DNA of 35,922 bases, from assembly GCA_035945995.1 (NCBI GenBank), contig DASYZR010000139.1:1-35922 (forward strand). Reading direction: 5' to 3'. The DNA is from a bacterium (lineage in GTDB: Bacteria; Sysuimicrobiota; Sysuimicrobiia; Sysuimicrobiales; Segetimicrobiaceae). Positions 1 to 35,922 of the stretch are shown piece after piece; positions within the stretch are counted from its first letter, which is position 1; each line of letters begins with the position of its first letter. Below the pieces are notes generated by a model. That model saw only the letters and a program-made list of their open reading frames with translations, made no database searches and had not been told where the DNA came from. The position numbers and the translations under genes were made by a program.

Positions 1-2
1 CC

Positions 3-410
3 GATCCGGCGGGGACGGGCGGCCCGGTCGCCGCGCTCGCATCGGCCCTGTCGGTCCGGCTGGGTGCCGCGATCGCCGCGACGGGCGCGGCCGACGTGGT
101 CACCGACGGCACCCGTCTGGTGCATCTGGCGCGCGGCCATCCCTGGCTCGGGCGGATCACGGGCAGCGGCTGCATGGCCACGGCGTGCGTCGGCGCGTTC
201 GTCGCCGTCGAGCGGGATCCGCTCGCCGCGGCGACGGCAGGCCTGGCCTGCTTTGAGATCGCCGCCGAGCAGGCCGCGGAGCGGGCGGCCGGGCCGGGAT
301 CCTTTCGCGTGGCGCTCCTGGACGCGCTCGCGGCCCTCGAGCCGGAGACCGTGGCCGCCCAGGCGGCCTGGCGCGTCGAGGCGGCACCCGGCCGGGACGG
401 CCGGCCGTGA
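3..410 (+). CDS. thiM: Hydroxyethylthiazole kinase, C-terminal part (5' end outside window)
   Basis: ThiM phosphorylates 4-methyl-5-(2-hydroxyethyl)thiazole for thiamine salvage. The reading frame is open from base 3 and ends at the TGA at 408-410. It carries the family's C-terminal hallmarks: a DVVTDG segment, then GHPWLGRITGSGC, which matches the conserved GHP...TGxGC block around the catalytic cysteine and anion hole. Only about 135 residues are present, roughly half of a usual 260-270 aa protein, because the window starts inside the gene. The stop overlaps the start of thiE, so the two are probably cotranslated. Any TPP riboswitch controlling the cluster would lie upstream of this window. 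Confidence 0.88.
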   Translation, partial: DPAGTGGPVAALASALSVRLGAAIAATGAADVVTDGTRLVHLARGHPWLGRITGSGCMATACVGAFVAVERDPLAAATAGLACFEIAAEQAAERAAGPGSFRVALLDALAALEPETVAAQAAWRVEAAPGRDGRP

Positions 411-1057
411 TGACGCGTGGAGACTGGCGCGTGTATGTGATCACCGCCGGACCCGCGCACGCCCGCGGCCGGACCCATCAGGAAATCGCGGAGGCCGCGA
501 TCCGCGGGGGCGCCACCGCGATTCAGCTTCGGATGAAAGAGGAACCGGCGCGGCTGATCGCCGAGACGGCGGCGGCCATCGCCGCCCGCTGCCGTGCCGG
601 CGGGGTTACGTTCCTGGTCAACGACCGGGTCGATGTGGCGATGGCCTCGGCGGCGGACGGCGTCCACGTCGGCCAGGACGACCTTCCCGCGCGCGCCGTG
701 CGGGCGCTGCTTGGACCGGCACCCCTCCTCGGCGTGTCGGCGGCGACCGTGGAGGAGGCGCGCGCCGCCTCCCGCGCCGGCGCCGACTACGTGGGCGTGG
801 GCGCCGTGTACGCCACCGGAACGAAGGCGGATGCCGGGGACGCCGTGGGCCTCGCCCGCATCCGCGCCGTCGCCGGCGCCTGCGACCTGCCGGTGGTCGG
901 CATCGGAGGCATTACAGTGGAGAATGCCGGCGCGGTCATCCGCGCCGGGGCCGCCGGCGTGGCGGTGATCACCGCGGTGACGATGGCCGGCGACATGGCC
1001 GAGGCGACCCGGCGTCTCCGGGAGGAGGTCGATCGGGCGCGTGGCGGGCGGAACTGA
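407..1057 (+). CDS. thiE: Thiamine-phosphate synthase
   Basis: ThiE joins HMP diphosphate and thiazole phosphate to give thiamine monophosphate. The 216-residue protein has the normal length and shows the TIM-barrel phosphate and substrate motifs in order: IQLRMKE near the N-terminus, VNDRVDVA, GVHVGQDDLP, YVGVGAVYATGTK and VGIGGI. The start is either GTG 407 or the adjacent in-frame ATG 410; both overlap the thiM stop. The 3' end overlaps thiL by 17 bp. With thiM, thiL and thiD it supplies thiazole salvage, coupling, final phosphorylation and pyrimidine activation. Confidence 0.95.
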   Translation: MMTRGDWRVYVITAGPAHARGRTHQEIAEAAIRGGATAIQLRMKEEPARLIAETAAAIAARCRAGGVTFLVNDRVDVAMASAADGVHVGQDDLPARAVRALLGPAPLLGVSAATVEEARAASRAGADYVGVGAVYATGTKADAGDAVGLARIRAVAGACDLPVVGIGGITVENAGAVIRAGAAGVAVITAVTMAGDMAEATRRLREEVDRARGGRN

Positions 1058-2066
1058 CTGGGAGCCGGCCGGAGCGCCGCTCGGCGAGTTCGAACTGATC
1101 GAGCGGCTGCGGGCCATCGTCCCCGGCGCCGGCCGGGGCGTGATCGTCGGCATCGGCGACGACGCGGCCGTCCTGCGGGCCGGTGCCGCGATGCTGGCCA
1201 CCTGCGACGTGCAGGTGGAGGGCGTGCACTTCACCCGCAACCTGTGCTCGCCGGCCGACGTCGGCTGGCGGGCGCTCGCCGTGAACCTGAGTGACATCGC
1301 GGCCATGGGCGGGGAGCCGCGCTACGCGCTCGTATCCCTCCTGATCCCGCGGCCGGCCGCCACCGCCGCGCTCGACGGCCTCTACACAGGACTGGCGGAG
1401 CTCGCCCGCCTGCACGGCGTCGCCGTCGTCGGCGGCAACGTCTCCGCCACGTCCGGGCCGCTCGCCGTGGACGTGACGCTGCTGGGCGACGTCGAGCAGG
1501 CGGTGCTTCGCCGCGGCGCACGGCCGGGCGACGGGATTTGGATCACCGGCCACACCGGCAAGGCGGCGGCGGGACGCTTTGTGCTCGAACACCCCGACGC
1601 CGACGTCCCGGCCCGCGAGAGCCTGGCCGCCGCGTACCGGCGTCCGTCCCCGCGTGTGGCGGCCGGCCGCGTGCTCGGCGGCCTCGCCCGTGCGGGACTC
1701 GTGACGGCCATGATCGACACCAGCGACGGCACGGCGAGCGACCTCCTCCATCTCGCCGAGGCGTCGCGGGTCGGGGTGTGGCTGGACGCGGCCCGGCTCC
1801 CGGTGCCCGCGGGCTTCGCCGAGGCGGTGCGCGCCGCCGGGGTGGCGGCCGAGGTTTGGACCCTCGGCGGCGGCGAAGATTACGAATTGCTCATCACCGC
1901 CCCGGAAGGCTTTGGCGGCCGCGTCGGCGAGCTGACGGCGACGGCCGGCGTGGAGGTCACCCGCATCGGCGACGTGCTCTCCGAAGCCGAGGGCCGCTGG
2001 GTGGCCGCCGCGGACGGCGAATGCCGGCCGCTGCGGCCCGCCGGCTGGAATCATCTCGCTCCGTGA
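1041..2066 (+). CDS. thiL: Thiamine-monophosphate kinase
   Basis: ThiL phosphorylates thiamine monophosphate to the active cofactor thiamine diphosphate. The 341-aa protein has the PurM/AIR-synthase-like fold signatures of the family: GEFELIERL at the N-terminus, IGDDAAVL (Mg/ATP-binding aspartates), VNLSDIAAMGG, GGNVSAT and DTSDGTASDLLHLA. The GTG start at 1041 lies inside the end of thiE and gives a standard N-terminus, so translation is probably coupled to thiE. About 15 residues precede the conserved GEFELI segment, slightly longer than usual. A short gap of 27 bp separates it from thiD. Confidence 0.95.
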   Translation: MAGGTDWEPAGAPLGEFELIERLRAIVPGAGRGVIVGIGDDAAVLRAGAAMLATCDVQVEGVHFTRNLCSPADVGWRALAVNLSDIAAMGGEPRYALVSLLIPRPAATAALDGLYTGLAELARLHGVAVVGGNVSATSGPLAVDVTLLGDVEQAVLRRGARPGDGIWITGHTGKAAAGRFVLEHPDADVPARESLAAAYRRPSPRVAAGRVLGGLARAGLVTAMIDTSDGTASDLLHLAEASRVGVWLDAARLPVPAGFAEAVRAAGVAAEVWTLGGGEDYELLITAPEGFGGRVGELTATAGVEVTRIGDVLSEAEGRWVAAADGECRPLRPAGWNHLAP

Positions 2067-2093
2067 GGAAGACTCAATAGGGAAGGGACGACG

Positions 2094-2885
2094 ATGGCGA
2101 TTGCGCGGGCGCTCTCGATCGCAGGCTCGGATTCCGGCGGCGGGGCCGGCATTCAAGCCGACCTGAAGACGTTTTCCGTATTGGGAGTGTACGGCATGAC
2201 GGCGATCACCGCGATCACCGCCCAGAACACGAGGGAGGTGACCGGCATCGTCGAGATCCCGCCCGAGATGGTCGCCCGGCAGATCGACGCGGTCGTCTCC
2301 GACATCGGGGTCGACGCGGCGAAGACCGGCATGCTGAGCAGCGCGCCGATCATCGAAGCGGTGGCGGGCCGCATCCGGCACCACCGGCTCGAGAACCTGG
2401 TGGTGGACCCGGTGATGATCGCGAAGAGCGGTGCGGCGCTGCTGCGGCCGGACGCCGTCGACGCGCTCCGGCGCCGGGTGCTGCCGCTCGCGCTGGTGGT
2501 GACGCCGAATCTGCCGGAAGCGGAGGCGCTGTGCGGCGCGCCGATCCGCACGCCGGCCGACGTGGACGAAGCGGCCCGCCGCATCGCCGGCCTCGGGCCG
2601 CGCTACGTCGTCATCAAGGGCGGCCACCTCGAGGGCCCCGCGGTCGATACGCTGTACGACGGCGAGCGGTTCGAGCGGCTCGAGGCGGCGCGCATCGCGA
2701 CCCGGCATACGCACGGCACGGGATGCGTGTTCTCCGCGGCCATCACCGCGGAGCTCGCGCGGGGCGAGCCGCCGCGCACGGCGGTCCGGACGGCGAAAAC
2801 GTTCATCACCGCCGCGATCGAGCGGGCGCTGCCCCTCGGGGGGGGACACGGACCGGCCAATCCAATGCATCCGCTGGGCGGATAG
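2094..2885 (+). CDS. thiD: Hydroxymethylpyrimidine/phosphomethylpyrimidine kinase
   Basis: ThiD phosphorylates HMP twice to the diphosphate used by ThiE. The 263-residue ribokinase-fold protein begins with SIAGSDSGGGAGIQADLKTF, the family's substrate-binding signature. It continues with AITAQNT, VVDPVMIAKSG, TPNLPEAEAL and the C-terminal HTHGTGC motif that forms the anion hole. The ATG at 2094 is preceded by a GGGAAGGGA ribosome-binding segment. It closes the thiamine cluster and is followed after 32 bp by hslO on the same strand. Confidence 0.95.
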   Translation: MAIARALSIAGSDSGGGAGIQADLKTFSVLGVYGMTAITAITAQNTREVTGIVEIPPEMVARQIDAVVSDIGVDAAKTGMLSSAPIIEAVAGRIRHHRLENLVVDPVMIAKSGAALLRPDAVDALRRRVLPLALVVTPNLPEAEALCGAPIRTPADVDEAARRIAGLGPRYVVIKGGHLEGPAVDTLYDGERFERLEAARIATRHTHGTGCVFSAAITAELARGEPPRTAVRTAKTFITAAIERALPLGGGHGPANPMHPLGG

Positions 2886-2917
2886 TCGAAACGCAAGACG
2901 CAGGAGGACACAGCGCA

Positions 2918-3814
2918 ATGCGGGACTACATGGTCCGCGCCACGGTGGCGGGCGAGCGCGTCCGCGCCCTGGCAACGGTCACGACGGAGACTGTGGAAGA
3001 CGCCCGGATCAGACACGCCACGTCCGCCACGGCCACGGCGGCGCTCGGCCGCAGCCTCACCGCGGCCGCGCTCCTCTCGGCGGGCCTCAAAGACGGGCAA
3101 TTGGTGACCCTGCGGGTGCTCGGCGACGGTCCGGCGGGCGGCATCATCACGCAGGCCGACGCGGCCGGCCGCGTGCGGGGCTATGTCATGAATCCGCAGG
3201 CCGATCTCCCCGCCACGCCGGCGCGCAAACTCGACGTCGGCGGGCTCGTCGGCCGCAAGGGAACGCTGCACGTCACCCGCGACCTCGGGATGCGCACGCC
3301 CTACTACGGGTCGGCGCCGCTGGTCTCCGGGGAGATCGCGGAAGACCTCGCCGCCTACTTCGCCCGCTCGGAGCAGGTCCCATCGGCGGTCGCGCTCGGC
3401 GTGCTGGTCGGCCGCGACCTGCGTGTGCTCGCGGCCGGCGGTCTGTGCGTCCAGGCGTTGCCCGGCGCAGACCCGGACGTCGTCGCGCAGGTCGAGAGCC
3501 GCCTGCGGTCGCTGCCCCCGATCACGGACCTCGTCGCCGCCGGGCAGACGCCCGAGCAACTCATGACGGCGGCGCTGGACGGCCTGACGTCGGACGGGCT
3601 CGCCACCGGGCCGGTCACGTTCACGTGCCAGTGCAACCGGCAGCGGGTCGAGGAGATGCTGAGCGTGCTCGGGGTGGACGAACTCGAGTCGCTGCTGGCC
3701 CAGGAAGGGCAGGCGGAGGTGACGTGCCGGTTCTGCGGAGACCGCTACGTGCTGAACGGAGACGAGATGCGCGCGCTGATCACGGCCCTCCGGCGTGGCG
3801 AGGCGGCCGTCTAG
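2918..3814 (+). CDS. hslO: Redox-regulated molecular chaperone Hsp33
   Basis: Hsp33 is a cytoplasmic holdase switched on by oxidative unfolding. The start is ATG 2918, eight bases or so after a strong AGGAGG; the frame is open much further upstream but nothing there resembles the family. The 298-aa protein begins MRDYMVRATVAGERVRALA, typical of Hsp33. It ends with the zinc redox switch Cys237-x-Cys239 and Cys270-x2-Cys273 (CQC and CRFC), so all four zinc ligands are intact and the switch should work. The gene converges on rpmB with only 9 bp between the stop codons. Confidence 0.95.
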   Translation: MRDYMVRATVAGERVRALATVTTETVEDARIRHATSATATAALGRSLTAAALLSAGLKDGQLVTLRVLGDGPAGGIITQADAAGRVRGYVMNPQADLPATPARKLDVGGLVGRKGTLHVTRDLGMRTPYYGSAPLVSGEIAEDLAAYFARSEQVPSAVALGVLVGRDLRVLAAGGLCVQALPGADPDVVAQVESRLRSLPPITDLVAAGQTPEQLMTAALDGLTSDGLATGPVTFTCQCNRQRVEEMLSVLGVDELESLLAQEGQAEVTCRFCGDRYVLNGDEMRALITALRRGEAAV

Positions 3815-3823
3815 CGCGGGCGG

Positions 3824-4015
3824 TCAGGCGACCCGGGTCACCTTGCCGGCCTTCAGACATGCCGTGCAGACCATGACGCGCCGCGGCGAGCCGTCGATGA
3901 GGGCCCGCACGCGCTGCAGGTTCGGGTTGAACCGCCGCTTCGTCTTGTGATGCGAGTGGCTGACCAGGTTGCCGGTGCGCGGCTCTTTGCCGCACACGGC
4001 GCAGCGCCGTGCCAT
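3824..4015 (-). CDS. rpmB: 50S ribosomal protein L28
   Basis: This 63-aa protein is bacterial bL28. It starts [16 protein letters not shown], has the [19 protein letters not shown] core typical of L28, and ends [13 protein letters not shown]. Two CxxC pairs show that it is the zinc-binding (C+) form. A near-perfect Shine-Dalgarno AAGGAGGT lies a few bases before the ATG. It stands alone on the minus strand between hslO and recG, with a plausible promoter of its own. Confidence 0.96.
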
Positions 4016-4046
4016 TGGACTTACCTCCTTGGGAACACCGCCGCTC

Positions 4047-4076
4047 AGTCTAGCACATCGCCGGCGGCAGGGGCAA
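4047..4076 (-). promoter_or_regulatory. Possible sigma70-type promoter of rpmB
   Basis: On the minus strand, TTGCCC (4071-4076) and TAGACT (4047-4052) are separated by 18 bp. Each matches the -35 or -10 consensus at four of six positions. The -10 is preceded by TG one base away (extended -10). It sits about 30 bp before the rpmB start. It is inferred from sequence only. Confidence 0.4.
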
Positions 4077-4168
4077 CGTCACGCGCGTAGAAGAGAGAGG
4101 CCCGAATACGCCGGTCGGCGAGGCACCTCCCGACACACGACCCACCTCGACGCAGGAGGACGGGCGGC

Positions 4169-6379
4169 ATGCCGAGCGCACGTAGGGCACCGACCCGTGC
4201 GGCCGGCGCCCCGCCGCTGCGCGCCCCCGAAGGACCCACCTCCGGCTCCGCGGTCCCCGGCGGCGGGCCCGCGCGCGAAGGCGATCCTCTCGACACGCCG
4301 CTCCGGTATCTCCGCGGCGTAGGGCCGGACCGGGCGAAGCGCCTCGAGGACCGCCTCGGTCTGCGCACCGTCGCGGATCTCCTGTACCGGCCTCCCAGGC
4401 GGGTCGAGGACCGGCGCACCCTGCACCAGATCTACGACCTCACCCACGGCACGGTGGACACCGTCGAGGGGGTCGTCGGCCGCATCCGGGCGTTCCGGGC
4501 GCGCCGGCGGCGGAATTTCGTCATCGTCAAAGCCGCGATCACCGACGGGTCCGGGGTGCTGCACGCGGTCTGGTACAACCAGGGCTACATCGCCCGGCAG
4601 CTGCCGGCCGGGGCGCGCGTGATTCTGCACGGCCGCGTGCAGCGGCAGGCCGGCGAAATCCAGATGATCGCCCCGGAGTTCGAGGTGCTCGATCCGGGCG
4701 AGGATACGCTGCACGCCGGGCGGATCGTGCCGGTGTACGCGGCCACGGAGGGACTCAGCCAGCGCGTGCTCCGCGCCACCGTCATGCGGGCGCTCGACGA
4801 GTACGTGCCCTCCGTCCGGGAATGGCTGCCCGAGGCGCTGCTCCGGCGCTACGAGTTTCCGTCGCTTCCGCGGGCGCTCCGCGATCTTCACTTTCCCGAC
4901 ACACTCGACGATCAGGAGCGCGCGCGGCGGCGGCTGGTGTACGAGGAACTGCTGCTGTTTCAGACGCTGCTGCTGCAGCATAAACAGGCGCGGGAGCGCG
5001 AACCGAAGGGGATCCGGTACGGCGACGCGGCCCCGTTGGTGGACCGGTTCGCCGCGCGCCTGCCGTACCGGCTGACCCGGGCCCAGCGGCGGGTATTGGA
5101 CGAGATCGGCGGCGACATGCGGGCGCCGCACCCCATGAACCGGCTGCTGCAGGGCGACGTGGGCTCCGGCAAGACCGTGGTCGCCGCGGAGGCGCTGCTG
5201 CGCTGCATCGGGGGCGGGGCGCAGGGTGCTTTGATGGCGCCCACCGAGATCCTCGCCGGGCAGCATTACCTCACGCTGCGGACGCTGCTCGAGCCGATCG
5301 GCGTCACCCCGGTCCTCCTGATCGGCGGACTGTCGCGCGCGGCACGCCGCGAAGCGCTCGACCTGATCCGCGAGGGGGGCGCCGATCTCGTTATCGGCAC
5401 GCACGCCCTCATTGAAGAGGACGTGACCTTCGCGCGGCTCGGTCTCATCGTCGTCGACGAGCAGCACCGCTTCGGGGTCGCGCAGCGGGCGGCGCTCAGG
5501 GGCAAAGGCGAGCGGCCCGACGTGCTCGTCATGACCGCGACGCCGATCCCCCGGACGCTCGCGCTCTCGCTGTACGGCGACCTCGACGTCTCGGTGATCG
5601 ACGAACTGCCGCCCGGCCGCACGCCGATCCGCACCTACGTCCGGCCGGGGGCGAGCCGTCCGCAAATCTACGCCTGGATCGCCGAGCAGGTTCGCGAGGG
5701 CCGCCAGGCGTACGTGGTGTGTCCCCTCATCGAGGGATCCGACGCGTTGCAGGCCGAGGCGGCGACCGACCTGGCCGCGCGCCTCGCCGCCGGCCCCTTG
5801 GCCGGGCTCCGCGTCGAGGTGCTGCACGGGCGCATGAGGGTCGACGACCGCGACCGGATCATGCGATCACTCCGCGCGGGCGGCATCGATGTGCTGGTCG
5901 CGACGACCGTGATCGAGGTCGGCATCGACGTTCCCAACGCCACGGTCATGGTGATCGAGGACGCGGATCGCTTCGGGCTGTCGCAGCTCCATCAGCTGCG
6001 CGGCCGGGTGGGCCGCGGGCCGCACCCGTCGCACTGCGTGCTCGTCGCGGATCCGAAGACCGAGGACGGGAGCGTCCGCCTCGACGCGATGCGCGATACC
6101 GCCGACGGATTCGTCATCGCGCAGCGCGACCTCGAGCTCCGCGGCGTCGGCGAGCTGCTCGGCGAGGCGGGCCGCGAGGCCCTGCGGCAACACGGACTGG
6201 GCGACCTCCGGATCGCCGATCTCGTGCGCGACCGGGACTGGCTCGAACGGGCGCGGGCCGACGCCGCGGCGATGCTCGCCGCCGACCCCGCGCTGCGGCA
6301 ACCGGCGCACCGGCCCGTCGCCCGGGCCCTCCACGCGCGGTTCGGCGCGGCGCCGGTCGACAACGTGCGCGTCGGCTGA
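4169..6379 (+). CDS. recG: ATP-dependent DNA helicase RecG
   Basis: RecG drives branch migration and fork reversal at stalled forks and Holliday junctions. The 736-residue protein has an N-terminal DNA-binding wedge region (GVGPDRAKRLEDRLGL, then DLLYRPPRRVEDRR). The helicase core follows, with Walker A GDVGSGKT at 329-336, the Walker B variant DEQH at 430-433, MTATPIPRTLALS, and motif VI QLRGRVGRG. It has a proline/glycine-rich extension of about 40 residues before the conserved start, giving a length slightly above the usual 680-700. ATG 4169 is chosen because AGGAGG lies 9 bp upstream. The stop shares a base with the rsmD start. Confidence 0.96.
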   Translation: MPSARRAPTRAAGAPPLRAPEGPTSGSAVPGGGPAREGDPLDTPLRYLRGVGPDRAKRLEDRLGLRTVADLLYRPPRRVEDRRTLHQIYDLTHGTVDTVEGVVGRIRAFRARRRRNFVIVKAAITDGSGVLHAVWYNQGYIARQLPAGARVILHGRVQRQAGEIQMIAPEFEVLDPGEDTLHAGRIVPVYAATEGLSQRVLRATVMRALDEYVPSVREWLPEALLRRYEFPSLPRALRDLHFPDTLDDQERARRRLVYEELLLFQTLLLQHKQAREREPKGIRYGDAAPLVDRFAARLPYRLTRAQRRVLDEIGGDMRAPHPMNRLLQGDVGSGKTVVAAEALLRCIGGGAQGALMAPTEILAGQHYLTLRTLLEPIGVTPVLLIGGLSRAARREALDLIREGGADLVIGTHALIEEDVTFARLGLIVVDEQHRFGVAQRAALRGKGERPDVLVMTATPIPRTLALSLYGDLDVSVIDELPPGRTPIRTYVRPGASRPQIYAWIAEQVREGRQAYVVCPLIEGSDALQAEAATDLAARLAAGPLAGLRVEVLHGRMRVDDRDRIMRSLRAGGIDVLVATTVIEVGIDVPNATVMVIEDADRFGLSQLHQLRGRVGRGPHPSHCVLVADPKTEDGSVRLDAMRDTADGFVIAQRDLELRGVGELLGEAGREALRQHGLGDLRIADLVRDRDWLERARADAAAMLAADPALRQPAHRPVARALHARFGAAPVDNVRVG

Positions 6380-6939
6380 TGCGGATTTCGGCGGGCACGG
6401 CGAAGGGAACCCACATCCGCCGGCCCGGGGCCGGCGTGCGGCCGACGTCCGACCGCGTCAAAGAGGCCCTGTTCAACTCGCTTGCCCCGCGGCTCCCCGA
6501 GGCGCGCGTGCTCGACCTGTTCGCCGGCACCGGCGCGCTCGGCCTGGAAGCGCTGAGCCGGGGCGTCGCCCAGGCGGTGTTCGTGGAGCGGGACGCGCGC
6601 GCCGCCGCGGCCATCCGGCGGAATCTCGCGGCGGCGCGCCTGGAGGACCGCGGCCAGGTCCGCCGGGGCGCCGTCGAGACCGAAGTGGGCGCCCTCGAGC
6701 GCGAGGGGGTGGTGTTCGACCTGATCGTGCTCGACCCGCCGTACGGCCAAGACCTGCCGGCGCGGACGCTGCGGCGGCTGGCGGCGTCGCCGATCCTGGC
6801 GGCGGACGGCCTCGTGGCGGCCGAAGGGCATTGGCGCGACGACCCCGGCGACGTCTCAGGTTTGACGCGGATCCGGGCCGCGCGTTACGGCGAGACCGGG
6901 CTGTGGTTCTACACGAAAGAAGGCGGGGGGGACGCATGA
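6379..6939 (+). CDS. rsmD: 16S rRNA (guanine966-N2)-methyltransferase
   Basis: RsmD methylates G966 of 16S rRNA. The start at ATG 6379 overlaps the recG stop (TGATG); the frame is open well upstream but only this start gives the family N-terminus MRISAGTAKG. In the 186-aa product the SAM-binding motif I is LDLFAGTGALGLEALSRG, the acidic motif II is VFVERD, and the N6/N2-methyltransferase catalytic motif is DPPY. Length and motifs are standard. It shares an ATGA overlap with coaD, a common gene pair in bacteria. Confidence 0.94.
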   Translation: MRISAGTAKGTHIRRPGAGVRPTSDRVKEALFNSLAPRLPEARVLDLFAGTGALGLEALSRGVAQAVFVERDARAAAAIRRNLAAARLEDRGQVRRGAVETEVGALEREGVVFDLIVLDPPYGQDLPARTLRRLAASPILAADGLVAAEGHWRDDPGDVSGLTRIRAARYGETGLWFYTKEGGGDA

Positions 6940-7433
6940 GGGAGCCGGGGCACGTCACCGCGCTCTATCCGGGCAGCTTCGACCCGGTGCACAACGGCCA
7001 TCTCGACATCATCGTCCGCGCGCGCCGCGTCTGGGGGCGCGTCGTCGTCGCGGTGGCGACGAACGTCGACAAGCGGGCGATGTTTTCGACCGCGGACCGC
7101 GTGGAGATGCTGCGGGCGGCGATGGCCGGGCAGGACGGCATCGAGGTGCGGGCGTTCGAGGGGCTGACCGTCGAATTCGCCGCGTCGATCGGGGCCGGCG
7201 TCATCGTCCGGGGACTCCGGGCGAACGAGGACTTCGAATTCGAGCTGAAGATGGCCGCCATGAACAAGCGACTGCATCCCGAGATCGAGACGGTGTTCAT
7301 GATGACCAGCCCGGAGTACGCCTACCTGAGCTCGACGCTGATCCGGGAGGTGACCGGATTCGGCGGCGCCGTGACGGGCCTCATCCCGCCGGCGGTCGAA
7401 GCGCGGCTGCCGAGGCCGCGCCGCCCGGAGTAG
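6936..7433 (+). CDS. coaD: Phosphopantetheine adenylyltransferase
   Basis: CoaD transfers AMP to 4'-phosphopantetheine, the penultimate step of coenzyme A synthesis. The start at ATG 6936 lies in the rsmD stop (ATGA). The 165-aa protein shows the nucleotidyltransferase motif YPGSFDPVHNGHLDI (T/HxGH class), then VIVRGLRANEDFEFE, MAAMNKRLHPEIET and the C-terminal SSTLIRE motif. Length is typical. It provides the CoA/phosphopantetheine used by the fatty-acid genes downstream, although the oxidase gene and a strong promoter lie between. Confidence 0.95.
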   Translation: MREPGHVTALYPGSFDPVHNGHLDIIVRARRVWGRVVVAVATNVDKRAMFSTADRVEMLRAAMAGQDGIEVRAFEGLTVEFAASIGAGVIVRGLRANEDFEFELKMAAMNKRLHPEIETVFMMTSPEYAYLSSTLIREVTGFGGAVTGLIPPAVEARLPRPRRPE

Positions 7434-7440
7434 CCCGCGG

Positions 7441-8787
7441 ATGGCCGCGGACTTTGGGACGTTGGCGCAGGGCGTGCGCGGCGCGGTCGTTCTGCCCGGC
7501 GATCCCGATTATGAAACCGGCCGGCGGGTCTGGAACGGCATGATCGACCGGCGGCCGCGCGTCATCGTCCGCTGCGCCGACGTCGCCGACGTGGTCGCCG
7601 CGGTCAACTTCGCAGCCGCGGAAGGGCTGGTCGTCGCCGTGCGCGGCGGCGGGCACAACATCGCCGGCAACGCCGTCTGTGACGACGGCCTCGTGATCGA
7701 TCTCGGCGGGATGAGGCGCGTCGGGGTCGATCCCAAACGCCGCCGCGCGCGGGCCGAGGGCGGCGTGGTCTGGGGCGACCTCGACGCGGCGACGCAGGCG
7801 CATGGGCTCGCGACGACGGGCGGCCTCGTGCCGTCGACCGGGATCGCGGGGTTTACTCTCGGCGGCGGCCTCGGGTACCTGATGCGACGATGCGGTCTCG
7901 CGTGTGACAACCTGGTTTCGGCGCAACTCGTGACCGCCGAGGGCCGTGTCGTCACCGCCGACGCGGCGCAGGAGAGCGACCTCTTCTGGGGCCTGCGCGG
8001 CGGAGGCGGGAACTTCGGAGTCGTGACCTCATTCGAGTTCGACCTGCACCCGGTCGGTCCGTATCTGCCCGCCGCCCTGGCCGGACATCCGCTCGCGCGC
8101 GCCCGCGACGTGCTGCGCTTCTATCGCGAGTTCTCGGGCGGGGCGCCCGACATAGTGACGGTGTACGCGAACCTGGCGCGGCCCGACCCGGAGTCTCCTC
8201 GGGTCGGCATGCGCGCGGTCTACACCGGACCGGAGGAGGGGGGCGAACGGGCCCTGCACGACGTGCGCGCCTTCGGCACGCCCGACATCTCGGAATTGCG
8301 TCCTGTGTCCTACCTCGAGCTGCAACGTTTGGTGGAGCCGATGTTCCCCGCCGGCCGCCTGAACTACTGGAAAGCCAACTTCTTCTCCGCTCTCAGTGAC
8401 GAGCTGATCGATATCGTCGTGGACGGCTTTGAACGGGCGCCGTCACGGTACTCGATTATTGCGTTCGAACCGATGGGCGGCGCCGTCGCGAGAGTGGACA
8501 AGACCGCCACCGCGTTCGAACACCGCGACGCCATGTACAGCCTGCTGATCCTGGCCGGCTGGGAGGATGCCGCCGAGACCGATCGGAACGTCGCCTGGGC
8601 GCGCGACCTCTGGCAGCGGACCCGGCCGTTCTCGACCGGCGGCGTCTACGTCAACTACCTCGGCGCCGAAGGCGACGAGCGCGTGCGGGAGGCGTACGGC
8701 GTCAATCACGAACGGCTCGCCGCTCTGAAGATGAAGTACGACCGGGGGAATTTCTTCCGGCTGAATCAAAATATCCGGCCCGCATGA
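7441..8787 (+). CDS. FAD-linked oxidase, berberine-bridge-enzyme family
   Basis: A 448-aa flavoprotein of the VAO/PCMH type. The N-terminal half binds FAD: RGGGHNIAGN contains His72, the usual histidyl attachment point for covalent FAD. The GGGLGYLMRRCGLACDN segment and FWGLRGGGGNFGVVT are also characteristic. The C-terminus has the BBE signature YVNYLG, then YDRGNFFRLNQNI. Relatives include 6-hydroxynicotine oxidase, sugar oxidases and alkaloid/polyketide oxidases, so the substrate cannot be named. No signal peptide is seen, so it is probably cytoplasmic. It follows coaD by 7 bp, with GGAG about 10 bp before the ATG, but is unrelated to its neighbours in function. Confidence 0.85.
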   Translation: MAADFGTLAQGVRGAVVLPGDPDYETGRRVWNGMIDRRPRVIVRCADVADVVAAVNFAAAEGLVVAVRGGGHNIAGNAVCDDGLVIDLGGMRRVGVDPKRRRARAEGGVVWGDLDAATQAHGLATTGGLVPSTGIAGFTLGGGLGYLMRRCGLACDNLVSAQLVTAEGRVVTADAAQESDLFWGLRGGGGNFGVVTSFEFDLHPVGPYLPAALAGHPLARARDVLRFYREFSGGAPDIVTVYANLARPDPESPRVGMRAVYTGPEEGGERALHDVRAFGTPDISELRPVSYLELQRLVEPMFPAGRLNYWKANFFSALSDELIDIVVDGFERAPSRYSIIAFEPMGGAVARVDKTATAFEHRDAMYSLLILAGWEDAAETDRNVAWARDLWQRTRPFSTGGVYVNYLGAEGDERVREAYGVNHERLAALKMKYDRGNFFRLNQNIRPA

Positions 8788-8816
8788 AACGCGATTCCTC
8801 CCCCGCCGGCGTTTCC

Positions 8817-8846
8817 TTGACAATGCCGGGCGTGCGTTCATATAAT
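8817..8846 (+). promoter_or_regulatory. Consensus sigma70-type promoter of the yceD-rpmF-fab operon
   Basis: TTGACA at 8817-8822 and TATAAT at 8841-8846, both perfect matches to the vegetative consensus, are separated by 18 bp. They lie 64 bp before the yceD start and right after the oxidase gene. Such an AT-rich perfect promoter stands out in this very GC-rich sequence and marks the start of the ribosome/fatty-acid block. Confidence 0.85.
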
Positions 8847-8863
8847 CGGAGCGGTGCTCCCGT

Positions 8864-8888
8864 GTGCCCGGCGCGTCGCGCCGGGCAC
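8864..8888 (+). promoter_or_regulatory. 12-bp perfect inverted repeat in the yceD leader
   Basis: GTGCCCGGCGCG and its exact reverse complement CGCGCCGGGCAC are separated by one base (8876). The repeat starts 17 bp after the -10 box, so it would form a very stable hairpin at the extreme 5' end of the mRNA, or be a DNA operator just inside the transcript. No T-run follows, so it is not a standard intrinsic terminator. The ribosome-binding segment GAGGTGG lies after it and stays free. Confidence 0.7.
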
Positions 8889-8909
8889 ATGTTGTGAGGT
8901 GGGGCGACT

Positions 8910-9440
8910 GTGCGCGTGAACGTGAGCGAGCTCCTGGCGGACCGGGACGGCGCCCGCGTCCTCGCGTTCGCGGAGCCGCTCCCGGCGCCCGGGGAAGACG
9001 TGTCCTTCGTCGAACCCGTCACGGGAGAACTCGTCCTGACCGGTTCGGCCGGCGGGGTCTCCCTCCGAGGCCGGGTTCGGACGGTCGCGAGTTGTGTCTG
9101 CGGAGCCTGTCTTCGGCGATTTCCGTTGCCGATCGCAGCCGACGTGACGGAGCAGTTCGGACCGCGGAGCGAGGCGCCCGAGCCCGACGCGCCCGTGCGG
9201 GAGCTGGTGCCGGGCGATTTTCTGGTTCCGGTTGAGGCGGGGGACATGATTGATGTCACCGAGGTGGTGCGGCAGCACGTCGTCCTGGCGCTGCCGCTGG
9301 CCCCGCGGTGCCGGGAGGATTGTCCGGGGCTCTGTCCTCGGTGCGGCGCGGACCTCAACGACGGCCCGTGCGACTGCGAACCGCACGATCTCGATCCGAG
9401 GTTGGATGCGCTGCGGCGCTGGCGCGCCGGACCGGCATAG
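8910..9440 (+). CDS. yceD: YceD family protein (DUF177), large-subunit rRNA accumulation factor
   Basis: The 176-aa protein belongs to DUF177/YceD, whose members are needed for normal 23S rRNA accumulation and are almost always encoded directly before rpmF. The sequence shows the family cysteine pattern: CVCGACLRRFPLPI in the middle, LALPLAPRCREDCPGLCPRCG later, and DLNDGPCDCEP near the end, which probably binds zinc. The GTG start at 8910 follows GAGGTGG. The short gap to rpmF, 43 bp, fits the classic yceD-rpmF pair. Exact biochemical activity is unknown. Confidence 0.9.
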   Translation: MRVNVSELLADRDGARVLAFAEPLPAPGEDVSFVEPVTGELVLTGSAGGVSLRGRVRTVASCVCGACLRRFPLPIAADVTEQFGPRSEAPEPDAPVRELVPGDFLVPVEAGDMIDVTEVVRQHVVLALPLAPRCREDCPGLCPRCGADLNDGPCDCEPHDLDPRLDALRRWRAGPA

Positions 9441-9483
9441 GTCGATGTCATCGCGGCGCGGGCGCACAAAAGGAGCGTGACGA

Positions 9484-9681
9484 ATGGGACTGACCAAGCG
9501 GCGGTTCAGCAAGGCCCGCACGGCGTCCCGGCGCGCCGTGTTCCGGACGCGCGCCGTGACCCTCGTGGACTGCCCCCAGTGCCACGCGCGCATGGTGCCC
9601 CATCGCGCATGCCCCACCTGCGGATACTACGGGGGCCGGCAGGTGATTCAAATCAAGACTAAAGAAGACACGAGCGCCTAA
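9484..9681 (+). CDS. rpmF: 50S ribosomal protein L32
   Basis: A 65-aa bL32. It has the basic N-terminus GLTKRRFSKARTASRRA, followed by a zinc ribbon with cysteines in CPQC and CPTC, then CGYYGGRQVI. This is the zinc-binding C+ form, matching the C+ L28 in this window. The short AAAGGAG before the ATG is a good ribosome-binding site. It is followed after 12 bp by plsX, an arrangement conserved in many bacteria. Confidence 0.95.
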   Translation: MGLTKRRFSKARTASRRAVFRTRAVTLVDCPQCHARMVPHRACPTCGYYGGRQVIQIKTKEDTSA

Positions 9682-9693
9682 GCGGCGCCGCGG

Positions 9694-10728
9694 ATGATGC
9701 GCGTCGCGCTCGACGCCATGGGCGGCGACCACGCGCCGCGAGAGATCGTGGCCGGCGCCGCCGACGCGGTCCGCGAGCTCGGGGTTGAAGTCATTCTCAT
9801 CGGGCCGACGGAGCGGCTGCGCGACGAGGTCCGGCAGGTCCCGTCGCGCGCGCAGGCGGCCGCGCTGCGGATCGTCGAGGCACCCGAAGTCATCGGCATG
9901 GGGGAGGCCCCGGCCATGGCGCTGCGCCGCAAGCGGCGCTCCTCGATCGGCGTCGCCATCGACCTGGTGCGCCGCGGGGAGGCCGACGCCATGGTGAGCG
10001 CCGGCAACACGGGCGCCATGATGGCCGCGGCGCTCCTGACGCTCCGGCCGATCGAAGGGATCGACCGGCCGGCGATCGGCGCGGTGCTGCCGACCCTCCG
10101 AGGCCGCGCGCTGATGCTCGATGCCGGGGCGAACGTCGACTGCCGGCCGAAGCACCTGCTGCAGTTCGCGGTGATGGGCAGCGCGTACGCGGCCCGCGTC
10201 CTCGGCGTCGAGTCGCCCCGCGTCGGACTGCTCAGCAACGGCGAGGAGGACACGAAGGGCAACGAACTCGTGATCCGCGCCGCCGAGCTGCTGCGGCGCT
10301 CCGGCCTGCGGTTTATCGGCAACGTCGAGGGACGCGGGGTTTTTGCCGGCGATGCCGACGTGGTCGTCTGCGACGGCTTCGTCGGCAACGTCGTCCTCAA
10401 GTTCGGCGAAGGGCTGGCCCACGGGATCTTCAGCCTGCTGCGCGAGGAACTCAGCCGCGGGCTGCTCGTGCGGCTCGGCGTGGCGCTGGCGCGCCCGCGC
10501 CTGCGGGCCCTGGCGCTGCGGCTCGACCACACCGAATACGGCGGCGCGCCGCTCCTCGGCGTCGACGGCGTCTGCATCGTGAGCCACGGGAGTTCCAAAG
10601 CCCGGGCGATTCGCAACGCCGTGGCCCTGGCCGCCGAGTCCGTCCGCGCGCGAATGGTCGAGGCGATCCGCTCGGACGTCGCGCGGCTGGCCGAGCCCGC
10701 GCCGGCACAGGGATTTCCCGCCATCTAG
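9694..10728 (+). CDS. plsX: Phosphate acyltransferase PlsX
   Basis: PlsX converts acyl-ACP to acyl-phosphate, the first step of PlsX/PlsY phosphatidic acid synthesis, at the membrane surface. The 344-aa protein starts with RVALDAMGGDHAPREIV and has the family segments GMGEAPAMALRRKRRSSI, VSAGNTGAMMA, LDAGANVDCRPKHLLQFA, LLSNGEEDTKGNE and VVCDGFVGNVVLK. The first methionine is either ATG 9694 or ATG 9697. It heads the fatty-acid synthesis genes and links their acyl-ACP product to phospholipids. Confidence 0.96.
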   Translation: MMRVALDAMGGDHAPREIVAGAADAVRELGVEVILIGPTERLRDEVRQVPSRAQAAALRIVEAPEVIGMGEAPAMALRRKRRSSIGVAIDLVRRGEADAMVSAGNTGAMMAAALLTLRPIEGIDRPAIGAVLPTLRGRALMLDAGANVDCRPKHLLQFAVMGSAYAARVLGVESPRVGLLSNGEEDTKGNELVIRAAELLRRSGLRFIGNVEGRGVFAGDADVVVCDGFVGNVVLKFGEGLAHGIFSLLREELSRGLLVRLGVALARPRLRALALRLDHTEYGGAPLLGVDGVCIVSHGSSKARAIRNAVALAAESVRARMVEAIRSDVARLAEPAPAQGFPAI

Positions 10729-10749
10729 TCGCAGCCGGGGAGGAGACGC

Positions 10750-11748
10750 GTGCACACGGGATCCACGATCGTGGGACTGGGCCGTTACGTGCCCGAGCGC
10801 GTGCTGGCGAACGCCGAGCTCGCGGCCGCCGTGTCGACGACGGACGCCTGGATCGAGTCGCACACCGGCATCCGCGAGCGCCGGATCGCCGACGCCGGCG
10901 TCGCCACGTCGGACCTCGCGTACGGCGCCGCGGTCGAGGCGCTGTCGGCGGCGGGGATCGACGCGGCGGCCGTCGACCTCATCGTCGTCGGCACGACGAC
11001 GCCCGACATGGTGTTTCCGAACGTGGCCTGCCTGCTGCAGCAGCGCCTGGGGACGCGGACGGTCGGCTGCCTGGACGTTTCCGCCGCCTGCTCCAGTTTC
11101 ATGTACGGTCTGAGCGTGGCGCACGGCGCCGTCGCGTCGGGCCAAGCCGAGACCGTTCTCGTCGTGGGCGCGGAGACGCTGTCGCGCATCACCAACTGGG
11201 AGGACCGGTCGACGTGCGTGCTGTTCGGGGACGCCGCGGGCGCGGCGGTGGTCCGGCCGGCGCGGCCCGGCTTCGGCTTCCTGTCGTTCGCCCTCGGCGG
11301 GGACGGGGCGGGCGGCGGCCAGCTCTATCTGCCGGCGGGCGGCAGCCGCCGGCCGGCGTCCTTTGAAACGGTCGAGCGGAATGAGCACACCATCCACATG
11401 GCGGGACCCGAGGTGTACAAGTTCGCCGTCAAAGCCATCCCCGCGGCCGCGCAGGACGCCCTCGTGCGGGCCGGCCTCGGGCCGGCCGACGTGGATTTCG
11501 TCATCCCGCACCAGGCGAATCTCCGCATCATCCAGTCCGCCGCGCACCGGCTCCGGGTGCCGCTCGAAAAGTTCTACGTGAACGTCCAACGGTACGGCAA
11601 CACCTCGGCCGCGTCGGTGCCCGTCGCCCTTTATGAGGCGGTGGCGTCCGAACGGGTGCACGAAGGGGACGTCGGCGTCATGGTCGCGTTCGGCGCCGGG
11701 TACACCTGGGGCGCGTGCGCGATACGGTGGGGCGGGGGGGCGCCGTGA
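10750..11748 (+). CDS. fabH: 3-oxoacyl-ACP synthase III
   Basis: FabH condenses acetyl-CoA (or a branched-chain acyl-CoA) with malonyl-ACP to start fatty-acid synthesis. The 332-aa protein has the complete catalytic triad: Cys114 in DVSAACSSF, His254 in IPHQANLRI and Asn284 in YGNTSAASVP. The start is GTG 10750, and GGGGAGGAG lies just before it. The TGA stop overlaps the GTG start of fabD. Primer preference cannot be read from these motifs. Confidence 0.96.
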   Translation: MHTGSTIVGLGRYVPERVLANAELAAAVSTTDAWIESHTGIRERRIADAGVATSDLAYGAAVEALSAAGIDAAAVDLIVVGTTTPDMVFPNVACLLQQRLGTRTVGCLDVSAACSSFMYGLSVAHGAVASGQAETVLVVGAETLSRITNWEDRSTCVLFGDAAGAAVVRPARPGFGFLSFALGGDGAGGGQLYLPAGGSRRPASFETVERNEHTIHMAGPEVYKFAVKAIPAAAQDALVRAGLGPADVDFVIPHQANLRIIQSAAHRLRVPLEKFYVNVQRYGNTSAASVPVALYEAVASERVHEGDVGVMVAFGAGYTWGACAIRWGGGAP

Positions 11749-12725
11749 TCGCGGCGGTCTTCCCCGGCCAGGGCGCGCAGTACGTCGGGATGGGCCGCGA
11801 CCTCGCGAACCGCTTTCCGGAGGCGCGCGAGGTATTCCGGCGGGCGAGCGACGCCGCGGGGCTGGATCTCCTCCGCCTGTGCGCGGAGGGACCGGAGGAG
11901 GCGCTGCGGCAAACCGAGAACACGCAGCCGGCGATCCTGACCGCCAGCCTCGCCTGTCTTGCGACAATCCCGCTCACCCCCGCCTGCGCCGCGGGGCTCA
12001 GCCTCGGCGAATACACCGCGCTCGTCTGCGCCGGCGCCCTGTCGCTCGAAGACGCCGTGCGGTTGGTGCGGCGGCGCGGCCGCTACATGCAGGAGGCGTG
12101 CGACGGACTCGACACCATGATGGCGGCGGTCGTCGGGCTCGAGGCCGATCACGTACGCGCGATGTGCGAGGCGCATGCGCATCTCGGCGTGGTGGAGCCA
12201 TCCAATTTCAACGGCCCCGGCCAGATCGTCGTCGGCGGGGAGGCGGCGGCCGTGCGCGCCGTGCTGAACGCGGCCCGGGCGGCCGGCGCCCGGCGCGCCC
12301 TCCCGCTGGCCGTGAGCGCGCCGTTCCATACCCGCCTCATGGCGCCGGCCGCCGCCCGCCTCGCGGCCGAGCTCGAGGACCTGCCGATCCGCGACGCGGC
12401 CATCCCCGTGGTGGCGAATGTCTCCGCGGCGCCGGTGCAGACGGCGGACGACATCCGGCGCGCCCTCCTCGCGCAGGTCGCCTCCCCGGTGCGCTGGGAA
12501 GAGTCGGTGCGCGCCATGCACGCGCGCGGCGTGCGGACGTTCGTCGAGATCGGCCCCGGCACGACGCTCAGCGGCATGATCCGCCGGACGGTCGAGGCCG
12601 CGACGTGGCACGTCGAGGACACCGCGTCGCGGGACGAGACCCTGATCGCGTTGGGCGCGACCCGCGCGGCCGCCCGGGGCGGGGAGGCGGCGCGGGGGGA
12701 GATGGGAGGGGACGCGCCGCGATGA
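11745..12725 (+). CDS. fabD: Malonyl-CoA:ACP transacylase
   Basis: FabD loads malonyl groups on ACP. The start is taken as GTG 11745 (GTGA overlap with the fabH stop), because MIAAVFPGQGAQYVGMG is the normal N-terminus; an in-frame ATG at 11715 would add ten unlikely residues. In the 326-aa protein the catalytic Ser86 sits in GLSLGEYTAL and the partner His195 in APFHTRLM. The C-terminal FVEIGPGTTLSGM segment is conserved. The end overlaps the fabG start (ATGA). The last 25 residues are low-complexity. Confidence 0.95.
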   Translation: MIAAVFPGQGAQYVGMGRDLANRFPEAREVFRRASDAAGLDLLRLCAEGPEEALRQTENTQPAILTASLACLATIPLTPACAAGLSLGEYTALVCAGALSLEDAVRLVRRRGRYMQEACDGLDTMMAAVVGLEADHVRAMCEAHAHLGVVEPSNFNGPGQIVVGGEAAAVRAVLNAARAAGARRALPLAVSAPFHTRLMAPAAARLAAELEDLPIRDAAIPVVANVSAAPVQTADDIRRALLAQVASPVRWEESVRAMHARGVRTFVEIGPGTTLSGMIRRTVEAATWHVEDTASRDETLIALGATRAAARGGEAARGEMGGDAPR

Positions 12726-13468
12726 TCGCCGCGGGCCGGGTCGCGCTGGTGACCGGGGCGTCGGGAGGCATCGGCGGAGCCATCGCGGGCCGACTGGCGC
12801 GCGACGGCGCGGCGGTCGTCCTGCACTACGGGCGCAACGCGGAGGGCGCGGAGGAAGCGCTGCGGCGGATCACCGGGGCGGGGGGCAGCGGAACCATCGT
12901 CCAGGCGGATCTGACCGACGCGGAGGCGTGCCGCCGGCTCGCGGACGCCGCGCACGCGTGGCGCGGCCGGCTCGACATCGTGGTCAACAACGCGGGCCTG
13001 CCCCGCGACGGCCTGCTGGTGCGCATGCGCGACGAGGACTGGCACGACATTCTCGCGGTCAACCTGCACAGCACGTTTTACCTGACGCGCGCGGTGCTGC
13101 GCGAGATGCTCCGGCAACGGTGGGGACGGATCGTCAACATCGCCTCCGTCGTCGCGGAGGTTGGGAACCCGGGGCAGGCGAACTACATCGCCGCGAAGGC
13201 CGGCGTGATCGGCTTCACCAAGGCCGTGGCGCGCGAGGTCGCCCGGCGCGGCATCACCGTAAACGCGGTGTCCCCAGGGTACATCGACACGGGGCTCACC
13301 GGCAAATTGAGCGGGGAGCAGCGCGCGCGGTTCGTGGAACAGATTCCCGTCGGCCGCACCGGCCGGCCCGACGAGGTCGCCGCGGCCGTGGCGTTCTTCG
13401 CCTCGGACGACGTATCCTACGTCACGGGGCAGGTCCTGAACGTGGACGGCGGGCTGGTGATGCGGTAA
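12722..13468 (+). CDS. fabG: 3-oxoacyl-ACP reductase
   Basis: FabG reduces 3-oxoacyl-ACP with NADPH. The ATG at 12722 overlaps the fabD stop. The 248-aa SDR has the cofactor motif TGASGGIGGAIA, the NNAG motif, and an intact catalytic triad Ser142, Tyr155 and Lys159 in NYIAAKAG. The C-terminal part, VSPGYIDTGLT and VTGQVLNVDGG, matches FabG rather than other SDRs, and the context confirms the role. After its TAA the operon is interrupted by a 172-bp region of tandem repeats before acpP. Confidence 0.94.
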   Translation: MIAAGRVALVTGASGGIGGAIAGRLARDGAAVVLHYGRNAEGAEEALRRITGAGGSGTIVQADLTDAEACRRLADAAHAWRGRLDIVVNNAGLPRDGLLVRMRDEDWHDILAVNLHSTFYLTRAVLREMLRQRWGRIVNIASVVAEVGNPGQANYIAAKAGVIGFTKAVAREVARRGITVNAVSPGYIDTGLTGKLSGEQRARFVEQIPVGRTGRPDEVAAAVAFFASDDVSYVTGQVLNVDGGLVMR

Positions 13469-13624
13469 CGCGAACGCATGTGCCGGGCGGGCTCGCATGC
13501 AGTGCCTCGCGGACGCCCCTGGGCGATCCTGCGGGGGGCATCGACGCGAACGGATGTGCCGGGCTCGTATGCAATGCCTCGCGGACGCCCCTGGGCGATC
13601 CAGCGGGGGGCATCGACGCGAACG
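13469..13624. repeat. Tandem direct repeat, 76-bp and 72-bp copies plus 8-bp start of a third
   Basis: Copy A (13469-13544) and copy B (13545-13616) agree at 68 of 72 aligned positions, with one 4-bp gap, and CGCGAACG (13617-13624) repeats the beginning again. Copy A starts directly after the fabG stop codon. Unit lengths of 76 and 72 bp do not keep one reading frame, and no start codon with a ribosome-binding site is seen, so I treat it as noncoding. Each unit holds the small hairpin CGCCCCTGGGCG. The rest of the fabG-acpP gap is 16 bp with the acpP ribosome-binding site. Confidence 0.92.
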
Positions 13625-13640
13625 AGGGGGTGGATGAAGC

Positions 13641-13889
13641 ATGGCATCGGCATTTGACCGGGTCAAGGCGATTGTGGTGGAGCAGTTGGGCGTCGACGCC
13701 GGTCAGGTCACGCCGCAGTCGAAGTTCGTGGAAGATCTGGGCGCGGATTCCCTCGACGTCGTCGAGCTGGTCATGGCGCTGGAGGAGGAGTTCGATATCG
13801 AGATCCCGGACGAGGACGCGGAGAAGATCTCGACCGTCGGCGAGGCCGTCAAGTACATCGAGAGCCACGTGGAGGCGCCCGCGGAGTAG
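13641..13889 (+). CDS. acpP: Acyl carrier protein
   Basis: The 82-aa acidic protein is the fatty-acid ACP. Ser37 in [10 protein letters not shown] is the phosphopantetheine attachment site, and [19 protein letters not shown] is the conserved helix that contacts partner enzymes. A purine-rich GAGGGGG lies 9 bp before the ATG. Its position between fabG and fabF is the usual one; the gap on its 5' side, filled by tandem repeats, is unusual in an otherwise overlapping operon. Confidence 0.97.
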
Positions 13890-13940
13890 GATGGGCGGAC
13901 GCCCGTACCGCATTCCCGCGGGGGCGGCCCCGGTGACGCA

Positions 13941-15181
13941 ATGACGCAGATACGGGTCGCCGTGACCGGACTGGGCGTGATCAGCCCGATCGGCACCGGC
14001 GCCGACGAATTCTGGAACGCGATGATGGAGGGACGGTCCGGCGTTCGCCGCATTACCGCCTTCGATCCGGCCCCGTTCGAATCGCAGATCGCCGGCGAAG
14101 TCCCGGACTTCGACGCCACGGCCTATCTCGACCGCAAGGATGTGCGGCGCAACGACCGCTGCGCGCACTTCGCCGTCGCCGCGTCGCGGATGGCGCTCGA
14201 CGACGCGCGCCTCCAGGTCACGCCGGCCCTGCGGGACGATCTCGGCGTCGTGATCGGGACGGGGAGCGGCGGCGCGATTACCTGGGAGGCGCAGCACCAG
14301 CTCCTGCTGGAACGCGGGTCCGGGCGCGTCAGCCCCTTCTTCGTGCCGATGATGATGCACAACGGCGCCGCCGCGGTCGTGAGCATGCTGATCGGCGCGC
14401 GCGGCCCCAACTTCTCGATCGCCTCCGCCTGCGCGACCGGCGGCCACGCGATCGGCGAGGCGATGCGCAAGATCCAGCGCGGCGACGCGACCGCGATGCT
14501 GTGCGGCGGCACGGAGGCCGCGCTCACGCCGCTCAGTCTCGCCGGGTTCTGCGCGGAGAAGGCGCTCAGCACCCGCAACGACGCCCCGGAGAAGGCCGTC
14601 CGGCCGTTCGACCTTCACCGGGACGGGTTCGTGATGGGCGAGGGCGCCGGCGTGGTCGTGCTGGAGGCGTGGGAACACGCCGAACGGCGCGGTGCGCGGA
14701 TCTACGCCGAGCTCGCGGGGTACGGCGCCAGCGCCGACGCGTTCCACATCACCCAGCCGGACCCGGAAGGCGAGGGCGCCGCGCTTGCGATGCGCCGGGC
14801 GCTGCGCGACGCGGGCCTCGCGCCGCACGAGATCGGCTACATCAACGCCCACGGGACGAGCACCCCCCTCAACGACAAGTTCGAGACGATCGCGATCAAG
14901 CGGGTCTTCGGCGACGCCGCCCCGCGCGTCCCGGTGAGCTCGACCAAGTCGATGACGGGACACCTGCTCGGCGCCGCCGGCGGCGTGGAGTTGATCGCCG
15001 CGGTGCTGGCGGTCGCCCGGGGATGGCTCCCCCCCACGATCAACTACGAGACGCCCGATCCCGACTGCGACCTCGACTACATCCCGAACGTGGCGCGCGC
15101 GGCACGGATCACGACGGCCATGTCGAACGGCTTCGGGTTCGGCGGGCACAACTCGATCCTGATCGTGCGGAGCCCGTCGTA

Positions 15182-15182
<1 letters not shown>
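13941..15182 (+). CDS. fabF: 3-oxoacyl-ACP synthase II
   Basis: FabF elongates acyl-ACP with malonyl-ACP. The 413-aa protein starts [15 protein letters not shown] and has the complete Cys-His-His triad: Cys164 in [11 protein letters not shown], His304 in [11 protein letters not shown] and His341 in [11 protein letters not shown]. The C-terminal [10 protein letters not shown] loop is also present. Length is typical. The TAG stop shares a base with the GTG start of rnc. A gap of 51 bp separates it from acpP. Confidence 0.96.
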
Positions 15183-15903
<721 letters not shown>

Positions 15904-15907
<4 letters not shown>

Positions 15908-16425
15908 AGTTGCTGTGGGCCCCCTGGCGGCTTCAGTACATCAAGGCCCCGCCGGTGCCTGACTGCATCTTCTGCGCCTTTCCGCGGGAAGGGCGGGACC
16001 GCGACCGCGGCATTCTCGTCCAGGCGCCGCTCGCGTTCGTGATCCTCAACATGTATCCGTACAACTCCGGCCACCTCATGGTAGTACCGCACCGTCACGT
16101 CGCGGATCCCGCGGAACTCACGGACGCGGAGCACCTCGAGATGGCGCGCCTGGTGCAGGCGGCGATGCGCGCGCTGCGCGACGTCTACCATCCCGAAGGC
16201 TTCAACATCGGCACGAACATCGGACACGCGGCCGGCGCCGGCATCGCCGGACACCTGCACACCCACGTCGTGCCGCGCTGGGTCGGCGACACCAACTTCA
16301 TGCCCGTGCTGGGTGAGACCAAGGTGCTCCCGGAAGAGCTGACCGTGACCTACGACCGGCTCGCGGTGGCGTTTCGGACGCCGCCGCCCCCCACCGGCCT
16401 GTCCCCGGCCGGGGAGAGTCGGTAA
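15904..16425 (+). CDS. HIT family hydrolase / Ap4A phosphorylase-like
   Basis: A 173-aa histidine-triad nucleotide-binding protein. It begins LLWAPWRLQYI, has a CIFC zinc pair as found in many HIT proteins of this branch, and GHLMVVPHRH. The triad GHLHTHVVPRW has His117, His119 and His121. Proteins with this exact N-terminus are annotated as Ap4A phosphorylase/hydrolase-like, but the true substrate is not deducible. Its GTG start overlaps the rnc stop. About 20 proline/glycine-rich residues follow the conserved C-terminus. The TAA stop is in the same frame as the permease that follows. Confidence 0.9.
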
Positions 16426-16551
16426 GGGGTTCCGACGCGGGCCCCGGCCTTCACCGGTCTCGGCCTGATCGCCGCGGCCCTGCTCGCCGCGGCCGCGGGC
16501 ACGGGGTCTCCGAGCGCCGGGGCCTCCCCTGCGCCGCCGCCGGACATCGCC
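16426..16551 (+). other. In-frame leader of the first permease without a usable start codon
   Basis: These 126 bp continue the permease frame without a stop from the HIT TAA to GTG 16552. They would encode a short polar stretch, a hydrophobic segment GLGLIAAALLAAAAG, and a proline/alanine linker, which looks like the missing first membrane segment or signal peptide. No ATG, GTG or TTG exists in this frame between the TAA and 16552; the first codons are GGG, GTT, CCG, ACG. A lost or noncanonical start, or a sequence error, is likely. Confidence 0.5.
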
Positions 16552-17313
16552 GTGAGCGACCGGACCGCGCGGGCGCTCGGCGTCGCGGTGGGGGACCTGA
16601 TCGACGTCGCCCCGACCGCGGCCGGGCCCTGGCGCACCGTCCGCGTGGCGGATGTCTACCGGCCGCTCGTGTATCCGACGGAGGTCGCCGACCGGGACGC
16701 CGACATCCGTCTGCACCTGACGGATCTCGCCTCCCTGATCGACCCCGCGCTGCCGGGACAGACCGACGAGGCCGACAGCATCGTGGTGCGCCTACGCCTG
16801 CCCCCGGACGGGGGCTCGCGCTTCGCGGCCGAACTGACCGCGATGGGGTTGGGCGTCCACGCCTACACGTCCGCCGACTTGGCCCGCCGCAATTCGAGCT
16901 CCTTTGAGGTGGTCGCCCGGTTCCACCGTGCGATCGGCGCCATCGCGGTCGTCGCCAGCAGCGTCTTCCTGGTCACCATCATGACCCTGCGCGGGGAAGA
17001 GATGCGCCGCGAAGTCGGGACGATGCGCCTCATGGGGATCGGCGGCCGCACCGTGACCGCCGCCGCGCTCCTGATCGCGACCGCCGTGGCGACGATCGGG
17101 AGCGTGGCCGGCGTGGGGTTGGCGTACGTTCTGTCCTTCGCGATCAACGGGTACTACCGGCGGCTGTTCGACACCGAGCTCGTTTTTTCGCGCATCTCGT
17201 GGCGTCTCGTCGTGGAGGCGGCGGCGCTGTCCATCGTCCTCGGCATCGCAGCCGGGGCGCTCACGGCGTGGCGCCTGCTCCGGCGGCGGCCGCTGGACCA
17301 GATCGGCCGCTAG
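16552..17313 (+). CDS. FtsX-like ABC transporter permease (N-terminus uncertain)
   Basis: From GTG 16552 the protein is 253 aa. About 120 residues resemble a short MacB-type extracytoplasmic domain (DRTARALGVAVGDLIDV, RVADVYRPL). Three membrane segments follow at about 125-145, 165-195 and 220-245. Between the first two lies the FtsX signature EEMRREVGTMRLMGIG, and the end RPLDQIGR is typical for MacB/LolCE-like subunits. Such permeases normally have a membrane segment before the extracytoplasmic domain. Here that segment is encoded only upstream of the first possible start, so the true start is unclear. It is first of four genes of an export system. Confidence 0.75.
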   Translation: MSDRTARALGVAVGDLIDVAPTAAGPWRTVRVADVYRPLVYPTEVADRDADIRLHLTDLASLIDPALPGQTDEADSIVVRLRLPPDGGSRFAAELTAMGLGVHAYTSADLARRNSSSFEVVARFHRAIGAIAVVASSVFLVTIMTLRGEEMRREVGTMRLMGIGGRTVTAAALLIATAVATIGSVAGVGLAYVLSFAINGYYRRLFDTELVFSRISWRLVVEAAALSIVLGIAAGALTAWRLLRRRPLDQIGR

Positions 17314-17320
17314 GCGAACC

Positions 17321-18562
17321 GTGCGGTCCCTCGTGTTCCTCGCCGGCCGGACGCTCGGACGGAACGCCGTGCGCACGCTGCTGGTGCTCGTCGGGCTCGC
17401 CGTCACCGGGGCCCTGCTGCTCGACATGACGATGCTGGCCCACGGCCTGGAGACGAGCCTCGGCACCGTCCTCAGCCGGATCGGATTCGCCGTCCGCGTC
17501 CTGCCCAAAGGCACGCTGCCGTTCACCGGCGACGCGGAGATTCCCGACGCCGACCGGCTCGCCGCTGCGATCCGCGGGCAACCCGGCGTCACCGCGGCCG
17601 TGCCGGTCGTCGGCACCAACATCTTTGTCACGCGCCGCGGCCGGCGGTTTCCGGCGTTTGTGCTCGCGGTGCCGGCCGGCGGGACCGGCGCCTACGGCAT
17701 GCTCGAGGGCCGCGATCTGCCCGGGGGCGCCGGGCCGCCGGCCGGCACCGCCGGAAGCCCTCCGACCGGGAGTGCCCTGCCGGCGGTGATCGTGAACCCG
17801 AACATGGTGCGGCTCGACGGCGTGCGCCTCGGGGACACGCTGGTGCTCGCGGCCGGGCCGTCGCGCGGCCTCGCGCCGATTGCGGCGCCCCGCGCGTTTC
17901 GGGTGACCGGCGTCGCCGACTTCTACGTCGACCTGGCGACGCAGCGCTCCCTCTCCATCGCGACGTCCGACCTGCGCGCCCTGCAGGGCCGCCCCGCGGG
18001 CCCGGCCTCCCTCATCCTGGTCCGCCTCCGCGACCCGGCGCGCGCCCCCGCGCTCACCCGCTGGATCGCGTTCCGGGACCCGCGCGTTGACGCGCTCAGC
18101 GTCGCCGGGTTCCTCGCGCGCCTCGCGACGCGGCTCACGTACTTCAACCAGTTCTCCCTGATCCTCGGCGCGCTCGCCGTCGCCGTCTCGTTTCTGCTGG
18201 TCACCGCGATCGTGACGCTCTCGGTCGGCGAGCGCCTCGGCGAGATCGCGATGCTGCGGGCAATCGGCTTCACGCGCGGTCGCATCGCGGGCCTCGTCGT
18301 GCTGGAAGGGGTCGCGTTGAGCGCGGCGAGCCTGCCGGGGACGTTCGGGCTCGGACTCGTGATCGCCCGGTACCTGGACGCGATCCTCCGGCAGGCGCCT
18401 GGGCTCCCGGTCGACCTGCACTTCTTCGTGCTGACGCCCGGGGCCGCCGCGCGGACGGTGGTCCTGCTGATCGGTACCGGGGCGCTCGCCGGCGCGTACC
18501 CGGCCGCCGTCGCGGCACGGAGCCCGGTCGCGGCGACGCTGCACGCCGAGGTGTTGTCGTGA
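17321..18562 (+). CDS. FtsX-like ABC transporter permease
   Basis: A 413-aa permease with the complete MacB/LolC layout. Membrane segment 1 is at about residues 17-40 (LLVLVGLAVTGALLL). A large extracytoplasmic domain follows to about residue 270. Then come three C-terminal membrane segments with the FtsX motif VGERLGEIAMLRAIGFTRGRI between the first two. GTG 17321 is the start. It follows the first permease by 7 bp and overlaps the ATPase gene (GTGA), so the three are one transport unit. Relatives move lipoproteins, lipids or peptides away from the membrane; the cargo here is unknown. Confidence 0.85.
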   Translation: MRSLVFLAGRTLGRNAVRTLLVLVGLAVTGALLLDMTMLAHGLETSLGTVLSRIGFAVRVLPKGTLPFTGDAEIPDADRLAAAIRGQPGVTAAVPVVGTNIFVTRRGRRFPAFVLAVPAGGTGAYGMLEGRDLPGGAGPPAGTAGSPPTGSALPAVIVNPNMVRLDGVRLGDTLVLAAGPSRGLAPIAAPRAFRVTGVADFYVDLATQRSLSIATSDLRALQGRPAGPASLILVRLRDPARAPALTRWIAFRDPRVDALSVAGFLARLATRLTYFNQFSLILGALAVAVSFLLVTAIVTLSVGERLGEIAMLRAIGFTRGRIAGLVVLEGVALSAASLPGTFGLGLVIARYLDAILRQAPGLPVDLHFFVLTPGAAARTVVLLIGTGALAGAYPAAVAARSPVAATLHAEVLS

Positions 18563-19236
18563 CCGCCGCCGCCCCGGTCGTCGCCGCCGAGGAGGTGGTC
18601 AAGGACTACCGTGCGGCCGGCGGAGCCGTGCACGCGCTTCGCGGGGTGAGCCTCGCCGTTGAGCCGGGCCGCATGCTCTCCGTCGTCGGACCGAGCGGCT
18701 GCGGTAAGTCGACGCTGCTGCACCTCCTGGGCGGCGTGGACCTGCCCACGGCCGGGGCGGTGACCCTGCTCGGGCATCCGACCCACACCCTCCGCGACGC
18801 GGTGCTCGCGCGGTTGCGCCTCCGGCACGTCGGCTTCGTGTTCCAGCGGTTCTTTCTGCTGCCCATGCTGACCGCGGAGGAAAACGTGATGCTGCCGATG
18901 CTGGAAGCCGACGTCCCGGCCGCGGCCCGCCGGGCCCGGGCGGCGGCGCTGTTGGAGCAGGTGGGACTGTCCGGACGCGCGGGGCACCGGCCGGGCCAGC
19001 TCAGCGGGGGCGAGATGCAGCGCGTGGCGATCGCGCGGGCGCTCGCCAACCGGCCGGCGCTGCTGCTCGCGGACGAGCCGACCGGCGAGCTCGACGAAGC
19101 GACCGGCCGGGACATCATCGGCCTCCTGCGCGGCGCGACCGGGACCGGGTGCGCCGTGATCGTCGTCACCCACAACGCCGAGCTGGCGTCCCTGGCCGAC
19201 CGGCACATCGGCATGCGCAACGGCGCCATCGTATGA
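18559..19236 (+). CDS. ABC transporter ATPase, LolD/MacB type
   Basis: A 225-aa ATPase with Walker [10 protein letters not shown] (44-52), Q-loop [18 protein letters not shown], signature [15 protein letters not shown], Walker [13 protein letters not shown] and H-loop VVTHNAEL. The Q-loop and the EPTGELD wording place it in the LolD/MacB (MJ0796-like) group that pairs with FtsX-type permeases. GTG 18559 overlaps the stop of the preceding permease and is preceded by GAGGTG. It is 25 bp before the AttH-like gene. Confidence 0.93.
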
Positions 19237-19261
19237 GGCGGCCGGCCGGGAGGGCGCCCGT

Positions 19262-20749
19262 ATGACGCCCGCGGCATGGCTGGTCGCGCGCCGCGCGCTG
19301 CTCGACCGGCCCTGGCGATCGGCCCTGCTGCTCCTCGGCTACGGCACCGGCGTTGCGATCATGATCGCGCTGCTGTCGGTCGGGGATGCGCTGCTGCTCC
19401 AGGCCCGGGACCGCAACCTCGTCGCCGGCGGCGACGTCGTTGTGCTCCCGGAGGGGATCGACCCGGCCGTCATCAAGGTCAACGGGGTCACGGGATTGTT
19501 TCTTACGATTCCGAACGCCCGGTTTCTCGTGCGCGACGTGATCGGCGGCCCCCGGTTTCGCGCCGGTGTCATCGCGGCCGCCCCACAACTCTCGGCGCGG
19601 CTGCTCTACGTTCGGGCGCGGGGGCGCGTGGTGGCGGCCAGCGCGTCGGCGGGCATTCCGTCCCTGGATCGCGCGGCGCACGCGGCGCGCGCCGTGGCCG
19701 GCGGCGTCGACAGCGCCGCGGATCGCGCGTGGCTCGATCCGCCGGTCGCCTCGCTCGCCGACCGCGTCGACCACTTCCACCGCGTGGCGTCGGACGGCAC
19801 GACCGGATCGTCGGCGGGGGACCCCGCGGCGTGGGCGGAATGGGACTACGTCAACGTGGTCGACCCGCGGACCCACACCTACGCGTACATCACGCTGCTT
19901 GCCGGCGCGCCGGGGCGGGGCGCCGTGATCGCAAGGGTGCGCCGCCCCGGCGCGCCTGTGGAGGACCTGGTCATCCCAAGCCGTCTCCGGGAGGGCGACA
20001 TCTCCACGACGTCCGCGGCCCAGCGCGTCGGTCCCGCCCGGGTGCGGGTCGACGCGCGTGGCTACCGGCTGACCGTCGATGATCCGCGGCTGCGCGTCGA
20101 TCTTCGGATCCACCCGGATCGCGGATTCATGCTGCCGGCCGCAGAGCTCCGGCAGGGCGACACGATCAGCGGTTATGTCGTGCCGGTGGTCCGGGGGCGG
20201 GCCGACGGGACGATTGAGACCGCCCGGGGCCGGTTCGTGTTACGAGACGCCCCCGCGTATCACGACCACAACTGGGGCACCTGGCGCGACGTGACCTGGG
20301 AGTGGGGCGAAGCCTCGAGTCCGGCCGGCGCCCTCGTGTACGGGGACGTGCATCTCCCGCGCCGAGCGGCGCCCGAGGGCGGCGGGCAGCTCGCGACACT
20401 GTTCCTCTGGGGTGACGCCGCCGGCCTGCAAGAGCCGGGAGGCCTCGTCGCGGCCCTGCCGATCACGCAGATCACGTACGCGGGATGGCGGCCGGGACCG
20501 ATCGTCGGCGGCCGTCGCGTCCCGGCCCCGGACGAGGTGACCGTTCGGGCGGCCAATGGTCCGGACGCCGTCCGCGTCACGATCAAGATCTGGGATGCGC
20601 TCGGCAGCCGGCCGCTCGCGTCACCTAGGGGGACCACGGGGCGGGTCTTTCTGCAGTTGCGTGGGGACGCCGAGTTGCGGGGCACGATCGGCGGCCGTCC
20701 GGTCCTCTGGCGGGGACCGGCCGCGTCGGAAACGTTCGTGCGCCCGTGA
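19262..20749 (+). CDS. Membrane-anchored AttH/CrtC lipocalin-like protein with permease-like N-terminus
   Basis: A 495-aa protein. Residues 1-45 look like the first membrane segment of a MacB-type permease ([19 protein letters not shown]). About 110 residues resemble the start of an extracytoplasmic permease domain ([15 protein letters not shown]). From roughly 160 to the end it resembles the AttH/CrtC (carotenoid 1,2-hydratase-like) calycin fold, with the hallmark [10 protein letters not shown] near residue 333. The three C-terminal membrane segments of a permease are absent. AttH-type proteins are known to be encoded with ABC exporters and are thought to act on lipids; that role here is inference. 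GGGAGGG precedes the ATG, and the stop overlaps the HAD gene. Confidence 0.72.
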
Positions 20750-21429
20750 GCAGGACGATCCAGGCGGTGGTCTTCGATTTCGACGGGCTCATCGTCGATA
20801 CCGAGACCCCGGAGTACCTGGCGTGGCAGACCGTATACGGGCAGCAGGGCTGGACGTTTCCGCTCGCCTCGTGGCTTCGCAACGTGGGACGAAACGACCG
20901 CCCCTTCGATCCGCTGGGACGGTTCCGCGAGGCGGACAGCCCGATGCGCCCCGAGGAGGCGGAGGCGGCCTGGGACGAGCACCACGCCCTCCTCGAAGAG
21001 CGGTATCTGACTCCGCTGCCCGGGGTGGTTCGCCTGCTCGCGGACCTGCGCCGGCATGATTTCCGCTGCGCCGTCGCGTCGTCGTCCCGGCTCACCCGCG
21101 TGCGGCACCTGCTCGAGGTGCTCGGCCTCGGCGACCGCTTCGACGCGGTGGCGTGCGGCGACGAAGTGCCGCACGCCAAGCCGGCCCCCGACGTGTACCG
21201 CCTGGCCGCGGGCCGGCTCGGCGTCGCGCCCGCGGCATGCGTGGCGCTCGAAGACAGCGAGCCGGGCGTCCGCGCCGCCAAAGCCGCCGGGATGCGCTGC
21301 ATGGCCGTCCCGTCGCCGCTCACGCGCGGCATGGACTTCTCGGCCGCGGACGGGATCGTCGACAGCCTGCTCGGCGTCACGATCGCCGGGCTCACCGGCC
21401 CCGGCGGCCGCACGGAGGCGCGCCGGTGA
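20746..21429 (+). CDS. HAD-superfamily phosphatase / beta-phosphoglucomutase-like
   Basis: A 227-aa HAD hydrolase. Motif I is VFDFDGLIVDTE, with nucleophile Asp11 and acid/base Asp13. Motif II is VASSS, motif III is the lysine in HAKPAPDVY, and motif IV is ALEDSEPGV. A helical cap domain lies between motifs I and II, as in beta-phosphoglucomutase and phosphoglycolate phosphatase relatives. The motifs suggest a small sugar-phosphate or similar substrate, not identifiable here. GTG 20746 overlaps the stop of the AttH-like gene, so it may be cotranscribed with the transporter. It converges on proA with a 33-bp gap in which I see no clear terminator. Confidence 0.88.
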   Translation: MSRTIQAVVFDFDGLIVDTETPEYLAWQTVYGQQGWTFPLASWLRNVGRNDRPFDPLGRFREADSPMRPEEAEAAWDEHHALLEERYLTPLPGVVRLLADLRRHDFRCAVASSSRLTRVRHLLEVLGLGDRFDAVACGDEVPHAKPAPDVYRLAAGRLGVAPAACVALEDSEPGVRAAKAAGMRCMAVPSPLTRGMDFSAADGIVDSLLGVTIAGLTGPGGRTEARR

Positions 21430-21462
21430 CGCCCGCGGGGTCGCGCTCGGAGCCGAAATCGC

Positions 21463-22716
21463 CTACCCGCGCGTCTGCCCCGACCCCCACACGATCCACT
21501 TCGTCGTCGTCAGATCCTCGACGCCCATCGGCCCGCGGGCGTGCACCCGGCTGGTGCTGATCCCGACCTCCGCCCCGAGGCCGAACTCGCCCCCGTCCAC
21601 CAAACGGGTGGAGGCGTTGACGAGCACCGCGGCGCTGTCCACCTCCCGGACGAAGCGCTCGGCGCGCGCGCGGTCACGGGTGACGATCGCGTCGGCCAGC
21701 CCGGTGCCGTGGCGGCGGATGTGCTCGACGGCCGCGTCCAACCCGTCGACCACGCGGATCGCCAGCACGAGATCCAGATATTCGGCATCCCAATCGCCGT
21801 CCGTCGCCGGGTCCGCGCCAGGCGCCCACCGGCGCGTCTCCGCGTCTCCGCGCACCTCGACGCCCGCCGCGCGCAGCGCCCGCACCAGCGGCGGAATGAC
21901 CGTCGCGGCGGCCGGCGCGTCGACCAGGGCCTTCTCGAGCGCGTTGCAGGTGCTGGGCCGGTTCGTCTTGGCGTCGAGAATGATCCGCACCGCCATGCCG
22001 GCGTCGGCATCCCGGTCGACAAAGACGTGGGTCACGCCGCGGTCGTGCTTCAGCACCGGGACCCGGGCGTGCTCCGTGACGAGGCGGATCAGGTCCGGAC
22101 CGCCGCGCGGGATGACGAGATCGACGAGGCCGTCGAGCCGCACGAGGTCGCGGATCGCGTCGTAGTCGCGGCGAGCGAGCAGCGTGACGGCGGCCGGCGG
22201 CAGGCCGGCCGTCCGCAGCCCGGCCGTGATGGCCCGGCCGAGCGCCTCATCGGAGCGGCGGGACTCCGCGCCGCCGCGGAGAATCACGGCGTTCCCGGCG
22301 CGCAGGCAGAGCCCGGCGGCGTCCACGGTGACATTGGGCCGCGATTCGTAGATCATGGCGACGACGCCGATCGGCACGCGAACGCGCCGCACCTCCATAC
22401 CGTTCGGACGGGTGCGCCGGTCCACCACCGTCCCGACGGGGTCCGGCAGCGCGGCGATGTCTGCGAGCGCCCGAGCGAGGCCCTCCACGCGATCCGCGGT
22501 GAGCGTCAGCCGGTCGCGAAAGGCGGCCGGCCGCTCCCGGAGCGCCGCCAGGTCCTCGGCGTTGGCGGCGAGGACGGCCGGCGCCGCCGCTCGAATCTGC
22601 GCCGCGATCGCATCAAGCGCCGCCCGCCGCGCCTCATCCGGCGCGTGATGCAGCGCCGCCGCGGCGGCCCGCGCGGCGCGCGCCTGCGGCTCGACGTCGA
22701 TGACCGCCGTGCTCAT
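21463..22716 (-). CDS. proA: Glutamate-5-semialdehyde dehydrogenase (gamma-glutamyl phosphate reductase)
   Basis: ProA reduces gamma-glutamyl phosphate with NADPH in proline synthesis. The 417-aa protein has the ALDH-like catalytic cysteine in KTNRPSTCNALEKAL, the segment GVVAMIYESRPNVTVDA, the VIPRGG loop and the C-terminal TSRVHARGPMGVEDLTT signature. The ATG at 22716 overlaps the proB stop (ATGA on the minus strand), although the frame is open much further upstream. It is the last gene of the minus-strand unit secreted protein-proB-proA. Confidence 0.96.
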   Translation of the reverse strand: MSTAVIDVEPQARAARAAAAALHHAPDEARRAALDAIAAQIRAAAPAVLAANAEDLAALRERPAAFRDRLTLTADRVEGLARALADIAALPDPVGTVVDRRTRPNGMEVRRVRVPIGVVAMIYESRPNVTVDAAGLCLRAGNAVILRGGAESRRSDEALGRAITAGLRTAGLPPAAVTLLARRDYDAIRDLVRLDGLVDLVIPRGGPDLIRLVTEHARVPVLKHDRGVTHVFVDRDADAGMAVRIILDAKTNRPSTCNALEKALVDAPAAATVIPPLVRALRAAGVEVRGDAETRRWAPGADPATDGDWDAEYLDLVLAIRVVDGLDAAVEHIRRHGTGLADAIVTRDRARAERFVREVDSAAVLVNASTRLVDGGEFGLGAEVGISTSRVHARGPMGVEDLTTTKWIVWGSGQTRG

Positions 22717-23822
22717 CGGCCCTCCAGCACCACCAGGTTGTCCCGGTGCACGACCTCGTCGTGGGTCTTGGTACCCAGCACGCGGGCGATCTCGGACGTG
22801 CGGCGCCCGCGAATTCGCGCGAGGTGCGCGCTGGAGTAGTTGACGAGGCCGCGGGCCAGCTCCTGCCCCCGGCCGTCCGTGATCGCCACGGCGTCGCCCG
22901 CGTCGAACGTGCCGTCGATCCGGACGATCCCGGCCGGCAGCAGGCTCTTCCCGCGGCGCAGCGCGCCGCACGCACCCTCGTCGACCACCAACGTGCCCCG
23001 CGTCACGAGCCCGAACGCGAGCCAGCGTCCGCGGCCGGAGAGGCGGCCGCCGGGCAGGAACAGCGTGCCGCGCCGCTCGCCGGCGAGCAGCCGCGTGAGC
23101 GGACGGTCCACGGCGCCGCCGGTGACCACGGCCGCCACCCCGGACTCCGTCGCGATCTTCGCGGCCGCGATTTTCGTCGCCATGCCGCCGACGCCCTGGA
23201 TCGTCACGGTGCGGCGCGCCGCCCGGACGATCCGTCCGTCGATGCGGTCGACCGTCGGAATCAACCGGGCATCGCGATGGCGGCGGGGATCCGCGGTCAT
23301 GAGGCCCTCGACGTCCGACAACATGACCAGCAGATCCGCGCCCACGAGGCTCGCCACGAGCGCGGACAGCGTGTCGTTGTCGCCGATCTGGATCTCGTCC
23401 GTCGCGATCGTGTCGTTTTCGTTGATCACCGGCACGACGCCGCCGTCGAGCAGGGCCAGCAGCGTCTGCCGCGCGTTGACGTAGCGCCGGCGGTCCGCGA
23501 AGTCCTGCCGGGTGAGGAGCACCTGCGCGGTACGCAGGCCGAGGCGCTCGAACGCCGCGGTATACCGCTGCATCAGCACGGGCTGCCCGACCGCGGCCAG
23601 CGCCTGCTTGTCGACGAGCCGCCGCGGCCGCCGGCGCCCGAGGAGGCCCGCTCCGGTTACGATCGCCCCCGACGACACCAGCACGACCTGCCGGCCCCCG
23701 CGCACCGCCGCGGCCACGTCCTCGGCCACCGCGGTGATCCGGTCCGGGTCCACCACCGGCCCGCCGGCGGTGAGCGTGGTGGTGCCCACCTTGAGGACGA
23801 TCCGCGAGGTCCGCGGCGTCAC
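22713..23822 (-). CDS. proB: Glutamate 5-kinase with PUA domain
   Basis: ProB phosphorylates glutamate and is the usual feedback-controlled step of proline synthesis. The 369-aa protein has the amino-acid kinase domain (VLKVGTTTLT, VLVSSGAI, ALAAVGQ, INENDTIA, GDNDTLSALVA, DVEGLMTADP, GVGGMATKI). A C-terminal PUA domain of about 75 residues includes GFDAGDAVAI-like and RGLVNYSS elements. The GTG start at 23822 overlaps the stop of the preceding secreted-protein gene, and its own stop overlaps proA. Confidence 0.96.
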   Translation of the reverse strand: MTPRTSRIVLKVGTTTLTAGGPVVDPDRITAVAEDVAAAVRGGRQVVLVSSGAIVTGAGLLGRRRPRRLVDKQALAAVGQPVLMQRYTAAFERLGLRTAQVLLTRQDFADRRRYVNARQTLLALLDGGVVPVINENDTIATDEIQIGDNDTLSALVASLVGADLLVMLSDVEGLMTADPRRHRDARLIPTVDRIDGRIVRAARRTVTIQGVGGMATKIAAAKIATESGVAAVVTGGAVDRPLTRLLAGERRGTLFLPGGRLSGRGRWLAFGLVTRGTLVVDEGACGALRRGKSLLPAGIVRIDGTFDAGDAVAITDGRGQELARGLVNYSSAHLARIRGRRTSEIARVLGTKTHDEVVHRDNLVVLEGR

Positions 23823-25087
23823 GGAGTGCCGAGCGAGAGGCGCACCGGGTAGTTCGAGCCGCTCTCCGGCATGGCGAGGATCCGTATCGTACGGCTCGTC
23901 TGCGGCCGCAGAACAATCGCGGCGACGACCTGAGGGGCATTCGGTTGAATCAGAGGACTCTCGACGACCCGGTCGCCGATCACAAACGTGCCGCGGGCCT
24001 GGCCGCCCGGCGCGTGCATGACGAGGTTCAGCGTCGCCGGCGAGGCGGTCGGATTGGCGGCCTCGATGTTGAAGGAATAGATCACACCGTAGTTGCCCTG
24101 CAGCGGCTCGCCGCCTTGCCCGGCGTGCAGCAGGTCCGCGTTGTCGGCCAGGGTCATCAGAGCCGGCGGTCCGCCCACCGTGTAGCTGAGGCTCCGCTGG
24201 ATGTGAGGCCGGGGAAACGCCCCGCGCTGGTGGACCCGGTCAAAGTCCGGCTCGTAGCTCATGCTCGGCGGCTCCACCTCGCCGGTCAGCCGCGCCGACA
24301 CCTCCACGTTGAGGCGGTCCCCGTCCAGGAGGCTGAATTGCGCGATGCCGCTCGCGACGCCAAACGGCGGCAGATCCTGGACAAACAACGGAACCGTGGT
24401 GTTGGCCGGCAGGCGGACGAGGAATCCGGCGTGGTGGAGGTACTGGTCGAGAAAACTGTGCGCCGCGTCGTGCCCCGGCGTCACTTCGTCCTGGGCCGGC
24501 GGCCCGGCCGCTCCCTGGACCCAGAGCGCCGCGGGGGCGCGCGTCGGATTGCTGAGCGAGACGGTGAGGAACATGTGCTCTGTCTTCGAGCCGTTCTGGT
24601 GGTGGAAGAGCAACCGGACGGTCTGAGACGCGGTGAGCGCGCCCAGGTAGAGGACTTTGCCGAAGGGGATCGTTTCCGGGCTGTTGCTGACGAGAAGCGT
24701 GTCGGCGTCGCTCCACGGAATGATGGCGTTCGTGAGCGCCACGCGCATCAGGTGGCTGGCCGGGGGGAGTCCAGGGACGCTGACGGTGACGCCAGCCAGC
24801 ACCGTCTCCGCCGACGACGCGTCGAGCGGCACGAGGGCCGGCTGCGTGTCCGCCAGGGTGACGAGCGCCGAGGAGTGCACGCCCAACATGAGTCTGGCGG
24901 CGGTCGTAATGGCCAGGCGCAGGGTATCGAGGGTCGCCGGCCCTCCCGTGACCGACACCGGCACCGGCAGGCCCGGGGCAGGCCCCTGGGCGTCGCCCGG
25001 CACAGACGTCGCCGCGGCGAGTCCGGCAGCCAGCGCAAGGACGGCGACGCCTCGGCGGGCCGCCTTCGATCGGATCAATTGTGGCAC
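23819..25087 (-). CDS. Secreted protein of unknown function, coupled to proBA
   Basis: I do not recognise a characterised family. The 422-aa product starts from GTG 25087 (no better start is available). It has a clear signal peptide: a basic stretch, the hydrophobic core VAVLALAAGLAAA, and a likely cleavage site near GDAQG. The mature part is rich in beta-forming and Ser/Thr/Pro residues, has no cysteine, and contains two similar beta-sandwich-like stretches (LFHHQNGSKTEHMFLTVSLSNPT and VIYSFNIEAANPTASPATLNL). It appears to be a surface or cell-wall-associated adhesive/structural protein. The stop overlaps the proB start. Confidence 0.7.
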   Translation of the reverse strand: MPQLIRSKAARRGVAVLALAAGLAAATSVPGDAQGPAPGLPVPVSVTGGPATLDTLRLAITTAARLMLGVHSSALVTLADTQPALVPLDASSAETVLAGVTVSVPGLPPASHLMRVALTNAIIPWSDADTLLVSNSPETIPFGKVLYLGALTASQTVRLLFHHQNGSKTEHMFLTVSLSNPTRAPAALWVQGAAGPPAQDEVTPGHDAAHSFLDQYLHHAGFLVRLPANTTVPLFVQDLPPFGVASGIAQFSLLDGDRLNVEVSARLTGEVEPPSMSYEPDFDRVHQRGAFPRPHIQRSLSYTVGGPPALMTLADNADLLHAGQGGEPLQGNYGVIYSFNIEAANPTASPATLNLVMHAPGGQARGTFVIGDRVVESPLIQPNAPQVVAAIVLRPQTSRTIRILAMPESGSNYPVRLSLGTP

Positions 25088-25192
25088 TACAGCACGTCCG
25101 CCAAAGGAATCCGCTTCTGGTTCCGGCGCGGGGACCCCGACTCCTTCACCGGGCCGGAGGAGGCGGTGCGCGAGGGGGCCAAGATCCTAGCG

Positions 25193-26053
25193 ATGAGATT
25201 CGGCTCCTACCGGATCGGCGAGAACGAGCGGGCCGCCGTGCTGCTCGAGGGGGCGGCGTACGACGTCGAAGCCGTCGCGGCCGCGGCGGATCTCCGGGTC
25301 CCGGCAACCCTGTCCGTGTTCATCGAGCAGGGACTGCGCGACCCGTTCCACGCCGCGGTCACACGCCTCGGCGGCCGGATCCCGGTGACGCCACTCGATC
25401 GGCCGGGGCTTGTCTGTCCGATCCGCCGGCCGCCCAAGATCTGGGGCATCGGCCTCAACTACCGCGCGCACGCGCACGATCTCGGCGTCGCCGTGCCCGA
25501 GGAACCGGCGTCGTTCATGAAGCCGGCCACGACCCTGATCGGCCCGGACGAAACCATCTTGCTGCCGCCGCAGTCCCGGCGGGTCACCGCGGAGGCGGAA
25601 CTGGCGCTGGTCCTCGGACGGCGCTGCGCCGGCGTCGCCGAAGGCGACGCGGCCGCGGCCCTGTTCGGCTACGTTCCGGTGATCGACATGACGGCGGAAG
25701 ACATCTTGCAGAAGAACCCGCGGTTTCTCACGCGGGCCAAGTCCTTTGCGACGTTCCTGAGCGTCGGCCCGTGGATCGCGACGCCGGACGAGGTGCCGTC
25801 GCCGGGAGACCTGCGCGTCACGACGCTGCGGCGGGGCGAGGTCGTCGCGACCAACACGGTGTCGGACATGCGCTTTGCGCCGGCGATGCTCGTCGCGTTT
25901 TTCTCGCGCGTCTTCGACTGGGAGCCGGGGGATCTGCTGCTGACGGGGACGCCGGGCGCCGCGGTGATCGAGGACGGCGACGTGGCGGCGTGCCGGATCG
26001 ACGGATTCCCCGAGCTGCGGAATCCGGTCCGGCGAAACTCGACGCCCGTCTGA
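25193..26053 (+). CDS. Fumarylacetoacetate hydrolase (FAH) family protein
   Basis: A 286-aa FAH-family enzyme. The catalytic domain begins PPKIWGIGLNYRAHAHDLG and has metal-ligand segments EAELALVLGRR and VIDMTAEDI, then SFATFLSVGPWI and LLLTGTPGAAVIEDGD. Such enzymes cleave or decarboxylate 2-oxo acids in aromatic or sugar catabolism; the substrate is not clear. ATG 25193 gives a typical N-terminus MRFGSYRIGENERA. An in-frame GTG at 25166 lies just after GGAGGAGG and could be the actual start, adding nine residues. It begins the plus-strand trio FAH-SDR-FMN reductase, divergent from the secreted-protein gene. Confidence 0.88.
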   Translation: MRFGSYRIGENERAAVLLEGAAYDVEAVAAAADLRVPATLSVFIEQGLRDPFHAAVTRLGGRIPVTPLDRPGLVCPIRRPPKIWGIGLNYRAHAHDLGVAVPEEPASFMKPATTLIGPDETILLPPQSRRVTAEAELALVLGRRCAGVAEGDAAAALFGYVPVIDMTAEDILQKNPRFLTRAKSFATFLSVGPWIATPDEVPSPGDLRVTTLRRGEVVATNTVSDMRFAPAMLVAFFSRVFDWEPGDLLLTGTPGAAVIEDGDVAACRIDGFPELRNPVRRNSTPV

Positions 26054-26110
26054 AGGGCCCATGGTCTCGACACTGGCTATGCCCACCTTGACAGAGAAGG
26101 AGGACCATCC

Positions 26111-26902
26111 ATGCAGATCGATTTGTCGGGACGCGTGGCCGTCGTGTCGGGAGCGAGCGCCGGCATCGGCCGGGCGATTGCCCACGGATTCGCCGGCGCG
26201 GGGGCCGACGTGGTCATCGGCAGCCGGCGCGAAGACGCGATCGGCCGCGCGGCCGACGAGATCTCCGGCGCCACAGGCCGGACGGCGGTGCCTGTCGTCG
26301 CCGACGTCGCAGCGCCCGCGGGCGTGGACCGGCTGCTCGAGGCGGCACGGGGGCGCTTCGGGCGGCTCGACATCCTCGTCGCCAACGCCGGCGGCCCCCC
26401 GGCGGGCTCCGGCCTGACCCTCACCGACGCGCAGTGGGAGCAGGCCTTCAACCAGAACCTCATGAGCGCGGTCCGGCTGATCCGCGGCGCGGTGCCGCTC
26501 ATGCGGGAGAACCACTGGGGCCGGATCCTCACCGTCATTACGTCCGGCGTCAAAGTCCCGATCCCGCAGCTTGTCCTGAGCAACGTCTTTCGCTCGGGCG
26601 TCGTGGCGTTCACGAAGACGGTCTCGCTCGAGCTCGCGCCGCACAACATTCTCGTCAACAACCTGGCGCCCGGGCGGATCGACACCGACCGCGTCCGCTG
26701 GCTGGACGGCGCCCGGGCCAAGGAGACCGGGCGGCCGGTGGAGGCCGTCGTCAAGGAAAGCGTGGCGACGATTCCTCTCGGCCGCTACGGGGAACCGCAC
26801 GAGTTTGCGGCGATGGCCGTGTTCCTGGCCTCTGAGGCCGCGAGTTACATCACCGGGCAAACGATCTGCATCGACGGTGGGCAAACGCGCTCAATGATGT
26901 AG
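26111..26902 (+). CDS. SDR family oxidoreductase with altered catalytic residues
   Basis: A 263-aa short-chain dehydrogenase-like protein. The NAD(P) motif SGASAGIGRAIA and the NAGG motif are normal, and the C-terminal ITGQTICIDGG is FabG-like. The active site departs from the rule. Ser145 is present, but the YxxxK pair is replaced by Ser157 and Arg161 in LSNVFRSGVVAFTK. A subgroup of FabG-like SDRs lacks the tyrosine in the same way, so this is probably inherited and not recent decay. A strong AAGGAGG precedes the ATG. It lies 57 bp after the FAH gene and 11 bp before the reductase gene. Confidence 0.85.
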   Translation: MQIDLSGRVAVVSGASAGIGRAIAHGFAGAGADVVIGSRREDAIGRAADEISGATGRTAVPVVADVAAPAGVDRLLEAARGRFGRLDILVANAGGPPAGSGLTLTDAQWEQAFNQNLMSAVRLIRGAVPLMRENHWGRILTVITSGVKVPIPQLVLSNVFRSGVVAFTKTVSLELAPHNILVNNLAPGRIDTDRVRWLDGARAKETGRPVEAVVKESVATIPLGRYGEPHEFAAMAVFLASEAASYITGQTICIDGGQTRSMM

Positions 26903-26913
26903 CGGCCGGCCCG

Positions 26914-27492
26914 ATGCCCGAGCCGTTCTCCGTCGTCGCGTTCGCGGGCAGCCTGCGCCGCGCATCGTACAACCGGGCCCTGGCCGCGGCGGTGCGCGAC
27001 CTCGCCCCGCGCTCCCTCGCCGTCACGGTGCACGAGATCGACGGGATCCCGCTCTACAACATGGATCTCGAGCGCGCCGCCTTTCCCGCCGCGGTGACCC
27101 GGCTCAAGGACGCGCTCCGCGCCGCAGACGGCACGATCATCGTGACGCCCGAGCACAATTTCTCCCTCTCCGGCGTGTTGAAGAATACGATCGACTGGAT
27201 CAGCCGGCCGTCGGGCGATGCGCCTCTCGGAGGCAAGCCGATCGGGATCATGGGCGCCACGAGCGGAGTGACGGGGACGGCGCGCGCGCAGATGCACCTG
27301 CGCACCATCCTCGTCAACCTCAACGCCGTCGTCATGCCGCAGCCCGCGGTGCTCATCGCGCGGGCGCAGGACAAATTCGATGCCGGCGGCGGGCTCACGG
27401 ACGAAGAGACCCGGGAACGTGTGCGGACGTTTCTCGACGCGTTTGCCCGGTGGATCGCGCTGATCGGCCGGAAAAACCTCCCGGAGGGCTGA
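26914..27492 (+). CDS. NAD(P)H-dependent FMN reductase, quinone/chromate reductase-like
   Basis: A 192-aa flavodoxin-like reductase. GSLRRASYN (residues 12-20) is the FMN phosphate-binding loop. TPEHNFSLSGVLKNTIDW is the second FMN-binding motif, and GKPIGIMGATSG follows. This composition fits the YieF/ChrR/azoreductase group that reduces quinones, chromate or FMN using NAD(P)H, probably in the cytoplasm. It is the last gene of a small redox/catabolic cluster and may supply reduced flavin or detoxify quinones made there; that link is inference. It converges on the GGDEF gene. Confidence 0.9.
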   Translation: MPEPFSVVAFAGSLRRASYNRALAAAVRDLAPRSLAVTVHEIDGIPLYNMDLERAAFPAAVTRLKDALRAADGTIIVTPEHNFSLSGVLKNTIDWISRPSGDAPLGGKPIGIMGATSGVTGTARAQMHLRTILVNLNAVVMPQPAVLIARAQDKFDAGGGLTDEETRERVRTFLDAFARWIALIGRKNLPEG

Positions 27493-27513
27493 GCGGCCCC
27501 GTCTGGGGCTCAG
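27489..27513. terminator. Possible bidirectional terminator hairpin between convergent genes
   Basis: CTGAG (27489-27493) and CTCAG (27509-27513) flank GCCCC-GTCT-GGGGC. This gives nine pairs with a 3-base bulge, centred between two convergent stop codons, TGA 27490-27492 and, on the minus strand, 27512-27510. There is no T-run on either side, so intrinsic termination is uncertain. Confidence 0.35.
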
Positions 27514-28838
27514 GCCTCGTCCGGGCGGTCGAGGAGCGCCGCCAGCCGGCGGCCGAGCGGCCGGTTCACCGCGTCGAGCACCGCCTTGCACGCCGCGACC
27601 GGCAGCTCGCGCGCCGCGGCCCCGCCGATGTAGCGATTGTGCTCGCCGCCGGGACGCCGGGACGCCACGACCGCGACCACGAGCTGGTACGACGGCGCGA
27701 GCGAGTCGAGGATATCTTCGATCGCATAGACGTCGGCCTCGCCGAGGATTCCGTGCAGCGCCCGCAGCGTGGCGTCCGCCACGAGCAACCCCACCGGGCG
27801 CGCAGGCTCCGGGGCCGCGTCTGTGGCCTCGCCGGCCACTTCACGGGATCCCAGACGCAGCCGCACGACGGCGGTCCTCCCCTCGGCGGGCCCGACGCGC
27901 ACGTCCACCAGCCGCACGCGCGCCTCCGGGAGGGGCGTATCCTGCGGCTGCCACGCCGCGCGGCGGGCCGCCGCGGCGGCCGAGGCCTTGGCGAACGTGG
28001 AGGCGCGGCTCGCCAGCGCGAGCAGGTCGTCCACGGTCGCAGGGGCGTGGTTCGGCTCTCGCTCCTCGTGACGCCGGCCGCCGGCGTACCCGACGCTCAC
28101 CGTCACCGGGCGGCCGGCCTCACCGACCGGCACGACCACGACGTCCTCGATGCGCGACGCGAGCGCCCGCGCCTCCTCCTCGCTGCGGATGGTCGCAATG
28201 GCAAATTCGTCCCCGCCGTACCGGCAGAGCAAGTCCGTCGTCGGATCGATGCACCGCTGCATGAGCTCGGCGACCGCGTGGAGGACGGAGTCGCCGATCA
28301 CATGCCCGAACGTCTTGTTGACCTCGCGGAAATTGTCGAGATCGGCAAACAACACGGCGACCTCACGCCCGCGGGCGAGCGCATCCGCCGCCCACAGCCG
28401 CAGCGCCGTCGCCCAGGGAAGTCCTGTCAGCGGATCGGTCTGCTGGTGGATCGCACGCAGCACGGCGGTGAGCTCGAGTTGCCCGATGACGCGGCCGCCC
28501 TGGAGGACAGGAAGCACGTCGAGCCCCTGGGAGGTGAGCAGCGCATGCGCCTGCAGGAGCGGAAGCTCGGAGGTGGCCGGGACGATGCCGCGTGTCATGA
28601 CGTCCGTGACACGCCGGAAGGGCAGGGCGTCGAGGAGGTCCACGGCCGAAAGGACGCCGACCAGGCCGCCTGCGTCGAGGACGGGCGCTACCGGCACCCG
28701 ATGGGCGCGGAATGCGGCGCTCGCCTTCGCCGCATTGTCGGTGGCCGACAGGACGAGGGGAGCCGGCGTCATGACGTCGGCGACGCGGCCGAGGCCGCCA
28801 TCCATGGTCACCGATGTCACGGACTTTCGCTCTGGCAA
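27510..28838 (-). CDS. CBS-CBS-GGDEF protein (putative diguanylate cyclase) with unassigned C-terminal domain
   Basis: The start is taken as TTG 28838, because AAGGAG (28850-28845) lies six bases before it; a GTG at 28871 would add 11 residues lying over that site. The 442-aa product has two CBS domains (about 12-130; VADVMTPAPLVL, VTDVMTRGIVPA). A GGDEF domain follows (about 135-275) with FADLDNFREVN and intact RYGGDEF at 206-212. The inhibitory RxxD site is replaced by PTTD, so product inhibition is probably lost. Residues about 300-442 form a domain I cannot name, ending ACKAVLDAVNRPLG. The CBS pair may sense an adenylate. No membrane segment is seen. Confidence 0.85.
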   Translation of the reverse strand: MPERKSVTSVTMDGGLGRVADVMTPAPLVLSATDNAAKASAAFRAHRVPVAPVLDAGGLVGVLSAVDLLDALPFRRVTDVMTRGIVPATSELPLLQAHALLTSQGLDVLPVLQGGRVIGQLELTAVLRAIHQQTDPLTGLPWATALRLWAADALARGREVAVLFADLDNFREVNKTFGHVIGDSVLHAVAELMQRCIDPTTDLLCRYGGDEFAIATIRSEEEARALASRIEDVVVVPVGEAGRPVTVSVGYAGGRRHEEREPNHAPATVDDLLALASRASTFAKASAAAAARRAAWQPQDTPLPEARVRLVDVRVGPAEGRTAVVRLRLGSREVAGEATDAAPEPARPVGLLVADATLRALHGILGEADVYAIEDILDSLAPSYQLVVAVVASRRPGGEHNRYIGGAAARELPVAACKAVLDAVNRPLGRRLAALLDRPDEA

Positions 28839-28942
28839 ATCGCGCTCCTTTTGGCAGTGTGTGATGCGCACGTTACAATCTACGGGGGATTTTGCCCATT
28901 CTTCTGGTGATTCTCCACAATCTCTCTGAGGAATCTGCAGGC

Positions 28943-28991
28943 AAGGTGCAGACAGAAACCTAAGGTACAGACAGAAAATCTGTGCGCAGAT
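28943..28991. repeat. 19-bp-spaced direct repeat plus short palindrome upstream of two divergent genes
   Basis: AAGGTGCAGACAGAAA (28943-28958) recurs as AAGGTACAGACAGAAA (28962-28977) with one mismatch. The second copy is followed at once by ATCTG-TGCG-CAGAT (28978-28991). The stretch is AT-richer than its surroundings and lies in the 241-bp region between the GGDEF gene (minus) and the Mo-hydroxylase gene (plus). Probably a regulator-binding region. I could not assign convincing -35/-10 boxes on either strand, and nothing else is recognisable in this gap. Confidence 0.6.
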
Positions 28992-29079
28992 AACGGAAAA
29001 CTCCGGGGGAAGGGTGTCGCAATCGACCGGTCGAAGGCGTCAAGGTCGGCAATACACCCCCCAGGTCAGGCGGTGACGC

Positions 29080-31392
29080 GTGGCGGTTTCACGGTACGTC
29101 GGTGCGCGAGTGCGACGGATCGAAGATCCGAAGCTCATCCGCGGCGAAGGCCAATTCCTCGACGATCTCACGCTCCCGGGCATGTTGCACGCGGCGTTCG
29201 TCCGCACGCCGCACGCCCACGCCCGCGTGGTCCGGATCGACCTCACCGCGGCCCGCGCGCTGGCGGGCGTGGCCGGCGCGTTTGCCGCCGCGGACCTAGG
29301 CGAGAGTCAGAAGCCGCTGCCGGTGCTCCTGGTCGATGAGATGCGGAGCGTGGTGCACATGCCGCTCGCCGAACGGGAGGTGCACTACGCCGGCCAGCCG
29401 GTCGCGGTGGTCGTAGCCGACGATCCATATGTCGCGCACGACGCCGCGGAACGGGTGGCGGTCGAGTACGCGCCGCTTCCCGCCGTCGTCGATCTGGAGC
29501 GCGCGGCGGCCGGCGCGCCCTTCGTCCACGAGTCCCTCGGCACGAACGTCGCCTACCGGCAGGTGCTCGACGAGGGCGACGTCGACGCGGCCTTTACCGG
29601 CGCCCCCGTCGTCGTGCGGCGGCGGATGGTCAACCAACGCCTCGCCCCGGTCTCGCTCGAGCCCCGGGGGACCATGGCCATGCACGACGGCAGCATGGGA
29701 CAGGGCATTCTCACGGTATGGACGTCCACGCAGGAAGCGCACGCGATCCGCGACGGCATCGGCCAGACGCTGGGGCTCGAGACCCGGCGGATCCGCGTCA
29801 TCACGCCGGACGTCGGCGGCGGTTTCGGGGCAAAGCTCAACATCTACCCCGAAGACGTCGTCGTCGCCCATCTCGCCCGGCGGCTCGGCCGGCCTGTGAA
29901 GTGGGTGGAGACGCGCCGGGAGAATATGCTGACGACCACGCACGGCCGCGCGCAGGTGGCCGACCTGGAAGTGGCGGCCGAGCGCGACGGCCGGCTGCGC
30001 GGGCTGCGCCTGCGCGTGCTGGCCGACCTCGGCGGCGAGCTGCTCTACCTCACGCCGATTATCCCGACGCTGACGCCGCTGATGAGCCAGGGCCCGTATC
30101 AGATTCCGGCCATCCGGTGCGAACTGCTCGCGTTGTACACCACGACCTGTCCCACCGGCGCCTACCGCGGCGCCGGCCGTCCCGAAGCCACGTACTATCT
30201 CGAACGCGCGATGGATCTCGTCGCCCGCGAAGCCGGCCTCGACCCGGCCGACGTGCGTCGGCGCAACTTCATTCCGCCGTCGGCGTTCCCCTACAAGACG
30301 CTCACGGGCGCGACATATGATTCGGGGGACTACGCGAAGCCCCTCGACGAAGTGCTGCGGCTCTCAGGCTACCGCGATCTTCGCCGGCGCCAGGAGGAGG
30401 CACGGCGCGCCGGTCGCCTGCTCGGGATCGGGGTGAGCAGCTACGTCGAGATCTGCGGCTTCGGCCCCTGGGAGCTGGGCACCGTCCGTATGAACCCCGA
30501 CGCCACGGTGACGGTCATCACCGGAACGTCGCCGCACGGCCAGGGCGACGCGACGGGTTTTGCGCAGATCGCCGCCGACGCGCTCGGCATCTCGCCCGAT
30601 GAGGTGACGGTCGTGCACGGCGACACGCTCATGGTACAGTACGGCGGCGGAACGAGCGGCAGCCGCAGCATGTCGCTCGGCGGCTCGGCGGTGTATCTCG
30701 CGTCGCTCGAGGTGCGGCAACAGATCCTCGGCATCGCGGGCAACATGCTCGAGGCGGCGACGTCCGACCTGGTGCTCGAGGACGGCGGGGTGGCCGTCCG
30801 CGGCGCGCCGGGCCGCGGCGTGGCGTTGGCCGAGGTCGCCAAGGCCGCGTACGCGGGCAGGCGTCTGCCCGAGGGCCAGAGCCCGGGGCTTGAGGCGACG
30901 AGCCGGTTCAAGTCCCAGGGCACGACGTTTCCGTTCGGCAGCCACGTGTGCGTGGTGGACGTCGATCCCGAGACCGGCAGCGTGCGCTTCGAACGATACG
31001 TGTGCGTGGACGATTGCGGACGCGTGATCAATCCCCTCCTCGTCGACGGACAGATCCACGGCGGGGTCGGCCAGGGCGCGGCCCAGGCGCTGCTGGAAGC
31101 CGCCGTCTACGGCGAAGACGGTCAGATGCTGACGGGGGCGCTGTCGGAGTACGCGGTGCCGAAGGCGCATCACCTGCCGCGCGTGGAGCGGGGGACGTCC
31201 GTCACGCCGACGCCCCGGAACCCGCTCGGCGCGAAAGGGATCGGCGAGGCGGCCACGATCGGCTCGACGCCGTGCGTCGTGAACGCGGTCCTGGACGCGC
31301 TGGCGCACCTTGGGATCCATCACCTCGACATGCCGCTCACGCCCGAGCGGGTGCAGACGGCCATCCGGCAGGCAGGTGCCGCGAAGCCGTAA
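29080..31392 (+). CDS. Molybdenum hydroxylase large subunit (xanthine/aldehyde/CO dehydrogenase family, CoxL form II-like)
   Basis: A 770-aa catalytic subunit. The N-terminal a/b hammerhead domain starts RVRRIEDPKLIRGEGQFLDD. The molybdopterin-binding part has VGGGFGAK (245-252), AYRGAGR (361-367), GQGDATGFAQIAADALG and GGTSGSRSM. The catalytic glutamate is Glu723 in GAKGIGEAATIG. AYRGAGR is the loop of form II/aldehyde oxidases; true CO dehydrogenases have AYRCSFR. The substrate is unknown. The usual FAD and 2Fe-2S subunits are not adjacent on either side, so electron transfer must come from proteins encoded elsewhere. The start is GTG 29080. Confidence 0.9.
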   Translation: MAVSRYVGARVRRIEDPKLIRGEGQFLDDLTLPGMLHAAFVRTPHAHARVVRIDLTAARALAGVAGAFAAADLGESQKPLPVLLVDEMRSVVHMPLAEREVHYAGQPVAVVVADDPYVAHDAAERVAVEYAPLPAVVDLERAAAGAPFVHESLGTNVAYRQVLDEGDVDAAFTGAPVVVRRRMVNQRLAPVSLEPRGTMAMHDGSMGQGILTVWTSTQEAHAIRDGIGQTLGLETRRIRVITPDVGGGFGAKLNIYPEDVVVAHLARRLGRPVKWVETRRENMLTTTHGRAQVADLEVAAERDGRLRGLRLRVLADLGGELLYLTPIIPTLTPLMSQGPYQIPAIRCELLALYTTTCPTGAYRGAGRPEATYYLERAMDLVAREAGLDPADVRRRNFIPPSAFPYKTLTGATYDSGDYAKPLDEVLRLSGYRDLRRRQEEARRAGRLLGIGVSSYVEICGFGPWELGTVRMNPDATVTVITGTSPHGQGDATGFAQIAADALGISPDEVTVVHGDTLMVQYGGGTSGSRSMSLGGSAVYLASLEVRQQILGIAGNMLEAATSDLVLEDGGVAVRGAPGRGVALAEVAKAAYAGRRLPEGQSPGLEATSRFKSQGTTFPFGSHVCVVDVDPETGSVRFERYVCVDDCGRVINPLLVDGQIHGGVGQGAAQALLEAAVYGEDGQMLTGALSEYAVPKAHHLPRVERGTSVTPTPRNPLGAKGIGEAATIGSTPCVVNAVLDALAHLGIHHLDMPLTPERVQTAIRQAGAAKP

Positions 31393-31395
31393 CGC

Positions 31396-31479
31396 TCACA
31401 CGCCGACGACGTGAAAGCCGTGGGCCTTGGCACCCAGCGCGAGTGCCGTATCATGGGTGGCCATCGTCAGGTCAACGCG
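31396..31479 (-). pseudogene. C-terminal remnant of a PIN-domain (VapC-like) toxin
   Basis: On the minus strand, after the last codons of pyrD in another frame, about 27 codons read RVDLTMATHDTALALGAKAHG and then FHVVGV before a TGA (31398-31396). The wording D-LT-ATHD...A...GF-VVG is the usual end of PIN-domain proteins, with the fourth acidic residue in ATHD. No body of a PIN gene precedes it, since pyrD occupies the upstream sequence, so it looks like a truncated leftover. The remaining bases between the Mo-hydroxylase gene and pyrD hold nothing else. Confidence 0.5.
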
Positions 31480-32539
31480 CGACGCCGACCGCCTCGGCAA
31501 TGGTATTGAGCCCATCGCGGTTCAGGCGAGCCAGCAGGCCGCCGGCCAGCCGGCGCGGGAGGGCCGGACCGCCGTAGACAAATCCGGTGTAGAGTTCGAC
31601 CAGGCTGGCGCCGGCTTGGATCATTCGATACGCGTCGTCCGCCGTGAAGATTCCGCCGACCCCGATGATCGGGAGGCGGCCCGCCGTGAGCCGGTGGAGC
31701 CGGCCGACAATCCGCACCGCCTGGGCGAAGAGCGGCCGGCCGCTCAGGCCCCCGGCTTCCTCCCAGGCCGCGCTCGCAAGCCCGTCGCGCCTGAGCGTGG
31801 TGTTCGTGGCCACGATGCCGTGCGCGCGATCGCTGATCGCCTCGACGACCACGTCCAGTTCGGCGTCCGTGAGATCAGGGGCGATCTTCACGAAGAGCGG
31901 CTTCTCGCCGAGGGCGCGGTTGCGCGCCGAGAGCGCCTCGAGGAGCGGCACGATGGCGTCCCGCGTCTGCAACTGCCGCAATCCCGGCGTGTTGGGCGAC
32001 GAGACGTTGACGACGACGAAGTCGGCGTGCGGCTGCAGCCGGTCGAACGAGTATACGTAATCATCGACCGCCCGCTCGTTTGATGCGGCGCCGCTGCGGC
32101 CGATGTTCACCGCGAGCGGGATGGGGTAGGGCCGCCCGCGGCGGAGCCTCGCGAGCCGCACCTCCATGGCGTCGGCGCCCGGTGAATTGAAGCCGAGCCG
32201 GTTGATCAGGGCCTGGTCGTCGGGCAGTCGGAATACGCGGGGCCGGGGATTCCCAGGCTGGGCGAGCCCGGTGACCGTTCCCACTTCCGCGAACCCGAAG
32301 CCCAAGGCCGGCCACGCCCACAACGCTCTCGCCGCCTTGTCGAACCCAGCGGCCAGGCCCACCGGAACCGGAAACCGGAGACCTGCCACGATCATGGCGA
32401 GCCGTGGATCCGGGGCGGACCGCCGGGACGCCCGGGCCAGCACCGGCTCCACCGCGCCAAGGCACGTCAGCGCGAGGTCGTGACTCAGTTCCGGATCGAG
32501 TCGAAACAGAAGGGCACGCACGAACGCGCGGTAGATCAC
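31472..32539 (-). CDS. pyrD: Quinone-dependent dihydroorotate dehydrogenase (class 2)
   Basis: PyrD oxidises dihydroorotate to orotate in pyrimidine synthesis and feeds electrons to quinones at the membrane. The 355-aa protein has the class 2 N-terminal helical segment (FVRALLFRLDPELSHDLAL), then VGLAAGFDK, GFGFAEVGTVT, NRLGFNSPG, the catalytic loop NVSSPNTPGLRQL with Ser181, KIAPDLTD, ATNTT and the phosphate site GVGGI. GTG 32539 is the start and overlaps the stop of the PIN toxin gene, so translation of a biosynthetic gene may depend on the toxin-antitoxin transcript. Confidence 0.95.
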   Translation of the reverse strand: MIYRAFVRALLFRLDPELSHDLALTCLGAVEPVLARASRRSAPDPRLAMIVAGLRFPVPVGLAAGFDKAARALWAWPALGFGFAEVGTVTGLAQPGNPRPRVFRLPDDQALINRLGFNSPGADAMEVRLARLRRGRPYPIPLAVNIGRSGAASNERAVDDYVYSFDRLQPHADFVVVNVSSPNTPGLRQLQTRDAIVPLLEALSARNRALGEKPLFVKIAPDLTDAELDVVVEAISDRAHGIVATNTTLRRDGLASAAWEEAGGLSGRPLFAQAVRIVGRLHRLTAGRLPIIGVGGIFTADDAYRMIQAGASLVELYTGFVYGGPALPRRLAGGLLARLNRDGLNTIAEAVGVAR

Positions 32540-33012
32540 GTCGCCGGTGTGAGCCAGGCCCGCGCGGCGGCCGCTGAGTCCAGGCGCGTCAGGTTGGCCA
32601 GGAGATCGAACCCAGCATCAAAGCTGACGACCGCGCGATATCCGAGCTCGTCGGCGGCGACACCGAGCATCGCATCATGGAAGTCCAGCGCGCCGGCCGT
32701 TTCCCGCATCACCGCCACACAGCGGCCGAACCATCGGGGCACGTGCGGATACAGCCACGTCACGGCCTCAGGCGGGACCGCGCCGAGGAGCCGGTCCGTC
32801 AATTGGGGAAAGGCGTCGGCCTGACCCCGCTCCCGGCATCGGCGGCCAAGTGCCGTCAGCACCTCGTCGATCACGCAGTCCGGGGTAATCGTCAATACTC
32901 GCCGTTCCCGCAAGACTTCGTGCACGCGTGCGGCCTCCTGGTGCCAGACGTCCCGCTGATCGAACAAGGCGACGAGATAGTTGGAATCCAGACACACAGG
33001 CTCACCGGTCAT
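32536..33012 (-). CDS. vapC: PIN-domain ribonuclease toxin, VapC type
   Basis: VapC toxins are Mg-dependent RNases that cut tRNA or rRNA. The start is ATG 33012, overlapping the antitoxin stop by 11 bp; the frame is open further upstream without PIN similarity. The 158-aa product has the acidic active-site set: Asp9 in CLDSNYLVALFD, Glu50 in PDCVIDEVL, Asp110/Asp113 in LDFHDAML, and Asp132 in VVSFDAGFD. The end overlaps the pyrD start. With the AbrB-type protein upstream it forms a standard toxin-antitoxin pair. Confidence 0.88.
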   Translation of the reverse strand: MTGEPVCLDSNYLVALFDQRDVWHQEAARVHEVLRERRVLTITPDCVIDEVLTALGRRCRERGQADAFPQLTDRLLGAVPPEAVTWLYPHVPRWFGRCVAVMRETAGALDFHDAMLGVAADELGYRAVVSFDAGFDLLANLTRLDSAAAARAWLTPAT

Positions 33013-33250
33013 ATCGGGCCGCATCGGCAACGGCGTCGCCGCCGAGAGCGGCGGTGCCGACGACCGCGTCGAACCGGCCGGCGCCGACCGGCACCGCCAC
33101 CGCATGCCCTTGTACCGCAGGTTCGAGCACAACCTGACGCCCCTCGACGGTGACCCGTAGCAGATCCCCCTCACGCAACGCGAGCCTCTCTCGGACCGAC
33201 GCCGGCAGCGTAATTTGTCCCTTGCGCTTCAGGCGGACGACCTGGTCCAT
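33002..33250 (-). CDS. vapB: AbrB/SpoVT-type antitoxin, VapB
   Basis: An 82-aa protein. The first 45 residues form an AbrB/MazE-like swapped-hairpin DNA-binding domain (VVRLKRKGQITLPASVRERL, then LREGDLLRVTVEGRQVVL). The remainder, which probably wraps the PIN toxin, ends DAVADAARYDR. GGAGG lies 7-8 bp before the ATG. Such antitoxins bind their own promoter, and TATCA/TGATA half-sites lie 29-49 bp upstream. It is divergent from the mrfA-like helicase gene. Confidence 0.88.
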   Translation of the reverse strand: MDQVVRLKRKGQITLPASVRERLALREGDLLRVTVEGRQVVLEPAVQGHAVAVPVGAGRFDAVVGTAALGGDAVADAARYDR

Positions 33251-33278
33251 AGCGATCCTCCGGTCGGAAAGTCATGCT

Positions 33279-33299
33279 TATCAAACAGTGATACTATCA
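33279..33299 (-). promoter_or_regulatory. Probable VapBC operator: three TATCA/TGATA half-sites
   Basis: TATCA (33279-33283), TGATA (33289-33293) and TATCA (33295-33299) form two overlapping palindromes, TATCA-N5-TGATA and TGATA-C-TATCA. A possible minus-strand -10 box, TATGAT (33301-33296), overlaps the last half-site. The location upstream of vapB suggests autoregulation by the VapBC complex. Confidence 0.55.
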
Positions 33300-33354
33300 T
33301 AAATTCCTCAATCAGGTCACCGATCATCCGAAATCGCCGAAGGAGGTCTCCCGG

Positions 33355-33383
33355 TTCACGGCGAACGCCAGTTCGCGTATATA
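33355..33383 (+). promoter_or_regulatory. Probable promoter of the mrfA-like operon
   Basis: TTCACG (33355-33360) and TATATA (33378-33383) are separated by 17 bp. Each matches the consensus at four of six positions. The AT-rich stretch TATATACATGTAAA, containing the palindrome TACATGTA, stands out here. The predicted transcript would start about 20 bp before the ATG at 33412, with GGGAG as ribosome-binding site. It overlaps the LexA-type palindrome. Confidence 0.5.
33361..33376. promoter_or_regulatory. LexA (SOS) box-like palindrome
   Basis: GCGAAC-GCCA-GTTCGC is a perfect 6-bp inverted repeat with a 4-base centre. It contains CGAAC-N4-GTTCG, the core of the Gram-positive/actinobacterial LexA operator. 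The four central bases deviate from the Bacillus consensus, which prefers purine-N-purine-pyrimidine there. The box fills the spacer between the predicted -35 and -10 of a DNA-repair helicase gene, the usual position for repression. Confidence 0.6.
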
Positions 33384-33411
33384 CATGTAAACTCGTCGCG
33401 GGAGCCGGAGC

Positions 33412-35691
33412 ATGACGCTGGACCAAATCATCGAGGCGCTGCACACCCGCCCGCGGTTCGCGCCGCAGTTCACCGCCTGGCACACCATTCCGGAGCGGCC
33501 GGCCGAATTCGCGCCGTTTCCCCCCGGCCTCGACGCGCGGCTCTTGGCCTCACTCGGCCGCACCGGCATCCGGGAGCTCTACTCGCATCAGGCCGAGGCG
33601 TACCGCCTCGTCCGGGGCGGAGCCGACGTGGTGGTCGTCACCCCGACCGCGTCCGGCAAGACCCTCTGCTACAACCTCCCGGTGCTCGATACCGTGCTGC
33701 GTGAGCCCGAGGCGCGCGCGCTGTACCTGTTTCCGACCAAGGCGCTCGGCGCGGACCAGGTCGATGAACTGCAGACGGTCACCGGGGCTCTGGGCGCCGA
33801 CGTGCGCGCCTTCACGTACGACGGCGACACCCCGGCCGACGCGCGGCGCACGATCCGGACCGCGGGCCACGTCGTCGTCACCAACCCGGACATGCTGCAC
33901 ACCGCGATCCTGCCGCACCACACCAAGTGGCTGCGCCTGTTCGAGAACCTACGCTACGTCGTGCTCGACGAGCTGCACCACTACCGCGGCGTGTTCGGCT
34001 CGCATCTCGCGAACGTGCTGCGGCGTCTCGCGCGGATCTGCCGCTTCTACGGCAGCGCGCCGCAGTTCATCTGCTGCTCGGCGACGATCGGGAACCCCCG
34101 CGAACACGCCGAGCGGCTGACCGGCCGGCCGATGGCGGTGATCGATCGAAACGGCGCGCCGTCCGGCGAGCGCGTGATCGGCCTCTACAATCCGCCGGTG
34201 GTCAATGAGCATCTCGGCATCCGCGCGGACGCCGTCCGGGAATCGGTCGCCCTGGCCGGCGAGCTGTTGGGCGGCCGGATTCAAACGATCTTCTTTGCGC
34301 GGTCGCGGCTCGCGGCGGAACTCCTGACCACGTACCTGCGCGCGGCCGCCGAGCGGCGGGCGCTGCCGCCGGACGCCATCTGCGGGTACCGGGCCGGCTA
34401 CCTGCCGTCGGAACGGCGCCGCATCGAAGCCGGCCTGCGCAGCGGGACCGTCCGCGCGGTCGCCGCAACGAACGCGCTCGAGCTCGGCATCGACATCGGC
34501 CAGCTGAGCGCCGCGGTGCTCGTCGGTTATCCGGGCACGATCGCCAGCACGTGGCAGCAGATGGGACGGGCGGGCCGGCGCCGCGAGCGCGCGCTGGCCG
34601 TCCTGGTGGCGACCAGCGCGGCGCTGGATCAGTTCATCGTGCGGCATCCCGACTACGTGCTGCGGCAGGGCGCGGAGGAAGCCCGCACCAATCCCGACAA
34701 CCTGCTCGTCCTGGCCAGCCACCTGAAGTGCGCGGCGTTCGAGCTGCCGCTGCGGGACGGCGAGACCTTCGGGCCGAGCACGCTGCCCGAGATTCTGACC
34801 TATCTCGAAGAGGCGCGCGTGCTCCACCACGAGGAGGACGCCTGGCACTACGTGGCCGAGGCGTACCCGGCCCAGGAGGTGAGCCTGCGGAGCGCGAGCC
34901 AGGAGAACGTCGTGATTATCGATACGACGGACCCGCGGCCGCGCGTGATCGGCGAGATCGATCTCGCCTCGGCCCCGGCGTTCGTGCACGAGGACGCGAT
35001 CTACCTGCACCTGGGACAGCAGTATCACGTGGACCGGCTGGATTGGGACGAGCGCAAGGCCTACGTCCGGCGCGTCGAGGTCGACTACTACACGGATGCG
35101 CAGATCGCCACCGATCTGCGCGTGCTGGCGGAGTTCGCGCGCGTGGAGGACGCGGCGCACGGCGAGGTCACCGTCACCTTCCGGCCGACGATCTTCAAGA
35201 AGCTCACGCTCTCGACGCACGAGAACGTCGGCTTCGGGACCATCCATCTGCCGGAGACGACGCTCCACACCACCGCGGCGTGGTGGGTGTTCCCGCGGGC
35301 GCGCGCCGCCGATCTCGACCCCGTCTTCCGCGGGGCGAACGGGAACGACGCGCTGCAGGGCGCGCTGCTCGGCGCCGCCCACGCCCTCCACAATCTGGCG
35401 CCGCTCTACCTCATGTGCGATCCGCGCGATCTCGGGGCGCTCGCGGAGATTCGATCGCCGCATACCGGTGAGCCGACGGTGACGGTCTACGAACAGGTGC
35501 CGGGCGGCGTCGGACAGGCCGAACGGCTCTACGCCCTGCGGCACGAGCTCCTACAGGCCGCCGCGGCGCTCGTCGAGGGCTGTGCCTGCGAGGCCGGCTG
35601 TCCCTCGTGCGTCGGCCCGGTCCTCGCGATCGGCCCGGACGCGAAGCGCCGGACGCTCCGGCTGCTGCGGCACGTCTGTGTCCCTGCCTGA
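33412..35691 (+). CDS. mrfA: DEAD/DEAH-box DNA repair helicase, MrfA (YprA) family
   Basis: MrfA is a 3'-5' DNA helicase that in Bacillus acts with the nuclease MrfB to repair mitomycin-type adducts. The 759-aa protein has Walker A TPTASGKT (77-84), Walker B DELH (186-189), SATIGNP, and motif VI QMGRAGRR. The C-terminal DUF1998 domain ends with the zinc-binding cysteines C724-x-C726-x3-C730-x2-C733 (CACEAGCPSC), spaced as in MrfA. Length is near the 749 aa of the Bacillus protein. The ATG follows GGGAG by 7 bp. A downstream mrfB-like start overlaps its end. Confidence 0.9.
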   Translation: MTLDQIIEALHTRPRFAPQFTAWHTIPERPAEFAPFPPGLDARLLASLGRTGIRELYSHQAEAYRLVRGGADVVVVTPTASGKTLCYNLPVLDTVLREPEARALYLFPTKALGADQVDELQTVTGALGADVRAFTYDGDTPADARRTIRTAGHVVVTNPDMLHTAILPHHTKWLRLFENLRYVVLDELHHYRGVFGSHLANVLRRLARICRFYGSAPQFICCSATIGNPREHAERLTGRPMAVIDRNGAPSGERVIGLYNPPVVNEHLGIRADAVRESVALAGELLGGRIQTIFFARSRLAAELLTTYLRAAAERRALPPDAICGYRAGYLPSERRRIEAGLRSGTVRAVAATNALELGIDIGQLSAAVLVGYPGTIASTWQQMGRAGRRRERALAVLVATSAALDQFIVRHPDYVLRQGAEEARTNPDNLLVLASHLKCAAFELPLRDGETFGPSTLPEILTYLEEARVLHHEEDAWHYVAEAYPAQEVSLRSASQENVVIIDTTDPRPRVIGEIDLASAPAFVHEDAIYLHLGQQYHVDRLDWDERKAYVRRVEVDYYTDAQIATDLRVLAEFARVEDAAHGEVTVTFRPTIFKKLTLSTHENVGFGTIHLPETTLHTTAAWWVFPRARAADLDPVFRGANGNDALQGALLGAAHALHNLAPLYLMCDPRDLGALAEIRSPHTGEPTVTVYEQVPGGVGQAERLYALRHELLQAAAALVEGCACEAGCPSCVGPVLAIGPDAKRRTLRLLRHVCVPA

Positions 35692-35922
35692 GACCTCCGC
35701 CGCGGAGAGCCTTCGGGACCGGCTCCGGCGATACGGCGCCGGATTCACGCGCACGGCGCATCCGGCGCCCACCCGCCACGGAGTTGAGCCTCCGACGGCA
35801 CGGGCGGGGGACCCCGCGACAGACGGAGCCCGCCCCGCGACAGACGGGGTCGAGGTCGTCCGCGCGCGCTACGCCTTCGCCCACCGCCACGGATCCGTGG
35901 ATCTCGGCGCGAGCCTGGAGTG
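35678..35922 (+). CDS. mrfB: N-terminus of a MrfB (YprB)-like ribonuclease H-fold exonuclease, truncated by window end
   Basis: GTG 35678 lies 14 bp inside the end of the helicase gene and opens a frame that runs off the window. About 81 residues are visible: SLPETSAAESLRDRLRRYG, a proline/threonine/arginine-rich linker, and the beginning of a conserved part (ARYAFAHRHGSVDLGASLE). The N-terminal ESLRDRLRRYG pattern and the position after mrfA match YprB/MrfB, but the nuclease motifs lie outside the window, so the assignment rests mostly on gene order. Confidence 0.55.
   Translation, partial: MSLPETSAAESLRDRLRRYGAGFTRTAHPAPTRHGVEPPTARAGDPATDGARPATDGVEVVRARYAFAHRHGSVDLGASLE

Follow-up and report, generated by a model that had tools for sequence, protein, structure and literature searches.

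The palindrome upstream of mrfA in the analyzed window (35,922 nucleotides, one entire contig) is in all likelihood an SOS operator, through which a LexA-family repressor would control the mrfA-mrfB operon and release it upon DNA damage. Judging from sequence comparison, SOS control of the mrfAB operon is very probable both here and in many Bacilli. MrfAB excises mitomycin adducts, and the pathway was discovered only recently. A LexA-type operator has been kept at mrfA both in the uncultured order to which the studied genome belongs and across Bacilli, which predicts that this pathway lies within the SOS response. The mitomycin-repair pathway would then probably be DNA-damage-inducible in many bacteria, and this prediction can be tested directly in laboratory Bacillus strains. 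The features of the mrfA region are collected in Table 1.

Table 1. Features of the mrfA region, with positions in the window.
Feature	Position	Strand	Basis and remarks
PIN-domain toxin gene	32536-33012	-	divergent from mrfA
MazE/AbrB-type antitoxin gene	33005-33250	-	divergent from mrfA
Candidate -35, TTCACG	33355-33360	+	inferred from hexamer score, 4/6
LexA-type operator, GCGAAC-GCCA-GTTCGC	33361-33376		direct reading; core near-invariant at mrfA promoters of the order
Candidate -10, TATATA	33378-33383	+	hexamer score, 4/6; 17-bp spacer from -35
mrfA (759 aa; DEAD-box helicase carrying the MrfA zinc-binding domain)	33412-35691	+	6znp, Pfam
mrfB, 5' part	35678-35922	+	GTG start, 14-nt overlap with mrfA stop; ends at contig edge

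The best PDB match of the mrfA product is B. subtilis MrfA/YprA (6znp), with an E-value of 9e-259 over nearly the full length. The cysteines of its CxCxxGCPSC motif align with those of 6znp, and the Pfam domains DEAD, Helicase_C, WHD_HRQ1, and MZB (E = 4.9e-21 for the last) were found in the protein. These results agree with the first-pass annotation, which had described a MrfA-like helicase with intact zinc cysteines. By its sequence, which combines the SF2 core with the MZB zinc domain, the gene is a genuine mrfA. The same annotation had also proposed a mrfA-mrfB operon, and the overlapping GTG reading frame in the window supports it. In three relatives (L016, L022, and L023), the downstream reading frame shows the same -14 overlap, and mrfB is intact in relatives. 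The protein encoded at the equivalent place in L022, the only relative's protein tested, gave an RNase_H_2 match (E = 1.3e-32) and a weak TPR match. At one locus of the order (L037 of genome G030, 1501-4957), the mrfA frame extends to 887 aa and the MrfB-like reading frame downstream is short, for which a frameshift, a fusion, or an assembly error is possible.

Direct reading of the sequence confirmed that the box is flanked by TTCACG and TATATA, and that its core 14-mer, CGAACGCCAGTTCG (33362-33375), ends 36 bp ahead of the mrfA ATG (33412). The core has the palindromic form CGAAC-N4-GTTYG. Within the 36-kb window, the exact CGAAC-N4-GTTCG is present only at mrfA; the 44 further matches have two mismatches each, which is near chance level. 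The search of the whole genome (4.15 Mb, 181 contigs) yielded 11 exact sites versus one for the reversed control pattern. Other exact boxes precede ruvC, a RecA-like/ImuA-like gene (weak family matches), and an Rv2578c-type radical SAM gene. The radical SAM gene (L014, 1-1482, minus strand) is interrupted by an intein; upstream of it, 18 bp separate a perfect CGAACATATGTTCG box from the start of the gene. In the case of a Ku gene (L012, 544-1398, minus strand), CGAACACCCGTTCG was found 102 bp upstream, and SOS-linked end joining via this box is possible. From their sequence, TTCACG and TATATA are plausible as the -35 and -10 elements of mrfA. Hexamer pairs as good as these occur 0.36 times per kb on the plus strand of the contig, which has a G+C content of 72%, and the G+C content of the intergenic region upstream of mrfA is 52%. 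We counted against the SOS reading that the hexamers are weak and that their placement relative to the box varies among families of the order. By sequence, the mrfA box may overlap promoter elements, as these weak hexamers suggest; in Bacilli the overlap is plainer.

The conservation of the box was determined in the 27 genomes of the order, the studied one included, in which the 5' end of mrfA was read and is intact. The exact core was present at mrfA in 24 of them, and a core with at most one mismatch in 26; from base composition, we estimate that a 180-bp upstream region would contain the exact core by chance in about 2 of 10,000 cases. The box is conserved in both close and distant relatives. 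The ten core columns are identical in 26-27 of the 27 mrfA promoters, whereas the flanks and the four central positions are variable; within one genus, the central bases are GCCA, GTCA, or ATCC. The B. subtilis LexA consensus has the centre RNRY. The GCCA at the mrfA box does not fit the centre of the strict B. subtilis DinR box, CGAACRNRYGTTYG, which we counted against the SOS reading, and the first-pass annotation had called these bases atypical; in this lineage, however, the centre is simply unconstrained at mrfA, and for this reason we do not claim membership in the strict DinR consensus. Many genomes of the order encode a second MrfA-like helicase, mrfA2 (46% identical; G000:C5:14411-16615). 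No box was found in the mrfA2 promoters of 19 genomes, where the best match had 2-4 mismatches, which rules out that every MrfA-like helicase gene carries the box.

The studied genome contains two intact lexA genes (L001, 1380-2106, and L002, 1390-2115), the products of which are 48% identical. LexA1 has the LexA DNA-binding and S24 peptidase domains, and both LexA1 and LexA2 exceed the NCBIfam lexA cut-off. Upstream of lexA1 we found the box CGAACAGGTGTTTG, upstream of lexA2 the boxes CGTACATATGTTCG and CGTACATTAGTTCG, 34 bp apart, and upstream of recA the box CGAACAAACGTTTG, all of the same general kind as the mrfA box. Across the order, lexA was found in 42 of 43 genomes, and most of them have both paralogues. 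The lexA1 box (at most two mismatches) is present in 29 of 30 promoters, nearly always ending in GTTTG, and the recA upstream box in 29 of 30 genomes. All 34 lexA2 promoters contain at least one, usually two, CGTAC- or CGAAC-type boxes with at most two mismatches. The self-operators of the paralogues are distinct: LexA1 has a single CGAAC-N4-GTTTG, and LexA2 usually has a pair of CGTAC-N4-GTTCG boxes with a distance of about 34-36 bp between them. The order offers a natural setting in which the operators of two LexA paralogues have diverged. Taken with the operator and its conservation, the lexA and recA boxes support the proposal that the mitomycin-repair helicase and nuclease are under SOS control. 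The first-pass annotation had named three findings that would speak against this proposal, and all three were checked; none of them was obtained, as lexA is present, its self-operators resemble the mrfA box in general type, and close relatives retain the box at mrfA.

Boxes at mrfA were also observed outside the order. Among 80 mrfA loci of other lineages, which include Bacillota and Chloroflexota, the best upstream match had at most one mismatch in 21 (0.3 expected) and two mismatches in 27 (4.9 expected). In one family of Bacilli, CGAAC-N4-ATTCG, which differs by one mismatch, was present in 29/29 readable mrfA promoters (0.04 expected); this count leaves out locus L333, where the position read lies inside the gene. 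The box of this family is usually located one base ahead of a TAAAAT/TATAAT-like -10, and in most Bacilli mrfA promoters the -10-like element begins 1-2 nt past the box. For a class-wide sample of Bacilli, the 30 genomes that best matched B. subtilis MrfA were taken, four of which also belong to the family sample; a box with at most two mismatches was present in 29 of these promoters (0.8 expected). One of the 29 is from a genome with a MrfA that shares 96% identity, over the query, with the B. subtilis protein; its box, CAAACAAATATTCG, is weaker and lies beside the -10. The lexA genes of the box-bearing Bacilli genomes mostly have ordinary CGAAC-N4-GTTTG self-operators, and most of the genomes checked encode a single full-length LexA. 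Because the Bacilli boxes adjoin the -10, the spacer geometry recurs beyond the order, and because the Bacilli mrfA promoters share the same arrangement, it is not peculiar to this lineage. The first-pass annotation had assigned SOS control to this lineage; it is supported there, but the Bacilli have the same arrangement, and the control is probably not lineage-specific. Since the box is conserved in both the order and the Bacilli, SOS control of mrfAB looks old and widespread.

A further point that we counted against the SOS reading is that the mrfA box ends in GTTCG, but GTTTG is the ending of both the lexA1 and the recA operator. When half-sites are compared, the mrfA box consists of two CGAAC, the LexA1 operator of CGAAC and CAAAC, and the LexA2 operator mostly of CGTAC and CGAAC. 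The CGAAC half-site is common to both paralogues, which makes both of them candidates for the mrfA box, and either or both may act there. It is a real possibility, somewhat short of an even chance, that the box is mainly a LexA2 operator and that mrfAB belongs to a LexA2 sub-regulon and not to the LexA1/recA core, which is a compatible variant of the SOS reading. The GTTCG half-site, present in LexA2 self-operators and absent from those of lexA1 and recA, points in this direction, but CGTAC, the usual other side of LexA2 self-operators, was never seen at mrfA, and CGAAC occurs in LexA1 operators too. The distribution of the genes was compared in a table of the order genomes (G000-G042) compiled by hand. 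When genomes with a completeness of 90% or more are counted, 22 of the 24 with LexA2 have mrfA, versus none of the 5 without LexA2 (Fisher p ~2e-4, kinship not corrected for); however, the joint absences cluster in about three lineages, and most of the Bacilli genomes checked combine a mrfA box with a single full-length LexA. Unlike mrfA, imuA does not follow LexA2 across the order; each occurs without the other, and the assignment of LexA2 to an imuA cassette is therefore unsupported. We regard the co-occurrence of LexA2 and mrfA as suggestive of LexA2 control. That mrfAB of the order is the target of a dedicated LexA2, forming a damage sub-regulon gained and lost with the operon and apart from the LexA1/recA core, is a tentative proposal that we hold to be rather unlikely.

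It is very improbable that the palindrome serves another regulator, for instance the divergent MazE-like antitoxin/PIN pair. For the MazE-like family, it is established that the antitoxin binds palindromic sites in the promoter of its own gene, and this pair starts at 33250 on the minus strand, in the intergenic region shared with mrfA. However, the PIN gene was not adjacent to mrfA in any relative examined, and the box is conserved in relatives whose mrfA has no PIN gene beside it, which led us to reject the antitoxin-operator reading; in addition, lexA, recA, and ruvC are preceded by the same kind of box. In favor of a functionless chance palindrome, one might point to the 11 exact genome sites, roughly half of which seem to be located within coding sequence and may have arisen by chance. 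This reading can be practically dismissed, since the core is kept while the centre is free to vary, both in 26 of the 27 genomes of the order and in the Bacilli.

Under SOS control of mrfAB, a LexA-family dimer would occupy the palindrome in the promoter of mrfA, at a place that either overlaps the -35 and -10 elements or falls between them, and would block RNA polymerase. Upon DNA damage, RecA filaments would promote LexA self-cleavage, and the operator would be freed, which would allow transcription of the mrfA-mrfB operon. The MrfA helicase and the MrfB exonuclease would then remove lesions, for example mitomycin adducts, by excision.

Two observations go beyond the first-pass annotation, namely the order-wide pair of LexA paralogues with distinct self-operators and the presence of mrfA tracking that of LexA2. 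Neither SOS control nor other regulation of mrfAB is reported in the accessible text of the MrfA literature examined (PMC11194089, PMC12458937, and PMC12345164), although an earlier report is possible, and the accessible text of the LexA-regulon literature searched (PMC9380542, PMC4234289, and PMC3998124) does not name mrfA as a target. The mrfA box has the same half-sites, spacing, and promoter placement as the LexA/DinR box CGAAC-N4-GTTCG of Bacilli and Actinobacteria, and such boxes also occur at lexA and recA, in the studied genome as well as across the order. The operon resembles mrfAB (yprAB) of B. subtilis (PMC11194089, 6znp) in the helicase with a zinc domain, the downstream exonuclease gene, and the gene overlap. 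Two LexA paralogues per genome are also described for Leptospira interrogans (lexA1/lexA2) in the accessible text of PMC3789691; compared with that account, the pair studied here is order-wide and has distinct self-operators.
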